A DNA stretch of 64,000 nt from Qipengyuania profundimaris (GTDB lineage Bacteria; Pseudomonadota; Alphaproteobacteria; Sphingomonadales; Sphingomonadaceae). Positions within the stretch are counted from its first letter, which is position 1. Every line of letters begins with the position of its first letter. The notes under the pieces were generated by a model. The model saw only the letters and a program-made list of their open reading frames with translations, was not told the origin of the DNA and searched no databases. Positions 1 to 64,000 of this stretch are shown in pieces. Made by a program: the position numbers and the translations under genes. Location: assembly GCF_030717945.1 (NCBI RefSeq), contig NZ_JAVAIM010000001.1:2293131-2357130 (forward strand), given 5' to 3'.

Positions 1-744
1 GGTCGCGGGTGCGTGGCCGATGGCGACGAATGCGCCGTCAGTCGCGAACTCGCTCGTCTCGCCGGTCTGGGTGTCCTTGAGATTGAGATGCCCCAGCGCA
101 CCGGTCGGCCCGGCTGCGAAGCTATCGACCGTCTTGTTCCACAGCACCGAAATCTTCGGATGGTTGAGCAGTCGCTCCTGCAGGATCTTCTCTGCCCGCA
201 GCTCATCGCGGCGGTGGATCAGGGTCACGTCATCGGAATGGTTGGTAAGATAGAGCGCCTCCTCGACCGCGGTATTGCCGCCGCCGATCACGGCGACCTT
301 CTTGCCGCGATAGAAGAAGCCGTCACAGGTTGCGCAGGCCGAAACGCCCTTGCCGCCCAGTTCCTGCTCGCCCGGCACGCCGAGCCATTTCGCCTGCGCG
401 CCGGTGCAGATCACCAGCACATCCGCGATATACTCGTCACCGCTGTCGCCCTTGGCCGTGAACGGCGAACCGCCAGCCACATCGACATCGACGATCGTAT
501 CCCACATCATCCGCGTGCCGACATGCTCGGCCTGTTTCTGCATCTGCTCCATCAGCCAGGGTCCCTGGATGACGTCGGCAAAGCCGGGATAGTTCTCGAC
601 ATCGGTCGTGATGGTCAGCTGGCCGCCGGGCTGCAGGCCCTGCACCACGATCGGTTCCATCATGGCGCGCGCCGCGTAGATTGCAGCGGAGTACCCCGCC
701 GGGCCGGAGCCGATGATGAGCATCTTGGTGCGATGGGTAGCCAT
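1..744 (-). CDS. trxB: Thioredoxin-disulfide reductase (3' end cut by window edge)
   Basis: Flavoenzyme that uses NADPH to reduce thioredoxin in the cytoplasm. The 248 N-terminal residues are visible and the C-terminus lies outside the window. The FAD-binding GSGPAG is near residues 12-17, the redox-active CATC at 137-140 and the NADPH-binding GGGNTA at 154-159, in the order typical of low-molecular-weight TrxB. The ATG at 744-742 matches the family N-terminus. The gene stands alone on this strand, 64 bp from the phosphatase gene that reads into it. Only the missing end prevents full certainty. Confidence 0.95.
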   Translation of the reverse strand, partial: MATHRTKMLIIGSGPAGYSAAIYAARAMMEPIVVQGLQPGGQLTITTDVENYPGFADVIQGPWLMEQMQKQAEHVGTRMMWDTIVDVDVAGGSPFTAKGDSGDEYIADVLVICTGAQAKWLGVPGEQELGGKGVSACATCDGFFYRGKKVAVIGGGNTAVEEALYLTNHSDDVTLIHRRDELRAEKILQERLLNHPKISVLWNKTVDSFAAGPTGALGHLNLKDTQTGETSEFATDGAFVAIGHAPAT

Positions 745-808
745 GGTGGTGTCGTCCGTCAGTCTGGAATTCGTGTCTGGCCGCTATATGGGATGCGGGC
801 GCGAAGAG

Positions 809-1588
809 TCACGCCACGAAGCGTGCGATCAGGCGTTCGCGCATGGCCTCGTCCACACCTAAATGTCCGTCGAGGAAGGCATCGAGCGAACCGTATTCTG
901 TCTCGACCTCGCTCCACCACCGTTCGAGATATTCCTCGCGCACGCCGAGCAGTGCCATCACCGCGCCCTCGTCCAGCTTGCGGCCGAGCCGTTCCTCGAT
1001 CCCCGGCACGGACTGATCGCGCAACACGGCCAGCGTCGGCGCGTCATTGGTGCGCAGGAATTCCGCCATCTGTTTGTCGCGATTCACGCCGAGCACATGC
1101 AGCACCAGCATGGCGGCAACGCCGGTGCGATCCTTGCCGGCGAAACAATGGACGAGGCTTGCGCCCTCGCGCTCGTCCAGAGCGCGGAAGTAGCGGCCGA
1201 ACATTTCGATCATCGCCGGGTTGCGCGGCATGCGCGTGTAGACCGCGAGCATACGCTGGCGCGCGAAGTCCTCGGTCGTGCTGTTCTGGTCGATGTCCAT
1301 GTGCGGCGGACTGGAGGTCGTCTCGCCTTCATAGGCCAGCACGTCTGCGTCGAAGGCATCGCTACGGCGACACGGATTGCGCTCCCGCTCGCTCTCCCCG
1401 CGCAGGTCGATGACAGTGCGAATGCCGAGCGCATCCATCGCGACGAGGTCTGCATCACTCGCCCTGACATGCTGGCCGGAACGCCATAGCAGGCCGGTCT
1501 TCACCCGACCGCCATCGCCGGTCTCCCACCCGCCGAAGTCGCGGAAATTGTGGATGCCGGTGGTCGAAAGGAAGGGATCGCGAATCAT
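809..1588 (-). CDS. Tyrosine-protein phosphatase, DSP/Y_phosphatase3 type
   Basis: Predicted cytoplasmic protein tyrosine (or phosphoinositide) phosphatase of 259 residues. The family signature HNFRDFGG is near residues 13-20. The P-loop HCFAGKDRTG has the nucleophile Cys148 and the phosphate-binding Arg154 (CX5R). The substrate is unknown. The ATG at 1588 gives the usual short N-terminus. A GTG at 1666 would add 26 residues but would overlap the divergent response-regulator region, and neither start has a convincing ribosome site. The gene is divergent from the response regulator. Confidence 0.85.
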   Translation of the reverse strand: MIRDPFLSTTGIHNFRDFGGWETGDGGRVKTGLLWRSGQHVRASDADLVAMDALGIRTVIDLRGESERERNPCRRSDAFDADVLAYEGETTSSPPHMDIDQNSTTEDFARQRMLAVYTRMPRNPAMIEMFGRYFRALDEREGASLVHCFAGKDRTGVAAMLVLHVLGVNRDKQMAEFLRTNDAPTLAVLRDQSVPGIEERLGRKLDEGAVMALLGVREEYLERWWSEVETEYGSLDAFLDGHLGVDEAMRERLIARFVA

Positions 1589-1707
1589 GTGCGCCGTGGT
1601 GGCAGCCCTCCCCGCACTGCGCAATCTTACGTAGTCCTCAGGATAGGCGATCGGTACGCGTGGCACCTAGTTTCATCGGCACAAACCCCATGCGAGGAGC
1701 CGGAAAC

Positions 1708-2157
1708 TTGGCGCATATCCTGATTGCCGACGACGACGAACTGATCGCGGAGATGGCTGCCGACATCCTGATCAAGGCGGGCCACGCCTGCGGCTGGGTG
1801 ACAGAGGGGACCAAACTGCTCGACCTGCTGCGCTGGCGGCGGCCGGACGTGCTGCTGCTGGATCAGGACATGCCTGGCCTGACGGGCAAGCAGGTGCTGC
1901 GCGAAATACGCCAGTCGGAAAAGCATTACGACCTGCCGGTCATCATGTTTACCGCGATCCACGGGGCTTATGACGAACAGGCCGCACTCTACGGCGGGGC
2001 GCAGGGCCATATCCGCAAGCCCTTCCTCGACAAGTTCCTGGTCCGCACCGTGGAGCTGGTGCTTGCCTCGCGAGAGGGGCGGCCCAGCCATCTGTCACTG
2101 AGCGAGGCGCTTGGCTATCAGTCGCAGGTCCCGGACCCTGCCCACCGCCTGGTCTAG
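1708..2157 (+). CDS. Single-domain response regulator (CheY-like receiver)
   Basis: Phosphorylation-dependent receiver domain without an output domain, 149 residues. The acidic cluster is at residues 8-10, the phospho-acceptor Asp52 lies in LLLDQDMPG, and the conserved Lys105 lies in RKPF. All key residues of an active receiver are present. The start is a TTG at 1708 because GAGGAG lies 8 nt upstream. An in-frame ATG at 1690 and GTG at 1660 would only add a non-conserved leader. No histidine kinase is adjacent, so the partner must be elsewhere. About 20 C-terminal residues extend past the receiver fold. Confidence 0.85.
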   Translation: MAHILIADDDELIAEMAADILIKAGHACGWVTEGTKLLDLLRWRRPDVLLLDQDMPGLTGKQVLREIRQSEKHYDLPVIMFTAIHGAYDEQAALYGGAQGHIRKPFLDKFLVRTVELVLASREGRPSHLSLSEALGYQSQVPDPAHRLV

Positions 2158-2166
2158 ACGAGCGGT

Positions 2167-3567
2167 TCAGCCCAGGTCGCGCAGGAAGTCGGCAGTCCAC
2201 GCCTGCACGTTTTCGTCGCGCACACTTGCTACCATTTTCTCGTAGCGCGCCTTGCGCTCGTCCAGCGGCATGTCGAGCGCCTTGCGGATCGCATGGGCGA
2301 TATCGTCGGGGCTGTGCGGATTAACTAGCACCGCATCCTGCAATTGCAGCGCCGCCCCGGCGAAACTCGAGAGGATTAGCACGCCGGGATCGTCCGGGTC
2401 CTGGGCGGCAACATATTCTTTAGCCACGAGGTTCATACCGTCGCGCAAAGGCGTGACCAAGCCGATCTTCGAGGCGCGGAAAAATCCGAACAGCTCCTCG
2501 TGGCTATAGCCGCGGTTGACGTAGCGGATGGGCACCATGTCCACCTCGCTGCGCGCGCCGTTGATCTGGCCGCATTTCTGCTCCAGGGTCTCGCGGATTT
2601 CCTGATAGCTCTGCACGTCTTCGCGGCTCGGCGGAGCGATTTGGACGAAAACGAGATCGCGAATGCGCTCCGGCTCCCGGTCGAAGAAGCGCCCGATACC
2701 GTCGATCCGCTCGGGGATGCCCTTTGAGTAGTCGAGGCGGTCGACGCCGATCATCGATATGCGCCGCCGGGTCGAGGCCATCATCCGCTGCTGAGCATTG
2801 CGCGCCTCGCCGGTCTCGCCCAGCTTGCTGAAGTGGTCCCAGTCGATCCCGATGGGATAGGCGCGCGCCAGCGTCGTGCGTCCGTCCAGCGTGACGCTGC
2901 CGCTGTCCTCGTCCACCTCGGCGCCCAATTCGGTGCGGCAATAGTGCAGGAAGCTGTCGAGCCATTCCTTGGTCTGAAAGCCGACGAGGTCGTAATGCAG
3001 CATCGTGCGCACCAGCCGCTCGTGATAGGGTAGCGAGACGAACAGCCGCGTGGCGGGCCAGGGAATGTGAAGGAAGAACCCGATCCGGTTTTTCAGTCCG
3101 CGCGACCGCAGGCGTTCGCCGAGCGGGATCAGGTGATAGTCGTGCACCCAGACGACATCGTCGTTCTCAATCAACGGAGCTGCAAGCTCGGCGAAGCGTT
3201 CGTTGACGCGTTCGTAGCCCTTGCCGGTCTCCCGCTCGAACTTCGCCAGATCGAGGCGGTAGTGGAACAGCGGCCAGAGCGTCGAATTGGCGTAGCCGTT
3301 GTAATATTCCTCGATATCGCGCTGCGAAAGGTCGATGGTCGCGGTGGTCACGCCATCGTTGGTCTGGGTGTCGATATTGCCGGTGCGCCCGCTCTCGCTT
3401 TCCTCGCCCGACCAACCGAACCACAGGCCCTCGCGGTCTTTCAATGCCGCATGCAGCGCGCCTGCCAGCCCCCCTTGCGCACCTGCTGCGCCGCGCGCCT
3501 TGGGCACGGCAACGCGGTTGGAAATGACGACGAGACGGGGGGTGTCGGTCAGCGGACTTCGCTCCAC
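2167..3567 (-). CDS. otsA: Alpha,alpha-trehalose-phosphate synthase (UDP/GDP/ADP-glucose)
   Basis: GT20 glycosyltransferase making trehalose-6-phosphate from a nucleotide-glucose and glucose-6-phosphate. It is 466 residues long, as is usual. The N-terminal SNRV and GGLAGAL segments, VHDYHL near 141-146, VDRLDYSKG near 275-283 and DGMN near 377-380 are all present. It is the last gene of the otsB-GH15-otsA operon and overlaps the GH15 stop. The start is either GTG at 3567 (used here) or CTG at 3552, whose CTGA overlap and upstream GGAG are attractive. The long upstream open frame is not coding. Likely role: osmo- and desiccation protection. Confidence 0.95.
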   Translation of the reverse strand: MERSPLTDTPRLVVISNRVAVPKARGAAGAQGGLAGALHAALKDREGLWFGWSGEESESGRTGNIDTQTNDGVTTATIDLSQRDIEEYYNGYANSTLWPLFHYRLDLAKFERETGKGYERVNERFAELAAPLIENDDVVWVHDYHLIPLGERLRSRGLKNRIGFFLHIPWPATRLFVSLPYHERLVRTMLHYDLVGFQTKEWLDSFLHYCRTELGAEVDEDSGSVTLDGRTTLARAYPIGIDWDHFSKLGETGEARNAQQRMMASTRRRISMIGVDRLDYSKGIPERIDGIGRFFDREPERIRDLVFVQIAPPSREDVQSYQEIRETLEQKCGQINGARSEVDMVPIRYVNRGYSHEELFGFFRASKIGLVTPLRDGMNLVAKEYVAAQDPDDPGVLILSSFAGAALQLQDAVLVNPHSPDDIAHAIRKALDMPLDERKARYEKMVASVRDENVQAWTADFLRDLG

Positions 3568-5333
3568 GGTTTGCTCAACAGGCCGGCGCAATTGATGATA
3601 CCTACCAGCGAGTAGGTCTGGGGGAAGTTCCCCCAAAGCTCGCCCGTCTCGTAATCGAGGTCCTCGCTCAGCAATCCCGAGTGGGTCGTATGGCTGAGCA
3701 TGCTTTCGAAGATCTCGCGCGCCTCCTCGCGGCGGCCGACCAGGCCCAGTGCCTCGATCAGCCAGAAGGTGCAGACGTTGAACGCCGTCTCGGGCGCGCC
3801 GAAGTCGTCTTCCGCAGCATAGCGGAGCATATGATCTCCACGGCGCAAGTCCCGCTCGATCGCGGCGAAGGTCTTTATGAAGCGCTCGTCGTCGGGCTTC
3901 AGGAAACGCAGCTCGACCATCTGCAAAAGGCTCGCATCGAGATAGCCGTTCTCGAAGCTCGCGCCGTAATGCTCGCCATCCTCCCTCCAGGCTTTCTCTT
4001 CGATCGTGGCGCGAATTTTCTCGGCGCGCTGTTTCCAGAAGACGACCCGATCGCCCTTGCCCAGTGTGGCGGCGACATTGGCCAGCCGGTCGCAGGCGGC
4101 CCAGCACATCACGGCGGAGTAGGTGTGCACTTCCTGCCGCGTACGGAACTCCCATAGTCCAGCATCGGGCTTATCATGCTTCGCCCAGGCGGCCTCGCCG
4201 ACCTCCTCGAGATGCGCGAAATCGGTCTCGTCGGCCATGCGCAGCAGGCGCTGGTCGAAGAAGGCCTGCGCAGTCGGCATGACGATCTGGCCGTAGCAGT
4301 CGTATTGCACCTGCTTGTATGCCGCGTTGCCCACGCGCACCGGCCCCATGCCGCGATAGCCAGCGAGGTGCTCGGCCTCGAACTCGTCGAGCTCTTCTGC
4401 GCCCATGACCGAGTAGAGCGGCTGGATCTGCCCGCCGCGCGCCTGGTCGACGATGTTTCGCAAATAAGCGAGATATTTTTCCAGCACGTCCAGCGCGCCC
4501 AAACGGTTGAGCGCCTGCACCGTGTAATAGCTGTCGCGGATCCAGCAGTAGCGATAATCCCAATTGCGCTGGCTGTTGGCCGCTTCGGGGATGGAAGTCG
4601 TCAGCGCGGCCACGATCGCGCCGGTTTCTTCGTGCTGGCACAGCTTGAGCGAGATCGCCGCGCGGATCGTCTCTTCCTGCCATTCGAGCGGGATGTGCAG
4701 GCCGCGCACCCAATGCTGCCAATATTTCGCCGTATTGGCTTCCATCCGGCGCACTTCGCTGCGGATATTGCCCACGAAGGGCTCGTCCGGGCCAAGGAAG
4801 AAGTGCTGGTCGCTTTCGACGCGGTAATGGCGGCCTTCGAGGATGTAGCCCACCGGCGCGTCGGTGGACAGACGCAGAGTCTGCGGTCCGGCCAGATAGC
4901 GGATATGGTTCGTGCCGTTGTTGGTGGGGGCGAGCTGCTCGCCATAATTTTTCATCGGCGCGAGCACGACCTTCAGCCGCGGGGCTCCTGCCACCGGGCG
5001 GACGATGCGCGTAAAAGCGACGGGCCGATACATCCGCCCGGACGTTTCGTAGCGCGGGGCGAAATCGCTTATCTCGACCGCGCTGCCGTCTTCCGCCTCG
5101 AGCCGGGTCTTCAGGATCGCGCTGTTGCGCTCGTAATGCTGGCTGGCGTTGACCTGCCCCTCGAGCTCGAAGCGCCAGGTGCCGCGGTCTTTCTCGTCGC
5201 CATTGAGCAGCGAGCAGAACACCGGATCGCCGTCGACCCGCGGAACGCAGCCCCAGACGAAACCGCCCTCCTCGTCCACCAGCGCGCTGACCTGGCAATT
5301 GCCGATCGGGGCGAGTTCGAGATTTGCGGTCAT
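3549..5333 (-). CDS. Glycoside hydrolase family 15 protein (glucoamylase/trehalase-like)
   Basis: An (alpha/alpha)6-barrel enzyme of 594 residues with no signal peptide, so cytoplasmic. The family N-terminus (GNCQVSALVDEEGG), the RYCWIRDSYY segment and the C-terminal ALGLVGRREEA helix are recognisable. GH15 includes glucoamylases, glucodextranases and trehalases. Its place between otsB and otsA suggests action on trehalose or a related glucan, but substrate choice cannot be read from sequence. The ATG at 5333 forms an ATGA overlap with the otsB stop and has GGAG 5 nt upstream. An in-frame TTG at 5348 is disfavoured. Confidence 0.92.
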   Translation of the reverse strand: MTANLELAPIGNCQVSALVDEEGGFVWGCVPRVDGDPVFCSLLNGDEKDRGTWRFELEGQVNASQHYERNSAILKTRLEAEDGSAVEISDFAPRYETSGRMYRPVAFTRIVRPVAGAPRLKVVLAPMKNYGEQLAPTNNGTNHIRYLAGPQTLRLSTDAPVGYILEGRHYRVESDQHFFLGPDEPFVGNIRSEVRRMEANTAKYWQHWVRGLHIPLEWQEETIRAAISLKLCQHEETGAIVAALTTSIPEAANSQRNWDYRYCWIRDSYYTVQALNRLGALDVLEKYLAYLRNIVDQARGGQIQPLYSVMGAEELDEFEAEHLAGYRGMGPVRVGNAAYKQVQYDCYGQIVMPTAQAFFDQRLLRMADETDFAHLEEVGEAAWAKHDKPDAGLWEFRTRQEVHTYSAVMCWAACDRLANVAATLGKGDRVVFWKQRAEKIRATIEEKAWREDGEHYGASFENGYLDASLLQMVELRFLKPDDERFIKTFAAIERDLRRGDHMLRYAAEDDFGAPETAFNVCTFWLIEALGLVGRREEAREIFESMLSHTTHSGLLSEDLDYETGELWGNFPQTYSLVGIINCAGLLSKPWSEVR

Positions 5334-6076
5334 TCCAGCTCCAGCCAATTGTGCACTGCGGTAACGCTTGCGAGGCGATAGCGTGCCTTGTCGCTGATGC
5401 GATCGCCCACCGCCACCCCGAAGCCGCCGAATTCGATTGCACCGGCAAAGCCATCTTCGTCGGTGACATCGTCGCCGATGAAGACCGGAGTGGTTCCGGT
5501 AAAGGGTTCGATCGCCATGAACGCCTCCACGGCCGCCTCCTTCGTCGCGCCGTGGCGGACGATCTCAGCGACCCCCTTGCCGCTGGTTACGCACAGCTCG
5601 CGCCCTTCGGCAAAGTTGCGGGCGAAGGCGAGCGTTGCTTCGCGCTTTTCGGGGGACTTGCGGAAATGCAGCGCCCCGCCGTGCGACTTCGTCTCGTAAT
5701 AGAGGTCGTGCTTTTCGGCATAGGCGCGCAGTTCGGCTACGGCATCGTCGGGCAGGCCTTCCGGCGCTTCCCCCAGGCGCGAGCCGTCATGCAGGAGGCG
5801 CGACGCCCCGTGCGATCCCGCGCGGCACAGTTCGCACGGGCCAAGATGCATTTCGAGATCGTCGAGGGCGCGGCCGCTGACCAGCGCGAGCCTGCCGTCC
5901 AGCCGATCCCGCAAGCCGCGCAGGCGGTCGGCAAGTCCCTCGGGCACGTCGATATCGCCCGGGCTGGGCGCGATTTCCACCAGCGTGCCGTCGAAATCGA
6001 GGAACAGGGCGAGCGGGCCCTCGGCGATGAGCTGGGCCATGGGCGGTGGCGGTGGAAGCGTGTCGGGGCTGACCAT
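5330..6076 (-). CDS. otsB: Trehalose-6-phosphate phosphatase
   Basis: HAD-superfamily phosphatase releasing trehalose from trehalose-6-phosphate in the cytoplasm, 248 residues. Motif I DFDGTL (nucleophile Asp27) is near the N-terminus and motif IV GDDVTDEDGF lies in the last quarter. It is the first gene of the three-gene trehalose operon and its stop overlaps the GH15 start. ATG at 6076 is used. A second in-frame ATG after the proline-rich leader (MAQLIAEG) is possible and would remove 12 residues. No promoter is obvious in the 39 bp upstream gap. Confidence 0.93.
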   Translation of the reverse strand: MVSPDTLPPPPPMAQLIAEGPLALFLDFDGTLVEIAPSPGDIDVPEGLADRLRGLRDRLDGRLALVSGRALDDLEMHLGPCELCRAGSHGASRLLHDGSRLGEAPEGLPDDAVAELRAYAEKHDLYYETKSHGGALHFRKSPEKREATLAFARNFAEGRELCVTSGKGVAEIVRHGATKEAAVEAFMAIEPFTGTTPVFIGDDVTDEDGFAGAIEFGGFGVAVGDRISDKARYRLASVTAVHNWLELE

Positions 6077-6115
6077 CGGCGCGGGTCTAGCGGCTCGCGG
6101 CCCAAGGTAAAGCCC

Positions 6116-6778
6116 CTACTCGGAGATAGCGTCTTCCGCCTTCGGCACGAGGATCAACGTGCCGTCCTTCACCCGCCATTCGTCCAGCCGGGCGAGCACA
6201 TTCATGCCGATCACGTTGAAATCGCCGAAGCTTTCGGCAACCGCGGCGTCGGTCCCGCTGGCGCGGATATTCCCGAGTTCGAGGCTATCGATGGTGGTCA
6301 CATGCGCCTGCACCGTGCCGTTCGCCGTGCCGAGCAGGATCGGAATGCCGCCGCGGCGCGGTTCAAGCCCGGCCTTTTCCGCCAGCGGCGCGGAGATTGC
6401 GGTCAACGTGGCGCCGGTGTCGATCATGAAATTGCCCTCGACCCCATTGACGCTGGCGCGGACCCAGTAGTGGCCATCGGGCGAGAGGGGGATGCGGGTT
6501 TCGCCGCCGCTGACGACCTGCTCGGGCAGGCCGATCTGCGGAACGGCCACATCGAACCGCGGGTCGAAGCGCGACAATTGCAGCACCACGGTCAGCAGGA
6601 TCACGCCAAGCGCCAAGGAGCTCACTGTCCGGATTACCCCGCCGAACGCAGACCGCCGGGCCACCATCGCCCCGATCCAGCCGAGCACCATCGCCGCAAC
6701 CGCCGCCAGCAGCAGTTCGGAGCGAGGGATGGCGCGCAGGGCATCGGCGATGGCGGAGAAGGTGGAAGCGAGGTCCAT
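6116..6778 (-). CDS. Retropepsin-like aspartic protease, TIGR02281/clan AA family, membrane-anchored
   Basis: The 220-residue protein has two hydrophobic segments in the first 70 residues and then a periplasmic-type domain. FMIDTGATLTAIS carries the catalytic Asp of the retropepsin DTGA motif. Single-domain enzymes of this kind act as dimers. Families annotated TIGR02281 or SpoIIGA-like share this layout; substrates are unknown in sphingomonads. The ATG at 6778 directly precedes the first membrane segment. The gene lies 39 bp upstream of otsB on the same strand and could be co-transcribed with it. Confidence 0.82.
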   Translation of the reverse strand: MDLASTFSAIADALRAIPRSELLLAAVAAMVLGWIGAMVARRSAFGGVIRTVSSLALGVILLTVVLQLSRFDPRFDVAVPQIGLPEQVVSGGETRIPLSPDGHYWVRASVNGVEGNFMIDTGATLTAISAPLAEKAGLEPRRGGIPILLGTANGTVQAHVTTIDSLELGNIRASGTDAAVAESFGDFNVIGMNVLARLDEWRVKDGTLILVPKAEDAISE

Positions 6779-6823
6779 GCAGCTAATATAGAGCGCTGAG
6801 CCTGCTTTCCAATGAACGGAAGG

Positions 6824-7765
6824 TTAGGCGAGGATAGCGCGCGCCAGCCGCGTGCCCGACAGCCAAGCCGCCTCGACGCGTGGTGCGATCAGCCAGTCGC
6901 CCGCCACGCCGAGCCGCGTACTAGCATCCCACAGTGCATCAGGCCCATCGACCGGCTCCGCCATGGCAAACCGCCAGCGGTGTGCCGCCATGTGCAACGG
7001 TGCCTGCGGTCTGACTTCCGCCTGATGTAGAAACGCATCGAGAAGCTGGCCTGCAACGCTTTCCGCCTCTTCCTCCAAGTGCGCGACGGACCAGTCGGGC
7101 GAGCCATGGACGACCCAGCTCTCCGACCCGTCGCGGCCCGGCTTCGCGCCATTTCGCGCGGCCCAGGAGACCGTATCGCCCTCCCCGCCGCGCAGGACGT
7201 CGCCACACTCAAGCCGCTCCGGAAAGTGCGCCATCAGCGCCCAGCACGGACGGGACTGGGTGCGACGGGCACGGTCCGCGAAATTCGCATGGACATCGGA
7301 GAGCAATTCGACTGCTTGCTCGGCCGGAATCGCGAGCACGACACTGTCGAACTCGTGAATCTCATTGTCGACACTCAAACGCCAGCCCTGCTCACCCTTG
7401 GCCACGTCGGTCACGCGGGCGGCCCAATGCACGCCGAGCGGCTCGGCCAGTGCTTTGATGGGCGTATTTATGGCCGGTGTCCCCACCCAGGCATCCTCGT
7501 CCGCCGCCGGCCAGCGCGCGACCACCCCCTCGCTTTCCCACCGCGCGACCTGTTCCTGAAAACCTGAATCGCGGGCAGTGAAATATTGCGCGCCGTGATC
7601 GAAGCGGATCGTCTCGCCGTCGATCTCGGCACGGCGCGTCGCCATGCGCCCGCCCGGTCCGCGTCCCTTGTCGAACAGGGTGACCTGCCGTCTGGCACGT
7701 GAGAGTTCTGTCGCGCAGGCCAGTCCGGCCATACCTGCACCAACAATTGCGATTTCACCCGGCAT
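6824..7765 (-). CDS. FAD-dependent NAD(P)-binding oxidoreductase, renalase/amine oxidase-like
   Basis: Flavoprotein of 313 residues. The dinucleotide-binding GAGMAG lies within the first 15 residues, followed by DKGRGPGGRMATRR, a hallmark of renalase-like proteins. The ATG at 7765 overlaps the egtD stop as TGATG, so translation is coupled to egtD. A direct role in ergothioneine metabolism is an inference from position only; the substrate is unknown. The stop is followed by 45 bp and then the protease gene. The longer frame upstream of 7765 overlaps egtD and is not real. Confidence 0.85.
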   Translation of the reverse strand: MPGEIAIVGAGMAGLACATELSRARRQVTLFDKGRGPGGRMATRRAEIDGETIRFDHGAQYFTARDSGFQEQVARWESEGVVARWPAADEDAWVGTPAINTPIKALAEPLGVHWAARVTDVAKGEQGWRLSVDNEIHEFDSVVLAIPAEQAVELLSDVHANFADRARRTQSRPCWALMAHFPERLECGDVLRGGEGDTVSWAARNGAKPGRDGSESWVVHGSPDWSVAHLEEEAESVAGQLLDAFLHQAEVRPQAPLHMAAHRWRFAMAEPVDGPDALWDASTRLGVAGDWLIAPRVEAAWLSGTRLARAILA

Positions 7766-8763
7766 CAGGGCGCGTCGCGCTGCTCTGTGGCTTGCGCTAG
7801 GATCAGCGAGAAGCGCTTCTCTGCGTCGGTCCAGCGCTTCAGCGGCGTCCATCCGCCTGCCAGCAGCAGGGTGTTGGCGCTGCGCCGGGTGAACTTGTGG
7901 CTGTTCTCGGTGTGGATTGTATCGCCTTTTGCCATCGAGAAACGCTTGCCGGAAACCTCGAAATCTACTGCCTCGGTAGCGAGAAGATGCATTTCGATCC
8001 GCGCGAAATCGTCGTTCCAGATGGCCCGATGCTCGAACTTCTCCGTCGGGATCGTCCCGTCAAGTTCGCGATTGATGCGATGCAGCAAGTTGCAATTGAA
8101 CTCGGCCGTGACGTCCTGCTCGTCGGCATAGGCGGCCTCCAGTACCTCGCGATCCTTGACCAGATCCATGCCGATCAGCAGCATCGGGAGTTGGCCCTCG
8201 TCCGCGCCCATCGTGGCGCGCATCGAGCGCAGCAGGTCGACCGCCGTGCGCGGCACCATGTTGCCGATCGTCGAACCCGGGAAAAAGCCGAGCTTCCTCA
8301 GTTGCTCGACCTCGTCGGGCAGTTCGACCTTCCGCATGAAATCGGCTTCGACGGGATGAACCGGCAGGCCGGGAAACTTCTCCGACAGCGCAGCCGCCGA
8401 CTGGCGCAGGAACTCACCGGATATATCGAGCGGGACGTACGCCCCGGGTGCGACCGCTTCGAGCAACAGCGGCGTTTTCACCGAACTGCCGGATCCGAAT
8501 TCAACCACCGCGCGATCGGGTCCGACCAGTTCTGCGAATTCGCTGCCACGGTCGCGCAAGATTTCGGTCTCAGCGCGGGTCGGATAATATTCCGGCTGCT
8601 TGGTAATATCCTCGAACAGTTGCGACCCGCGCTCGTCGTAAAACCAGCGCGCAGGGATCGCCTTCTGCCGCTGGGCGAGGCCCTTGAGTACGTCGGCGCG
8701 GAAGGCCTTGTCGACGCCCGTCTCATCGCGGTCGACGATGGCGATACCATTATCGGCTTTCAT
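7765..8763 (-). CDS. egtD: L-histidine N(alpha)-methyltransferase
   Basis: SAM-dependent enzyme that trimethylates histidine to hercynine, the first step of ergothioneine synthesis; 332 residues, cytoplasmic. It has the family N-terminal IPARWFYDERGSQLFEDI, the SAM-site VEFGSGSS and the FFPGSTIGN loop. The ATG at 8763 overlaps the egtB stop as TGATG, and the gene's own stop overlaps the downstream oxidoreductase start. The order egtB-egtD is the usual bacterial arrangement. The downstream lyase EgtE and the amidohydrolase EgtC are not in the window. Confidence 0.95.
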   Translation of the reverse strand: MKADNGIAIVDRDETGVDKAFRADVLKGLAQRQKAIPARWFYDERGSQLFEDITKQPEYYPTRAETEILRDRGSEFAELVGPDRAVVEFGSGSSVKTPLLLEAVAPGAYVPLDISGEFLRQSAAALSEKFPGLPVHPVEADFMRKVELPDEVEQLRKLGFFPGSTIGNMVPRTAVDLLRSMRATMGADEGQLPMLLIGMDLVKDREVLEAAYADEQDVTAEFNCNLLHRINRELDGTIPTEKFEHRAIWNDDFARIEMHLLATEAVDFEVSGKRFSMAKGDTIHTENSHKFTRRSANTLLLAGGWTPLKRWTDAEKRFSLILAQATEQRDAP

Positions 8764-10013
8764 CAAATATCCTTTGCCAACCGCACACCGGTGAACTGCC
8801 AACGCTGGTGCGGGTAGAAGAAATTGCGATAGGACGCGCGCGAATGGCCGCGCGCCGTGGCGCAGCTCGCGCCCTTGAGGACGAACTGCCCGCTCATGAA
8901 CTTGCCATTGTACTCGCCCACCGCACCCTCGGCGGGCTGGAACCGCGGATAGGGGAGATAGGCCGAGCGGGTGAACTGCCAGCAGTCGCCGAACAGGCTG
9001 TCTCCGCCGACTGGCAGCGGGGGCGCGGCCTCGTCCAGCTGGTTGCCACCTGCCGGATCGTGCGCCACAGCTTCGCCCTCTTGGCCGCGCGCGATAGCCT
9101 CCCATTCGAACTCGGTCGGCAAGCGGTGGCCCGCCCAGCTGGCGAAAGCGTCGGCTTCGAAATAGGAGAGATGCGTGACCGGTGCATGCGCGTCACGCGC
9201 TTGCCATCCGCTATGAGTGAAGTGCTGGTCCTCATGCCAGTAGAGTGGGGCGCGAATGTTGTTGTCATTCACCCACGCCCAGCCGTCCGACAACCACAGC
9301 GAGGCGGTCTCGTAACCACCATCGGCGATGAACTCGGCCCATTCGCGATTGGTCACCAGCCGCGACGAGAGCGCGAAGGGTTCCAGCAGCACGCGGTGCG
9401 CAGGGCCTTCGTTGTCGAACGCGAAGCCTGCTTCCTGATGCCCGATCCGCGCGATCCCTCCAGGGTGCGAATGCCAGTCGTCCGCTTGTACTTGCGCCTG
9501 TGGTGTTTTTTTGTCCCACATCGCCGGCCCAAGCGGGTTCTGGAACAGCGCGTGTTTGATGTCGGTCAGCAGCAATTCCTGATGCTGCTGTTCGTGCGAG
9601 AAGCCGAGCTCGATCAGCGGTGCGAGCTCCTCGCGCTCGAACAGCGGCTCCATCGCCGCATCGACATGAGCGCGCCAGTCGAGGATGTCCGCCACGGTCG
9701 GGCGCGACAGCATGCCGCGGGAAAAACGCGCGATCCGCTCACCCTCGGCCTCGTAATAGGAGTTGAAGACGAAGGGCCAGCGCTCGTCATAAAGCTTGTA
9801 GCCATCAAGGTGGTCGCGCAGCAGGAAGGTTTCCCAGAACCACGTGACATGGGCGAGATGCCATTTCGCAGGCGAGGCATCTTCCATTGACTGCAAGGTG
9901 GCATCCGCTTCGGACAGCGGTGCGGCAAGCGCTTCGGTGAGCGCGCGCACGACGGCGAAGCGTGTGGCGAGCGGCGCATCGGTGCGGACCGGTACTGGAT
10001 TCGGGCGTGACAT
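8763..10013 (-). CDS. egtB: Ergothioneine biosynthesis iron enzyme EgtB (hercynine oxygenase)
   Basis: Non-heme iron sulfoxide synthase joining a thiol (gamma-glutamylcysteine or cysteine) to hercynine. The 416 residues comprise an N-terminal DinB_2 domain with the iron-ligand histidines in HLAHVTWFWE and HEQQHQE, then a C-terminal FGE-sulfatase domain ending in GASCATARGHSRASYRNFF. The start ATG at 10013 fits the family N-terminus. First gene of the egtB-egtD-oxidoreductase operon. The 112 bp upstream gap carries a 9-bp direct repeat that may be an operator. No egtC is adjacent, consistent with a route using cysteine or an unlinked gene. Confidence 0.95.
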   Translation of the reverse strand: MSRPNPVPVRTDAPLATRFAVVRALTEALAAPLSEADATLQSMEDASPAKWHLAHVTWFWETFLLRDHLDGYKLYDERWPFVFNSYYEAEGERIARFSRGMLSRPTVADILDWRAHVDAAMEPLFEREELAPLIELGFSHEQQHQELLLTDIKHALFQNPLGPAMWDKKTPQAQVQADDWHSHPGGIARIGHQEAGFAFDNEGPAHRVLLEPFALSSRLVTNREWAEFIADGGYETASLWLSDGWAWVNDNNIRAPLYWHEDQHFTHSGWQARDAHAPVTHLSYFEADAFASWAGHRLPTEFEWEAIARGQEGEAVAHDPAGGNQLDEAAPPLPVGGDSLFGDCWQFTRSAYLPYPRFQPAEGAVGEYNGKFMSGQFVLKGASCATARGHSRASYRNFFYPHQRWQFTGVRLAKDI

Positions 10014-10078
10014 TGGTGCGCCCCCTGATTGCGACGGACGTCAGAATGCGACGACCATCGCCATACATGGCGCAATCC

Positions 10079-10108
10079 GTTGGCAGTTTAAAGACTTAGG
10101 TTGGCAGT
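10079..10108. repeat. Direct repeat GTTGGCAGT in the egtB promoter region
   Basis: GTTGGCAGT occurs at 10079-10087 and again at 10100-10108, a 21 bp start-to-start spacing of about two helical turns. The repeats lie in the 112 bp between egtB and the diguanylate cyclase gene. The spacing is typical of a site bound by a regulator dimer or by two monomers. No regulator can be named. Confidence 0.4.
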
Positions 10109-10125
10109 GCCGCGCTGATCCGACG

Positions 10126-11232
10126 TCATGCCGCCAATCTGACCTGATTCCGGCCTCCGCGCTTCGCCGCGTAGAGCGCTTCGTCCGCGCGGGCGAACAG
10201 GGTCAGGCTGGTATCGCCCGGCCCGAGGGCCGCGTGCCCGACACTTACGGTGACGGAAGGCGCGTCCGCCATTCGCGTGCCGTGATCGATCGCCAGCCGC
10301 AGCCTTTCGGCCGCAGCGGACGCGGCGCGCCCGTCAGCGCCCGGCAGGATCATCAGGAACTCCTCGCCCCCGACGCGCGCCGCGAATTGTCCGTCGCGCT
10401 TCTGCCGCCGGATGATTCCGCCCATTTCCGCCAGCACGAGATCGCCCTGCGCATGGCCATGGGTATCGTTGACAGCCTTGAAGTGATCGACATCAAAAAC
10501 GAGCAGCGCGAGCGGCTCGCCGCTCTGTCGCGCGCGCATGATCTCGCGGTCCAGCGATTGCATCGCGCTGCGACGATTGGCGAGACCCGTCAAAGCATCG
10601 GTATTGGCCTGCTGCCTCGCCTCTTCGGCCTCTCGCACGGCCGCTGCGCGCGCTTCCTCGATACGGGCGACCTGCGAATAGTCCTCGGTCACGTCGCGCA
10701 CGACCATCAGCACCTGCTCGCACGCCCCCTCGGGCGAGAACATGTTGCGCGCACGAGCGCGGAGCAACCGGGTGCCGAGCTGCGGATTCTCGATCTCGAA
10801 TTCCACGGTGTAGGTCTCGCGGTCCTTTGCATGGCGGGCGAGCGTAACCCGCATTTGCTTCAAGCCTTGGGGCATGAGCGCCTCCAAACATGCCTCATCG
10901 GGCGCGGTCATCGGCGGCAGTCCGGCAATCCGACAAAACTCGCGCGACCAGCGATGACGCCCGCTGGCTGGATCGAAACTCAACCGTCCGATCCCGGCGA
11001 GCTCGTCCGCCAGACTGGCGTTGAGCGACTGCAGGGGGCGCGGCGGGCTGATCGCCGGGGCGGGTTTGCGCTTGGCGTGCCGCTGGATCAACGCGCCAAG
11101 CACTACGTGCGCTGTAAGCATCAACCACAGCGGGGCACCGACATGACCCGCAGCCACGAGCATAAACAGGGTTGTGCAAACCAGCAGCCATGCTGTCGCC
11201 AGCAATGCAGTATCGACCCGGCTCGTCGGCAT
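10126..11232 (-). CDS. Diguanylate cyclase with PAS-like sensor, membrane-anchored
   Basis: Predicted to make cyclic di-GMP. The 368-residue protein has two hydrophobic helices in residues 8-50, a PAS-like region around 75-185, a linker coiled coil at 187-210, and a GGDEF domain with an intact GGEEF active site at 288-292. The inhibitory RxxD I-site is absent (RDGQ in its place), so product feedback may be lost. The ATG at 11232 has AAGGAG 11 nt upstream. The frame extends 20 residues further but without support. A terminator-like hairpin separates it from aroG upstream. Confidence 0.9.
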   Translation of the reverse strand: MPTSRVDTALLATAWLLVCTTLFMLVAAGHVGAPLWLMLTAHVVLGALIQRHAKRKPAPAISPPRPLQSLNASLADELAGIGRLSFDPASGRHRWSREFCRIAGLPPMTAPDEACLEALMPQGLKQMRVTLARHAKDRETYTVEFEIENPQLGTRLLRARARNMFSPEGACEQVLMVVRDVTEDYSQVARIEEARAAAVREAEEARQQANTDALTGLANRRSAMQSLDREIMRARQSGEPLALLVFDVDHFKAVNDTHGHAQGDLVLAEMGGIIRRQKRDGQFAARVGGEEFLMILPGADGRAASAAAERLRLAIDHGTRMADAPSVTVSVGHAALGPGDTSLTLFARADEALYAAKRGGRNQVRLAA

Positions 11233-11290
11233 CGGCGCACGATCTCCTTTCGCAGCGCCGGGAGTAGGCGAGCGTCGGGAAATGCGCCGC

Positions 11291-11325
11291 AAACCGCAGC
11301 TAGGGGATAATGCCTAGTGCTGCGG
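11291..11325 (-). terminator. Hairpin terminator downstream of the DAHP synthase gene
   Basis: Reading the minus strand, CCGCAG and CTAGG (two-base bulge between them) pair with CCTAG and CTGCGG across an 8-nt loop, followed by TTT. It begins 1 nt after the aroG stop. The U-tract is short, so termination may be partial. Confidence 0.5.
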
Positions 11326-11326
11326 C

Positions 11327-12700
11327 TCAGGCGGCGTCGGCGCGGCGCACCGCGTGCTCGTCGTTGAGCATCTCGGCGATCAGGAAGGCCAGCTCCAGCG
11401 ATTGCGCCGCATTGAGGCGCGGGTCGCAATGCGTGTGATAGCGATCCTTGAGCGCCTCGTCGGTGATGGCTACCGCGCCGCCGACGCATTCGGTCACATC
11501 CTGCCCGGTCATTTCGACATGGATACCGCCCGGATGCGTACCTTCGTCGCGGTGGACGGCGAAGAAGCCTTTTACCTCGGTCAGGATGCGGTCGAAGGGC
11601 CGCGTCTTGTAGCCGCTTTCCGATTTCACGACATTTCCGTGCATCGGATCGCAGCTCCACACCACCGGATGGCCTTCCGCCTTCACCGCGCGGACGAGGC
11701 GCGGCAGGCCGTCTTCGACCTTGTCGTGGCCGAAGCGGCTGATCAGCGTGATGCGGCCCGGCTCGCGTGCCGGATTCAGCATGTCGAGCAGGTGCAGAAG
11801 ATCGTCCGTCTCAAGGCTCGGCCCGCATTTCATGCCCAGCGGATTGCCGATGCCGCGGGCGAATTCGATATGCGCGCTATCGCGGAAGCGCGTGCGGTCG
11901 CCGATCCAGACCATATGCGCGCTGGTATCGTACCAGTCGCCGGTCAGGCTGTCGCGGCGGGTCAGCGCCTGCTCATAGGGCAGGAGCAGCGCCTCGTGGC
12001 TGGTGTAGAAGCTGGTGCCGCGCAATTGCGGCAGTGTTTCGGGCGTGATCCCGCAGGCTTCCATGAAATCGAGCGCCTCGCCGATGCGATCGGCGACGTC
12101 CTTAAACTTGTCCGCCCAAGGGCTGCGGCCCATGAATTCGAGCGTCCACTGGTGAACCTGACGCAGGTTGGCATAACCACCACCGGCAAAGGCGCGCAGC
12201 AGGTTGAGCGTGGCAGCAGCCTGCGAATAGGCGCGCACCATGCGCTGCGGATCGTTGGTCCGGCTGGCTTCGTCGAAGTCGATGCCGTTGATGTTGTCGC
12301 CAAAATAGCTCGGCAGGGTAATGCCGTCCTGCGTTTCGGTGTTCGAACTGCGCGGTTTGGCGAACTGGCCTGCCATGCGCCCGACCTTCACCACCGGCTT
12401 CTTGCTGGCGAAGGTCATGACAACCGCCATCTGCAGCAGCACGCGGAAGGTGTCGCGGATATTGTTGGGGTGGAACTCGGCGAAGCTCTCGGCGCAGTCG
12501 CCGCCCTGCAACAGGAACGCCTTGCCCTCGGCCACCTCGGCGAGATCCGCCTTGAGCGCCCGCGCCTCGCCCGCGAAGACGAGCGGGGGATGCGTTTCGA
12601 GCGCAGTGGTCGCAGCATCAAGCGCCGCGGCGTCGAGATATTCGGGCAGATGCCGTGCCTCGAAGCTCTTCCAGCTATCCGGTGCCCAGTTCGTCGCCAT
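11327..12700 (-). CDS. aroG: 3-deoxy-7-phosphoheptulonate synthase, class II (plant-like DAHP synthase)
   Basis: First step of the shikimate pathway: condenses phosphoenolpyruvate and erythrose-4-phosphate. It is 457 residues, the normal class II length. Class II hallmarks include the N-terminal [49 protein letters not shown] and the C-terminal [23 protein letters not shown] at 12700. The gene is transcribed on its own, with 131 bp free upstream and a hairpin downstream. The symbol varies between annotations (aroG, aroF, aroH). Confidence 0.95.
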
Positions 12701-12831
12701 TGAAAATTCCAGTTGCGGCGCGGAATTGCGCCAGTCCTATCAGCTTATCGCAGACGAACGGGCCTCATGCCGCAAGCAGCTTTTGCTTGGCCAGCCCAAA
12801 AACCCGATTGCTGTGACCGGAGAGCGACCGC

Positions 12832-15771
12832 CTAGCGGCCAGCCTCGGCGGGCGCGGTCGTAACGCGCGTCGCCAATTCCTGTCCCTCGGGGATCACCGC
12901 CATGCGCCAACCGCGCGTGTCGCCGAAATACTTCTGCGCCAGCGCCTGCATCCGCTCCGGCGTGGTCTGCGTGAGGTCGTTCAGCAGCGAGCGCAACAGG
13001 CCGATGCGGGCCGGGTCCTGCGTCGATCCCTCAAGCTGGAACAGCCAGAACAGGTTTCCGGTCGACACGCGGTTCACATATTGCAGCAGCGGCTCGGTGA
13101 CGCGCTGGAGTTCGTCCGCGCTCGGCGGCGTGGTCGCGAGATCCTGCCCGATTGCGTCCGCGGAGGCGAAGAAGGCCGGCACGTCCTCGGGCCGCAACTG
13201 GGCGAAGGCGGTTATACGCCCGCCGCTTGCGACATCGGTCGGCCACTGGCTGTTGATCACCGGCGCATAGCTCGCCCCGGCCCGTTCGCGCATCGCGTCC
13301 ATCAGGCGGTTGTTGAACACTTGCGTCAGGATTTCGAGCTGGCGCGATTCGGGCAGGCCGTCGACACCCGCGCCGCTCGGCCATGCGATGACGGCAGCGG
13401 CCTGGTTGGCATCGCCATTGTGATAGCGCACCACGGTCTCGCCCGGTTCGGGGAAGCCGAAGCTTTCGCTCGCGACATCGGCGGCGAGCTCACCGCGCTG
13501 GTCGAGCGCACCGAAAGTCCGCGTCAGCGCGGCGATCCCCTCGGCCTTGTCGAAGTCGCCGAATACCAGCACTTCGATCGGGCCGTTCTTGAGCAGCGGC
13601 TCCCACACTTCGCGGAAGCCTTCGGGCGTCGTTTCCGCGATTGCGGCAGGATCGGCCACTTCGAAACGGCCATCCTTGTCGCGCAGCAGATATTCGAGGT
13701 CGCGATTGATCACGCCCGCCGGATTGGCAGCATAGCTTTCATAGGCCAGCCGCGCCGCAGCCTTGGCGCGCTCGACCGGGTTCGGATCCCAGCGCGGCAT
13801 CGCGAACTTGGCCGCGAAGATATAGAGCTGGTCGGCCAAATCCTGCTTGCGGGTCTGCGCGAACAGAGTGAAGGCCCCGTCGGTGATGTCGAAATCGAAG
13901 CCCATGCGGCGTCCGGTGGAAATGCGGTCGAGTTCTTCCTGTCCCAGCTCGCCAACGCCCGACCCGACCAGCGCCATGCGGCCGAGCATTGCGTAAGCGG
14001 CCTCGTCCTCGGCAATCGCGCGCCAGCCGCCGCCAAAGCGCACCTTGACCGCAACACGGCCCGGTTCTGCATCATTGGCCCACAAAATGGCCTTCACACC
14101 ATTGGCGAAGTCCACCCGCTCGATATCGAGCACGCCGAGCGGACCCTGCTGGGCGATGGTGCCCGGCTCGCCGATAGGGGGCAGGTCCTCGAAGGATATA
14201 TCCTGCGCCGCGATCCGCGCATCCGATGCTACCTCGACCGGCGCAAGCATGGCGGTGCGGATTTCCGCATCGCTCGCCTCGCCAGTTTCCGGCGTCACAT
14301 AGGCCGCGCGAATGACCGGGCCGGCGAACAGCTTGCGGGTTTGTTCGAGCATCTGCTCCGGCGTGACCTTCTCGCGCATCGAGTTGAACACAGTCAGCAC
14401 CGTCTCCGGCGCGGCCACGGTCTCGCGGATATCGACGGCATTGACGATATCGTCTGCCAGTCGCGCACCCGCCATGACGCGGCGCTGCTCGACCGAGCTT
14501 GCGAAGATGGACTCGAATTCGGCCAGCTCGCGGTCGATCTCTTCCTGCGTCGGCGGATTGGCCAGCGCATCGGCGATCACGCCGCGCACGTCGGCCAGCG
14601 CCGCTTCCCAATCCTCGGAGAGCGGTGCGAAGGACACGAACGTCGCATCGGTGGAGCGGCTGACATCGTCCTGCGCGACCTGCGCGTAGAGATAGCTGCC
14701 GCCCGCACGCGCCCGCGCTTCGAGCCGCCGGTTGATCAGCGCCTGCGCCAGGCTGTCGCGCAGCAGCCCTTCATTATAGACGATCGTATCGTTCACCGGA
14801 CGCCACGGACGCATCACGGCATAGGTGAAGCTACGCTGCAGCCCGGGCGCGACAATGCCCGCCACTTCGCCCACCGGATTGGCGGGATCGGCGCCGGGAG
14901 GTGCGACGGGATCGCCGAAATCGGGAGCGGGAGTCGCCGCGCCCTCGCCCTGCCAGTCGCCGAACCATTTTTCGACTTCGGCGGCGAGCTGCATCGGATC
15001 GAGGTCGCCGACCGCGACGATCACCGTGTTCTCGGGGCGATACCAACGCTCGTAAAACGCACTGACCGAAGCGCCGGTCGCGCCGTTCAATGTGGCCTCG
15101 GTTCCGATCGGCAGGCGGTTGGCGAGCTTCTGACCGGCGAACAACGTCTCGCGGGTCCGCTCGGCAGCACGCTGCTGCGGACCGCCCCGCTCGCGCTTCT
15201 CGGCGAGCACGATAGGCACTTCGGCCTGCACATTGGCATCGCTCAGCACCGGCGCGCGAACCATGCCGGAGAGGATTTTCATGCTCTCGGCCAACTTCGC
15301 CTCGTCCACATTGGGCAAGTCGAGCTTGTAGACCGTATGCGTCGGGCTGGTTTCGGCATTGGTATCGCTACCGAAAGTCGCGCCGAGCCGCTGCCAGGTC
15401 GGGATCGCCATCGCCGGGCCGAGATATTCGCTCTCGCGGAACAGAAGATGCTCGAGCAAGTGGGCATAGCCCTGCTCGCTATCTTCCTCGTGCAGCGACC
15501 CGGCATCGATCCGCACGCGGATCGAGACCTGGTCGGGCGGGACACCATTCTTGCGCACGGCATAGCGCAGGCCATTGGGCAGCTCCCCGAAGGTCCATTC
15601 CTCGTCGCGCGGGACGTCGCTGCCCTCGTAAATCCACGGGGTCTCGCCCTCTTCCGTCAAATATTGCGGTGTCGGCGGGACCGGGTCCTGCGCAACCGCG
15701 AGCTGCGGTGCCAGCAGAGCAAAGGGGAGGACAAGCGCGAGACGCCGGACGGCGCGCGGAAGAATAGCCAT
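12832..15771 (-). CDS. M16 family zinc metallopeptidase, two-unit, exported
   Basis: Pitrilysin-type protease of 979 residues with an N-terminal signal peptide (LALVLPFALLAPQLAVAQ), so probably periplasmic or envelope-associated. The inverted zinc motif HLLEH lies near residue 103, in the N-terminal M16 unit. The second half repeats the M16 fold without HxxEH and would act as the structural partner. ATG at 15771. It stands alone between aroG and the divergent nfu gene. The substrate is unknown; in sphingomonads such proteins are annotated only as insulinase family. Confidence 0.92.
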   Translation of the reverse strand: MAILPRAVRRLALVLPFALLAPQLAVAQDPVPPTPQYLTEEGETPWIYEGSDVPRDEEWTFGELPNGLRYAVRKNGVPPDQVSIRVRIDAGSLHEEDSEQGYAHLLEHLLFRESEYLGPAMAIPTWQRLGATFGSDTNAETSPTHTVYKLDLPNVDEAKLAESMKILSGMVRAPVLSDANVQAEVPIVLAEKRERGGPQQRAAERTRETLFAGQKLANRLPIGTEATLNGATGASVSAFYERWYRPENTVIVAVGDLDPMQLAAEVEKWFGDWQGEGAATPAPDFGDPVAPPGADPANPVGEVAGIVAPGLQRSFTYAVMRPWRPVNDTIVYNEGLLRDSLAQALINRRLEARARAGGSYLYAQVAQDDVSRSTDATFVSFAPLSEDWEAALADVRGVIADALANPPTQEEIDRELAEFESIFASSVEQRRVMAGARLADDIVNAVDIRETVAAPETVLTVFNSMREKVTPEQMLEQTRKLFAGPVIRAAYVTPETGEASDAEIRTAMLAPVEVASDARIAAQDISFEDLPPIGEPGTIAQQGPLGVLDIERVDFANGVKAILWANDAEPGRVAVKVRFGGGWRAIAEDEAAYAMLGRMALVGSGVGELGQEELDRISTGRRMGFDFDITDGAFTLFAQTRKQDLADQLYIFAAKFAMPRWDPNPVERAKAAARLAYESYAANPAGVINRDLEYLLRDKDGRFEVADPAAIAETTPEGFREVWEPLLKNGPIEVLVFGDFDKAEGIAALTRTFGALDQRGELAADVASESFGFPEPGETVVRYHNGDANQAAAVIAWPSGAGVDGLPESRQLEILTQVFNNRLMDAMRERAGASYAPVINSQWPTDVASGGRITAFAQLRPEDVPAFFASADAIGQDLATTPPSADELQRVTEPLLQYVNRVSTGNLFWLFQLEGSTQDPARIGLLRSLLNDLTQTTPERMQALAQKYFGDTRGWRMAVIPEGQELATRVTTAPAEAGR

Positions 15772-15868
15772 GGCGTGGATATAGGGAGCCTTGGTGTGAA
15801 GGGACAGTGAACATCGGCAAAAAGCATTGTTGCTTGTGACCGGTTCCCGCCATCCCTAAATAGCTGTC

Positions 15869-16450
15869 ATGTTCATCGAAACCGAAACCACGCCCAATCC
15901 CTCCAGCCTCAAGTTCCTGCCCGGCAAGACCGTAATGGGATCAGGCACCCGCGAATTCTCTACGCCCGAAGCGGCGGAGGCAAGCCCGCTGGCCCAGGCG
16001 ATCTTCGATCTGGGCGATGTGACCAACGTGTTCTTCGGCGGCGACTTCATCACCGTGACCGCCGCACCCGGCGTCAGCTGGACCGACTTGAAGCCGCAGG
16101 TCGTCGCCATCCTGCTCGATCATTTTGTGTCCGAAGCGCCGCTATTCATGCCCGGAAGCGCTGGCGGCATCAGCGTACCGGCGGAAGACGAAAGCATGCT
16201 GGTCGAAGAGCGTGACGAGGATTCCGACATCATCGCCCAGATCAACGAACTGCTCGAAACCCGCGTGCGTCCGGCTGTCGCAGGCGATGGCGGCGATATC
16301 CAGTATCGCGGCTATCGCGACGGGATCGTGCATTTGCAGATGCAGGGCGCCTGCTCGGGCTGCCCCTCCTCCACCGCCACGCTGAAGCATGGCATCGAGG
16401 GCCTGCTGAAACATTATGTCCCGGAGGTCGTTGAAGTCCGCGCAGCCTGA
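15869..16450 (+). CDS. nfuA: NifU family iron-sulfur scaffold/carrier (Nfu)
   Basis: Delivers Fe-S clusters to target proteins in the cytoplasm. The 193 residues hold the Nfu N-terminal domain (TETTPNPSSLKFLPG) and the C-terminal NifU domain with the cluster-binding CSGC in GACSGCPSS. This two-domain form is standard in alphaproteobacteria. The ATG at 15869 has a poor Shine-Dalgarno, but the N-terminus fits the family exactly. The nitroreductase gene follows after 22 bp, so the two are probably one transcript. Confidence 0.93.
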   Translation: MFIETETTPNPSSLKFLPGKTVMGSGTREFSTPEAAEASPLAQAIFDLGDVTNVFFGGDFITVTAAPGVSWTDLKPQVVAILLDHFVSEAPLFMPGSAGGISVPAEDESMLVEERDEDSDIIAQINELLETRVRPAVAGDGGDIQYRGYRDGIVHLQMQGACSGCPSSTATLKHGIEGLLKHYVPEVVEVRAA

Positions 16451-16472
16451 ACGGCCCAGACAAGAGGACTTC

Positions 16473-17081
16473 ATGACCAAGCAATTCCACGACAATACGC
16501 TTTCCGCCGACGCGCTCGACCAGATTTTCCGCGAAGCGCGCAGCTACAATGGCTGGCTCGACAAGCCGGTGAGCGAAGACCAGATCCAGGCGATCTACGA
16601 ATTGCTGAAAATGGGCCCGACCTCGGCCAATATGCAGCCGGGCCGGTTCGTCTGGTGCGTGTCGCAGGAATCGCGCGACAAACTCGCCGAATGCGCTAGC
16701 GAGGGTAATCAGGAGAAAATCAAGACCGCACCGGTCGTCGTCGTCATCGGTTACGATATCGACTTTCACGAAGAACTGCCCTGGCTGTTCCCGCATACCG
16801 ACGCCAAGAGCTGGTTCGAAGGAGACGAAGACGGGCGGATAGAAGGGGCCAAGCGTAACTCGGCGCTGCAGGGCGCTTACCTTATCATTGCCGCGCGCGC
16901 GCAGGGACTCGATTGCGGGCCGATGTCGGGCGTCGACCTCGACAAGGTCACCGAGGCTTTCTTCGCCGACAATCCGCGGCACAAGGCGGACTGGGTCTGC
17001 GCCATCGGCTATGGCGACGAGACGACGATCTTCGGCCGCAGCCCGCGCCCCGATTTCGAGAAGTTCAACCGCATCGCCTGA
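16473..17081 (+). CDS. Nitroreductase family protein, RutE/HadB type (malonic semialdehyde reductase-like)
   Basis: FMN-dependent reductase of 202 residues. The N-terminal ALDQIFREARSYNGW and GPTSANMQPGRFVW, and the C-terminal IFGRSPRPDF, fit the RutE-like branch. RutE reduces malonic semialdehyde in pyrimidine degradation, but no rut genes are nearby, so the native substrate is uncertain. The ATG at 16473 has AGAGGA just upstream. An upstream in-frame extension overlaps nfu and is unsupported. Lies between nfu and tsaB. Confidence 0.85.
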   Translation: MTKQFHDNTLSADALDQIFREARSYNGWLDKPVSEDQIQAIYELLKMGPTSANMQPGRFVWCVSQESRDKLAECASEGNQEKIKTAPVVVVIGYDIDFHEELPWLFPHTDAKSWFEGDEDGRIEGAKRNSALQGAYLIIAARAQGLDCGPMSGVDLDKVTEAFFADNPRHKADWVCAIGYGDETTIFGRSPRPDFEKFNRIA

Positions 17082-17118
17082 CTTGAAGCGCAGCCGCGCC
17101 TGAGGCAGGGCGCTGGGG

Positions 17119-17733
17119 ATGCGTATTCTGGCGATAGAAACGGCGACCGAGGCCTGCTCGGTAGCGCTCTTCGACGGCAGCGTGTTGGTCGACGCGCGGC
17201 ACGAGGTGCTGGGCCGCGGTCATGCCGAACGGCTTGTGCCGATGATTGCCGAACTGCCCGGCAAGGGCCGCGCGGATCGCATCCTCGTGTCCCTCGGACC
17301 GGGCAGCTTCACCGGTGTGCGGATCGGACTTGCGGTGGCACGGGCACTGGGAATCGCCTGGGGTGCCGAAGTGCTCGGTTATCCGACGCTGGAGCTGGTG
17401 CGCGTGCGCAGCTGGCAACCCGATCCCCGCGCCGTCACGGTGTGCATGAACGGGGGCCATGGCGAATGGTTCATCCAGAATTTCGCCGCAGATGGGCATG
17501 CCGAAGACGAGGTCCGATCGCTCGCGCCTGACGCGGCAGCGGAGGCCACTCGCCACCGCATCCTGGTCGGCAATCGCGCCAAGGAACTGGCCGTGCTGCT
17601 GGACGAAGATGCTCTTGTACTGGAACTGACGCCCGATGCCCGCGCGGCATACCTGCTCCACGAGAGCCGCCTCACCACCGATCTCGCGCCCCTCTACGGT
17701 CGGGGGCCGGACGCGAAGCTTCCGAGCAAATGA
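17119..17733 (+). CDS. tsaB: tRNA N6-adenosine threonylcarbamoyl transferase complex subunit TsaB
   Basis: Non-catalytic partner of TsaD in making t6A37 of ANN-decoding tRNAs. It is 204 residues, with the ASKHA-fold start ILAIETATEACSVAL and the dimer-interface segment SLGPGSFTGVRIGLAVARALG. It lacks the metal-binding His residues of TsaD, as expected for TsaB. The stop overlaps the rimI start (ATGA at 17730-17733). The tsaB-rimI pair is conserved across bacteria. ATG at 17119. Confidence 0.95.
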   Translation: MRILAIETATEACSVALFDGSVLVDARHEVLGRGHAERLVPMIAELPGKGRADRILVSLGPGSFTGVRIGLAVARALGIAWGAEVLGYPTLELVRVRSWQPDPRAVTVCMNGGHGEWFIQNFAADGHAEDEVRSLAPDAAAEATRHRILVGNRAKELAVLLDEDALVLELTPDARAAYLLHESRLTTDLAPLYGRGPDAKLPSK

Positions 17734-18182
17734 ACGAGATCGACAAGTTGATGGCAGTCATGGATGCTGCTTTCGACCCGCATTGGCGCGAAGCGTGGAC
17801 GCGGACGCAGGTCGAGGGGTCGCTCGCCCTGCCCCATACTTACGCTTTGTTGTGCAACCCCCAAGGCGGTGCCGTCGGCGCAGATGATGAAGCCGCCGGT
17901 TTCGTTCTCGCCCGCCGCGCGCCAGGCGAGGAAGAATTGCTATTGGTCGCAGTCCACCCCGACCATCGCGGCAAAGGCCTCGGCCGCAATTTACTCGAGC
18001 AATTCTTCGAGAGCGCGCGCAATGGCGGCGCAGAGCAGGTATTCCTGGAAATGCGCGCCAATAACCCGGCCGAGCGACTTTACCGCGCAGTCGGATTCGA
18101 GCCGATCGGTCAGCGGCCCGCCTATTACCGCACTCTGGACGGCAAGGCACTCGATGCCATCACATTCGGCCGAAAGTTGTAA
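17730..18182 (+). CDS. rimI: Ribosomal-protein-alanine N-acetyltransferase (GNAT family)
   Basis: GNAT acetyltransferase, 150 residues, predicted to acetylate the N-terminal alanine of ribosomal protein S18 or similar targets. The acetyl-CoA loop VHPDHRGKGLGRNLLEQF and the following FLEMRANNPAERLYRAVGF are diagnostic. The ATG overlaps the tsaB stop, so the pair is translationally coupled. The region after the stop becomes A+T-rich and holds the mucR promoter. Confidence 0.93.
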   Translation: MNEIDKLMAVMDAAFDPHWREAWTRTQVEGSLALPHTYALLCNPQGGAVGADDEAAGFVLARRAPGEEELLLVAVHPDHRGKGLGRNLLEQFFESARNGGAEQVFLEMRANNPAERLYRAVGFEPIGQRPAYYRTLDGKALDAITFGRKL

Positions 18183-18238
18183 ATACGCGCCAATTCACTT
18201 GTATATTTGCGTCAAAATAATCCTGTGAACTGTGCGCT

Positions 18239-18267
18239 TTACCTTCTCTTGTCGATTTTATACAATG
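18239..18267 (+). promoter_or_regulatory. Candidate sigma-70 type promoter of mucR
   Basis: TTTACC (-35-like) and TACAAT (-10-like) are separated by 17 bp in an A+T-rich stretch that contrasts with the surrounding DNA. The mucR ATG is 53 bp downstream. MucR proteins are known to bind A+T-rich DNA and repress their own genes, so autoregulation here is plausible but inferred. Confidence 0.4.
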
Positions 18268-18320
18268 CTGCCAACCAAAGGGTAGCATCAATAAAGACAG
18301 GCTGAAGGGAGCCTTGCCGA

Positions 18321-18761
18321 ATGGACACTATCGAAACCGACATGACCGAAACGCTTATCACGCTGACATCGGATATTGTCGCTGCACATGTGAGCAACAA
18401 TAGCGTGGCCGTCGACGACGTGCCGACGCTTATTTCCAATGTCTATTCAGCCCTTTCCGGCCTCGACAGTGCAGGCTCCCCCGCCGAGCCCACTCCCGAT
18501 CCCGCTGTTTCGATCCGCTCTTCGGTAAAGAAGGATCATCTCGTGTGCCTCGACTGCGGCAAGAAGATGAAAATGCTCAAGCGGCACTTGTCGACCGAGC
18601 ATGACATGACGCCGGAAGACTATCGCGCGCGCTGGGGACTGTCGGCCGATTATCCGATGGTTGCACCGGACTATGCCGCCACCCGCCGCGACCTCGCGGT
18701 TAAGATCGGCCTCGGCCGCAAGCCCGGCCAGAAGCGCGGTCGCAAGAAGAAGAGCGCGTAA
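18321..18761 (+). CDS. mucR: MucR family transcriptional regulator (Ros/MucR zinc finger)
   Basis: Nucleoid-associated regulator of 146 residues. The prokaryotic zinc finger reads CLDCGKKMKMLKRHLSTEH, with two Cys and two His ligands around residues 75-93. The fold continues with TPEDYRARWGLSADYPMVAP and a basic tail rich in Lys and Arg. MucR/Ros proteins control exopolysaccharide, motility and cell-cycle genes. The ATG at 18321 has AAGGGAG at 9 nt spacing; a second ATG at 18342 is less likely. A terminator follows, so fur is transcribed separately or by read-through. Confidence 0.95.
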   Translation: MDTIETDMTETLITLTSDIVAAHVSNNSVAVDDVPTLISNVYSALSGLDSAGSPAEPTPDPAVSIRSSVKKDHLVCLDCGKKMKMLKRHLSTEHDMTPEDYRARWGLSADYPMVAPDYAATRRDLAVKIGLGRKPGQKRGRKKKSA

Positions 18762-18786
18762 AGCCCTTCGGTTCGCCTTGAGGAAG

Positions 18787-18820
18787 ACGCCCCGGCCCGA
18801 TAAGGGTACGGGGCGTTTTT
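18787..18820 (+). terminator. Rho-independent terminator after mucR
   Basis: A perfect 8-bp stem, ACGCCCCG at 18787-18794 and CGGGGCGT at 18809-18816, with a 14-nt loop and a run of five T. It sits between mucR and fur. Confidence 0.8.
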
Positions 18821-18834
18821 CAATCGGGAAGCAA

Positions 18835-19257
18835 ATGCACCAGAAAATCGATCTCGAGCAATTGTGTGCCGACAAGGGCCTGCGCATCACCGAGCAGCGG
18901 CGCGTAATCGCGCGCGTACTGTCGGAAAGCGACGACCATCCCGATGTCGAACTGCTCCACGAGCGCGCGAACAAGATCGATTCCGGCATTTCGATCGCGA
19001 CCGTCTATCGCACGGTGCGCCTGTTCGAAGAGGCCGGCATCCTCGACCGCCACGATTTCGGCGATGGCCGCGCCCGTTACGAAGCGGCGCCCGAGGCCCA
19101 CCACGATCACCTGATCGACGTGGAAACCGGCAAGGTCATCGAATTCGTCGATCCCGAGATCGAGGCGCTGCAGAAACAGATCGCCGAGAAGCTCGGTTAC
19201 CGCCTCGTCGATCATCGCCTGGAACTCTATGGCGTCCGGCTCGACCGCGAAAGCTGA
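18835..19257 (+). CDS. fur: Fur family transcriptional regulator
   Basis: Metal-responsive repressor of 140 residues. The winged-helix DNA-binding domain comes first (LRITEQRRVIARVL, ISIATVYRTVRLFEEAGIL), then the His-rich metal-binding and dimerisation part (EAHHDHLIDVETGKVIEF). There is no CxxC zinc pair at the C-terminus, so Fur, Mur or Irr-like roles are all possible in an alphaproteobacterium; Irr lacks this arrangement. The ATG at 18835 follows the mucR terminator. The stop lies inside the first codons of plsC (29 bp overlap). Confidence 0.9.
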   Translation: MHQKIDLEQLCADKGLRITEQRRVIARVLSESDDHPDVELLHERANKIDSGISIATVYRTVRLFEEAGILDRHDFGDGRARYEAAPEAHHDHLIDVETGKVIEFVDPEIEALQKQIAEKLGYRLVDHRLELYGVRLDRES

Positions 19258-20134
19258 GCGGCGCCTCGCGCGCTATACCGAGCGTCGGCTGGCCGCCGCG
19301 CGCGGAGAGAAGGTGCCGCTGACCGCCATCGGCTGGATGCGATTCACTCTGCGCGCGCTCGGCATCCTCGTCCTGCTGATCGTGTTCGTGCCGCTGCACT
19401 ATCTCTATCGCATCTTCGCCTATGGGTCCCCCTTCCCGATGCTGTTCCTGCGTTACACGGCACGGGTGATCGGAGCGCGCGTCACTATCGTCGGCACGCC
19501 GCTTCGGCGGGACGTCTTCTTCATCTCCAACCACCTGTCGTGGGTGGATATTCTGGCCTCTGCCGGAGCCAGCGGCACGGCCTTCGTCGCCAAGCAGGAA
19601 CTGGCCGAGGTGCCGGTGATCGGCTGGCTGTGCCGCCTCAATCGGACGGTTTTCGTCAAGCGCGAGAACCGGCTGGGTGTGGCCGAGCAGATCAATGCGC
19701 TGAAGGAAGCGCTGCAGGACAATTGGTCGGTGACGGTCTTTCCCGAGGGCACGGTGACGGACGGACAGTCGCTACTGCCTTTCAAGTCTTCTATGCTATC
19801 GGTGCTGGAGCCTCCGCCTCCGGGGGTCCTCGTCCAGCCGGTTATGCTCGACTATGGCGAGAATGCCGAGGAAATCGGCTGGGTCGGCGACGAAAGCGGC
19901 CTGCACAATGCGATGCGCGTGATGGCGCGCAAGGGCACCTTTCCGCTAGTCATCAATTACCTCGAGCCGTTCAGTCCGGAGGACCACCGCGGCCGCAAGG
20001 CGATCGCCGCCAAGGCGCGCGAAGAGATCGAAGAAGCGCTGATCGCGGCACTCGGCAGGCCCCTGCGCGATTTCCAGCATGTCGTAGATGCGGTGCGCTA
20101 TCGCCCGAAGGACGGCGGCGGCGACGCGACTTAG
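19229..20134 (+). CDS. plsC: 1-acyl-sn-glycerol-3-phosphate acyltransferase (PlsC family)
   Basis: Membrane-bound acyltransferase of phospholipid synthesis, 301 residues. A hydrophobic helix is at about residues 38-60, followed by the catalytic NHLSWVD (HX4D) and the acceptor-binding FPEGT. The start overlaps fur by 29 bp. The stop overlaps that of the convergent lysR gene by 4 bp. In many alphaproteobacteria the next gene on the same strand would be miaB; here it is not. Confidence 0.92.
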   Translation: MASGSTAKAERRLARYTERRLAAARGEKVPLTAIGWMRFTLRALGILVLLIVFVPLHYLYRIFAYGSPFPMLFLRYTARVIGARVTIVGTPLRRDVFFISNHLSWVDILASAGASGTAFVAKQELAEVPVIGWLCRLNRTVFVKRENRLGVAEQINALKEALQDNWSVTVFPEGTVTDGQSLLPFKSSMLSVLEPPPPGVLVQPVMLDYGENAEEIGWVGDESGLHNAMRVMARKGTFPLVINYLEPFSPEDHRGRKAIAAKAREEIEEALIAALGRPLRDFQHVVDAVRYRPKDGGGDAT

Positions 20135-21015
20135 AGTTCGGCGCCGATCAGCCAGTCGTGGAACAGCCGCACGGGTCTTTCTTCCAGCGCAGTCGGCTTG
20201 CACACGAACCAGTAGCTGTAGGGGCTTTCCACATCGACATCGAACAGACGGGCGAGCCGGTTGTCATGCGCGCGGCGCAAGTGATCGTCATGCATGATCG
20301 CGATGCCTAGGCCCTGCGCGGCCGCTTCCAGCATGATCTGGCCTGAATCGAAGTGATCGATTGCCGCAGGCTCCAGATCGGGCATGTCGATCTCCTGTCG
20401 CCAGGCGACGAAGCTTTCGGACAGTTCGTTGTGAATGAGGAAGGTCTGCTTGGCGAGCGCTTCCTGATCGGGGTTGTCGCCCAGCTTTTCCTGCAATCCG
20501 CGGCTGCAGATCGCATGGACCTTGTTGTAGTCCAGCCGCACGGCATGCAGGCCCCGCTCCGGCCCGCGCGACAGGATGATCGCGGCATCGAGCAGGTCGC
20601 CGACGCGATCCTCGAGATGCGCGCCTGTATCGATATCGATGTGCAGCAACGGGTGGCGCGTGCGCAATTCGCCGAGCTTCGGGAACAGGCGCTGAGTGCC
20701 GAACAGCGGCAGCACGCCGAGGCGCAAACGGAGCAGCGAGAGATTGTCGGACTGGCTCTCCACCGCCCGCGCCAGCGCCTCTAGTTGCGGATTGACCGCC
20801 TCGTAGAACGCATGCCCGTCGTCCGTCAGCTGCATCGACTGGCGCGCTCGCGTGAACAGCTTCTTGCCGACGAATTCCTCGAGGTTTCCGATCCGCCGCG
20901 AAAGGGCCGAAGGGCTGAGGCCCAATTCCTCCGCCGCCGCCCGGGCGGAACCTAGCCGGACGGTGCGCACGAATGCTTCGAGCGCACGCAGGGGGGGAAG
21001 TCGCCGGGTTGCCAT
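20131..21015 (-). CDS. LysR family transcriptional regulator (GcvA-like)
   Basis: DNA-binding regulator of 294 residues. The winged HTH is at about residues 7-65 (LRALEAFVRTVRLGSARAAAEELGLSPSALSRRI) and the substrate-binding domain follows. The overall pattern, including the ALDALxxGLGIAI-like segment, resembles the GcvA branch. The effector and targets are unknown. It sits at the junction between the plsC cluster and the corC-ybeY-phoH-miaB block. ATG at 21015. Confidence 0.88.
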   Translation of the reverse strand: MATRRLPPLRALEAFVRTVRLGSARAAAEELGLSPSALSRRIGNLEEFVGKKLFTRARQSMQLTDDGHAFYEAVNPQLEALARAVESQSDNLSLLRLRLGVLPLFGTQRLFPKLGELRTRHPLLHIDIDTGAHLEDRVGDLLDAAIILSRGPERGLHAVRLDYNKVHAICSRGLQEKLGDNPDQEALAKQTFLIHNELSESFVAWRQEIDMPDLEPAAIDHFDSGQIMLEAAAQGLGIAIMHDDHLRRAHDNRLARLFDVDVESPYSYWFVCKPTALEERPVRLFHDWLIGAEL

Positions 21016-21085
21016 GATGCTTGCTAGCTATGGACGGGATGCGCGCCTGTCGAGGGCGAATGTGCGGATTCGTGCAACAATGCGA

Positions 21086-22009
21086 TCAGTCGCTTTCGCC
21101 CTCGTCCTCGCCGGCAGGTTCGTGCAGGCGAAGGCGCTTCACGTGGGTCTCGTCGCCGTCGGTGACCTCGATCCGCCAGCCGCTGGGATGCGCGACCACG
21201 GTGCCGACCTGCGGCACCTGCTCGGCCAGCACGAAGGCGAGGCCGCCCAGCGTATCGACCGATTCCTCGACTTCGGCGAGGGCGGGATCGACCTGCTCGG
21301 CCACATCGTCCAGCTCGGCGCGTGCGTCGCAATCCCACATCCCTGCGCCGATCGGCACGATCCATTCCTCGGGCGCGTCGTCGTGCTCGTCCTCGATCTC
21401 GCCGACGATCTCCTCGACCAGATCCTCGATCGTGATGATCCCGTCGGTGCCGGAGAACTCGTCCACCACCACCGCCAGGTGCATGCGCTGGGCGCGCATA
21501 TCGGCCAGCACATCGAGCGCATTGCGCGTCTGCGGCACGTAGAGCGGCTGGCGCATCAGCACGGTCCAGTCCGCGGGCGGTTCGTCACCGCGCGCCAGAT
21601 AGGGAAATACGTCCTTCAGATGGACCATGCCGATCACATGGTCGAGCTGGTCGCGATAGACGGGCATGCGCGAATGGCCGTGTTCGGCGAAGGTTTCGAC
21701 CAGCTCGTCCCAGCTGGCGGTGGCGTTCATGGCGATGATCTCGCCGCGCGGCACGGCCACGTCGTCGGCATCGTGTTCGGAGAAGTGCAGCAGGTTGCGC
21801 AGCATCTGGCGCTCGACCTGCGAGAGGTCGCCCGTGCCGCTATGCTCGGGCTCGTCCTCGCCGTTCTCGTCCTCGTGCTCGTCGATAGCTTCTTCCAGCT
21901 GCGCGCGCAGGCTGCGCTCGCCGCCGTCGGGATCGAACATTTTCCGGATTGCGAGCCACAGCCCGCTTCTACTCTCCGCGTCTCCGGCGGGTGATGACGA
22001 ATCGGGCAT
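21086..22009 (-). CDS. corC: HlyC/CorC family CBS-domain protein
   Basis: Cytoplasmic protein of 307 residues. It has an acidic linker, two CBS domains (VPRGEIIAM and the HLAVVVDEFSGTDGIITIEDLVEEIVGEI segment) and a C-terminal CorC_HlyC domain. It is associated with magnesium/cobalt efflux and stress tolerance in other bacteria. It lacks the N-terminal DUF21 membrane domain. It follows ybeY on the minus strand with a 21 bp gap; ybeY-corC pairing is highly conserved. No lnt gene follows. Confidence 0.9.
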   Translation of the reverse strand: MPDSSSPAGDAESRSGLWLAIRKMFDPDGGERSLRAQLEEAIDEHEDENGEDEPEHSGTGDLSQVERQMLRNLLHFSEHDADDVAVPRGEIIAMNATASWDELVETFAEHGHSRMPVYRDQLDHVIGMVHLKDVFPYLARGDEPPADWTVLMRQPLYVPQTRNALDVLADMRAQRMHLAVVVDEFSGTDGIITIEDLVEEIVGEIEDEHDDAPEEWIVPIGAGMWDCDARAELDDVAEQVDPALAEVEESVDTLGGLAFVLAEQVPQVGTVVAHPSGWRIEVTDGDETHVKRLRLHEPAGEDEGESD

Positions 22010-22030
22010 GGCCCTAACAATGCGCTCCCA

Positions 22031-22519
22031 TCAGTTGCGATCCCCATATGGGTCGGCGATGCCCATTTTTGCAAGAGCGGCGATCTCGAGCGCTTCCATG
22101 GCCTCGGCCTGCGCGTCGCTATCGATGTGATCGTGCCCGGCGAGGTGGAGCAGGCCGTGGACGATCAGATGGGCGGTATGGTGTTCGAGGCTGACGCCCT
22201 TCTCCGCCGCCTCGCGAGCGCATGTTTCTTGGGCAAGCGCGATGTCGCCGAGCATTTCGGGTGGGCCATCGGGCGCGAGCGCGAGTAGCGCGTCGCGCTC
22301 CAGCATGGGAAAGCTGAGCACATTGGTCGGCTTGTCCTTGCCACGCCACTCGCGGTTGAGGTCGTGGACCTCCGCGTCGGTGGTGAAAAGGATCGAGGCG
22401 GTCAGTCGCTCACTCGATAATATCGGCTCCACTCCGGCTGCCGCGTCGGCCGCACCGTCCGCAAGCTCCGCCCAATCGATCGCCTCGGGCCAACCATCGA
22501 TCGCGATATCGAGGTCCAT
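22031..22519 (-). CDS. ybeY: Endoribonuclease YbeY (rRNA maturation factor)
   Basis: Zinc-dependent single-strand RNase for 16S rRNA 3'-end processing and ribosome quality control, 162 residues. The signature HLIVHGLLHLAGHDH carries the three zinc-binding histidines, and TNVLSFP is also present. ATG at 22519. Normally directly preceded by phoH; here about 880 bp including a plus-strand lipoprotein gene intervene. Confidence 0.95.
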   Translation of the reverse strand: MDLDIAIDGWPEAIDWAELADGAADAAAGVEPILSSERLTASILFTTDAEVHDLNREWRGKDKPTNVLSFPMLERDALLALAPDGPPEMLGDIALAQETCAREAAEKGVSLEHHTAHLIVHGLLHLAGHDHIDSDAQAEAMEALEIAALAKMGIADPYGDRN

Positions 22520-22767
22520 CAGCCTGCCAAATTCCGAGACATGGACCGTATGTTACACTGTCCTGGGCCTAAAAACCTGCCTTCCATTCGCTTGGTAAGA
22601 ACGGACGTTAGCCTGCAGAGATAACCGTAGATCATCCGCGCCACCTAGCTGAGCGTCTAACGGTAGGAAAGCGGTGGCTGGCAATGGCCTTGATTTAGGG
22701 AAGGAGGCCATTTGCCATCGACACGCTGGCGGATTAAGTTGGGACCCGAAACATGGAGGGATGTTTT
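22520..22767. other. Intergenic region between ybeY and the SnoaL-like lipoprotein gene
   Basis: 248 bp between divergent genes, visibly richer in A+T than the flanking operons. It has no convincing ORF or RNA gene. Promoters for both directions must lie here. I see no clear -35/-10 pair. Confidence 0.5.
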
Positions 22768-23295
22768 ATGCGTCAGATTATTTTCGCAGTTGCACTAAGT
22801 GCCGCTATTCTACCGGGCTGCTCTGAGGTTGCAGCGGAGCCATCCCGCGAAGAAAATGCCGAAACTACGCTCGAAAGAAACAAGCGCCTTGCTGCGGATT
22901 TTTACGAAAATCTCTGGTTCACCAACAACACTGGCGTTTACGCAGACTTCGTTGCAGAGAAATATGTAGTTCACGATATCGGAGATCGTAAGAACGTCAC
23001 AGAACCTGCAATCGCGCAAAAGGAAGTCGCCGATCTTTTTCATAGCTTTGGCGCTTTGAGCGGAGAGATTGATTATCAAATCGCCGAGGGCGATAAGGTA
23101 GCGACACGATGGTTTGTTTCACTCGACCCAAGCGAGCGAGGCAAGGCTATGGGAATTACAAAGGTCGATCGAGTGCCGATCATCAATGTTTTCCGATTTG
23201 ATGAGAACGGGAAAATAGTCGAAATCTGGAACCATCGACATGATATCGATCTACCCCAGCCCCCGGGTGGAGGGAAGCCAGCCAATGAGAGCTAG
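22768..23295 (+). CDS. SnoaL-like (NTF2-fold) lipoprotein
   Basis: Exported protein of 175 residues. The signal is short, with lipobox LPGC near residue 18, and the rest is a SnoaL/ester-cyclase-like alpha+beta-barrel (RNKRLAADFYENLW; the C-terminal GKIVEIWNHRHDIDLPQ). The SnoaL fold covers polyketide cyclases and many uncharacterised proteins, so no reaction is assigned. GGAGGG lies 7 nt before the ATG at 22768; an ATG at 22753 precedes that site. Codon use is noticeably A+T-richer than neighbours, and the gene splits phoH from ybeY, both suggesting insertion. Confidence 0.82.
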   Translation: MRQIIFAVALSAAILPGCSEVAAEPSREENAETTLERNKRLAADFYENLWFTNNTGVYADFVAEKYVVHDIGDRKNVTEPAIAQKEVADLFHSFGALSGEIDYQIAEGDKVATRWFVSLDPSERGKAMGITKVDRVPIINVFRFDENGKIVEIWNHRHDIDLPQPPGGGKPANES

Positions 23296-23301
23296 ACAAT
23301 A

Positions 23302-23329
23302 GCGCTCGCCGCTAGCGAATGCCGAGCGC
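23302..23329. other. Inverted repeat between convergent genes, possible terminator
   Basis: GCGCTCG at 23302-23308 pairs with CGAGCGC at 23323-23329. The loop contains the palindrome CGCTAGCG. There is no T-run on either strand, so intrinsic termination is uncertain. It lies between the convergent lipoprotein gene and phoH. Confidence 0.3.
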
Positions 23330-23397
23330 AGCAATTCCAAGGCCGTATGCTGTTGGCTGCACTCCCGCAGTCGCACCGTTAGCGGACATTTCCCGCC

Positions 23398-24441
23398 CTA
23401 CTCGCCCTTCCCCTCATACGCCTCGACGATCCGCCCCACGATCGGGTGGCGCACCACGTCCGCTGCCGTAAACCGGATCGTGCCGAAGCCTTCCACGCCC
23501 TCCAGCTTGCCGACCGCATCTGCAAGGCCGCTCATGCCGCCGCCGCCGGGGATGTCGACCTGGTTGGGGTCGCCGCAGATGACCATGCGGCTGTTCTGGC
23601 CGAAGCGGGTGAGGAACATCTTCATCTGCTCGCGCGTGGTGTTCTGCGCCTCGTCGAGGATCACGAAGGCATCGGCCAGCGTGCGCCCGCGCATGAAGGC
23701 GATGGGCGCGATCTCGATCTCGCCGGAAGCCAGCCGCCGCTCGACCTGTTCGGGCGGCATGCAATCGTAAAGCGCATCGTAGAGCGGCCGGAGATAGGGA
23801 TCGACCTTCTCCTTCATGTCGCCGGGCAGGAAGCCGAGCTTCTCGCCTGCCTCCACTGCCGGACGGCTGAGGATCAGCCGCTGCACGCTGCCGGTGATGA
23901 GCTGCGCCACCGCCTGCGCGACCGCGAGATAGGTCTTGCCGGTCCCCGCCGGGCCGAGCGCGAAGATGATGTCGTCGCGCACAAGGCTGCGCATGTAGGT
24001 CGCCTGCATCGCGCTGCGCGGCACGATGGTCTTGCGCCGGGTGCGGATCATGATCGGCGGGGCGTTCTTGCCCTTGCCGGGTTCGGCATCGACGATCCCG
24101 TCGAGCGTGGGTTCGTCCGACATGGCGATCAGCGCCTCGATCGCGCCGCCGTCGAGCTCCTGCCCGATGGCAAGCCGGTCGTACATCGCCTTCAGCACGT
24201 CACGCGCACGGGCAACGCTGTCTTCGGGGCCTTCGATATGGAGCTGGTTGCCGCGTGCCGAGATGAACACGCCGAGCCGGTTTTCCACCTGCACCAGATT
24301 GGCATCGAACTGGCCGAACAGCGCGCCGAGCAGGCTCTGGTTGTCGAAGCTGATGTCGACCTGCGCGCGGCGAACCTCGCGCTGCGGACTGGGCGGCGGG
24401 GTGAAGGACCTGGCGTCCTTCGGTGCGGGTTTACGGGCCAT
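23398..24441 (-). CDS. ybeZ: PhoH-like ATPase (YbeZ)
   Basis: RNA-associated P-loop ATPase working with YbeY in rRNA metabolism, 347 residues. An N-terminal KH-like region (residues 35-90) precedes the PhoH domain with Walker A GPAGTGKTYLA and Walker B FVILDEAQNTT. AAGGAG lies just upstream of the ATG at 24441. Synteny with miaB and ybeY is conserved, but here a plus-strand gene separates it from each. Confidence 0.93.
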   Translation of the reverse strand: MARKPAPKDARSFTPPPSPQREVRRAQVDISFDNQSLLGALFGQFDANLVQVENRLGVFISARGNQLHIEGPEDSVARARDVLKAMYDRLAIGQELDGGAIEALIAMSDEPTLDGIVDAEPGKGKNAPPIMIRTRRKTIVPRSAMQATYMRSLVRDDIIFALGPAGTGKTYLAVAQAVAQLITGSVQRLILSRPAVEAGEKLGFLPGDMKEKVDPYLRPLYDALYDCMPPEQVERRLASGEIEIAPIAFMRGRTLADAFVILDEAQNTTREQMKMFLTRFGQNSRMVICGDPNQVDIPGGGGMSGLADAVGKLEGVEGFGTIRFTAADVVRHPIVGRIVEAYEGKGE

Positions 24442-24639
24442 GCGCTCCTTTCGTGTGCGAGTCGGAAATGTAGCCCCGATTGTCGCGCGCGCAAGCTGGA
24501 CGCACCTTCCGGATGGTGGATAGTAATACCGATGTCATCCGGCTGTGCGTTGATCGGTTGCGCAAGTCGTTGGTCGAACGGCTGGGGCATCTGCCGAAAA
24601 CGGTTTGGCTTTCTGCGGTGGAGATACTGGAGTAGCGCC

Positions 24640-25533
24640 ATGAAAAAGCTCACGATTTGCTCCGCCGTCGCTCTTTGCTTGTCGGCCGCCGCCCCTCTGC
24701 TGGCGCAGGACACCGACCCTGCCGAAGAAGTCATCATCGTGACGGGAGAGCGCGAGCAGGAAGCAATGGAGCGGGTCGAGGGTATGACCCGGGCCATCAC
24801 CCGCCGCCCCCGCGTGGACAAGCCGGTGGCCCGCCAATACGGCCAGATTTGCGTCGGCGTTATGGGCATGGACCCCGCCTATGCAGGCGTGCTGATCGAC
24901 CGGATCGAGGCCAATGCCCGGCGGCTCGACATCGCGATTGCCGGCGAGGGTTGCCAGGTCAACACGCTGGTCGCCTTCGTGGACGACGGCCCCGAGGAAG
25001 TGAAACAGCTCCGCAAAGAAGCGCCGTGGCTGTTTTCCACGCTGCTCGACTACGAATACGACCGGATTCTGCGCGGCAGCGGCGGGGCGCATGCCTGGCA
25101 TTCGACCGAGGAGAGAGAAGTCGACGGCAAGCAGCTGGCCGTGATCGAGGTCGGCGATCCGCCGCGCCAGGTGAAGGCGGGCGATCCCTTCAACGCCACG
25201 CGCATGACCCAGCAAATCCGCATGGACATGATCGGCTCGGTCGTGCTGATGGAACGGGCGCTGGTGCCGGGCAAGACACTGCAACAGCTGGCGGACTATG
25301 CCTCCATGCGCAGTTTCGCCTCGATCGACGATATGGCCTCCGACGGTCCGGACACGACGCCGACGATCCTCTCGCTCTTCCTCGACGCCGATGCTGCGCC
25401 GCAGGAAATGACCGAATTCGACTGGGCCTATCTCGAAGCGCTTTATCGGTTGCCCCGCACGGCGCGCGGCGAGCAGATCCACGACGCCGCCTGGTCGGAA
25501 TATCGCAAGAAGGTGATCCGCGCGAAGGATTGA
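24640..25533 (+). CDS. Uncharacterised exported protein with TonB-box-like N-terminus
   Basis: 297 residues with a clean signal peptide cleaved after about LLAQ. The mature N-terminus EEVIIVTGERE resembles the TonB-box/plug start of sphingomonad TonB-dependent receptors, but no beta-barrel follows. The body belongs to a recurrent sphingomonad family without a known function (ICVGVMGMDPAYAGVLIDRIEANAR, then a Cys in EGCQVNTLVAFVDD). Two Cys around residues 68 and 106 could form a disulfide. GGAG lies 7 nt before the ATG at 24640. Opposite in strand to both neighbours phoH and miaB. Confidence 0.8.
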   Translation: MKKLTICSAVALCLSAAAPLLAQDTDPAEEVIIVTGEREQEAMERVEGMTRAITRRPRVDKPVARQYGQICVGVMGMDPAYAGVLIDRIEANARRLDIAIAGEGCQVNTLVAFVDDGPEEVKQLRKEAPWLFSTLLDYEYDRILRGSGGAHAWHSTEEREVDGKQLAVIEVGDPPRQVKAGDPFNATRMTQQIRMDMIGSVVLMERALVPGKTLQQLADYASMRSFASIDDMASDGPDTTPTILSLFLDADAAPQEMTEFDWAYLEALYRLPRTARGEQIHDAAWSEYRKKVIRAKD

Positions 25534-25548
25534 CGCGCTGGCAGAAGC

Positions 25549-26892
25549 TCAGGCGGCGACGGTTTCGCGCAGCTTGGCGCTGAGCGAGTTCGGACCCGCC
25601 TCGAGCAATTCGACCTGCACGAGGTCGCCGATCGCCACATCGCCTTCGAACCAGGCGCTTTGCAGCCACGGGGTCTTGCCGAGCCACTGGCCCTCGTGCT
25701 TGCCCTTGCGCTCGACGAGGACTTCGCAGATGCGCCCGACGCTCGCCTCGTTGAAGGCCAGCTGGTCACGGTTGAGCGCGGCCTGGAGGCGCTGGAGGCG
25801 TTCGTCCATGACCTCTTTCGCAACCTGTCCGTCCATCGTGGCGGCGGGCGTGCCGGGGCGTGGGCTATACTTGAAGCTGAAGGCTTGTGCGTATTGGACC
25901 TCGTCCACCAGCGCGAGCGTTTCCTCGAACTCGGCATCGGTCTCGCCGGGGAAGCCGACGATGAAGTCGCCCGAGAGCGCGAGGTCGGGTCGCGCGGCGC
26001 GGAATCGGTCGAGCAGCTTGAGGTAGCTTTCCGCCGTGTGGCTGCGGTTCATGGCCTTGAGCACCCGGTCGCTGCCTGCCTGCACCGGCAGGTGGAGGAA
26101 GGGCATGAGCTTGTCGATCTCGCCATGCGCGGCGATCAGGGCGTCGTCCATGTCGGCGGGGTGGCTGGTGGTGTAGCGGATGCGCGCGAGGCCATCGACC
26201 TTGGCAAGGTCGCGGATCAGGCCGGCGAGGCCGACGCGATGGCCCTTCTCGTCCTCGCCCGACCATGCGCTGACATTCTGGCCCAGCAGCGTAATTTCCT
26301 TTGCGCCCGCGTCGACCAGCTTCCGCGCCTCGGTGACGAGGTCCGCATAGGGACGGCTTATTTCCGCGCCGCGCGTATAGGGCACCACGCAATAGGTGCA
26401 GAACTTGTCGCAGCCTTCCTGCACGGTGAGGAAGCTCGCCGGATTGGTGCGGCGGCGTTCCGGCAGCGCGGCGAATTTGGCGATGGCGGGCATGTCGGTG
26501 TCGGTCGCCCGCTCGCCCTTCACCGCCTTGTCGAGCATTTCGGGCAGACGGTGATAGGCCTGCGGGCCGACGACCATGCTGACCGCCGGAGAGCGTTTCA
26601 TGATCTCCTCCCCCTCGGCCTGCGCGACGCAGCCCGCGACCGCGATCAGCGGCTCCTTGCCAGCCTCGCGCCCCGCCTTGGTCAGGCGGCCGATGTCCGA
26701 ATAGACCTTCTCCGCCGCCTTCTCGCGAATGTGACAGGTGTTGAGCACGACCAGGTCGGCCTCCTCGCCGTCGGGCGCGGGCACGATGCCCCGTTCACCC
26801 AGCATCTCGGCCATGCGCTCGCCGTCATAGACGTTCATCTGGCAGCCGAAGCTCTTGACCCTGTAGGTCTTGGGGGAATTGGTCGGTCTCAT
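25549..26892 (-). CDS. miaB: tRNA-2-methylthio-N6-dimethylallyladenosine synthase
   Basis: Radical-SAM methylthiotransferase that makes ms2i6A37 in tRNA, 447 residues. The N-terminal UPF0004 domain starts [14 protein letters not shown] and holds three cluster Cys. The radical-SAM motif is [15 protein letters not shown], and a C-terminal TRAM domain ends near the stop. The ATG at 26892 gives the family N-terminus; an in-frame TTG at 26931 is unnecessary. The gene is convergent with the exported-protein gene. Confidence 0.95.
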
Positions 26893-26927
26893 GGGAGAGG
26901 GCGCTTTAGCGGGAAGGCTAATTGGTT

Positions 26928-27296
26928 TCAATCTGAACCCACGCAGGCACGCATCAACAATTCCTGCTCTCGAGTCAGCAATACCTCAGACCGAACCGCA
27001 GCCGTCGGTCGATCGCCGAGCGCATCGTAGAGATAAATTTTGGCACCGACCTCAGTTTCAATAACCTTTGCAGTGTCGTACGCCCCCACCGCACTCGCAG
27101 AACGAGAAACCCGCATCTCACCAAACGCTGGCGTTCTTGCTTCTTTCAAACACTCGGCAACGTTGCCAGGCTGCGCATCGGATGTCAGTCGCAAAACCTC
27201 TGGCATGAGGGTGGGCGTTTTCGTGTAATGGTGCGCCGCTGCTCCTGCGAGAGCGGCGCCCAGTACCGGAAAAGAAAAGGCTAGAAGCTTACCCAA
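26928..27296 (-). CDS. Small exported protein of unknown function
   Basis: 122 residues, beginning with a hydrophobic helix ([18 protein letters not shown]) that looks like a signal peptide or anchor; the rest is hydrophilic with two Cys. No family recognised. The only plausible start is TTG at 27296, which overlaps the cyclophilin stop and has AAGG 6 nt upstream, implying translational coupling. Base composition is A+T-richer than the cyclophilin and miaB genes on either side. Convincing as an ORF, but expression is not proven. Confidence 0.55.
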
Positions 27297-27750
27297 CGGT
27301 CGCCTTCACGATCTTGCCTGGGTTTGCCGGCGGCTCGCCCTTGGGCAGCGCGTCGACGTGTTCCATGCCGCTCTCGACCTGGCCCCAGACGGTGTACTGG
27401 CCGTCGAGGAATTCGGCGTCGTCGAAGCAGATGAAGAACTGGCTGTTGGCACTGTCGGGCACCTGGGTGCGGGCCATGGAGCAGGTGCCGCGGGTGTGCG
27501 GCTCGCTGTTGAATTCGGCCTTGAGGTCGGGTTTGTCGCTGCCGGACATGCCGGTGCCGGTCGGATCGCCGCCCTGCGCCATGAAGCCGGGGATCACTCG
27601 GTGGAACACCACGCCGTCGTAGAAGCCTTCGTTGGCAAGCGTCGTGATGCGCTCGACATGGTTCGGCGCCAGGTCGGGGCGCAGCTTGATCACCACGTCC
27701 TTGTTCTCGCCGTCGCCGGTGTCGAGGGTGAAGGTCAGCTTATCGGCCAT
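27289..27750 (-). CDS. ppiB: Peptidyl-prolyl cis-trans isomerase, cyclophilin type
   Basis: Cytoplasmic proline isomerase of 153 residues without a signal peptide. Catalytic-site motifs FHRVIPGFMAQGGDPTGTG, SMARTQVPDSANSQFFICF and the substrate-groove VWGQV are intact. AGGAGA lies before the ATG at 27750; the further in-frame extension upstream is not supported. First gene of a short minus-strand run with the small exported protein and possibly miaB. Confidence 0.95.
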   Translation of the reverse strand: MADKLTFTLDTGDGENKDVVIKLRPDLAPNHVERITTLANEGFYDGVVFHRVIPGFMAQGGDPTGTGMSGSDKPDLKAEFNSEPHTRGTCSMARTQVPDSANSQFFICFDDAEFLDGQYTVWGQVESGMEHVDALPKGEPPANPGKIVKATVG

Positions 27751-27844
27751 TGTTCGTCTCCTGTATTTCGGTTGGCGCCTCCCTAGCAAACGCAGCGCCT
27801 GTGTCACGGCTTGCTTTTCGTGCCCCCCTGCCTAGAGCGAGCGC

Positions 27845-29293
27845 ATGAGCGAGAGCGACCGCCCCCTCGACGACAACGGTTTTCTGCTGGCGCGCGAGCC
27901 GGAGGAGGAGGCGCGCCCGGACGACCGCATCGACGACGAGCGGATGGACGAGGAGAACACGCTCAAGAAGGAATATGTCGAAAGCGTCGAGGAAGCGCTG
28001 GACGAAGGCGACACGGCGCGCGTCTACGACCTCGTCGAACCGCTCCACCCCGCCGACATCGCCGACCTTCTCGAACTGTTCGAGCGCGAGGAACGCTACC
28101 AGCTGGCCGAGGCGATCACCGATCTGATGACGTCGGATGTGGTCGCGGAGCTCAACGACTACGTCCGCGAGGACATGATGGAAGGCCTGCCGCCCGAGGC
28201 AGTCGCGCAGATCGTCGACCAGCTGGAAACCGACGATGCGGTCCAACTGATCGAGGATCTCGACGAGGCCGACCAGCGCGCCATCCTGGCCGAGGTCGAG
28301 CTTGAAGACCGGATCGCGATCCAGTCCGCCCTCTCCTATCCGGAGGAAACCGCCGGTCGCCTGATGAGCCGCGACCTGGTCGCGGTACCGGAGCATCTCA
28401 CCGTCGGCGATCTGATCGACTACCTTCGCGATGGGCGCGAGCTGCCGGACGAATTCTACGAAATCTTCGTGGTGGACGAAAAGCACCATCCGGTCGGCAC
28501 CTGTGCGCTCAGCTGGGTGCTGCGCGCCCCCCGCGCCATCGCGCTGGCCGATGTGATGAAGCGCGACCAGACGCTGATCCCCGTCATGCTCGACCAGGAA
28601 GAGGTCGGCCTGATGTTCCAAAAGTACAACCTCATCAGCGCCGCCGTGGTGGACGACGACGGGCGCTTGGTCGGCCAGATGACGGTGGACGACGTGGTCC
28701 ACATCATCTCCGAAGAAGCGGGCGAAGACGCGCTGCTTATGAGCGGCGCGGGCGAAGGCGACATCAACGAGCCGATCCGCGAGGCATATTCCGCCCGCGT
28801 GCGCTGGCTGGTCGCGAACCTCGGCACCGCGCTGGTCGCCTCGCTGATCATCGCACTGTTTGGCGCAGCGATCGAGCAACTGGTAGCGCTGGCCGTGCTG
28901 ATGCCGATCGTCGCCAGCATAGGCGGCAATGCGGGCACGCAGACGATGGCGGTGACCGTGCGCGCGATCGCCACCAATCAGCTCACCCGCAGCAACACGC
29001 GGCGCATCCTATGGCGCGAGATGCGCGTGGCCATGCTCAACGGCGCGACCATCGCCGTGCTGATCGGCGCGGCGACGGCAGCGATCTTCACGCCACTGCT
29101 GGGCGTCGTGATTGCACTCGCCATGGTGATCAACGTGGCGGTGGCGGGGCTCGCAGGCGTGCTTGTGCCGGTGGCCTTCGAACGGCTCGACCAGGACCCG
29201 GCCGTGGCGAGCAGCGTGTTCGTGACGATGATCACCGACTCGATGGGCTTCTTCGCCTTCCTCGGCTTGGCTGTGGCGCTGGGGGTGGTTTGA
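27845..29293 (+). CDS. mgtE: Magnesium transporter MgtE
   Basis: Inner-membrane Mg2+ channel of 482 residues. The N-terminal MgtE_N superhelix (LHPADIADLLELF) and a tandem CBS pair around residues 155-270 (LMSRDLVAVPEHLTV) form the cytosolic magnesium sensor. Five membrane helices follow from about residue 315, with the GNAGTQTMAV pore-region motif. ATG at 27845. DUF1489 follows on the same strand 30 bp later. Confidence 0.95.
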   Translation: MSESDRPLDDNGFLLAREPEEEARPDDRIDDERMDEENTLKKEYVESVEEALDEGDTARVYDLVEPLHPADIADLLELFEREERYQLAEAITDLMTSDVVAELNDYVREDMMEGLPPEAVAQIVDQLETDDAVQLIEDLDEADQRAILAEVELEDRIAIQSALSYPEETAGRLMSRDLVAVPEHLTVGDLIDYLRDGRELPDEFYEIFVVDEKHHPVGTCALSWVLRAPRAIALADVMKRDQTLIPVMLDQEEVGLMFQKYNLISAAVVDDDGRLVGQMTVDDVVHIISEEAGEDALLMSGAGEGDINEPIREAYSARVRWLVANLGTALVASLIIALFGAAIEQLVALAVLMPIVASIGGNAGTQTMAVTVRAIATNQLTRSNTRRILWREMRVAMLNGATIAVLIGAATAAIFTPLLGVVIALAMVINVAVAGLAGVLVPVAFERLDQDPAVASSVFVTMITDSMGFFAFLGLAVALGVV

Positions 29294-29323
29294 CTCGGGG
29301 GCAGCACCCCCTACATCCATCCC

Positions 29324-29713
29324 ATGCCGCTCCACCTGACCAAGATCGCTTTCGGCGCGCAGTCTTACGACGATATCGAAAGCTGGTACGCGCAGCGGCG
29401 GAGCCCGAATCTGACGACCCGCTATCGCCCGACCAAGTGGGAGCAATGCATCGGCGGCTCGCTCTACTGGATCCACCAGCACAGCATCGTCGCGCGCAGC
29501 GAAATCCTCGGCTTCAGCGAGACGAAAACCGGACGCTGGTCGATAGACCTGAAGCCCGAACTCGTCCGGGTCTATCCGCGCCCCAAGCGCGCCCATCAGG
29601 GCTGGCGCTACCTGAAGGGCGAACCCCCGCGCGATCTGGAAGAGGGTGAGGATATAGGCGACGCCCTGCCCGGCAAGCTCGCCGGAAAGCTGGAACGGCT
29701 CGGCTTGATCTAA
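29324..29713 (+). CDS. DUF1489 family protein
   Basis: 129-residue soluble protein of a family found almost only in alphaproteobacteria. The family pattern LHLTKIAFGA at the start, then RYRPTKWEQCIGGSLYWIHQH and the central VRVYPRPKRAHQGWRYL, is intact. No function is known. Same strand as mgtE, 30 bp downstream, so possibly co-transcribed. Confidence 0.85.
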   Translation: MPLHLTKIAFGAQSYDDIESWYAQRRSPNLTTRYRPTKWEQCIGGSLYWIHQHSIVARSEILGFSETKTGRWSIDLKPELVRVYPRPKRAHQGWRYLKGEPPRDLEEGEDIGDALPGKLAGKLERLGLI

Positions 29714-29734
29714 GGCCCTGCCTGCCGCTCCGTT

Positions 29735-29760
29735 GGAACGGCTTACTCGATAAGTTGTTG
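29735..29760 (+). promoter_or_regulatory. Candidate EcfG (general stress sigma) promoter of the entericidin-like gene
   Basis: GGAAC at 29735-29739 is followed by GTTG 17 nt later, close to the alphaproteobacterial EcfG pattern GGAAC-N16/17-cGTT. It is 49 bp upstream of the lipoprotein start. The position upstream of a small stress-type lipoprotein supports it. Confidence 0.5.
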
Positions 29761-29808
29761 ATTGCCCGTCGCCCGGACAATTTCGCCCGGCGCCAGGGGA
29801 GTATGACA

Positions 29809-29943
29809 ATGAAAAAACGTGTCCTGACCATTTTCGCATTCGGCGCCGCCGCGCTGCTGTCAGCCTGCAATACCGTCGACGGTATCGGTGAAGACGTCGA
29901 ATCCGTGGGCGATTGCGCCGACGGTGTGGAAGGCAACTGCTGA
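29809..29943 (+). CDS. Entericidin A/B family small lipoprotein
   Basis: Only 44 residues: a short signal with lipobox LSAC, then a TVDGIGEDVESVGD segment typical of entericidin EcnA/EcnB-like lipoproteins. Members are stress-induced and envelope-associated; the toxin-antidote idea from enterobacteria is not shown for sphingomonads. AGGGGAG lies 7 nt before the ATG at 29809; an ATG at 29803 is too close to it. A candidate EcfG promoter lies upstream and a strong hairpin downstream, so it is likely monocistronic. Confidence 0.88.
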   Translation: MKKRVLTIFAFGAAALLSACNTVDGIGEDVESVGDCADGVEGNC

Positions 29944-29968
29944 CCACCGGCGACAAGCCAATGCAATT

Positions 29969-30004
29969 CGATGGCGCTGCCCCCGCGGGTGGCGCCATCG
30001 TCGT
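29969..30004 (+). terminator. Strong hairpin after the entericidin-like gene
   Basis: A perfect 9-bp stem, CGATGGCGC at 29969-29977 with GCGCCATCG at 29992-30000, and a loop that can pair further (CCC with GGG). Only a broken T-run follows, so this is a likely but not textbook terminator. Confidence 0.5.
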
Positions 30005-30080
30005 TTCGGGCTCCATCACGCTAGTGGCTCCGCGGAACTAGCCGCCCTTCCCGACCATTGGTTCTGTGAAGGAGATACAC

Positions 30081-30323
30081 ATGCCCGAACGTCAATCCAT
30101 GCACCCCGACAACGACTATATCGACGAACTGACCGAAAACCCGACGCCGAGCCATCAGGGTTCCGCAGGCGGCGAGGTCAATCGCCGTGTCGGCAAACGG
30201 GGCGAAGAGAACAGCGCCAAGGATCCCGCCAATCGCGAGCCTGAAGTCGGCTCCGACAATCCGCAGCAGGATGCGAAGAAGGGTGACAAGACCCTTGCCG
30301 CAATGCAGGACTCGCGCGGCTGA
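30081..30323 (+). CDS. Small hydrophilic protein of unknown function
   Basis: 80 residues, rich in Asp, Glu, Lys, Gln and Gly, with no hydrophobic core. It is therefore probably disordered, in the style of small stress-induced proteins. No family recognised. GGAG lies at good spacing before the ATG at 30081, and a clear terminator follows, both supporting a real monocistronic gene. The neighbouring entericidin-like gene is a probable stress gene, so a shared theme is possible but inferred. Confidence 0.75.
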   Translation: MPERQSMHPDNDYIDELTENPTPSHQGSAGGEVNRRVGKRGEENSAKDPANREPEVGSDNPQQDAKKGDKTLAAMQDSRG

Positions 30324-30347
30324 TCAGCCGGACAAATCGAAGACAAG

Positions 30348-30374
30348 CGCCCCGCCAGGTTGGTGGGGCGTTTT
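30348..30374 (+). terminator. Rho-independent terminator after the hydrophilic protein gene
   Basis: CGCCCCGCCA pairs with TGGTGGGGCG across a GGT loop (one G-U pair), followed by TTTT. A well-formed 10-bp stem. Confidence 0.85.
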
Positions 30375-30377
30375 CGT

Positions 30378-31061
30378 TCAAGCCGGCACTTTTTCCGCCA
30401 CGCGCCGCAGAGCGTTGACATAGGCTTCGGGCGGCTGCGCGCCGGGGATCATGAACTTGCTCTCCACGATCATCGCAGGCACGCCGGAGATATTGAGATC
30501 CCACGCGGCGCGCTCTTCGGCGCGGGTCTTGTGGGCGACTTCCTTGCTGGCGAGCGCCGCGTCGGCCGCCGCGCGGTCCAGCCCGACGCTCTCCGAGACG
30601 TCGAGCAGCACCGGTTCCTCGCCGATATTGCGGCGCTCGTTGAAATGCGCCTTGAACAGCGCGAGTTTAAGCTCGGTCTGCTTCTCGGGACCATGCTCCT
30701 CGCCCGCCCAGGTCAGCAGCTTGTGCGCAGCGAAGGTGTTCCACATCATCGCTTCGGGTGCCGGATCGGAACCCTCGTAATCGAGCGAGACGCCCGCCGT
30801 CTTCGCAGCCTCGCGCATGCGGCCCTGCACGGCACGCGACTGATCCGGCGTCGAACCGTATTTGCGCGCAATATGCGCGGTGCGCTCTTCGCCCTCGGCA
30901 GGCATGTCGGGATTGAGCTCGAACGCATGCCAGCGGATGTCCGCTGCGATCTCGCCGTCCAGCTGCTCGAGACCCTTTTGCAGATTGCCCCATCCGACCA
31001 GGCACCAGGGGCACATCACGTCGGACCAGATATCGATCCGCAGGGTTCTCGGTTCGCTCAT
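30378..31061 (-). CDS. DsbA family oxidoreductase (FrnE-like)
   Basis: Thioredoxin-fold protein of 227 residues, no signal peptide. The active site is CPWC in IWSDVMCPWCLVG near residues 17-20, and the C-terminal SGVPAMIVESKFMIPGAQ contains the cis-proline loop. FrnE-like proteins are cytoplasmic disulfide oxidoreductases linked to oxidative stress. The ATG at 31061 overlaps the nudC stop as ATGA. Last gene of the hydrolase-nudC-dsbA chain. Confidence 0.9.
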   Translation of the reverse strand: MSEPRTLRIDIWSDVMCPWCLVGWGNLQKGLEQLDGEIAADIRWHAFELNPDMPAEGEERTAHIARKYGSTPDQSRAVQGRMREAAKTAGVSLDYEGSDPAPEAMMWNTFAAHKLLTWAGEEHGPEKQTELKLALFKAHFNERRNIGEEPVLLDVSESVGLDRAAADAALASKEVAHKTRAEERAAWDLNISGVPAMIVESKFMIPGAQPPEAYVNALRRVAEKVPA

Positions 31062-31915
31062 TGGTTCACCCACCATTCCATCAGGTGATGCGCGATAGCA
31101 TGGCGCGGCGGGCAGCGGAAAGGGCCGTTGCCGGCAAGTGCCGCCTCGACATCGGCACGGGTGAAGAACTCGATCTCCGCCATCTCGGTCTCGTCGATGG
31201 TCAGATCGTCGCTGTCGGTATGGCTGTGGCAACCGATCATCAGCTGGCTGGGGAACGGCCACGGCTGGCTTGCGACATAGCTGACATCGCGCACTGCAAC
31301 GCCCGCTTCTTCCAGCACCTCGCGCGCGACCGCCTCCTCGATACTCTCGCCCGGCTCGACGAAACCTGCGAGCGCGGAGAAGCTGCCCTCCGGCCAGCCG
31401 AGTCCGCGGCCGAGCATCAGGTGCCCCTCGAATTCGACCAGCATGATGGTGACCGGATCGGTCCGCGGGAAATGGCTTGCGCCGCAACTGCTGCAGTCGC
31501 GCTGCCAGCCGCCCTTGGCAATCTTCGTGTCGCCGCCGCATTGCGCGCAGAAGCGATGGCGGGCGTGCCAGTCGGTCAGGCTGCGCGCGCCGCCGTAGAG
31601 TGCAAGATCGTCCGGCGAGAGCGTCGCCATCAGCGACCAGAGTTGCGGGTTGGCCATGCGCGGCCGGGAATCGCCGCGCGGCGGAACGGCGGCGAAGCAG
31701 GCCTTACCCTCGTCGAGGCCAAGGAAACACAGCTCCGCGTCTTCCGGCACATCGGCCAGCGTGCCCCAGCCAAGCCGCCCGTCGTCGTCGAGCGCGGGCA
31801 TCAACCCGTCGAGCGCGAGGAGCCGCGCCTTCCAGTTTATATACCCTGCCAACCGCTCAGGATCGGCGCGGACATGATCCGCCCGGTCGAGGCGCGAGCC
31901 GGTGAAGGCGATCAA
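31058..31915 (-). CDS. nudC: NAD(+) diphosphatase (NADH pyrophosphatase)
   Basis: Hydrolyses NAD(H) to NMN(H) and AMP, and can remove NAD caps from RNA. It is 285 residues. The zinc site is CAQCGG...CSSCG, the Nudix box is GFVEPGESIEEAVAREVLEEAGV, and SQPWPFP is the NudC-specific motif. The start is TTG at 31915, overlapping the upstream stop as TTGA with GGAG 7 nt before it; no ATG is available and a longer frame would run into the serine hydrolase gene. Middle gene of a coupled three-gene run. Confidence 0.93.
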   Translation of the reverse strand: MIAFTGSRLDRADHVRADPERLAGYINWKARLLALDGLMPALDDDGRLGWGTLADVPEDAELCFLGLDEGKACFAAVPPRGDSRPRMANPQLWSLMATLSPDDLALYGGARSLTDWHARHRFCAQCGGDTKIAKGGWQRDCSSCGASHFPRTDPVTIMLVEFEGHLMLGRGLGWPEGSFSALAGFVEPGESIEEAVAREVLEEAGVAVRDVSYVASQPWPFPSQLMIGCHSHTDSDDLTIDETEMAEIEFFTRADVEAALAGNGPFRCPPRHAIAHHLMEWWVNQ

Positions 31916-33240
31916 AGCGCCTCTCCCGCTCCCTGCCGTGCCGCCTGCATGGCGGCGAGATCGGCCATTACGGCCTTGGGGAATTCGGCATGGATCGGAT
32001 AGGCTTCGGACGGCATGTACTGCGTCATCAGCGTGCCCCGCAGCCCGGCGGCGTAATTGACGAAGCCGACCGTGCCGGCCGCGCCGCCCCAGCCGTAGCT
32101 GCCGTCCGACACGCGACCGCCTGCACCGAAGCCCTGTCCTTCGACCCAGGTGTTCTCGGTCGTCGCGGTGTCGGGCAGCAGGTTCGAGGTGCCGAGCTTG
32201 ACCGCCGCCTCGCTCATCACGCGCTTGCCGTCGATCGCGCCGTAGCCCAGCAGCATGCGCAGGAAGCGATCGTAATCGCGGCTGGAGGAAACGAGGCCCG
32301 CCCCGCCGAAGGGGAAAGCCGGCTTGTCGAGATAGATCGACGCCCTGGCCGGGTCGATCGGCAGCGGCGTGTTGTTGAGAATGCCGTAATTGGTGGTGAA
32401 GCGGTCCACTTCGCTCTCCGGCACGGTGAAGAAGGTGCTGTCCATCCCGGTCGGCTCGAAAATCCGCTCTTTCAGGAACGCGTCGAACGCCATGCCGCTG
32501 GCAACTTCGATCACGCGACCCATCAGGTCGAGGCCGACCGAATAGCTCCATTTGGTGCCGGGCTGGAGGACCAGCGGCAGTTCGGCGAGCCGGTCCGCGA
32601 ACACATCGAGACCTTCGACCGCCTGCGCACGCCCGATGCCGGGGATCGGCATGCGGCTGACCTGCCCGGGCACGAGGCCGCGCCGCTCGTAGGCCTTGGT
32701 GATCGGGCCCTTCTGAACGATGCCGTAGCCGAGGCCCGCCGTGTGGGTGAGCAGGTGGCGCACCGTGATCGGCCGCTCTGCCGGGACGACATCCTCGATC
32801 GAGCCGTCATAGGTCTTCTGCACCTGGATGTTGGCATAGGCGGGCAGCAGTTCGGCGATCGGCTGGTCGAGGCCGAGGCGGCCTTCGTCGACCAGCATCA
32901 TCGCGGCCATGCCGGTCACCGGCTTGGTCATCGAATAGATGCGATACAAGCTGTCGGGATCGACCTTGGTCGGCCCTCCCAGCGCCAGCGTGCCACGCGC
33001 GATGGTAAGCGGATCGCGCTGGCCCCAGCCGAGCGTCGCAACCATGTTGGCGACCTTGCGCGAACCGACATATTTATCGACCATCGCCTCGACATTCGTC
33101 CACGTGGCAGTTGGAGTGCGCGCGAACGCCTGACGGCCCATCGGCACGGCCGCCAGCGCGGCGCTCGCGGTCAGCCAGGCACCGCCGCGCAATAGCGAGC
33201 GGCGGGAAATCTGCGGGGTGTCGAATTCGCGATATGCCAT
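31912..33240 (-). CDS. Serine hydrolase, class C beta-lactamase/esterase family, Tat-exported
   Basis: 442 residues. The N-terminal twin-arginine signal (SRRSLLRGGAWLTASAALAA) points to export of the folded protein. The catalytic SMTK (SxxK) is near residue 104, with a Tyr-Ser motif in WSYSVGLDLMG and a C-terminal Gly-rich WGGAAGT strand. Such proteins are mostly esterases or peptidases rather than true beta-lactamases. ATG at 33240; the stop overlaps the nudC start. Confidence 0.9.
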   Translation of the reverse strand: MAYREFDTPQISRRSLLRGGAWLTASAALAAVPMGRQAFARTPTATWTNVEAMVDKYVGSRKVANMVATLGWGQRDPLTIARGTLALGGPTKVDPDSLYRIYSMTKPVTGMAAMMLVDEGRLGLDQPIAELLPAYANIQVQKTYDGSIEDVVPAERPITVRHLLTHTAGLGYGIVQKGPITKAYERRGLVPGQVSRMPIPGIGRAQAVEGLDVFADRLAELPLVLQPGTKWSYSVGLDLMGRVIEVASGMAFDAFLKERIFEPTGMDSTFFTVPESEVDRFTTNYGILNNTPLPIDPARASIYLDKPAFPFGGAGLVSSSRDYDRFLRMLLGYGAIDGKRVMSEAAVKLGTSNLLPDTATTENTWVEGQGFGAGGRVSDGSYGWGGAAGTVGFVNYAAGLRGTLMTQYMPSEAYPIHAEFPKAVMADLAAMQAARQGAGEAL

Positions 33241-33349
33241 GAAAATCCTCTCCGGTCGGGTCGCCCGGCTATGTGCGGGACCATAGCTGAACGGTCAATT
33301 GCGAATTGAAACGCTTGATTATGCGCGCTGTCCTACCCATATAAGACAC

Positions 33350-33571
33350 ATGCTGAACATCCTTTCGTTCCTCTTCGGACTCGTCTCGCTCGTCATCGTC
33401 ATTCCGGCGACCATCCCCTTCCTCGGCTGGGCCAATTGGCTCGCCTTGCCGCTGATCGTGATCGGCATCATCGTGGGGCAGTTGTCGTCGAGCAATTCGG
33501 GGCGCAATTTCAACCTGATTGTGCTGCTTATAGCCGTAATCCGGCTGAGCCTGGGCGGCGGGATACTCTAG
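33350..33571 (+). CDS. Small two-helix membrane protein
   Basis: 73 residues, almost entirely two transmembrane helices (LSFLFGLVSLVIVIPATIPFLG and a second from about residue 52), joined by a short loop with Asn and Ser. No function recognised; conserved small membrane proteins of this layout are common beside mutY in sphingomonads, by memory only. ATG at 33350. The stop codon shares its CTAG with the stop of the convergent mutY gene. Confidence 0.75.
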   Translation: MLNILSFLFGLVSLVIVIPATIPFLGWANWLALPLIVIGIIVGQLSSSNSGRNFNLIVLLIAVIRLSLGGGIL

Positions 33572-34566
33572 GCGAGCGCCAGCCGAGCGGCCTTGGCGAA
33601 CAGCGTCGGCAGGCCAGCCTCGTCGAGCTTGTCGAGCGGCCACCATTCGCCCTCGCCCATCGGCGCGTCATGCCGTTCGACCGAGAGTTCTAGATCGAAA
33701 TGCGTGAAGCCGTGGCGTACGAGGCCGAGTGGTTCGCCGTCCGGTCCGCCCTCCCCGTCGACGCGCGCGGTCCAGCCGTCGTCGGGTAGCGCGCGCATCC
33801 CGCCGAGCATGCCGGTGCCTTCCCGCCGGACGAGCCAGACCGCAGCGTCGCGCTCGATCCACCATGCGCGACCCTTGCGTAGCGGCTTGGCCTTCTTCGG
33901 CGCCTTCACCGGCAAGCGGGCAGGATCGCCGGTCTTCCTGCCTTCGCATTCGTCCGCCAGCGGGCACAGCAGGCACTTTGGGTCACGCGCCGTGCAGATC
34001 GACGACCCCAGATCCATCATCGCCTGCGCGAAATCGCCCGCGCGCGCCTCCGGCGTGATCGTGTCCGCCTTCGCCCGGATCGCCTTGCGCGCGCCGGGTA
34101 GCGGCTCGCCGATGGCGAACAGCCGCGCAACCACTCGTTCGACATTTGCATCGACCACCACCGCCCGCTTATCGAAGGCGATCGCGGCGATCGCAGCGGC
34201 AGTGTAGTCGCCCAAACCCGGCAGTTCGCGCAATTGCTTCTCGCTGGAAGGGAATGCTCCCATGTCCGCAACTGCGCGGGCGCATTTCACCAGATTGCGG
34301 GCGCGCGAGTAATAGCCCAGCCCCGCCCATGCCGCCATGACGTCTTCTTCCGGCGCCGCAGCCAGCGCTTCGACCGTAGGCCACCGTTCGGTGAAGGCTC
34401 TGAAATAGCGCTTCACGGCAGCGACGGTGGTTTGTTGCAGCATGACCTCGGACAGCCAGACACGGTAAGGCTCGGGCGCAGGCGTTCCGGGCGGCGCGCG
34501 CCACGGCAAATCGCGCGCATGGCGATCGTACCAGTCGAGTAAAATTTCGGAGACAGTGGCGGCCAC
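33568..34566 (-). CDS. mutY: A/G-specific adenine glycosylase
   Basis: Removes adenine mispaired with 8-oxoguanine; 332 residues. It has the N-terminal WLSEVMLQQTTVAAVKRYF, the helix-hairpin-helix LPGLGDYTAAAIAAIAF with the catalytic Asp region, and the [4Fe-4S] cysteines C-X6-C-X2-C-X5-C. A C-terminal NUDIX-like 8-oxoG recognition domain follows. The start is GTG at 34566, where the family alignment begins; the ribosome site is weak. Divergent from the DciA gene. Confidence 0.93.
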   Translation of the reverse strand: MAATVSEILLDWYDRHARDLPWRAPPGTPAPEPYRVWLSEVMLQQTTVAAVKRYFRAFTERWPTVEALAAAPEEDVMAAWAGLGYYSRARNLVKCARAVADMGAFPSSEKQLRELPGLGDYTAAAIAAIAFDKRAVVVDANVERVVARLFAIGEPLPGARKAIRAKADTITPEARAGDFAQAMMDLGSSICTARDPKCLLCPLADECEGRKTGDPARLPVKAPKKAKPLRKGRAWWIERDAAVWLVRREGTGMLGGMRALPDDGWTARVDGEGGPDGEPLGLVRHGFTHFDLELSVERHDAPMGEGEWWPLDKLDEAGLPTLFAKAARLALA

Positions 34567-34595
34567 GCCGCGCCTATGGCATGGCGGAAGGTGCA

Positions 34596-35174
34596 ATGGA
34601 ACGGGACGACAGCAAAACGGGCGCGAAAAAGCCGCACGCATCGAGCAGCGCAGCGGCAGGCGGGAAAAAACCGAAGACCTACAGCCGCCCGCGCGGCGGC
34701 GGGGCCAAGCCGATCAGCGACCTCATGCCGCAGATCGGGCGCAGTGCCTTTCGCCGCTTCGGCTTCGTCCAGAGCTCGGTAGTCAGCCGCTGGCCGGAGA
34801 TCGTCGGCGATACGCATTCGCGCGTCTGCACGCCGGAGATGATCCGCTTCCCGCCCGGCGAGAAGTCCGATGGGATCATGCACCTCGTCGTCCTGCCTGC
34901 CCACGCGCCGCTGATCCAGCAGATCCTGCCCGACATCATCGAGCGGGTGAACCGCTTCTTCGGCTACCGCGCGGTGGCCCGGATCAAGCTGCGGCAAGGT
35001 GTGGTTCAGGCGCCCCCTGCGAAGGACAAACCGAAAGCGCCGCCGTCGCTCAAGCCGATTCCGATGGAACTTGGCGACAGTCTGCGCGATATTGGCGATC
35101 CCGAACTGCGCACGGTGCTTGAATCGCTGGCGCGCGGCCTCGGGTCGCACAACGAGGGACAAGACGACACGTGA
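34596..35174 (+). CDS. DUF721/DciA family protein
   Basis: 192 residues: a basic disordered leader, then the DUF721 (DciA) domain around residues 35-120 with the typical FVQSSVVSRWPEIVGDTHSRVCTPEMI. DciA is the ancestral loader of the replicative helicase DnaB in bacteria lacking DnaC. Whether this copy does so is inferred from family. ATG at 34596, with an upstream ATG at 34581 also possible. The stop overlaps the GTG start of the first DsbA-like gene (GTGA). Confidence 0.85.
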   Translation: MERDDSKTGAKKPHASSSAAAGGKKPKTYSRPRGGGAKPISDLMPQIGRSAFRRFGFVQSSVVSRWPEIVGDTHSRVCTPEMIRFPPGEKSDGIMHLVVLPAHAPLIQQILPDIIERVNRFFGYRAVARIKLRQGVVQAPPAKDKPKAPPSLKPIPMELGDSLRDIGDPELRTVLESLARGLGSHNEGQDDT

Positions 35175-35878
35175 GCAGGAAAACATCGCTTTTTGCGGGA
35201 CTTCTGGTAGCTGCGGCGAGCACATTCGCGCTCGGCGCCAGCGCTCAGGGCGGCCTGCCGGTCAAGGGCGGCAACTGGGCCGGCATGGTCGCCGAGACGT
35301 CGGGCGGCCATTTGCTCGGCAATCCGAAGGCCGAGACCAAGCTGGTCGAGTACATGAGTTACACCTGCTCGCACTGTGCCAGCTTTTCGCGCACCGGCGA
35401 CGCGGCGCTCAAGATGCTCTATGTGCCCAGCGGACGCATGAGTTTCGAAATCCGCCATCTGGTTCGCGATCCGGTCGACCTGACCGCCGTACTGCTGACG
35501 CATTGCGGCGAGGCGAAGAAATTCCCGGGCAATCACGAAGCCTTCATGGCGCGTCACGATTCCTGGATGGCCAAGGCGCGCAAGACCACGCAGGCACAGC
35601 GCGCCCGCTGGCAGTTCGGCTCGCTCGGCGCGCGCTTCCAGGCCATCGCCAGCGATCTCGATTTCTACGACATCATGGAAGGCCGCGGGTATTCGCGCGT
35701 CGCGGCGGACAAATGCCTTGCAGACGAGGCCAAGGCCAATGCGCTGGCCGAAAGATCGCGCGCCGATATCGAGGCGCACGGGATCAGCGGCACGCCCAGT
35801 TTCATGCTCAATGGCGAGCTGCTGGACGGCACCCATGCCTGGGAAGACCTCCAGCCGCAGCTCGACAAGGCGCTTTGA
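35171..35878 (+). CDS. DsbA-family periplasmic thiol-disulfide protein
   Basis: 235 residues with an N-terminal signal peptide ending near LGASAQ, so periplasmic. The thioredoxin fold carries CSHC in YMSYTCSHCASF near residues 66-69, and the cis-proline loop GTPSFMLNG is near the C-terminus. Related to the DsbA/BdbD group. The GTG at 35171 overlaps the DciA stop. A second, similar protein follows 111 bp downstream, which suggests a tandem duplication. Confidence 0.9.
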   Translation: MSRKTSLFAGLLVAAASTFALGASAQGGLPVKGGNWAGMVAETSGGHLLGNPKAETKLVEYMSYTCSHCASFSRTGDAALKMLYVPSGRMSFEIRHLVRDPVDLTAVLLTHCGEAKKFPGNHEAFMARHDSWMAKARKTTQAQRARWQFGSLGARFQAIASDLDFYDIMEGRGYSRVAADKCLADEAKANALAERSRADIEAHGISGTPSFMLNGELLDGTHAWEDLQPQLDKAL

Positions 35879-35989
35879 ACGTAATTTAGCGCGGTTTTCG
35901 GGGGAAAGCCCTGTGGATACCCCCTGCCCCGCCTTTCCCTGGCGGTTTCGCCTGATCTAGCCTCCGCTTTGCCGACAAAGAGGATATTC

Positions 35990-36733
35990 ATGACCAAGAC
36001 GCTTCGTTTCGCCCTCGCTGCCCCTCTCGCCTTGGCGCTGGCCGCCTGCGGTTCGGACGCTGCCGATACCGGTGGGGAGATCGAAGGCGACGCCGTTGCC
36101 GCCGTCCCCGCGCCCGAAGGCACCCAGTGGAGCGACACGGTCACGGTTACCGATATGGACGGTTACATGATCGGCAATCCCGATGCGCCGATCAAGCTGG
36201 TCGAATATGCCTCGCTCACCTGCCCGACCTGCGCGCGCTTCGCCGCCGAGGGGATGGAGCCGCTGATCAGCGAATATGTGAACTCTGGCCGTGTCAGCTT
36301 CGAACTGCGCAACCAGATCCACGGGCCGCACGACCTTGCGCTCGCGACGCTGGTGCGCTGCACGGCGGACGAAGCCTTCATCCCGCTGTCGGACCAGGTC
36401 TTCGCCAACCAGCAGCAGGTCCTCGGACCCATCTTCGAAAACCAGGCCGCGGTGGAGCAGTCGCTCAACCTGCCGCCCGAGCAGCGCCTCGTACGGCTGG
36501 CCGAAGTCGGCGGTTTCTACGATTTCTTCGCAGCCCGCGGGCTTAGCGAGGATCAGGCGCGCGAATGCCTTGCCGACGAGCAGGCCTATACGACCATCGC
36601 CGACAACTCGACCCGCCAGTCTGACGAGCTGAACATCACCGGCACGCCGACCTTCCTCATCAACGGGACGGCTGCGGACGCCAACACCTGGGCCGCGCTG
36701 GAGCCGATCCTCCAGCGCGCCGGCGCCAGGTAA
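35990..36733 (+). CDS. DsbA-family thiol-disulfide lipoprotein
   Basis: 247 residues. The signal peptide ends in lipobox LAAC, so the protein is membrane-tethered on the periplasmic side. The DsbA-like domain has CPTC in SLTCPTCARF near residue 75 and the cis-proline loop GTPTFLING. It is a paralogue of the preceding gene (shared IKLVEYASLTC / TKLVEYMSYTC pattern). AGAGGA lies upstream of the ATG at 35990. smc follows after 23 bp. Confidence 0.9.
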   Translation: MTKTLRFALAAPLALALAACGSDAADTGGEIEGDAVAAVPAPEGTQWSDTVTVTDMDGYMIGNPDAPIKLVEYASLTCPTCARFAAEGMEPLISEYVNSGRVSFELRNQIHGPHDLALATLVRCTADEAFIPLSDQVFANQQQVLGPIFENQAAVEQSLNLPPEQRLVRLAEVGGFYDFFAARGLSEDQARECLADEQAYTTIADNSTRQSDELNITGTPTFLINGTAADANTWAALEPILQRAGAR

Positions 36734-36756
36734 GGCGCGGCAGCGCGGGGGCGGGG

Positions 36757-39700
36757 ATGGAGATTACGAAGCTCAGGCTCAGCGGCTTCAAGAGCTTCGT
36801 CGAACCCGCCACCCTGCATATCGAACCTGGCCTGACCGGGGTCGTCGGCCCGAACGGCTGCGGCAAGTCCAACCTGCTCGAAGCGATCCGATGGGTGATG
36901 GGCGAAAACTCGCCCAAGTCCATGCGCTCGGGCGGGATGGAGGACGTGATCTTCGCCGGCACCCAAAGCCGCCCGCCGCGCGACTTCGCCGAAGTGGTCC
37001 TGCAGGGCGCGGATGACGATGGCGACGAGATGGAAGTCGTGCGCCGGATCGAGCGCGGCGCGGGTTCCGCCTATCGCCTCAACGGCGGCGATGTGCGCGC
37101 CAAGGACATTGCTCTGATCTTCGCCGATGCCGCGACCGGGGCGCATAGTCCGGCGCTCGTCAGCCAGGGCAAGATTGCGCAGGTGATCGCTGCCAAGCCG
37201 ACCGAGCGCCGCCAGATGCTGGAGGAGGCTGCGGGTATCGCGGGGCTTCACGTTCGCCGCCGCGATGCCGAGAGCAAGCTGCGTCAGACCGAGACCAATC
37301 TCGAGCGGCTCGAGGATATCATGGCGAGCCTCGACAGCCAGATTGCCTCGCTGCGGCGGCAAGCGAAGCAGGCGGAGCGCTACAAGAAACTTTCCGACCA
37401 GATCAAGACCGCCGAGGCCCGGCTGGTCTTCGCCCGGTGGCGCGATGCTGCGACCGCCGCGGACGAAGCCAAGAAGGCAGCGAGCGAGGCGGAAGCGCGG
37501 GTCGCCACAGCCCAGGCTGCCGCGGACGCAGCGCAAAAATCCCAGCGGGCGGCGGCGGAGGCTCTGGCCGAGGCGCGCGAGGAGCAGGCTGACCGGCGCG
37601 ACGATGCCAGCGCCCATGGGCACCGCATGGCTGCCCTCACCACACAGCTCGAAGCCGCCGAACAGCGCCTCGCCGACCTCGACCGGCAGACGGCACGGCT
37701 GGAGGCGGATCGCGGCGAGGCGGACCGGCTGACCAAAGATGCCGCCGAAGCGCTGTCGCGGCTCGAACGCGATCTGGCAGCGGTCGAGAAGACTCTCGCC
37801 GACGATGAGTCCAAGCGCCCCGCCCTCGAACGCGCGGCGGAGCAGGCCGAGCGCGACAGCCGCACCGCCGAACTCGCGCTCGCCAAGGCGACGGCGGACA
37901 ATGCCGGTGTAGAAGCCGAATGGCGGGTGGCCGAGGCCGAAATCGCACAGGCGCGCGCGCGGCTCGACCGGGTCGAGGCCGAAGCGCGGCGCATGGCGCA
38001 GCAGCGCGAGGCTTTGGCGGGCGAGAACCCGGACGACGATGTCGATGCGGCGAAGGCGGCGCTGGCGCAGGCCGAGGCTGAACTGGCACAGCAGCGCGCG
38101 GCGCTGGAGACGATGCAGGCGCGCAAGAGCGAGCTGCAGGCCGAGCGTGACGAAGCCTCCTCTGCGCTCGCCGAAGCGAAGGCCGAACTCTCCGGTGTCC
38201 AGCGCGAATACGATGCCCTGCAACGCGACCGCGACGCACGCCAACGCGCTGCCGAAAAGCGCAGCGGCCGCCAGCAGGCGATCGACGGCGTGCGGGCGGC
38301 AAAGGGCTATGAACGCGCGGTCGCGGCAGCTCTGGGGCGCGACGGCAAGGCGCTGCTCGGATCACCCGATGGCGATGCCGAGGGGCGTTACTGGACCGGG
38401 GCCGATGCTCCCGCAGCGGTGGAGGACAGCCTCTCCGACCAAGTCGAGCGATGCCCCGACGAATTGCGCGCGCGGCTGGCATTGGTCCATGTGGCGGAAA
38501 CCGACGACGGACGGACGCTCGCCCCCGGCCACGCGCTGGTGACGCTGGGCGGCAGCTTGCGGCGGTGGGACGGGCTGGTCGTGCGCGGCGAAGGCTCTGC
38601 CGAGGCGGCGCGGCTGGAGGCCGAGAACCGCTTCGCCGAACTGGAAGCGCGCCTGCCCGAACTGCGCGAAGCCGCGAAAACGGCGCAATCCTCGCTCGAC
38701 GCGGCAAGCGAGGAATTGAGCCAGTTGCAGCGCGATCTCGTGGCTGCGGAACGGGACCTGGCCGCGACCGCCGATGCGGAGCGGCAGGCGCTCCGGGCTC
38801 TCGACCAGGCCGAGGCGGCGCGCGAGCGGCTCGCCGCGCGACTGGAAGAACTCGAACGCAACGAGGCCGAGCATGGCGAGCTGATCGCATCGGCCAAGGC
38901 AGACCTAACCGCAGCCGAAGCCAAGCGTGACGCGCTGCCCGATCCGCAGGCGGGACGCGCCTCGCTCGAGGCTTCGCGCGCGCAGAACGAGGCGGCCCGC
39001 TCGACCTTGCAGGCGCGTGCTGCCGAGCTTGCCGCGCACGACCAGTCGCTTGCCGTGGCGCGTGAGCGGGCGTCGGCGCAGCGCAGCGACATGGCGAACT
39101 GGCAGGCCCGCAGCGGCGATGCCGCCCGCCGCCTCTCCGACATGGAGATCCGCGCCGAAGAGATCGCTCAAGAACGCGCCGTGACTGCTGCCAAGCCCGA
39201 AGGCCTGATTCGCGAGATCGAACAGGGCGATCAGGTCCGCGAGCGGCTCGGCGCAGAACTTGCCGAGGCGGAAAAGGCCGTCGCTGCTGCCAACGAGGTG
39301 GCGCAGGAAGCGGACCGGGCCTTCGCGCAGGCCAACGAGGCGCTCGCCGAAGCGCGCGAAAACCGGGCCGGCCTCGCCGCGCGGGCGGAGAACCAGGATG
39401 GCCGCCGCATCGAAATGGCGCGCATCTCGGGCGAGCGCTTCCAATGCCCGCCCCCGCTGCTGCCCGAGCGTTTTGCCTTCGATGAAACCGCCATCGCCAG
39501 TGCCGAGGCCGAGAGTGAGGAAATGGACCGCCTGACCGCAAGTCGCGAGCGGATCGGACCGGTCAACCTCGTCGCCGCCGAAGAGCTCGAGCGGATCGAG
39601 ACCGAGCACGGTGCCAACTCCGCCGAGCAGGAAGAACTGCGGGAGGCCGTCAGCCGGCTGCGCGGCTCTATCGGCAGCCTCAACCGCGAGGGGCGGGAAC

Positions 39701-40179
39701 GGCTGCGTGCTGCCTTCGAGCAGGTCAACGACCACTTCCAGCGTCTCTTCACCCGCTTGTTCGAAGGCGGCGAGGCACATCTCGCGCTGATCGACAGCGA
39801 CGATCCGCTCGAGGCCGGGTTGGAAATTTTCGCTCAGCCGCCGGGCAAGCGCCTGCAGTCGCTCACCCTGCTGTCGGGCGGAGAACAGGCGCTGACGGCG
39901 ACCGCGCTGATCTTCGCGCTGTTTCTGACCAATCCCGCGCCGATTTGCGTGCTGGACGAGGTCGACGCGCCGCTCGACGATGCGAATATCGACCGCTTCT
40001 GCGACCTGCTCGACGCGATGACGCGCGAGACGAATACGCGCTATCTCATCGTCACGCACAACGCCGTGACCATGAGCCGTATGCACCGCCTGTTCGGCGT
40101 GACCATGATCGAAAAGGGCGTCAGTCGGCTCGTCAGCGTCGATCTGGGCGCGGCGGAGGAATTGCTGGCGGCGGAGTGA
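36757..40179 (+). CDS. smc: Chromosome segregation protein SMC
   Basis: Structural-maintenance ATPase of the condensin complex, 1140 residues, the normal length. Walker A GPNGCGKSN is near residue 34. Two long Ala/Glu/Arg-rich coiled coils flank a hinge at about residues 510-620. The C-terminal head has signature LSGGEQALTA and Walker B ICVLDEVDAPLDD. ScpA and ScpB are not in the window. ATG at 36757 follows the DsbA-like gene closely. Confidence 0.97.
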   Translation: MEITKLRLSGFKSFVEPATLHIEPGLTGVVGPNGCGKSNLLEAIRWVMGENSPKSMRSGGMEDVIFAGTQSRPPRDFAEVVLQGADDDGDEMEVVRRIERGAGSAYRLNGGDVRAKDIALIFADAATGAHSPALVSQGKIAQVIAAKPTERRQMLEEAAGIAGLHVRRRDAESKLRQTETNLERLEDIMASLDSQIASLRRQAKQAERYKKLSDQIKTAEARLVFARWRDAATAADEAKKAASEAEARVATAQAAADAAQKSQRAAAEALAEAREEQADRRDDASAHGHRMAALTTQLEAAEQRLADLDRQTARLEADRGEADRLTKDAAEALSRLERDLAAVEKTLADDESKRPALERAAEQAERDSRTAELALAKATADNAGVEAEWRVAEAEIAQARARLDRVEAEARRMAQQREALAGENPDDDVDAAKAALAQAEAELAQQRAALETMQARKSELQAERDEASSALAEAKAELSGVQREYDALQRDRDARQRAAEKRSGRQQAIDGVRAAKGYERAVAAALGRDGKALLGSPDGDAEGRYWTGADAPAAVEDSLSDQVERCPDELRARLALVHVAETDDGRTLAPGHALVTLGGSLRRWDGLVVRGEGSAEAARLEAENRFAELEARLPELREAAKTAQSSLDAASEELSQLQRDLVAAERDLAATADAERQALRALDQAEAARERLAARLEELERNEAEHGELIASAKADLTAAEAKRDALPDPQAGRASLEASRAQNEAARSTLQARAAELAAHDQSLAVARERASAQRSDMANWQARSGDAARRLSDMEIRAEEIAQERAVTAAKPEGLIREIEQGDQVRERLGAELAEAEKAVAAANEVAQEADRAFAQANEALAEARENRAGLAARAENQDGRRIEMARISGERFQCPPPLLPERFAFDETAIASAEAESEEMDRLTASRERIGPVNLVAAEELERIETEHGANSAEQEELREAVSRLRGSIGSLNREGRERLRAAFEQVNDHFQRLFTRLFEGGEAHLALIDSDDPLEAGLEIFAQPPGKRLQSLTLLSGGEQALTATALIFALFLTNPAPICVLDEVDAPLDDANIDRFCDLLDAMTRETNTRYLIVTHNAVTMSRMHRLFGVTMIEKGVSRLVSVDLGAAEELLAAE

Positions 40180-40201
40180 CGCTGCCGGAGGAGAGATACC
40201 G

Positions 40202-41554
40202 ATGATCTTACGTTTCGCCGCCGTGGTTGTTGCGCTGCTTTCCACGCCCGCCCTCGCCTCGCCGCCTATCCTGCTGATGAGCGAGACCGAGCATGCCGCG
40301 CCGGAGCTGCCACCCATCCTGCCGATGCGCGAGCGAGCCGAGGTGATCGACCGCATCCTTGCCGAGAGGCTCGATACCATCATCCCTGCGATCATGCGCG
40401 AGCAAGGCATCGACATGTGGGTGCTGATGGCGCGCGAGTATTTCGAGGAGCCGGTGGTTGCCACCATGCTCGATGCGACCAGTATGAGCGCGCGGCGGCG
40501 CACGATCCTGGTCTTCCACGATCCGGGCGACGGCCAGCCGGTCGAGCGGCTGACGGTCAGCCGCTATGGTCTCGCCGACCTGTTCGAGGCGAGCTGGGAA
40601 CCGGCGCAGCAGCCCGACCAGTGGCAGGCGGTGGCCGACCTGATCGCCGCGCGCGATCCGGCGAAAATCGCGATCAACTTCTCCGACCTCACCGCTTTCG
40701 GCGACGGCATGACGCTGAGCCAGTATCGCCTGATGCATGCTGCCCTGCCCGAGCCCTATCGCGAGCGGATCGTTTCGGGCGAAACGCTGGCCGTGCGCTG
40801 GCTCGAAAGCCGCGTTCCAAGCGAGCTCGAAATCTATCCCGGCATCGTTCGCATCGCGCACGCGCTAATCGCGCAGGCGTTTTCGCGCGAGGTCATCACG
40901 CCGGGCGAGACGACGGCAGCGGATGTGCAGTGGTGGTATCGCGAGACTCTCGCTTCGCTGGGCTTGACGCCGTGGTTCCACCCCTCGGTCGGCATCCAGC
41001 GAGAGGGCGCTGATGGTATGCTGTCGGGCGACACGGTGATCCAGCCGGGCGATCTGCTGTGGACCGATTTCGGCATCACCTATCTGCGGCTCAACACCGA
41101 TACGCAGCATCTCGCCTATGTCCTGAAGCCCGGCGAGACCGAGGCACCCGCAGGCCTGCGCGGCGGGCTCGCGGCGACCAATCGCGTGCAGAATCACCTC
41201 ATCGCGGCCTTCGAGATCGGCCTCACCGGCAACGCAATCCTCGCCCGCGCCCGCGCGACGGCCATCGCGGACGGCCTCGACCCGTCGATCTACTCACACC
41301 CCATCGGCTCGCACGGCCACGGCGCAGGCACGGCGGTGGGTTTCTGGGACAACCAGAACGGCGACCCGCGCAGCGAATACCGCCTTCGCGCCAATACCGG
41401 CTGGTCGATCGAATTGACTAGCTACACTGCCGTGCCCGAATGGGGCGGCCAAAAGGTCGATTTCCGCAGCGAGGAGGATGCCTGGTTCGATGGGGAGACC
41501 GTGCGCTTCCTCGACGGGCGGCAGACGGAGCTGACGTTGATCGGGTCGGAGTGA
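40202..41554 (+). CDS. M24 family metallopeptidase (Xaa-Pro peptidase-like), exported
   Basis: 450 residues with a signal peptide (LRFAAVVVALLSTPALAS), so periplasmic. The creatinase/aminopeptidase-P fold supplies a likely dimetal site: Asp in LLWTDFG, Asp in LNTDTQH, His in HPIGSHGHG, Glu in WSIELTSY and Glu in FRSEEDAW. The usual HExP after the His motif is not conserved, so specificity may differ from Xaa-Pro dipeptidases. GAGGAG lies before the ATG at 40202, 22 bp after smc. Confidence 0.9.
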   Translation: MILRFAAVVVALLSTPALASPPILLMSETEHAAPELPPILPMRERAEVIDRILAERLDTIIPAIMREQGIDMWVLMAREYFEEPVVATMLDATSMSARRRTILVFHDPGDGQPVERLTVSRYGLADLFEASWEPAQQPDQWQAVADLIAARDPAKIAINFSDLTAFGDGMTLSQYRLMHAALPEPYRERIVSGETLAVRWLESRVPSELEIYPGIVRIAHALIAQAFSREVITPGETTAADVQWWYRETLASLGLTPWFHPSVGIQREGADGMLSGDTVIQPGDLLWTDFGITYLRLNTDTQHLAYVLKPGETEAPAGLRGGLAATNRVQNHLIAAFEIGLTGNAILARARATAIADGLDPSIYSHPIGSHGHGAGTAVGFWDNQNGDPRSEYRLRANTGWSIELTSYTAVPEWGGQKVDFRSEEDAWFDGETVRFLDGRQTELTLIGSE

Positions 41555-41609
41555 AGTACCTAGACAACCCGCTCTTGGGCTGTGGATCACAGTTCCTGTC
41601 CTCGTCCGA

Positions 41610-42128
41610 CTACGACAGTCTTTCGGTGATCGCTTTAACACCGCCAGCGATTCCATTAGCGAAATCGTTCTCTCGAAAGCTTGGCAAAATGATGGAATCC
41701 AGGACTCCCTGGCAAAACGTATCCGACAATTCTTCTTCGAGACCGTAGCCGACCGCTATCCTGACTCTACGCTCGTTCGGGGCGACAAGGATCACGACAC
41801 CATCATCGTGATCGGCGCGGCCGACTCCCCAAGCGTTGGCGAGATCGCGAGCGAAGTCCGCTATCTCCTCGCCATTGAGTGAGTCGACTGTCGCTACGAC
41901 CATCTGATGCTCGGTCTGCGCTTCGAAAGCCTCCAGTTGCTCGGTCAAAGCCTGTTCCTGCGAAAAGCTTAGAATATCGGCGTGGTCCGAAACACGTCCA
42001 AGCTGAACGATGCTTGGCGATCGCGCAATCTGCTGCTTTTGTCCCGGCGCGTCCGGCAACTGAGCGCCCGGTTGGGGGTCGAAGCATGCACCCGTGAGCA
42101 GCAGAAACGAAAGGAAAAGCACTCGCAT
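41610..42128 (-). CDS. TPM domain protein (Psb32/YgcG-like), exported
   Basis: 172 residues. The signal (RVLFLSFLLLTGAC) may be a lipoprotein signal although the lipobox is imperfect. The TPM (TLP18.3/Psb32/MOLO-1) domain is recognisable from VSDHADILSFSQEQALTEQLEAFE and the DDGVVILVAPNERRVRIAVGYGLEEELSD segment. TPM proteins have been linked to photosystem repair or membrane proteins; no function is assigned here. Base use is a little A+T-richer than flanking genes. Convergent with the M24 gene. Confidence 0.85.
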   Translation of the reverse strand: MRVLFLSFLLLTGACFDPQPGAQLPDAPGQKQQIARSPSIVQLGRVSDHADILSFSQEQALTEQLEAFEAQTEHQMVVATVDSLNGEEIADFARDLANAWGVGRADHDDGVVILVAPNERRVRIAVGYGLEEELSDTFCQGVLDSIILPSFRENDFANGIAGGVKAITERLS

Positions 42129-42150
42129 ACGAGGCGGCCACAGTGAGGGG

Positions 42151-42513
42151 CTATGCCGCCAGCGCAGCCCTAAGATCATCTCGTATGGTTTTCAGTCGCG
42201 GGACGATGTCCGAAGTCTCGCTTCTTGGGCCAGTTTGCTGCGCCGCAGCCTGCTGGTCCGGCACGCCTTTCAGCGCCGCCTTGGCACCCTTCAGCGTATA
42301 GCCCTCACGGTTCACCAGCCGGTCGATCCGTTCGACCAGCGCGACGTCCTCGGGCCGGTAGTAACGCCTGCCGCCGTTGCGGGTCAGCGGCTTGAGCATG
42401 GGGAACTGCTGTTCCCAGTACCGCAGGACATGCGCCTTGATACCGGTCGCCTTGGCGACTTCGCCGATGGTGCGCAGCGCGCCCGCTTCCTTACCGTCGT
42501 CGAATTGCGCCAT
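42151..42513 (-). CDS. MerR family transcriptional regulator
   Basis: 120 residues. The winged-HTH of MerR type (LRTIGEVAKATGIKAHVLRYWEQQFPMLKP) is followed by RRYYRPEDVALVERIDRLV and a short tail. No metal-binding Cys are present, so it is not a metal sensor. Directly downstream of ihfA (8 bp), a pairing seen repeatedly in alphaproteobacteria. Last gene of the rpmF-plsX-fabH-ihfA-merR run. Confidence 0.9.
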   Translation of the reverse strand: MAQFDDGKEAGALRTIGEVAKATGIKAHVLRYWEQQFPMLKPLTRNGGRRYYRPEDVALVERIDRLVNREGYTLKGAKAALKGVPDQQAAAQQTGPRSETSDIVPRLKTIRDDLRAALAA

Positions 42514-42521
42514 ACGTGATC

Positions 42522-42827
42522 CTATCCGTTCGCGATCCGCTCTTTGAGCAACTGGCTGGCGCGGAAGGTCATCACCCGGCGCGGCGTGATCGGCACCTCC
42601 ACCCCGGTCTTGGGATTGCGGCCGATCCGTTCCTTCTTATCGCGCAGCACGAAGCTGCCGAAACCGGAAATCTTCACATTCTCGCCATCGGACAGCGCGT
42701 CGCACATCTTTTCAAGGATCGCCTCGACCATATCGAGTGATTCTGCACGGCTCAGGCCCATCTTCCGGTTGATCGTCTCGGCCAGATCGGCGCGAGTCAG
42801 CGTGCCCACGGAGCGCATCATATCCAT
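42522..42827 (-). CDS. ihfA: Integration host factor subunit alpha
   Basis: DNA-bending protein, 101 residues, acting as a heterodimer with IhfB. Typical IhfA features: [19 protein letters not shown], the DNA-contact region [13 protein letters not shown] and [14 protein letters not shown], ending in SQLLKERI. Of three closely spaced ATGs the one at 42827 is best served by GGAAGG 5 nt upstream. Downstream of fabH with a 118 bp gap. Confidence 0.95.
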
Positions 42828-42945
42828 TCTATCCTTCCCCCTCAGATGCGACCCTGAGTGGTAGTGCGACCCCGTCTTAACTTCGCCAAGCAATATAGGG
42901 GCTTGGCGCGATTCTGGCAAATCCGGCCTTGCCGAAAGCGCAGGT

Positions 42946-43911
42946 CTACATTCGGGCGAGCGAGGCACCCCAGGTAAAGCCGCCGCCCATAGCCTCGAAC
43001 ATGACGAGATCGCCCTGCTTGATCCGCCCGTCGCGCACCGCGGTATCGAGAGCGAGCGGTACCGACGCAGCGGAGGTATTCGCATGGCGGTCGACGGTCA
43101 CCACGACCTTTTCCGACGGGAGGTCGAGCTTGCGCGCGGTGGCGTCGAGGATGCGGGCATTGGCCTGGTGCGGCACGACCCAGTCGATGTCGCCTGCATT
43201 GAGATCGGTGTCTGCGAGCACTTCCTTGAGCACATCGGCAAGGTTCACGACCGCGTGACGAAACACCTCGCGGCCTTTCATGCGTAAATGGCCGACCGTC
43301 CCGGTGGTCGACGGACCTCCATCGACATAGAGCATGTCTTTGTGCGCGCCTTCGGCATGCAGCCGCGATGCCAGAATACCGGGGCCGTCCTCGGCCACGT
43401 CGTGCGCCTCCAGCACGACAGCGCCTGCGCCGTCGCCGAACAGAACGCAGGTGGTGCGATCCTCCCAGTCGAGAATGCGGCTGAAGGTCTCCGCGCCGAT
43501 CACCAGCGCCTTTTGTGCCATGCCGGTGCGCAGCATCGAATCCGCCGTCGCGAGCGCATAGAGGAAGCCCGAGCAGACAGCCTGCACATCGAAGGCGATA
43601 CCGCCGCCGCAGCCGAGCGCGGCCTGAACCTGCGTGGCGGTGGCCGGAAAGGTGTGGTCTGGCGTGGCAGTCGCGAGGACGATCAGGCCGATCTCGCTCG
43701 CGTCGATCCCCGCGGCCTCGAGCGCGGCCCGTGCCGCCTTGGTTGCTAGCGTTGAGGTGAATTCGTCCTCATCGGCGATATAGCGCTGGCGAATGCCGGT
43801 GCGCTCGACGATCCAGTCGTCGGAGGTATCGACGCGCTCGGCAAGCTCGGCATTGGTTACGCAATTCGCCGGCAGCGCCGATCCCGTGCCGGTGATGACC
43901 GACCGGATCAC
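42946..43911 (-). CDS. fabH: 3-oxoacyl-[acyl-carrier-protein] synthase III
   Basis: Starts fatty-acid synthesis by condensing acetyl-CoA with malonyl-ACP; 321 residues. Catalytic Cys lies in AVCSGFLYA, His in PHQANARI and Asn in HANTSAAS. The GTG at 43911 overlaps the plsX stop as GTGA, which fixes the start; a longer upstream frame inside plsX is spurious. The plsX-fabH pair is conserved in bacteria. Confidence 0.96.
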
Positions 43912-44945
43912 TTGGCCACCAGCGTATCGGTTCCGACTTCGCCGAGATCGTGCTTGATGCGGTTGAGAATGTCGTCCTCCAGCAGCCGTGCGGCGACTTC
44001 CACCGCATTGGCGACGCCCTTGGCATCGGCGCTTCCATGGCTCTTCACCACCACACCATTGAGGCCGAGGAAGACCGCGCCGTTGTGGTTGTTCGGGTCG
44101 AGATGGTGCTTGAGCAGCTCGGTCGCGGGGCGCGAGACGAGGAAGCCGACCTTTGAGCGGATCGAGCTGGTAAAAGCCCGGCGCAGCAGGTCGGTGACGA
44201 AGCGCGCCGTCCCCTCGATCGCCTTCAGCGCGATATTGCCCGAAAAGCCGTCGCACACCACAACATCGCACTCGCCGCGATTGATCTTGTCCGCTTCGAC
44301 ATAACCTTCGAACTGCATTTCGAGGCCGGTCGCGGCGCGCAATGTCTCGGCGGCGTTCTGGATATCCTCGGTGCCCTTGGTCTCTTCCGTGCCGATGTTG
44401 AGCAGCCGGGTCCGCGGGCGCGAGATGCCGGTGACGATGCGCGAATAGGCCGCGCCCATGATGGCGAATTGCACGAGGTTGCGTGCATCGCATTCGCGAT
44501 TGGCGCCGAGGTCGAGCATGATGACGTCGTTGTCGCCCAGCGTTGGCAGCAGGGCGGCCAGTGCGGGCCGGTCGAGGCCGGGCATGGTGCGCAGGGCGAG
44601 CTTGCTGATCGCCATCAGCGCGCCGGTGTTGCCGGCAGATACGGCGGCGCCGGCTTCCCCGCGCTTCACCGCATCGACAGCAAGGCCCATGCTGGTGGTC
44701 TTGGCGCGGCGCAGCGCTTTCGACGGCTTTTCGTCGCCCGCGATCACGTCCTCGCAGTGGAGGATTTCCGAGGCTTCGGCCATGCCGGGATGGGTTTCGA
44801 GCGCCGCCTTGATGCGCGGCTCGTCACCCACCAGCAGGAACTTGAATCTATCGTGACGGCGACGGGCCAGCGCCGCGCCTTCGATCATCACGCGCACGCC
44901 TTCATCGCCGCCCATCGCATCGACAGCGATACGCGGCAGGCTCAT
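43908..44945 (-). CDS. plsX: Phosphate acyltransferase (acyl-ACP:phosphate transacylase)
   Basis: Makes acyl-phosphate from acyl-ACP for phospholipid synthesis; 345 residues, peripheral membrane. The N-terminal [20 protein letters not shown] and the central [17 protein letters not shown] are signature segments. ATG at 44945, 27 bp from rpmF. Overlaps fabH by 4 bp. Part of the classic rpmF-plsX-fabH cluster. Confidence 0.96.
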
Positions 44946-44972
44946 GAGCGTCTCCGGTTTATCAGCGTGGTC

Positions 44973-45152
44973 TTAGAGACCGACGGCGATGATTTCGCGA
45001 CCGTTGTAGTGGCCGCAATGCGGGCACAGGTTGTGCGGACGCTTCAGTTCGCCGCAGTTCGAGCACTCGTGATGAGCTTCGACCTTGAGCGAATCATGCG
45101 CACGGCGGTTGCCGCGGCGGTGGGGCGATACTTTCCTCTTGGGGACGGCCAT
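44973..45152 (-). CDS. rpmF: 50S ribosomal protein L32
   Basis: 59-residue ribosomal protein. Begins [20 protein letters not shown] and carries a four-Cys zinc ribbon (CSNCGE and CPHCGH). Ends at TAA 44975-44973. AAGG lies upstream of the ATG at 45152. First gene of the lipid operon; its leader of roughly 110 nt contains a short perfect hairpin at 45219-45232. Confidence 0.97.
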
Positions 45153-45218
45153 GGCGGCACCTTTTCCTCAAACAAATTCAATCAATTTCGGTGGCCGCCC
45201 TAGGGGAAGGTCCGGCAT

Positions 45219-45232
45219 CGCACAAGTGTGCG
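45219..45232 (-). other. Hairpin in the rpmF leader
   Basis: CGCACA and TGTGCG form a perfect 6-bp stem around two bases, inside the predicted 5' leader of rpmF. It could be a protein-binding site or a transcript element; nothing further can be said. Confidence 0.3.
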
Positions 45233-45271
45233 TGAACCCGAAACATCCCGACAGGTGCGGTGAAGGCGCGC

Positions 45272-45299
45272 GCTATAGCGAATTTCATGAGCGATGCAA
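45272..45299 (-). promoter_or_regulatory. Candidate promoter of the rpmF-plsX-fabH operon
   Basis: On the minus strand TTGCAT and TATAGC are 16 bp apart. This is the best -35/-10-like pair upstream of rpmF and would give a leader of about 110 nt. Confidence 0.35.
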
Positions 45300-45331
45300 G
45301 CGATGTGGGGTTGGGTTTATGTGCTGCGAGC

Positions 45332-45412
45332 GGAAAGCGCATCTGCGCTTTCCTTGGCTGTTCCGTCCCACGCCCCCTCCCGAAGCCGAAGGGAAGCGCG
45401 CATGCGCTTTCC
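45332..45412. repeat. Pair of REP-like palindromes
   Basis: Palindrome 1 (45332-45353) has 10-bp perfect arms, GGAAAGCGCA and TGCGCTTTCC, around TC. Palindrome 2 (45391-45412) has arms GGGAAGCGC and GCGCTTTCC around GCAT, one mismatch from the first. They are in the same orientation, 59 bp start to start, in the gap between rpmF and the MBL-fold gene. They look like repetitive extragenic palindromes. A related half-site GAAAGCG follows at the end of the MBL gene. Confidence 0.65.
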
Positions 45413-45419
45413 GCATGCA

Positions 45420-46097
45420 TCAAGAAAGCGCGTAATCGCTTACGAAGGCATTGGTCTTGCGCTCTTGGCCGAAGGTGCTGGTCGGGCCGTGGCCGGGAAT
45501 GAAGGTCACATCGTCGCCCAGCGGCCAGAGCTTCTGCGTAATCGCGTCGATCAGGTCCTGGTGGTTGCCCATCGGAAAGTCCGTCCGCCCGATGCTACCC
45601 TGGAACAGGACGTCGCCGACGACGGCAAACTTGCTCGGTCGATGAAAGAACACGACATGGCCGGGCGTGTGGCCGGGGCAGTGGATGACTTCCAGCGTGA
45701 GGTCGCCGACGGTCACCGTGTCGCCGTCCACCAGCCAGCGGTCGGGCTCGAACACCTCGGCGTTCATGCCGTATTTCGCGCCGTCCTCGTCAAGGCGCGC
45801 GATCCAGAAGCGATCGGCCTCATGCGGGCCTTCGATCGGCAGGCCGAGTTCCTTCGCCAGCACGCCGGCCTCGCCGCAATGGTCCATATGGCCGTGGGTG
45901 ATGAGGATTTTCTCGAGCTCGACACCGGAATTGGCGACCGCCGCCTTGAGCTTGTCGAGATCGCCGCCCGGATCGACCAGCGCGCCCTTGTTGGTGGCGG
46001 TGCACCAGATCAGCGAGCAGTTCTGCTGGAGCGGCGTCACCGGTACGATGCCGGCTTTCATCGGAGGCTTCGCGGGGGCTTGGGTACTTTGTTCCAT
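45420..46097 (-). CDS. MBL-fold metallo-hydrolase (glyoxalase II-like)
   Basis: Metallo-beta-lactamase-fold hydrolase of 225 residues, cytoplasmic. The dimetal motif THGHMDHCGEAG is intact, with further His ligands in HCPGHTPGH and the terminal FIPGHGPTSTFG. It resembles YcbL/GloB-like thioester hydrolases; the substrate may be S-lactoylglutathione or another thioester. ATG at 46097 is chosen; ATG at 46061 is an alternative and neither has a strong ribosome site. Divergent from the cytochrome gene. Confidence 0.88.
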   Translation of the reverse strand: MEQSTQAPAKPPMKAGIVPVTPLQQNCSLIWCTATNKGALVDPGGDLDKLKAAVANSGVELEKILITHGHMDHCGEAGVLAKELGLPIEGPHEADRFWIARLDEDGAKYGMNAEVFEPDRWLVDGDTVTVGDLTLEVIHCPGHTPGHVVFFHRPSKFAVVGDVLFQGSIGRTDFPMGNHQDLIDAITQKLWPLGDDVTFIPGHGPTSTFGQERKTNAFVSDYALS

Positions 46098-46180
46098 GGT
46101 TCGAAAATGGTCGGATTGTTGATCGAAAACAAGGTTTGCCCGCGCAATCATGTTATGGTCCGTGGAAAAGGAGCCTAGGC

Positions 46181-46552
46181 ATGAACAGTTCGGGTATGAT
46201 GATCGTCGCCGTTTTCACACTGGCCGCCTGCGCAGCTTACGACACGCAGCAAGAGACAACCGGCACGCCGGTCGCTGGGGCATCCGCCGAAGTGCCGACT
46301 TTCGTCAGCGGTGTCTGCGGCGAATGTCACGCGGTGACGCTCGATGCCATCTCCCCCAACCCGCAAGCGCCGGGATTCGCCGATATTGCGAACAGCCCGG
46401 GCGTCACCCGCGAAACTCTCGAGACCTTCCTGTCGGACGCACACAACTATCCGATGCAGATGGATGTCGACCTGGTGGAAGAGGACATCGAACTGATCGC
46501 GGATTACCTGATGACGCTGCAATCCGAGGAGTATTCCAAACCGGTGGGATGA
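46181..46552 (+). CDS. Lipid-anchored small c-type cytochrome
   Basis: 123 residues. The signal ends in lipobox LAAC, so the protein is probably tethered to the membrane on the periplasmic side. One heme-binding CGECH follows near residue 45, and Met in NYPMQ is a candidate sixth ligand. It resembles monoheme class I cytochromes, but the partner oxidoreductase is not in the window. AAAAGGAG lies upstream of the ATG at 46181. Nothing nearby belongs to a respiratory complex. Confidence 0.82.
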   Translation: MNSSGMMIVAVFTLAACAAYDTQQETTGTPVAGASAEVPTFVSGVCGECHAVTLDAISPNPQAPGFADIANSPGVTRETLETFLSDAHNYPMQMDVDLVEEDIELIADYLMTLQSEEYSKPVG

Positions 46553-46568
46553 GGTCAGGAGCGACCGA

Positions 46569-46913
46569 TCAGTAGCGGCGGAATTCGACGATCCGGCCAT
46601 CGCTGCGGAACACGCAGTTGAACTGGTCGCGATCGCTACTGCGGACGTCGATTCGCCCGCGTACCCGCACGAGATCACTGCTGGGACGGTCCACATCGTC
46701 TATGCGGATGCGGCCATAGCGCGATGCTTCGCGGCCACAGGCGCGCACCGCCGCCTGTTCGAAATCGTCGCCGCCGTCGTAGCCGTAACGGTCATCGTCA
46801 TAGCGATCGTTGCCGAGAATACCGCCGAGCAGGCCGCCGTTACCGCCGTAGGCGGCACAGCCTCCTAGGGCGAGCGTTCCAGCCATGGCGAGGGGTAAGA
46901 GGATCTTTCGCAT
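46569..46913 (-). CDS. Uncharacterised lipoprotein
   Basis: 114 residues. Signal with lipobox LGGC, then a Gly/Asp/Tyr-rich low-complexity stretch (GGLLGGILGNDRYDDDRYGYDGG), then a compact C-terminal domain with two Cys (RACGREASRYGRIRI, FNCVFRSDGRIVEFRRY). Similar small glycine-zipper-like lipoproteins occur in sphingomonads; the function is unknown. GGAG lies before the ATG at 46913. A candidate EcfG promoter lies about 60 bp upstream, suggesting stress induction. Convergent with the cytochrome gene. Confidence 0.8.
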   Translation of the reverse strand: MRKILLPLAMAGTLALGGCAAYGGNGGLLGGILGNDRYDDDRYGYDGGDDFEQAAVRACGREASRYGRIRIDDVDRPSSDLVRVRGRIDVRSSDRDQFNCVFRSDGRIVEFRRY

Positions 46914-46970
46914 TCGGGTTCTCCGTCTGGTGTGACCTGCCGCGCCCACCCGACGCAGGAATGACGGAAT

Positions 46971-46995
46971 TACGAGTGCCGTAAGCGTTTGTTCC
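46971..46995 (-). promoter_or_regulatory. Candidate EcfG promoter of the uncharacterised lipoprotein gene
   Basis: On the minus strand GGAAC (46995-46991) is followed 16 nt later by CGTA (46974-46971), three of four bases of the EcfG -10 element CGTT. It is 58 bp upstream of the start codon. Confidence 0.5.
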
Positions 46996-47009
46996 GAATA
47001 GGCTTCCGA

Positions 47010-47696
47010 TTACACCCGCCCGCCCTTCCATACGACGCGGCCGATGACCTCCACCTCGTCGCGCGCGAGTTCGATCGGGGCGTAGGCATCGTTGGCGCTG
47101 ATCAGCTTGATGCGGCCCGGGGCACTGGCCTGGACCTGTTTGACATGCAGCGCGTCGCCGATGCGGACGACATGCACGCCCTCGCCCGCGCGCTTGTTGC
47201 GGTCGACGAAGATCTCGTCCCCGCTGCGCAGGAGCGGTTCCATGCTGTCGCCCTCGACGCGGATCGCGGACAGGTCGGCGCCTTCCAGCCCCATTTCGCG
47301 TAACCAGCGGCGGGAGAACTGGAAGAGATCGTAGGAAATTTCCTCTGCCGAGAAAGAGCCGGGTCCAGCAGATGCATCGAGCGGCAAGCGCGGCACTTCG
47401 ACCCACTCGCCCCGGGCGGCCGTGGGATCACCAACCTGCGCCGCATGGCGAGCGGCTGGCGGGTCGTCGAAATGCCGCGTTTCGATAGCACGCGTAGATA
47501 TTCCTAGAAACTCCGCAATCTTGCGGACATCCGGCTCGTCCAGATGACGCGGGCTGCCACGAGTCACATATTGCTGGAGATAGGCGGGATTGCGCCCGAT
47601 CAAGCGTGAAAGCCCGGCCAGGCTTGCCCCCTTATGCAGGGCCATATCCTGCAAACGCCGGCGGGCGCGCTGTTCGTCGCGTGGGATGTTTTCCAT
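47010..47696 (-). CDS. CI-like repressor with S24 autoprotease domain
   Basis: 228 residues: an N-terminal DNA-binding HTH region (ASLAGLSRLIGRNPAYLQQYV, about residues 24-44), a linker with an Ala-Gly cleavage-type dipeptide in DASAGPGSF, and a C-terminal S24/LexA-type peptidase. The catalytic Ser lies in VEGDSMEPLL and the catalytic Lys in LHVKQVQ. This is the layout of phage CI/LexA-fold repressors that self-cleave after DNA damage, but the HTH is not LexA-type. ATG at 47696. Faces a small gene across twin palindromes, so it is likely autoregulated. Confidence 0.9.
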   Translation of the reverse strand: MENIPRDEQRARRRLQDMALHKGASLAGLSRLIGRNPAYLQQYVTRGSPRHLDEPDVRKIAEFLGISTRAIETRHFDDPPAARHAAQVGDPTAARGEWVEVPRLPLDASAGPGSFSAEEISYDLFQFSRRWLREMGLEGADLSAIRVEGDSMEPLLRSGDEIFVDRNKRAGEGVHVVRIGDALHVKQVQASAPGRIKLISANDAYAPIELARDEVEVIGRVVWKGGRV

Positions 47697-47702
47697 GAAA
47701 TT

Positions 47703-47717
47703 TCCTATAGCATAGGA
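47703..47717. promoter_or_regulatory. Palindromic operator O1 between the repressor and the small gene
   Basis: TCCTAT and ATAGGA form a perfect palindrome around AGC. It starts 7 bp from the repressor start codon, as expected of an autorepression site. Confidence 0.6.
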
Positions 47718-47721
47718 TTTT

Positions 47722-47737
47722 TCCTAGACAAGTAGGA
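47722..47737. promoter_or_regulatory. Palindromic operator O2 next to O1
   Basis: TCCTA and TAGGA repeat the O1 half-sites around a 6-bp spacer. Its centre is about 20 bp from the centre of O1, near two helical turns, which favours co-operative binding of two repressor dimers. Confidence 0.6.
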
Positions 47738-47807
47738 TTTCGGTTGGAACGTATAGTGAACACGGCGAGCGATTCGCCAGTCAGTTCAGCCAATTGGGAG
47801 CTTTCGC

Positions 47808-48020
47808 ATGCTGATCCGATCCATCGAGAAATTCCTGCGCCAGCACGAAATGGCGGCCACGAAGTTCGGCCGCCTCGCCGCGCATGATCCGCGATTCGTG
47901 CTCGACCTCAGGTTGGGGCGCGAGCCGCGCGACGGCACCGAACAGCGCATCCGCGGCTTCATGGCCGGCTTCGAAGCCGCGCAAGAGAGCTGTGTGCGGG
48001 AGGCAGCCCATGTCGGTTGA
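47808..48020 (+). CDS. Small HTH-like protein divergent from the CI-like repressor
   Basis: 70 residues. The central MAATKFGRLAAHDPRFVLDLRLGREPRDGTEQRIRGFM has the spacing of a Cro-type helix-turn-helix, where the second helix would be DPRFVLDLR. This is a by-eye assignment; a short alphaproteobacterial family with T-FGR and DPRFV motifs looks the same. GGGAG lies upstream of the ATG at 47808. Overlaps the next gene by 11 bp. Its position opposite the repressor, across shared operators, is that of a phage cro gene. Confidence 0.75.
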   Translation: MLIRSIEKFLRQHEMAATKFGRLAAHDPRFVLDLRLGREPRDGTEQRIRGFMAGFEAAQESCVREAAHVG

Positions 48021-48363
48021 AGCGAAACTCAAGCGCCCTTCCCGCACCCGCCGCACGTCCGGCGACCGCTTGTGCGAAGCTCTGATGACGCTGGCCCAGC
48101 ATCACGCGCAGGTCATAACACATAGCGAAAAGGCTTGGGCCAGCATCACCTTTGCCGGGACGCGGCATTCTCTGGCGCTGGTGTTCGCAGGCGCGGACGC
48201 AGTCGAAGCGGGCGAGCATTTCGTGGCCGAGCTCCCCGATCACGAATTCGCCATTCCCGGCCAGCTGGTGGCCGACGCGACCATTGTCGAAGTCGAACAC
48301 CGCATCGCGCCCGACCCGCGGTTTGTGGTGCAATGCGAGTTGCTGTTGCTGGAGGACGCGTAA
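48010..48363 (+). CDS. Conserved-looking protein of unknown function, coupled to the HTH-like gene
   Basis: 117 residues, soluble, with a basic N-terminus (KLKRPSRTRR) and an alpha/beta body (WASITFAGTRHSLALVFAG, QLVADATIVEVEH) ending in hydrophobic strands. No family is recognised. The ATG at 48010 lies inside the end of the preceding gene, so the two are translationally coupled and probably under the same operators. Convergent with the dehydrogenase gene. Confidence 0.75.
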   Translation: MSVEAKLKRPSRTRRTSGDRLCEALMTLAQHHAQVITHSEKAWASITFAGTRHSLALVFAGADAVEAGEHFVAELPDHEFAIPGQLVADATIVEVEHRIAPDPRFVVQCELLLLEDA

Positions 48364-48372
48364 ACCGCCCGG

Positions 48373-49311
48373 TTAGTAGCCCGCGTCGAGGTCCATTTGC
48401 GGCTGGACCGGCTCGCCCGCTTCCCAGCGCTGCAGGTTCTCGATGAAGCGGTCGGCGCTGCGCTGGAACATCTTCGTTTGCGCGCGGCCCGACAGGTGCA
48501 TGGTGATCTGTGCGCTCTCCATCTCCCACAACGGATGATCGTCGGGCAGCGGCTCCGGATCGGTGACGTCCAGCAGGGCCGCTTCGATTTTCTGTTCCTT
48601 GAGGGCGGCGACCAGCGCGTCCTGATCGACCACATCGCCGCGCGCGATGTTCACCAGCACGGCATTGGGGCGCATGGCGGCGAGCTCGATTTCGCCGATC
48701 ATGCCTTTCGTTTCCTCGGTCGAGGGAACGGCGAGTACGACCCAGTCGAAGTCGCCCAGCTTCTGGCGCCACTCGCCGGGTCGCAATGCGCCCTCCCCGC
48801 CCGAGCGGCGCACCGACACCACGGTCATGTCGAAAGCTTCGAGCCGCGTCTTCACCAGGCTGCCGATCGCGCCCATGCCGAGCAGCAGGACCCGTTCGCC
48901 AGCGAGTTCGCGCTTGCCCGGGCTATCCATCAGCCATTCCTTGCGGTCCTGCGCGCGCACCACCTCGCGATAGCCCTTCGCATGGGCGAGCATCAGCATG
49001 ACGACATATTCGGCGATGGTCAGTGCGTTGATGCCGACGCCGTTGGTCACGACCACGCCGCGTTCCTTGAGCAGGTCCAGCGGCATGAAATCGAGCCCGG
49101 CATAGATCGAGTTGAGCCACTTGAGACTGGTCGCCGCCCTGGCGATCTCGATCATCGGCTCCTTCTCATTGAGGTCGAACCAGCCGATCTCGGCTTCGGG
49201 CGCGAGGTCCAGCGCCTCTTCCTTGCTGGCAAACCAGTGGGGCTCGACCCATTCGGGCAGGCGCGGTTCGACGAGCGGACGGATCAGGGCGGACAGGACG
49301 GCTATGGTCAT
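48373..49311 (-). CDS. D-2-hydroxyacid dehydrogenase
   Basis: NAD(P)-dependent 2-hydroxyacid dehydrogenase of 312 residues. Rossmann motif LLGMGAIGS is near residues 143-151, with catalytic Arg in VNIARGDVVDQ, Glu in TDPEPLP and His in TMHLSGRAQ (a sequence that replaces the usual PHxAG). The substrate is unknown (glyoxylate/hydroxypyruvate-type enzymes look similar). GAGGAG lies 11 nt before the ATG at 49311. Downstream of cysS and the DUF559 gene on the same strand. Confidence 0.88.
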   Translation of the reverse strand: MTIAVLSALIRPLVEPRLPEWVEPHWFASKEEALDLAPEAEIGWFDLNEKEPMIEIARAATSLKWLNSIYAGLDFMPLDLLKERGVVVTNGVGINALTIAEYVVMLMLAHAKGYREVVRAQDRKEWLMDSPGKRELAGERVLLLGMGAIGSLVKTRLEAFDMTVVSVRRSGGEGALRPGEWRQKLGDFDWVVLAVPSTEETKGMIGEIELAAMRPNAVLVNIARGDVVDQDALVAALKEQKIEAALLDVTDPEPLPDDHPLWEMESAQITMHLSGRAQTKMFQRSADRFIENLQRWEAGEPVQPQMDLDAGY

Positions 49312-49345
49312 CGGGCGGTTCTCCTCGGCAGGCCTTCTTGCCGGT

Positions 49346-49657
49346 TCAGACCGCCCTGGCAAACCGCTCGCGGCGCGGTGCGGCGATGTCGAGGATCGCA
49401 TCGGCGACTTCGGAGGCGTTCTGCTTCACGTGGCTGGGCGGGACCTGCATGATGTCCACCCTATTCGCCTCCTGCCAGGCATCGCGGGTTTCGTGCTTCG
49501 CGGTCTTGAATGGGTCGTCCTCGATCTCGACCGCGAGATGCGCGTCTTCGCAATAGAACGGCAGGGTGAAGCCGTCGCCGGCATAGTCACGGACGAATGT
49601 CAGCCCCCGCGGCGCGTCTTTCAGATGTTCCCAGAGAAGCGCGTGCGGGTCTGCCAT
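49346..49657 (-). CDS. DUF559-like protein (Vsr-endonuclease-related fold)
   Basis: 103 residues. The segment TLPFYCEDAHLAVEIEDDPF followed by ETRDAWQEANRVDIMQV matches the core of DUF559 proteins, which share the restriction-endonuclease fold with Vsr. The usual Asp-Glu-x-Lys pattern is only partly visible, so activity is doubtful. The ATG at 49657 lies directly behind the cysS stop with GGAG 9 nt upstream, so it is likely translated from the cysS transcript. Confidence 0.75.
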   Translation of the reverse strand: MADPHALLWEHLKDAPRGLTFVRDYAGDGFTLPFYCEDAHLAVEIEDDPFKTAKHETRDAWQEANRVDIMQVPPSHVKQNASEVADAILDIAAPRRERFARAV

Positions 49658-49659
49658 TC

Positions 49660-51153
49660 CTACAGTCTCCATTCCCATCCCAGCGGGTCGCCGTCCATGA
49701 CCTCGACGCCCTTCGCCGCGAGACTGTCGCGGATTGCATCGGAAGTTGCAAAGTCTTTCGCCGCGCGGGCTTCTTTGCGGCGCTGAAGTTCGGCTTCGAT
49801 CTCGGCCTCGGTGAGCTGTGCGTCCTTCGGGCGGATGCGAAGGTCGGTGCGATCTATTTGGAGCAGGTTCAATCCCAAAACTCGATCCATCGAAAGAACC
49901 AGACCAAGGCGTTCGGAAGGATCGACCTTTTTCGAAGCCAAGACCTCTTCGAGCGCTGTCAGCGCCTCTGGCGTGTTAAGATCGTCAGATAGCGATGCTT
50001 CAAATCGCTTAAGCAGCGGATGAAGAACCTTTGGCGTGTTCAGAGATTTGGCCCGTCGCTCCTCCATGGGAAGCGCATGCCAACTTTCATCTTCTGCAAG
50101 GACGCGCTCTCCCGCCATCACCATCCGCTTTAATCGCGTCAGCGCCGCCTGCAGTCCCTCCCAGCTGAACTCCAGCTCGCTGCGGTAATGCGCCTGCAGA
50201 CACATCAGGCGGTATGCGAGCGGGTGGTAGCCCTTGTCGACCAGCAGTTGCAGGCGCAGGAATTCGCCCGCGCTTTTGCTCATCTTTCCGCTGCGTTCGA
50301 CGAGGAAGTTGTTGTGCATCCAGATCCGTGCGCCCGAATTGCGCGCGTCGTCCAACCCGTTCGTGCAGCAATAAGCCTGGTTCTGCGCGATCTCGTTCGG
50401 GTGGTGGATCTCGCGGTGGTCGATCCCGCCGGTGTGGATGTCGAAGGGAAAGCCGAGCAGTTTCTCGCCCATGACGGAGCATTCGAGATGCCAGCCGGGA
50501 GCGCCTTTGCCCCAAGGCGAATCCCACTCCATTTGCCGCGTTTCGCCTGCGGGCGTCTTGCGCCAGATCGCGAAATCGGCCTGGTTGCGCTTGCCCTCGA
50601 CCGTGTCGATCCGGCCCTCGGCGTCACCGTCGTTGGCGTCCGTAGCGGCGCGCGCCAGCCGCCCATAATCCGCCACCGTCGAGACATCGAAATAGAGCCC
50701 GCTGTCGAGTTCGTAGCAGTGCTTGTCGGCGATCCTCTCGCCCCAGGCGATCATCGCCTCGACATATTCGGTGGCGCGCGGATGCTGCTTGGGCTGGACG
50801 TTCAGCCGCGCCAGATCGCGCTCGAAATCCTCTTGGTAGAATTTCGCGATGTCCCACGCGCTCTTGTTCTCGCGCGCGGCCATCTTCTCCATCTTGTCCT
50901 CGCCCTCGTCCGCATCGGAGGTGAGGTGACCGACATCGGTGATGTTGATCACATGGGTGAGCTTGTAGCCCTTCCACTGCAGCACGCGCCCCAGCGTGTC
51001 GGCGAAGACATAGGCGCGCATGTTGCCGATGTGCTGGTAGTTGTAGACCGTCGGCCCGCAGGAATAGACGCGCGCCTCGCCTTCGTGGATCGGCTGGAAT
51101 TCTTCCAGCTGGCGGGTCAGCGAATTGAACAGCTTGAGCGGCGTCTCGGTCAT
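49660..51153 (-). CDS. cysS: Cysteinyl-tRNA synthetase
   Basis: Class I aminoacyl-tRNA synthetase charging tRNA-Cys, 497 residues. CGPTVYNYQHIGN holds a zinc Cys and the HIGH-type signature; KMSKS lies in the second half. Zinc ligands appear again in LECSVM and the HPNEIAQ region. The ATG at 51153 fits the family; the long upstream frame is spurious because it runs into the nitroreductase. First gene of the cysS-DUF559-dehydrogenase run. Confidence 0.96.
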   Translation of the reverse strand: MTETPLKLFNSLTRQLEEFQPIHEGEARVYSCGPTVYNYQHIGNMRAYVFADTLGRVLQWKGYKLTHVINITDVGHLTSDADEGEDKMEKMAARENKSAWDIAKFYQEDFERDLARLNVQPKQHPRATEYVEAMIAWGERIADKHCYELDSGLYFDVSTVADYGRLARAATDANDGDAEGRIDTVEGKRNQADFAIWRKTPAGETRQMEWDSPWGKGAPGWHLECSVMGEKLLGFPFDIHTGGIDHREIHHPNEIAQNQAYCCTNGLDDARNSGARIWMHNNFLVERSGKMSKSAGEFLRLQLLVDKGYHPLAYRLMCLQAHYRSELEFSWEGLQAALTRLKRMVMAGERVLAEDESWHALPMEERRAKSLNTPKVLHPLLKRFEASLSDDLNTPEALTALEEVLASKKVDPSERLGLVLSMDRVLGLNLLQIDRTDLRIRPKDAQLTEAEIEAELQRRKEARAAKDFATSDAIRDSLAAKGVEVMDGDPLGWEWRL

Positions 51154-51179
51154 GGGCTGCGCATTAGGTCGCGCTTCGC

Positions 51180-51854
51180 CTACTGCCAACCCTCCCAGCG
51201 CACAGCCTCGTCGATGTCGGCGCGCTTCACTTCGAACTGGTTCACGGCTGCATCCTCGTCGCGGTAGCCGATGGCGACGCCGCAGAAGAAGATGTGGTCC
51301 TCGGGAATGTCGACCATCTCGCGGATTTGCGGGGAATAGACCGCCCAGGCTTCCTGGAAGCAGGTGTCGAGGCCCTCTTCGCGGCACAGCAGGCCGATGG
51401 TCTGGAGCCACATGCCGATATCGCTCCACTGCGGCGGGCCCATGTATTTGGGCGTGTGGACCAGCATCAGCACCGGCGCACCGAAGGCGCGGAAGTTGTT
51501 GGCGAACCACATCAGGCGCTTGCCCTTGTCCTCGCGGGAGATTTCGAGCGCACCATACATGTCCTCGCCCACCCCGCGGCGGCGCTGTTCATAGGCCCCA
51601 TCGAGTTCGGGTGGATAGACGTGATACTCGGGCGCATGCGCCGCGCGGCCCTTGGGAAACTCCTCGGCAATCCGGTCGAACAGCTTCTGCATCGGCTCGC
51701 CGGTGAGGACGATGCCGTGCCACGGCTGGGTATTCCCGCCGGAGGGAGAACGCTGCGCCTTCTCTAGGATGCGGGTGAGCATCTCACGCTCGACCGGCTG
51801 ATCGGTGAACGCACGGACGGACCGGCGGGTCTGGACGGCTTCGGATACCTTCAT
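51180..51854 (-). CDS. Nitroreductase
   Basis: FMN-dependent oxidoreductase of 224 residues. The N-terminal MKVSEAVQTRRSVRAFTDQPV and the FMN-contact RSPSGGNTQPWH are typical of the nitroreductase family, as is the C-terminal FFCGVAIGYRD. The substrate is unknown. Start ATG at 51854. It lies 5 bp after the small A+T-rich gene, so both are probably on the cobT transcript. Confidence 0.9.
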   Translation of the reverse strand: MKVSEAVQTRRSVRAFTDQPVEREMLTRILEKAQRSPSGGNTQPWHGIVLTGEPMQKLFDRIAEEFPKGRAAHAPEYHVYPPELDGAYEQRRRGVGEDMYGALEISREDKGKRLMWFANNFRAFGAPVLMLVHTPKYMGPPQWSDIGMWLQTIGLLCREEGLDTCFQEAWAVYSPQIREMVDIPEDHIFFCGVAIGYRDEDAAVNQFEVKRADIDEAVRWEGWQ

Positions 51855-51859
51855 CGTAA

Positions 51860-52276
51860 TTACTTCAAAATCCTCATTTCAATAGTGGGAAGATCATCTG
51901 CATCACATATCACTTCCACACACTGATCGAGTCCTGCAATTAGCCAGTGCTTTTGAGGTCCAGTCAGGCCAGCAACACTGTTAGCAGACAACCATTCGAG
52001 ATAGGGGCTTTGTTCAATTGTGTAGACAGTAGCGACCTCAATCTCTTCCGCTTTACGCACGGTCCAATAATCGAGCATGTCGCCCTCGTCTTGCGAGCGA
52101 AAACTCGTAGGCAGATCGAAAGAGATCGTCACCGACCGAGTGTGATCCTGCATCTGGATCCGCAGGGATCGACCATCCCAAACAACAGCTTCAATCTCGT
52201 ATAACCTCCACGCGCCCTTTGCTCGAGGAGGCTGGGCATCGGCTAATGAAAACCCAGAAAGTCCAGATTTTTCCAA
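51860..52276 (-). CDS. Uncharacterised protein
   Basis: 138 residues, soluble, mixed alpha/beta, with several Trp (WRLYEIEAVVWDG, LDYWTVRK, YLEWLSANS). No family recognised. The only upstream start is TTG at 52276, directly behind the cobT stop (TGATTG) with GGAG close by; a start at the internal Met42 is also conceivable. Codon and base use are visibly A+T-richer than cobT and the nitroreductase, which suggests acquisition. Expression is uncertain. Confidence 0.6.
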   Translation of the reverse strand: MEKSGLSGFSLADAQPPRAKGAWRLYEIEAVVWDGRSLRIQMQDHTRSVTISFDLPTSFRSQDEGDMLDYWTVRKAEEIEVATVYTIEQSPYLEWLSANSVAGLTGPQKHWLIAGLDQCVEVICDADDLPTIEMRILK

Positions 52277-54100
52277 TCACTCCACCTCGAACAAATCGGC
52301 CAGCTGTTCGATGATCGTCCCGCCCAGCTGCTCGACATCCATGATCGTGACCGAGCGCCGATAGTACCGTGTCACGTCGTGTCCGATCCCGATCGCCGCC
52401 AGTTGCACCGGCGATTGCTTCTCGATCCAGTCGATCACCTTGCGCAAATGGCTTTCGAGATAGCCTGCCTGGTTGACGCTCAGCGTGCTGTCGTCGACCG
52501 GGGCGCCGTCGGAAATCACCATCAGAATGCGGCGATCTTCGGGGCGGCGGAGCAGGCGGTCGTGGGCCCAGAGCAGCGCCTCGCCGTCGATGTTTTCCTT
52601 CAGCAGCCCTTCGCGCATCATCAGGCCGAGGTTGCGGCGCGCGCGGCGCCAGGGCTCGTCGGCCTGCTTGTAGAGGATGTGGCGCAGATCGTTGAGGCGA
52701 CCGGGATTGGCTGGGCGGCCATCGGCGAGCCACGCCTCGCGTGATTGCCCGCCCTTCCATGCGCGGGTGGTGAAGCCGAGGATTTCGGTCTTCACGCCGC
52801 ATCGCTCCAGCGTGCGCGCAAGGATATCGGCGCTGATCGCGGCGATGCTGATCGGGCGGCCACGCATCGAGCCCGAGTTGTCGATCAGCAGGGTGACGAC
52901 CGTGTCCTTGAACTCGGTATCGCGCTCGATCTTGTAGGACAGCGCATGGCCGGGGCTGACGACTACGCGGGTCAGCCGCGCGGCATCGAGCATGCCCTCT
53001 TCCTGGTCGAAGTCCCAGCTGCGGTTCTGCTGCGCCATCAGGCGGCGCTGGAGGCGGTTGGCGAGCCGGGTGACGACGCCCTGAAGGCCCGCCAGCTGGC
53101 TGTCGAGATATTGCCGCAGCCGGTCCAGTTCCTCGTTGTCGCACAGCTCGGGTGCCTCGACGACCTCGTCGAATGTGTCGGTATAGGGCTTGTAGTCGAA
53201 GCCTTCGGGTATCTCGGTCCACGGGCGGTTCGGGCGGACGGGCTGCATGCCCTCGCCCTCCTCGTCCGAGGGATCGCCGTCGGACATTTCCTGCTCGCCT
53301 TCGACCTCCTGGTCGGCGTCGCCTTCCGCCTCGCCGTCGGTCACGTCCGAGCGCATGTCGCTGGCCTGCGGTTCGGCGCCGCCCTCGTCTTCCTCGTCGG
53401 TATCCTCGTCCTGCTCGGGGCTTTCGCCATCGTCCTCGTCGCCATCTTCGGCATCGGTGGCATCGGGCGTGTCGGGCAGCGTCAGGTCGAGATGCCGCAG
53501 CATGTCGAGCGTCAGGTCCTGGAAGGCAGTCTGGTCGTCCAGCACGCCTGCCAGATCGTCCATGTCGGTGCCGATCTTGGCGAGGATATCCTCGCGCACC
53601 ATCTCCACCGCGCCCTGCGCCCGTTCGGGGATCGCCTCGCCCGTCAGCGCCTCGCGCAGCATGAGCGAGAGCGCGGTCGGCAGCGGGACCTCGTTCGCCT
53701 CGTCGGCGCGGACGATGGGGTCGGCATTGGTGCGCATCTCGACTGCCGAGCCGAGATTGTCGCGAATGCCGGCATAGCGCGTGGTGCCGATCGCCTCGTA
53801 GCGGACCTGCTCGATGGCATCGTAACAGGCGCGGGCGATCGGCTCGGAGGGAGCGCCCTTGGTGTGCAGCGCCTCGTTGTGATGGCGCAGCTTGAGCGCG
53901 AAGCTGTCCGCGAAGCCACGCGCCTCGGTCGCCTGCTCGCGTGGGAGCGTGCGGCCCGGCAGCGGAACGCGGAAGTTCTTGCCCGCCTGTGCGGGGGCGT
54001 CCGCGCTCCACGCGACTTCGACTTCCGGCTCGTTCGCCAGCGCACGGCTGGCACCGGTCAGCGCCTGCTTGAAACGATCGAGGGGGGTCTGGTCTGCCAC
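52277..54100 (-). CDS. cobT: Cobaltochelatase subunit CobT
   Basis: Component of the aerobic cobalt-insertion complex CobNST, 607 residues. The N-terminal half carries long acidic Asp/Glu-rich runs around residues 215-290, typical of CobT. The C-terminal von Willebrand factor A domain has the metal-site [10 protein letters not shown]. CobS and CobN are not in the window, so this copy lacks its usual neighbour. GTG at 54100 is used. fsa precedes it by 9 bp on the same strand. Confidence 0.92.
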
Positions 54101-54109
54101 GCGGCCTAT

Positions 54110-54772
54110 TTAGGACGTCGGGATGGTCTGGCCAGTCTTTTCCCAGTCCTTCGTGAAGCCTTCGATGCCCTTGTCGGTCAGGACGTGCTTGAACAGCCCC
54201 TTGATGACGGCGGGCGGCATCGTCGCGACATCGGCGCCGATGCGCGCGCTTTCCAGCACATGGACCGGATTGCGGATGCTGGCGACGAGGATTTCGGTCG
54301 TGAAGCCGGGATAGTTGTCGTAGATCGTGCGGATGTCGCGGATCAGCGCCATGCCGTCGAAGCCGTTGTCGTCATGCCGACCGACGAAGGGCGAGACGAA
54401 GGTTGCGCCGGCCTTGGCCGCGAGCAACGCCTGGTTGGCCGAGAAGCACAGCGTGACGTTCACCATCGTGCCGTCGCCGGTCAGCTTCTTGCAGGTCTTC
54501 AGCCCGTCGATCGTCAGCGGCACCTTGATGCAGACATTGTCCGCGATGCGGCGCAGCGTTTCGGCCTCTTTCATCATCGTCTCGTGATCGAGCGCGACGA
54601 CTTCGGCACTGACCGGGCCATCGACGAGGTCGCAGATTTCCCTGGTCACTTCCATGAAATCGCGGCCCGACTTGGCGATCAGCGAGGGGTTGGTGGTCAC
54701 CCCGTCGAGCAGGCCGGTGTCGGCCATTTCCTTGATGTCGGCGATGTCGGCGGTGTCGACGAAGAATTTCAT
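54110..54772 (-). CDS. fsa: Fructose-6-phosphate aldolase / transaldolase (type 3B)
   Basis: 220-residue class I aldolase of the transaldolase family. Begins [21 protein letters not shown]; the Schiff-base Lys lies in NVCIKVPLT, and [11 protein letters not shown] is also conserved. The short form covers both FSA and transaldolase TalB-like activity; annotation as tal is equally possible. ATG at 54772. Directly upstream of cobT. Confidence 0.92.
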
Positions 54773-54799
54773 TGCTGCGCGCTCCGGAAAGGCGGTGGA

Positions 54800-55618
54800 T
54801 TATTCGCCTTGCTGCAAGGGCATTGCGCGCAGCGAGTCAAGGCTCGTCGCGAGGCTCGCCCACGGATCGGGCGCATCGTCGCGCTCGACGAGGAAATGGC
54901 GCACGCCTTGCGTCCGCGCCTGCGCGATGATCGCCTGTATCGGCAGCGTGCCCTCGCCGACATCGGCCATGCTGCCGTCAGCTGCCATATCCTTGAGGTG
55001 GAGATGGGTTACGCGGTCGGCGTTGGCCTTGAGAAAGGCGAGCGGATCGACGCCGGCCGTGGCCAGCCAGTAGGTGTCCAGTTCGAAGCCGATGTCGCTA
55101 TCCAGCCCTTCGAACAGCAGGTCGATCGGGCGGATGCCATTGGTCTCCGCGAATTCGAAATCATGCGCGTGATAGGCGAGCGACAGGCCCTCGGCCTTGG
55201 CCAGCGTATTGATCGCACTAAGCCTCGCAGTCCATTCGCGCCACTGGTCTAGCGTGCGGCGCTCTTCCTCGGGCAGCCATGCGAGCAACAGGGTGTCGGC
55301 ACACAACGCCTTCGCCTCGGCGATCGCGGCGGCGGGATCGGCCTTGAGCTGTCGCCAGTCGGCATGCGCGGCGGCGACCTCCAACCCCATCCCGCGCGCA
55401 TAGCGACATAGCAGCGCCGGATCGGCGCCATGGGTCCCCGCAAACTCGATCTCGTCATAGCCGAGCCGCGCCACGTCGAGGATCGCGGCGAACGGATTGC
55501 GCTGCATGGACTCGCGCACGGTGTAGAGCTGGACGCCGAAGCTTGCGGGCTCCGGCGCAACTTGCGGCGTCGCGCAACCGGCAAGCAGGCCTGCCGCCAT
55601 CACAAAAGCAAATCTCAT
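54800..55618 (-). CDS. Sugar phosphate isomerase/epimerase-like TIM-barrel lipoprotein
   Basis: 272 residues. The N-terminus is a lipoprotein signal with lipobox LAGC, so the protein should sit on the membrane outside the cytoplasm, unusual for this TIM-barrel family. AP2Ec-type motifs follow: FGVQLYTVRE at the start of the barrel, GYDEIEFAG, YHAHDFEF (metal ligands) and HLHLKDM. Substrate unknown. Downstream of fsa's divergent gap; start ATG at 55618. Confidence 0.87.
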   Translation of the reverse strand: MRFAFVMAAGLLAGCATPQVAPEPASFGVQLYTVRESMQRNPFAAILDVARLGYDEIEFAGTHGADPALLCRYARGMGLEVAAAHADWRQLKADPAAAIAEAKALCADTLLLAWLPEEERRTLDQWREWTARLSAINTLAKAEGLSLAYHAHDFEFAETNGIRPIDLLFEGLDSDIGFELDTYWLATAGVDPLAFLKANADRVTHLHLKDMAADGSMADVGEGTLPIQAIIAQARTQGVRHFLVERDDAPDPWASLATSLDSLRAMPLQQGE

Positions 55619-55675
55619 CCGGCATTCATGGCAGAGCGCACGCCGCAGAGCCAGCGCGCCTAGGCCGCCAGCAGG

Positions 55676-56377
55676 TCAGTACCCCGCCTGGCCGCCTGCC
55701 CCGAACACGCCGATGATCAGCGGGTCGCGCGTCGCGCCGGGATCGCGGCGGATGGCGGCTTCCTCGTTGCCGATTTCACGCCAGATGGTGTTGTCGATAT
55801 TGTCGGCAAAGCGCGTGGTCGCGCCGGACAGGTCGACGCCGGTGAGGCCGTTGATGAGTTCGCCGACCAGCGGATCGCTGGCGACGCGCATCGCGGTGCC
55901 GAGTTCGGGCACCATCGCCTCGATCAGCGTGCGGCCCATCGACTGGCGCAGGAAGCCGGTCGCCGCGGTCGGTCCGCCACGCACGAGATCGATCGCGTTC
56001 TGGATGCCGATGGTGCGCACGGCATCGGTTACCAGCGGCGCGGCACGCTCTGCTCCTTCATAGGCGATGTCGCCGAAAGCATTCTGGAGACGATTCTTGA
56101 ACAGCGTGGAGGTCAGGATACGGCTGAGCACATCGCCGCGCGTGCCGAGCAGATTGTTCAGGCCAAGCTGCGCCACCTGCTCGTCCCAGAAACCGTTCGA
56201 CTGGAGCATGCGCCCGAAGGCCCGCTCGCTCGACAGGAACAGGATGCGCTGCACGGCATCCACCAGGCCGAAGCCGCCGAGGCTGGTGCAGGCGGGCAGC
56301 GCCAGTGCCGCCCCGCCGAGCGACAGCCCGCCGAGAAAGGCGCGGCGTCCGGTAGGTCTCACAAGAATATCGGTCAT
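55676..56377 (-). CDS. DUF4197 domain-containing protein, exported
   Basis: 233 residues. The N-terminal twin-arginine-like signal (GRRAFLGGLSLGGAALALPAC) also ends in a lipobox-like Cys, so it is exported and perhaps lipidated. The rest is a helical DUF4197 domain (VLSRILTSTLFKNRLQNAFGDIAYEGAERAAP, IDNTIWREIGNEEAAIRRDP). No function known. GAGGA lies 8 nt before the ATG at 56377. Divergent from priA. Confidence 0.85.
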   Translation of the reverse strand: MTDILVRPTGRRAFLGGLSLGGAALALPACTSLGGFGLVDAVQRILFLSSERAFGRMLQSNGFWDEQVAQLGLNNLLGTRGDVLSRILTSTLFKNRLQNAFGDIAYEGAERAAPLVTDAVRTIGIQNAIDLVRGGPTAATGFLRQSMGRTLIEAMVPELGTAMRVASDPLVGELINGLTGVDLSGATTRFADNIDNTIWREIGNEEAAIRRDPGATRDPLIIGVFGAGGQAGY

Positions 56378-56441
56378 ATTTTCAGTCCTCATGTTTCCCA
56401 CCCTTGTTTCGCCCCTGTCGCGCCGCCCATATGACGGCGCC

Positions 56442-58607
56442 ATGAACCGTGTCCGCTGCCTCGTCCTCAACGCCGCCCTGGGTCCGCTGGACTACAAGGT
56501 GCCCGAGGGGCTGAAGGTCGAAGCCGGGTCGGTCGTCGAATGCCCGCTGGGCCCGCGCACGATCATCGGCATCGTCTGGGAGGCTGAACGGCTTCCCGGC
56601 AGCGAGGTTCCGGCGGAGAAGTTGCGGAATTTGCGTGGAGTTTTGCCGGTGCCGCCGTTGTCGGCCCCGCTCAGGCGGCTGATCGAATGGACGGCGGACT
56701 ATTACGTCGCTTCCCTGTCGAGCGTGGCGCGCATGGCATTGTCCTCCGGCGGAGCGCTCAAAGGCCCGGCGACGATGACCGAATATCGGCTGACCGGCGG
56801 CATGCCGGAGCGGATGACGCCCCAGCGGCAGGCGGCGATGGAGGCGCTGGAGGGTGAGCAGGCGAACATCCGCGAATTGTCCGGGATTGCGGGTGTCAGC
56901 GAAGGCGTGCTGCGCGGGCTGGTCAATCAAGGCGTGCTCGAACCGGTCGAGGTCGATTGCGACCGGCCCTATCCCGATGCGCGGCCCGACTTCGCCCATG
57001 TCGAGCTGAGCGCCGAACAGGCCGAGGCATCCGGCGTGTTTGCAGAGGCGGTTCGCAAGGCCGAATTCGCCCCCTTCCTGCTCGATGGAGTGACCGGGTC
57101 GGGCAAGACCGAAACCTATTTCGAGCCTGTCGCCGAGGCGCTGCGGATGGGCCGGCAGGTGCTCGTGCTGCTGCCAGAAATCGCGCTGACCGAAAACTTT
57201 CTCCACCGCTTCGAGGAGCGGTTCGGGGCAGCCCCAGTGCTATGGCACTCCTCGCTCAAATCGACCGAGCGGCGGCGCGCCTATCGCGCGGTGGCGCAGG
57301 GCGCGGCGCAGGTCGTGGTCGGCGCGCGCTCGGCTCTGTTCCTGCCCTTCGCGAAACTCGGCCTGATCGTGGTCGACGAGGCGCATGAGATCAGTTTCAA
57401 GCAGGAGGACGGCGTGCGCTACAATGCGCGCGACGTCGCCGTGATGCGCGCACATTTCGAGAAGGTGCCGGTGGTCCTCGCCAGCGCCACGCCCGCGCTC
57501 GAAAGCCTGCAGATGGCCGAGAGCGGGATCTACGCCAAGATCGACCTGCCGAGCCGCTTCGGCGGGGCCGAATTGCCGAGCATCGACACGATCGACCTGA
57601 CCGAAGAGAAACCGCCGACCGGCATGTGGCTCGCCCAGCGGCTGATCGACGGAATCGAGGACCGGCTGGCCAAGGGCGAACAGTCGCTGCTGTTCCTCAA
57701 CCGCCGCGGCTATGCGCCGCTGACGCTCTGCCGTAATTGCGGCTTCCGCTACCAATGCCCCAATTGCAGCGCCTGGCTGGTCGAGCACCGCTTCAGCCGC
57801 CGCCTTGCCTGCCATCATTGCGGCCACGAGACGCCCAGCCCGCAGGCCTGCACCGAATGCGGCGAACCCGATTGCCTCGTCGCCTGCGGCCCGGGCGTGG
57901 AGCGGATCGCCGACGAGGTGGCCGAACGTCTGCCCGAAGCGCGGGTGTTCGTGGCGACGTCGGACACGCTCAATTCCCCCGGCAAGGCCGCGGAATTCAT
58001 CGCCGCGGTCGAGGCGCGTGAGGTGGACGTGATCGTCGGCACGCAATTGGTAACCAAGGGGTTCCATTTCCCCGAGCTCACGCTTGTGGGCGTGGTCGAT
58101 GCCGATCTCGGCCTCGAGGGCGGCGACCTGCGTGCGGGAGAGCGGACTTACCAGCAGGTCGCGCAGGTGGCGGGGCGCGCCGGGCGCGGGACCAAGCCGG
58201 GCGAGGTCCTGATCCAGACCCGCCATCCCGAAGCCAGCGTCATCGCCGCGTTGGCAGAGGGCGACCGCGATGCCTTCTACGAAGCGGAAACCGAAGCACG
58301 ACGCCATGCCGGTGCTCCGCCCTTCGGCCGCTGGGCGGCAATCATCATCTCCAGCGAAGACGACGCCGAAGCGCGCGAGGCCGCCAACCGCCTCGGCGCA
58401 TTCCGCCCGCAGGTGGAGGATTGCATGATCCTTGGCCCGGCCCCCGCGCCCATGGCCCTGCTCCGCAATCGCTACCGCTATCGCTTCCTCATCAACGCGC
58501 GCCGAAGCGTTCAATTGCAGGAAGTGATCCGCGGCTGGCTGCGGCAGGTCGACCACCCGCCTGGCGTGCGCGTGGCAGTGGATATCGATCCCTACAGTTT
58601 CGTTTGA
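56442..58607 (+). CDS. priA: Primosomal protein N' (replication restart helicase)
   Basis: 3'-5' DNA helicase of replication restart, 721 residues. The N-terminal 3'-binding domain (VRCLVLNAALGPLDYKVPEG) precedes Walker A DGVTGSGKTETYF and the DEAH box VDEAHEISF. Between the helicase lobes is a cysteine-rich zinc region (CRNCGFRYQCPNCSAWLV, CHHCGH, CTECGEPDC). The C-terminal lobe has AGRAGRG. The ATG at 56442 gives the family start. Plus strand, followed 33 bp later by the photolyase gene. Confidence 0.96.
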   Translation: MNRVRCLVLNAALGPLDYKVPEGLKVEAGSVVECPLGPRTIIGIVWEAERLPGSEVPAEKLRNLRGVLPVPPLSAPLRRLIEWTADYYVASLSSVARMALSSGGALKGPATMTEYRLTGGMPERMTPQRQAAMEALEGEQANIRELSGIAGVSEGVLRGLVNQGVLEPVEVDCDRPYPDARPDFAHVELSAEQAEASGVFAEAVRKAEFAPFLLDGVTGSGKTETYFEPVAEALRMGRQVLVLLPEIALTENFLHRFEERFGAAPVLWHSSLKSTERRRAYRAVAQGAAQVVVGARSALFLPFAKLGLIVVDEAHEISFKQEDGVRYNARDVAVMRAHFEKVPVVLASATPALESLQMAESGIYAKIDLPSRFGGAELPSIDTIDLTEEKPPTGMWLAQRLIDGIEDRLAKGEQSLLFLNRRGYAPLTLCRNCGFRYQCPNCSAWLVEHRFSRRLACHHCGHETPSPQACTECGEPDCLVACGPGVERIADEVAERLPEARVFVATSDTLNSPGKAAEFIAAVEAREVDVIVGTQLVTKGFHFPELTLVGVVDADLGLEGGDLRAGERTYQQVAQVAGRAGRGTKPGEVLIQTRHPEASVIAALAEGDRDAFYEAETEARRHAGAPPFGRWAAIIISSEDDAEAREAANRLGAFRPQVEDCMILGPAPAPMALLRNRYRYRFLINARRSVQLQEVIRGWLRQVDHPPGVRVAVDIDPYSFV

Positions 58608-58640
58608 GGCACCGGCGGCCAGATTGCGCGTTCACCCGCC

Positions 58641-60218
58641 ATGGCAGACACCTCCGAAGGCCCCGTCCTCGTCCCCATCCTCGGCGACCAGCTGACCCGC
58701 GACCTCGCCTCGATCAGGGGCCGGGCGAAGGACGATACCGTCATCCTGATGATGGAGGTTTGGGACGAGGCGACTTACGTCAAGCATCACAAGCAAAAGA
58801 TCGTTCTGATCTTTTCCGCCATGCGGCACTTCGCCGAGGAATTGCGCGATGCCGGTTGGACGGTCGACTATGTTAAACTCGATTCCGAGGACAATGCGGG
58901 TAGCTTCACCGGCGAAGTCGCGCGCGCTGTCGAGGAGCATTCTCCGCGCGCCATCAATGTGGTCGAACCCGGCGAATGGCGCGTGCGCGAGGCGATGGAC
59001 CAGTGGGCCGACAAGTTCCCCTGCGAGGTCGAGATCCTGCGCGACGACCGCTTCATCTCCACCCAGGCCGAATTCGACGACTGGGCCGAGGACCGCAAGG
59101 AAATGCGGATGGAGTATTTCTACCGCGAGATGCGCCGCAAGACGGGGTTGCTGATGGATGGCGACAAGCCCGAAGGCGGGGAGTGGAATTACGACAGCGA
59201 GAATCGCAAGCCGCCCAAGGACGGCATGACGTCGCCCGAGCGCCCCAATTTCGAACCCGACGACATCACGCAGGAAGTAATCGAACTGGTCGAGGACCGC
59301 TTCGGCGACCACTTCGGCAGCCTCGAAAAATTCCGCTGGCCAGTGACACGCGACGAGGCGGAAGAAGCCGCCGACGCCTTCTTCGCCGAGCGGATCGAGC
59401 ACTTCGGCCCCTATCAGGACGCGATGGTCTGCGGGGAGGACGACCTCTACCACTCGATGCTCTCGACCAGCATTAATCTCGGCCTGCTCGATCCGCTGGA
59501 ACTCTGCCGGCGTGCGGAGCAAAGCTACAAGGACGGCAAGGCCCCGATCAATTCGGTCGAGGGATTCATCCGCCAGATCATCGGCTGGCGCGAATATGTC
59601 CGCCGGTTCTACTGGCACCAGATGCCGCATCTGCAGGAAGCCAACGCGCTCAACGCCCAGCGCGGCCTGCCGGAATTCTACTGGACCGGCGAGACCGATA
59701 TGCGCTGCCTCGCCGATTCCATCCGATCGACGAGCGACAATGCCCATGCGCATCATATCCAGCGGCTGATGGTGCTCGGCAATTTCGCGCTGCTTGCGGG
59801 CATATCCCCGCGCGAGGTGCAGGACTGGTACCTCGTCGTCTATGCCGACGCCTATGAATGGGTCGAACTGCCCAACGTGGCGGCGATGATCCTCTATGCC
59901 GATGGCGGCAAGCTGGCGAGCAAGCCCTATGCCGCGAGCGGAAATTACATCAACAAGATGAGCAACTACTGCAAGGGCTGCACCTATTCCCCCAGCAAGA
60001 AGACCGGCGAGGGCGCCTGTCCCTTCAATTCGCTCTACTGGCACTTCATGAACCGCCACCGCGAACGACTCAAAAGCAATCACCGGATCGGTCGGATCTA
60101 CTCGACCTGGGACCGGATGGGGGACGAAAAGCAACAGGAATATCTCGACAGCGCAGAGGCGTTTCTCGACACGCTCGAACCGGCAGATCCGAAATGGGCC
60201 CGCATGCAACAGAGTTGA
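58641..60218 (+). CDS. FeS-type cryptochrome/photolyase (PhrB-like)
   Basis: 525 residues, soluble. Similar to bacterial FeS-BCP/(6-4) photolyases that repair UV damage using FAD and blue light. The N-terminal PILGDQLTRDLASI and EVWDEATYVKHHKQKIVLIFSAMRHFAEEL are typical. FAD-domain segments include WREYVRRFYWHQMP and NAHAHHIQRLMVLGNFALL. The cluster Cys lie in YCKGCTYSPSKKTGEGACPFN. ATG at 58641, 33 bp after priA. A pair of hairpins lies downstream. Confidence 0.95.
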   Translation: MADTSEGPVLVPILGDQLTRDLASIRGRAKDDTVILMMEVWDEATYVKHHKQKIVLIFSAMRHFAEELRDAGWTVDYVKLDSEDNAGSFTGEVARAVEEHSPRAINVVEPGEWRVREAMDQWADKFPCEVEILRDDRFISTQAEFDDWAEDRKEMRMEYFYREMRRKTGLLMDGDKPEGGEWNYDSENRKPPKDGMTSPERPNFEPDDITQEVIELVEDRFGDHFGSLEKFRWPVTRDEAEEAADAFFAERIEHFGPYQDAMVCGEDDLYHSMLSTSINLGLLDPLELCRRAEQSYKDGKAPINSVEGFIRQIIGWREYVRRFYWHQMPHLQEANALNAQRGLPEFYWTGETDMRCLADSIRSTSDNAHAHHIQRLMVLGNFALLAGISPREVQDWYLVVYADAYEWVELPNVAAMILYADGGKLASKPYAASGNYINKMSNYCKGCTYSPSKKTGEGACPFNSLYWHFMNRHRERLKSNHRIGRIYSTWDRMGDEKQQEYLDSAEAFLDTLEPADPKWARMQQS

Positions 60219-60234
60219 GAGCAGCCTGCATTGC

Positions 60235-60276
60235 GTTTCACATTGGCACACCGGGTGAAACACGCATCGGAATGCG
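60235..60276 (+). other. Tandem hairpins after the photolyase gene
   Basis: Hairpin 1 pairs GTTTCAC (60235-60241) with GTGAAAC (60255-60261). Hairpin 2 pairs CGCAT with ATGCG around CGGA (60263-60276). No T-run follows; they may terminate or stabilise the photolyase transcript. Confidence 0.35.
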
Positions 60277-60356
60277 CGGGGTATCCGGACTAGTCCAGCC
60301 ACCGCCTATCCGGGAAGCCCTACCCAAACCACCGGAATACCGATAAGAGTGACATT

Positions 60357-60842
60357 GTGAGTGATGCGGGATCTATCACACCGCTTTCGCCGGACGACTG
60401 GTTCGAGCGTATCAGGCTGGTGCAGGCGCGACTGGAGACGGGCGCGATCGACGATGAATCTGCGTTGCGCCATGTGTTTCACCTGCTCCAGATCGTGCCG
60501 GGTGCCCTAGCCGAGGTCCTTACAGTCGATGTGGGCGAGGACGTATTTGAAGAATGGCTGGATAGCGGCGCCCATATGGACGCAGCACACGCCCTTGTTG
60601 CCGATCATTTCCCGTTGAAGCTTTCCGAACCGAACGGGCATGCAATTGTGACTATCGAAGCGCCCTGGTTCGATGCGTCCGGCAAGGCATCGAACGACAC
60701 CTCAGCGAAATCGATTTTGATCGCTTGGCTCAATTGCCTGATCGACCTGCAGAGCAAGGCGACCCACGAGTTCCTGATCAATCCCGATCCAGTCCTGCGT
60801 GGACCCCGATCCGAACAGCATCGGCCGTCGACGCGGCATTGA
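60357..60842 (+). CDS. Uncharacterised protein
   Basis: 161 residues, acidic, with no membrane segment and no recognised family. The N-terminus (PLSPDDWFERIRLVQARLE) is helical; a central Asp-rich stretch (LTVDVGEDVFEEWLDSG) is followed by a strand (HAIVTIEAPWFDASG). The only start is GTG at 60357, with a weak AAGAG. The last 65 bp overlap the convergent LuxR-type gene. Base use is a little A+T-richer than neighbours. Real coding is likely but unproven. Confidence 0.55.
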   Translation: MSDAGSITPLSPDDWFERIRLVQARLETGAIDDESALRHVFHLLQIVPGALAEVLTVDVGEDVFEEWLDSGAHMDAAHALVADHFPLKLSEPNGHAIVTIEAPWFDASGKASNDTSAKSILIAWLNCLIDLQSKATHEFLINPDPVLRGPRSEQHRPSTRH

Positions 60843-61377
60843 TCTTTTCGAACGCGTTGGAGCGGTGAATTTCCACCGTGCGATGGCTGATGCTCAGTTC
60901 TTGCGCGATCGCCTTGTTGCCGAGTCCCCGCGTGATCAGGGCAAGCGTCTCTCTCTCGCGTTTCGACAGGAGGTCGATCTTGGCGCGGGCATCTTTGCGA
61001 ATGCCCTCTTCTCGTGCGCGGATATTCTCGCGTGCGGTCACGTCGGCGATCAGCTGATCGACTTTTTCCCCGTCGATCGGCCAGCGAAGATAGTCGAGGG
61101 CACCGGCCACCATCGCCTTGACGACGCGTTCGAGGTCGGGATCGTCGGAATACATTACGACTGGCAGACCACTGTCGCAGACGGAGGCGCCGGGAGACGA
61201 ATCCGCCGCTGAGTGTTCCGTCGAATTGTCATAAGCAAACACATAACCAAATTCGGGACCGAACCGAAGAAATTCTTCCGGACTTTCGAAAACTTCAGCG
61301 TGATGCCCCAATTCGAAAAAGCGTCGTGCAAGCTTGCCTCGCCGACCGATATCAGGGTCAATTACATGCGCTTTCAT
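60778..61377 (-). CDS. LuxR-type response regulator with atypical receiver
   Basis: 199 residues. The receiver-like N-terminus starts MKAHVIDPD and has an Asp in FAYDNST, but the invariant Lys before the Pro is replaced (YLRWPID), so phosphorylation may be altered or lost. A NarL/FixJ-type HTH follows (LSKRERETLALITRGLGNKAIAQELSISHRTVEIHRSNAFEKI). The ATG at 61377 gives the natural receiver start; an in-frame ATG at 61434 adds 19 residues and has GGAG 3 nt upstream. Divergent from the semialdehyde dehydrogenase gene, with a palindrome between. Confidence 0.85.
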   Translation of the reverse strand: MKAHVIDPDIGRRGKLARRFFELGHHAEVFESPEEFLRFGPEFGYVFAYDNSTEHSAADSSPGASVCDSGLPVVMYSDDPDLERVVKAMVAGALDYLRWPIDGEKVDQLIADVTARENIRAREEGIRKDARAKIDLLSKRERETLALITRGLGNKAIAQELSISHRTVEIHRSNAFEKINAASTADAVRIGVHAGLDRD

Positions 61378-61446
61378 GACGGCCCCGTTCTGCTGCGCTT
61401 TTGCACGTGCCTCTAAAGAACTTCGCGTTTTCATCTACTCCGCAAA

Positions 61447-61456
61447 ACTACGTAGT
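61447..61456. promoter_or_regulatory. Palindrome ACTACGTAGT between the LuxR-type regulator and the dehydrogenase
   Basis: A perfect 10-bp palindrome in the intergenic region. It is 12 bp upstream of the ATG at 61434 and 113 bp upstream of the dehydrogenase start. Sites with a TACGTA core are plausible for NarL/FixJ-type regulators, so it may be an operator of the adjacent regulator. Confidence 0.45.
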
Positions 61457-61569
61457 CCCGTGGGCGATCGCCAACCGGGAGCGCAGCGATTTGTCGTTCG
61501 ATCCGGAACGCTTCGCTTGCTGCGCCGCTTGATGAATACAACTCAATCATTTCACGAAAGCGCGCATTT

Positions 61570-62946
61570 ATGCCCATCACCACCGTCAATCCCGCGAACG
61601 GCGAAGACATCGAAACCTATCAGAAGCTTTCGAAGGACGAAGCCTTTGCCAAGGTCGAAGCCTGCCATCAGGCCTTCACCGAATGGAAGATGAAAAGCCT
61701 CCAGGATCGTGCCGCAGTCATCAAATCCATCGGCAAGGCCCTGCGCGATCGCAAGGAAGACCTGGCGCAACTGATGACGCGCGAAGTCGGCAAGCTGATC
61801 GGCGACAGCCGCGACGAGGTAGAATTGTGTGCAGGCATCTGCGACTACACCGCCTCCACCGGGCCGAAGGAACTCGCCGACGAACAGCGCGATCCCAGCA
61901 ATGCTGCGCGCGGAATCGTGACGTATTCGCCGATCGGCGTGGTATATGGCATCCAGCCCTGGAATTTCCCCGCCTATCAGGTGATCCGCTATGCCATCGC
62001 CAGCCTCATGGCCGGCAACGGCGTGCTGCTGAAGCACTCCTCGCTATGTACGGGAAGCGGCCTGATGATCGAGAAGATCTTCCATGACGCAGGCCTGCCC
62101 GAGAACCTGTTCACCGTGCTGGTGATCGACCATGATACGTCGGACGAAATCATCGGGCACGACAAGGTCCGCGGCGTCACGCTCACCGGATCGGACGGCG
62201 CAGGCCGCCACGTCGGCGAGAAGGCCGGCAAGGCGATCAAGAAGACCGTCCTCGAGCTCGGCTCGAACGACGCTTACATGGTGCTGGAAGACGCCGATCT
62301 CGACAAGGCTGCCGAGGTCTGCGCGCAGGCCCGACTCTACAACAACGGCCAGACCTGCATCAACGGCAAGCGCTTCATCGTGACCGACAAGGTCTACGAC
62401 GCATTCCTAGAGAAGTTCGTGGCGCATTTCGAGGGCGTGAAGCTGGGAGATCCGACCGACGAGAACAGCGACATGGGCCCCATGTCCTCCGCCGACCTGC
62501 GCGACGACCTGCAGGATCAGGTGGACGAGTCGGTCAAGAACGGCGCCAAGATCGCCTGCGGCGGTAGCGTGCCCGACAAAAAGGGTGCGTGGTATCCGGC
62601 AACCGTCCTCACCGATGTAGCGCCCGGGCAGCCAGCATATGACGATGAACTGTTCGGCCCCGTAGCCAGCGTCATCCGCGCCAAGGATGACGAGGACGCC
62701 ATGCGCCTCGCCAACGATAGCCGCTATGGCCTGGGCGGCGGCATCCTGTGCGGCGACACGGAACGCGCGATCGAGTTGGCCTCGAAGCATTTCGACACCG
62801 GCATGGTCTACATCAACACCTACGGCGTGGCCGATCCGTCGATGCCTTTCGGCGGCGTGAAGAACTCCGGATACGGCAAGGAGCACGGCGGCTTCGGCGT
62901 CAAGGAGTTCGTCAATGCAAAGGCGATCTTCGTAGGCGCTGAGTAA
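61570..62946 (+). CDS. NAD-dependent succinate-semialdehyde dehydrogenase-type aldehyde dehydrogenase
   Basis: 458 residues, short class. The cofactor-binding region is GVVYGIQPWNFPAYQVIRY, the general-base Glu lies in VLELGSNDAYMVL and the catalytic Cys in NNGQTCINGKRF. The C-terminal MPFGGVKNSGYGKEHGGFGVKEFVN is typical. SSADH-like enzymes act in GABA or 4-hydroxybutyrate metabolism, but related aldehydes are possible. ATG at 61570 with a weak ribosome site. Divergent from the LuxR-type gene. Confidence 0.92.
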   Translation: MPITTVNPANGEDIETYQKLSKDEAFAKVEACHQAFTEWKMKSLQDRAAVIKSIGKALRDRKEDLAQLMTREVGKLIGDSRDEVELCAGICDYTASTGPKELADEQRDPSNAARGIVTYSPIGVVYGIQPWNFPAYQVIRYAIASLMAGNGVLLKHSSLCTGSGLMIEKIFHDAGLPENLFTVLVIDHDTSDEIIGHDKVRGVTLTGSDGAGRHVGEKAGKAIKKTVLELGSNDAYMVLEDADLDKAAEVCAQARLYNNGQTCINGKRFIVTDKVYDAFLEKFVAHFEGVKLGDPTDENSDMGPMSSADLRDDLQDQVDESVKNGAKIACGGSVPDKKGAWYPATVLTDVAPGQPAYDDELFGPVASVIRAKDDEDAMRLANDSRYGLGGGILCGDTERAIELASKHFDTGMVYINTYGVADPSMPFGGVKNSGYGKEHGGFGVKEFVNAKAIFVGAE

Positions 62947-62961
62947 AGGGCGCAGCGATGG

Positions 62962-63987
62962 TTATCCTTCTCGCTCTCTTCGCAAAAGCTCGGCCTTGAT
63001 TTCCGGCCCGTAGGCGTAGCCGCCCAATGAGCCGTCAGCCTGCACCACGCGGTGGCAGGGGATAAGGACGGCAATGTTGTTCGCGCCGTTGGCTCCGCCG
63101 ACGGCGCGACTGGCATTCGGGTTGCCTAGCTCGGCTGCCAACTCGCCATAGCTGCGGGTTTCGCCAGGCGGGATCTTGCGGAGCGCCTTCCACACCTTTT
63201 CCTGGAAAGCGGTGCCTTTCACATCGAGCGGAATATTCGAGCTGTCCGCGCCGGGCGTTTCGACCGCTGCAACGACTCGCCCGAGAAGCATTTCGAAGTC
63301 TGCGCCGCCTTGCACCAGTTCCGCCCTGGGAAAACGGGCGCGGAGGTCTGCTTCGCCTTCGCCGAACGACAGGCAGCAGACGCCCTTGTCGGTCGCGGCA
63401 ACAAGCATCGTGCCGAGGCTGGTGTCGACCACCGACCAGTGGATCGTGCGACCCCTGCCTCCGTCGCGCCAGTCGCTTGCCGTCATGCCCAACCGTCCCT
63501 TCGTCTGCTCGTAGAATCGCGAGGCCGAGCCATAACCGGCCTCGTAAATCGCACCCGTGACGCTCTTGCTTTCGCCCAGTGCATCGCGAACGCGCTCTTC
63601 ACGCAAGGCACGCGCATAGGCTGCGGGCGACAGGCCGGTGGCCCGCTTGAACACCCGCTGGAAATGTGCCGGAGAATAGCCGACGATCGCACCCAATTCC
63701 TCCAGCGTCGGCACTTCCTCCGCGCTGCGAATCTCGTCGATTGCCGCCAGCACTGCCGCCTCGTCGCGCGCGACATCGTCAGGAAGGCAGCGCTTGCAGG
63801 CGCGCAGGCCCGCCGCCCGTGCGTCAATTCCGCTGGCGAAGAAACGCACGTTGTCGCGCAGCGGATGGCGCGCCGCGCAGGACGGGCGACAATAGATGCC
63901 CGTGCTGAGCACACCCGTGACGAAGCGCCCGTCGAAAGCGCGGTCGCGCCGCTTCACTGCGGCCCAGGCTTCATCGTCACCGATCAT
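62962..63987 (-). CDS. ada: Bifunctional DNA-methyl repair protein / transcriptional activator Ada
   Basis: 341 residues, three parts. An N-terminal Ada zinc domain (CRPSCAARHPLRDNV, CKRCLP) is followed by an AraC-type HTH (YSPAHFQRVFKRATGLSPAAYARAL) and an O6-alkylguanine transferase domain with the acceptor Cys in IPCHRVV. Transfers methyl groups from damaged DNA to itself and activates the adaptive response. GGAGGA lies 7 nt before the ATG at 63987. Convergent with the dehydrogenase gene. Confidence 0.96.
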   Translation of the reverse strand: MIGDDEAWAAVKRRDRAFDGRFVTGVLSTGIYCRPSCAARHPLRDNVRFFASGIDARAAGLRACKRCLPDDVARDEAAVLAAIDEIRSAEEVPTLEELGAIVGYSPAHFQRVFKRATGLSPAAYARALREERVRDALGESKSVTGAIYEAGYGSASRFYEQTKGRLGMTASDWRDGGRGRTIHWSVVDTSLGTMLVAATDKGVCCLSFGEGEADLRARFPRAELVQGGADFEMLLGRVVAAVETPGADSSNIPLDVKGTAFQEKVWKALRKIPPGETRSYGELAAELGNPNASRAVGGANGANNIAVLIPCHRVVQADGSLGGYAYGPEIKAELLRREREG

Positions 63988-64000
63988 AGCATCGTCCTCC

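Follow-up and report, generated by a model that had tools for sequence, protein, structure and literature searches.

An S24-family repressor gene of Qipengyuania profundimaris faces a small gene across a pair of palindromes, within the 64,000-nucleotide stretch of DNA analyzed here (contig NZ_JAVAIM010000001.1, positions 2,293,131 to 2,357,130; hereafter the window). In phage lambda, the divergent cI repressor gene and the small gene cro meet across clustered operators in a similar manner. The locus raises the question of whether a switch of this type still belongs to a phage or has become part of the chromosome of its host, and of what its third gene, for P117, is doing there. The features to which the following sections refer are listed below.

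47010 to 47696, minus strand: S24-family repressor (CI-like), with N-terminal HTH, Ala-Gly cleavage site and Ser/Lys dyad
47702 to 47717: operator 1, TTCCTATAGCATAGGA, adjoining the repressor start codon
47721 to 47737: operator 2, TTCCTAGACAAGTAGGA, conserved together with its asymmetric center
47747 to 47761: LexA box of the form GAAC-N7-GAAC, GAACGTATAGTGAAC, a sequence match
47770 to 47776: CGATTCG, a CcrM site GANTC (47771 to 47775) in the extended form YGAKTCG
47808 to 48020, plus strand: P70, a small protein of 70 amino acids in the Cro position, HTH-like by sequence pattern
48010 to 48363, plus strand: P117, an orphan family protein of 117 amino acids, whose start overlaps the stop of P70
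40202 to 51510: ten neighboring genes tested against Pfam (M24 peptidase, TPM domain, MerR, IHF/HU type, PlsX type, metallo-beta-lactamase fold, 2-hydroxyacid dehydrogenase, cysteinyl-tRNA synthetase and two without a match)

The repressor and P70, and their relatives in phage elements

The product of the repressor gene matched the Pfam family Peptidase_S24 (PF00717; E value of 3.4e-21), with an additional match to HTH_31 (0.0017) below the Pfam cut-off, and, along most of the protein, the PHROG family "transcriptional repressor" (E value of 4.3e-41). The best of the listed matches to phage records included Pseudomonas phage c repressors, that of DMS3 for example, with 32 to 36% identity. The initial annotation had described a cleavage-type linker and a Ser/Lys protease in this protein, and both descriptions held: Ala110-Gly111, Ser151 and Lys186 (numbering of the window repressor) were invariant in an alignment of 50 sequences, and the corresponding residues were retained by 98% (Ala), 100% (Gly), 100% (Ser) and 100% (Lys) of 194 repressor orthologues (values rounded down). 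Because these residues are kept in nearly all orthologues, self-cleavage of the repressor is likely to be triggered by RecA.

The two genes on the opposite strand, whose reading frames overlap by 11 bases, proved far less familiar. P70 had no match to a Pfam family and P117 had no accepted match in Pfam, NCBIfam or PADLOC; searches of both proteins against Pfam, NCBIfam, PHROG and PADLOC returned nothing or isolated weak matches, and profile searches against solved structures yielded one weak match each. Comparison of the P70 profile with the HTH profile of the S24 repressors likewise gave no significant match. A phage collection searched with P70 returned weak matches to three Synechococcus phages (E values of 6e-3 to 8e-3).

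Of 190 genomes in one class sample, 16 contained relatives of P70, and 13 of these 16 do not belong to the Sphingomonadaceae. Eight loci carrying other P70 relatives were inspected, two of which represent second copies, one in this genome (on the 28-kb contig C3) and one in a relative of the genus. A divergent S24 gene adjoined the P70 relative in six of the eight, the match at L247 covering part of the S24 gene. The most informative of these relatives resides on a circular Bradyrhizobium element of 46.6 kb, which harbors portal, capsid and integrase genes, a primase/helicase-type gene farther along, and a divergent S24-P70 pair with 41% identity in the HTH part of the S24 protein and 47% in the P70 relative. 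The pair is also present on two viral contigs, L348 (46 kb) and L258 (41 kb). Moreover, TCCTA/TAGGA half-sites were enriched in six of seven S24-P70 spacers, including those of the window and the Bradyrhizobium element (fraction of shuffles at or below 0.0175), the seventh, L248, giving 0.108. The occurrence of S24-P70 pairs in phage elements, coupled with shared half-sites, identifies the pair as a phage immunity module, in agreement with the descent suggested by the initial annotation, and by the same reasoning P70 is presumed to be Cro-like by position and ancestry, a reading supported on those two grounds and not by fold.

The second divergent S24-P70 pair of this genome (G000) occupies positions 2601 to 3528 of locus L242 on contig C3; beside it lie a large open reading frame that we take to resemble a TrwC-type relaxase and another that presumably resembles an HNH protein. 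Relatives of both P70 and P117 were also observed on the viral contigs L256 and L257, with no S24 match in the stretch examined, and the alphaproteobacterial P70 relatives L245 and L246 had no S24 match nearby, phage-replication-like open reading frames being recognized by eye at L246.

Conservation of the locus in the Sphingomonadaceae

At its place in the window, the locus is surrounded by genes of a different kind: no phage gene was found among the ten neighbors between 40202 and 51510 by Pfam, two of the ten having no match, as had been claimed from the sequence at the outset. The further suggestion of the initial annotation, that the circuit had been domesticated, was strengthened by its distribution. 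Of the 397 Sphingomonadaceae genomes sampled, 362, representing 90 of 96 genera, contained P117; in a second class sample, of 289 genomes, P117 was detected in four, all of them Sphingomonadaceae. The exact 17-mer of operator 2 was present in 191 of 396 Sphingomonadales genomes and in 37 of 84 genera, with one copy per positive genome, as against none of the 396 for its reversed control, so that its occurrence exceeds chance. The genus g56 is represented by four listed genomes (G227, G264, G500 and G528; 1.9 to 2.1 Mb) without a P117 match.

Within the genus, 36 of 37 genomes yielded a P70 match, and the best 30 loci by P70 score all contained the divergent S24 gene, P70 and P117, as did all 30 loci drawn from other genera. 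A scan of public genomes with the 17-mer returned at least 120 stretches, of which the 80 listed titles carried Sphingomonadales names or broader labels of metagenome-assembled genomes, with one Hyphomonadaceae. Homologues of the three genes, for which the initial annotation had raised the case of their never co-occurring, were found together at most of the 220 loci that carry the 17-mer, 30 of which had been retrieved through P70: S24 in 219, P70 in 216 and P117 in 206, misses being situated near locus edges except at L190 and L224. These two retain the exact operator and may represent natural deletions, L190 lacking P70 and P117 and L224 lacking P117 by profile search.

As a complement to these operator-based counts, 20 loci were found via P117, comprising 12 from new genomes and 8 chosen as lacking the exact 17-mer. 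A divergent S24 gene was present in all 20 and P70 in 19, and the exact 17-mer was identified in 12 of the 12 loci whose genomes lay outside the operator search. Removal of identical promoter regions and the requirement for a P70 start reduced the 220 loci to 201 distinct promoters; since these were chosen by the exact 17-mer or by P70 (30) and all hold the 17-mer, operator 2 is invariant in this set by construction, and estimates of its conservation that were not selected in this way come from the 30 genus loci, all of which (again the best 30 by P70 score) contained it, and from the 12 new P117-found family loci. Two genomes of the genus, G004 and G022, lacked the exact 17-mer, and among eight operator-negative family genomes examined, six carried variants with one to three mismatches and two had no clear operator. 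Related sequences in all these locus counts are not independent, and some loci of different collections stem from the same genomes.

The position of the locus is partly stable. The flanking gene for the metallo-beta-lactamase-fold protein was found near 59 of the 120 listed public loci, many of which are truncated, and 67 of the 120 had one or more of five flanking genes nearby. Pairwise distances of the S24 protein correlated with those of P117 (r = 0.83, n = 181), P70 (r = 0.73, n = 193) and PlsX (r = 0.68, n = 29), and with those of three other neighbors at r values of 0.24 to 0.45. Co-occurrence and distance correlations together fit vertical inheritance at a partly stable place, and the S24 repressor, P70 and P117 are accordingly described here as what, judging from these comparisons, is one inherited module.

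The control region and the proposed mechanism

The control region between the divergent genes agrees with the CI/Cro-type architecture originally described, namely an S24 gene and P70 facing each other across twin palindromes. The palindromes share their half-sites and their centers are approximately 20 bp apart, as was claimed; the half-site spacing, however, is 5 in one operator and 6 in the other. A search with TTCCTANNNNNTAGGA, allowing 0 mismatches, had its sole match in the window at operator 1, which is well conserved within the genus and degenerate in other genera. The switch architecture of the initial annotation was thus retained in the present analysis, and the picture was incomplete in that a LexA box, a CcrM/GcrA-type site and a hotspot of transposable phages had been missed.

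The window contains one exact LexA box, for which chance alone predicts 1.57, and support for it consequently derives from its conservation: the box is present at 29 of the 30 genus loci, in 84 of the 201 distinct promoters and in 10 of 30 sampled genera. Among boxes in the same orientation, 59 of 78 stood exactly 9 nucleotides behind the operator. The genome also encodes LexA, with the same motif, as GTTC-N7-GTTC, upstream of its gene.

The P70 leader carries GANTC, observed in 196 of the 201 leaders, against a mean of 43 and a maximum of 61 in 100 shuffles that preserved single-base composition only. The runner-up among 256 gapped patterns reached 135 leaders, and elsewhere in the 201 loci GANTC occurred in 49 (first 90 bases of P70) and 16 (repressor-side stretch). 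The free base varies (T, 84; G, 74; A, 64; C, 23), which indicates that the site is kept while this base changes. GANTC was found in 30 of the 30 sampled genera and in 15 of the 20 P117-found loci, L274 being without it and the leader not being cleanly captured in four. In 185 of the 201 leaders, the site takes the form YGAKTCG on either strand, the extended form that one study described at GcrA-activated promoters of Caulobacter but did not find in Brevundimonas (PMC7987155). GcrA and a single N6_N4_Mtase gene are encoded in this genome; GANTC may nevertheless serve something other than GcrA. No promoter was found by a scan of 47600 to 48450 with the sigma-70 consensus. A hairpin in the leader was also considered, but GANTC in a partly symmetric sequence context is the better description of the shared element. 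Within the genus, GANTC often lies inside a short dyad, GGCGA..TCGCC (GACGA..TCGTC in L013), both sides of which change (window positions 47765 to 47780; loci L001 to L030).

On this basis, we consider it likely that the locus is an ancient temperate-phage immunity region which was domesticated early in the Sphingomonadaceae and to which P117 belongs as a third gene specific to the family, operating by the following steps. The S24 protein would bind the twin TCCTA/TAGGA operators and thereby repress both its own promoter, operator 1 adjoining the start of the repressor gene, and the P70-P117 promoter at operator 2. Upon DNA damage, RecA filaments are expected to elicit self-cleavage of the S24 protein, allowing expression of P70 and P117, after which P70 may occupy the same operators, as Cro does. 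LexA is predicted to act as a second lock on the P70-P117 promoter in this genus and several others, and expression would be coupled, by way of the methylatable GANTC of the leader, to cell-cycle control by CcrM/GcrA. Three signals, namely the cleavable repressor of the locus itself, LexA and CcrM/GcrA, would thus converge on one operon. Read in this way, the locus represents a family-wide case of a phage decision circuit made into a host locus, and offers, across many genomes, a named locus at which expression gated by DNA damage and the cell cycle may be sought, with P117 as the orphan gene to assay.

No paper recognized as describing the S24-P70-P117 locus was retrieved from the open-licence literature. 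The closest known kind of system is FddR of Francisella, which is reported to be likewise an S24 repressor of phage origin that was co-opted and is accompanied by a divergently transcribed gene (PMC13148647). The Ala-Gly and Ser-Lys residues and the conserved chromosomal locus with a divergent partner by which FddR is characterized are found here as well, the HTH match lying below the cut-off. FddR is described as standing in for a missing LexA, whereas lexA is present here, with a box at the promoter in the 10 sampled genera noted above. The present locus further differs from FddR, as far as the latter is described there, in the retention of a gene in the Cro position, the sharing of its promoter with LexA in some genera, the presence of GANTC, the family-wide span and the intake of phages. 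UmuDAb-DdrR of Acinetobacter also combines an S24-type DNA-damage repressor with a small partner; however, UmuDAb, a descendant of UmuD, governs several umuDC loci, DdrR acts as a corepressor, and the abstract of that account mentions no phage Cro relative (PMC11332147). The lambda-type CI/Cro region, as outlined in the FddR report (PMC13148647), shares the divergent repressor and small gene over clustered operators, whereas the present locus is a chromosomal core locus with no phage gene among its ten tested neighbors and with P117 as a third gene.

Mu-like phages at the locus

A scan of viral contigs with the 17-mer returned 16 records, 13 of which had an S24 gene at the operator; the remaining three (L288, L292 and L300), with neither S24 nor P70, were taken as chance matches. 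In all 13, the end of a phage, read by eye, lay inside P70 or within the first codons of P117: early in P70 (L286, L289, L293 and L295), at its 3' end (L285, L287 and L297) or in codons 13 to 32 of the P117 frame (L290, L291, L294, L296, L298 and L299). The P117 frame begins at the P70 stop in Sphingobium-like hosts, and its 5' part was hit in seven records, by which a reading that no insertion touches P117 was ruled out. Since L285 and L287, and also L290 and L296, share sites, the 13 records represent approximately 11 separate insertions. P117 was found beyond the phage in 3 of the 13. Of three records in which both ends could be compared, 5-bp duplications were present in two (TTGCT in G926 and CCGAA in G935) and absent from G933. 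The phage of G935 encodes a Mu-type transposase (Mu-transpos_C, rve and HTH_Tnp_Mu_1) and an S24 repressor of its own, and L298 harbors Portal_Mu, Gp27, Mu F-like and GemA genes.

To lessen selection by the operator, a second scan was performed with four phage-end motifs, which were derived from phages at this locus and hence favor them. It returned 47 contigs, of which 28 were set aside by eye, having no end repeats or shared end signature after the motif. Of the 19 judged real, 16 were at this locus, 11 of these being already-known records; the eight further records comprised five at the locus (L320, L322, L339, L341 and L343) and three elsewhere (L311, L328 and L332). L343 was assigned from 85 bases, in which the match to P70 is weak (E value of 0.002), the flanks of L328 and L332 amount to 123 and 77 bases only, and L339 was also picked up by its P70. 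The nearest named loci of the flanks include those of Sphingobium, Sphingopyxis, Sphingomonas and Altererythrobacter. On the evidence of these contigs, the locus is considered a recurrent insertion site of Mu-like phages. The opposite reading, in which the operator-bearing contigs are phages with their own copy of the switch, was rejected because three of the 13 records have P117 on the far side of the phage, the phage ends fall inside P70 or the start of P117, and the phage examined carries another S24 gene.

These records also bear on what the repressor is for. Were its main role superinfection immunity, it would silence incoming phages with the same operators, and S24-P70 pairs sharing the half-site do occur in phage elements, while contig C3 provides a second S24-P70 pair in this very genome. 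However, each of the 13 viral contigs in which an S24 gene accompanies the exact operator carries the host locus beside an inserted phage, the one inserted phage examined further has its own S24 gene, and no other contig of the viral scan had the exact 17-mer at an S24 gene; immunity alone would, in addition, leave P117, the LexA box and GANTC unexplained, and we regard it as an improbable main function. A further proposal is that P70 and P117 form a toxin-antitoxin-like or killing pair silenced by the repressor, the phages observed being those of lysogens that survived its breakage. A small HTH-like gene overlapping an orphan gene, a presumed repression and the breakage of P70 or of the first P117 codons by Mu-like phages would suit such a pair; we nonetheless attach little probability to it, as P117 has no accepted match in Pfam, NCBIfam or PADLOC and as five Sphingobium-like records fall within 7 bp, a zone narrower than selection for any break predicts.

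Least convincing, and in our estimation very unlikely, is that the locus regulates the gene transfer agent (GTA) of the family, its S24 protein keeping GTA activators off as RogA of Caulobacter does: RogA is reported likewise to join an HTH to an S24-like domain and to repress the activators gafYZ of a phage-derived system (PMC9632790, PMC11150451), and RcGTA-like clusters are described in Sphingomonadales, with gafA homologues across GTA-bearing orders (PMC9765227), but key catalytic residues reported missing in RogA (PMC9632790) are kept here, any second copy of the operator in this genome differs at 3 or more of 16 positions, and the genomes with P117 in the 289-genome class sample are all Sphingomonadaceae. 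The marker GTA_TIM (PF13547), which may miss sphingomonad GTAs, did not exceed its cut-off in any of 60 family genomes, of which 40 carry P117 and 20 lack it.

The domesticated immunity region that we favor is compatible with a more specific role in phage integration. Mu-like phages are usually taken to insert nearly at random, and Tn7 offers a likeness for the contrary case, in that it targets a conserved gene. In five records with Sphingobium-like flanks (L290, L291, L296, L298 and L299), the phage ends lay within 7 bp of one another, 312 to 319 bases from the operator start, and this narrow zone speaks for targeting; selective loss of P70 or P117, or ascertainment, may also account for the hotspot. 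That the locus is a dedicated landing site of Mu-like phages throughout the family, with transposition guided by the repressor, P70 or the operator DNA, is proposed tentatively, and we lean somewhat against it. A parallel is the Mu-like phage phiA of Citromicrobium, from the same bacterial order and also with 5-bp duplications, which is reported to have inserted within 40 bp of sequence in a hypothetical gene in every strain (n = 24; PMC12486242, 2025). A viral scan with a Citromicrobium P70 returned L348 only. Were the landing-site proposal correct, one phage family would target the relic of another, and the 40-bp target of phiA would fall in this operon; the locus in any case suggests one specific route by which certain Mu-like phages might come to occupy a fixed place.

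Several of the Sphingobium/Sphingopyxis-like loci, and those of genus g32, also display a third palindrome on the P70 side of operator 2, ahead of P70, with the sequence ATAGGAATATNCCTAT or one resembling it; it was observed in L285, L290, L291, L294 and L296 to L299 and in L044 to L046.
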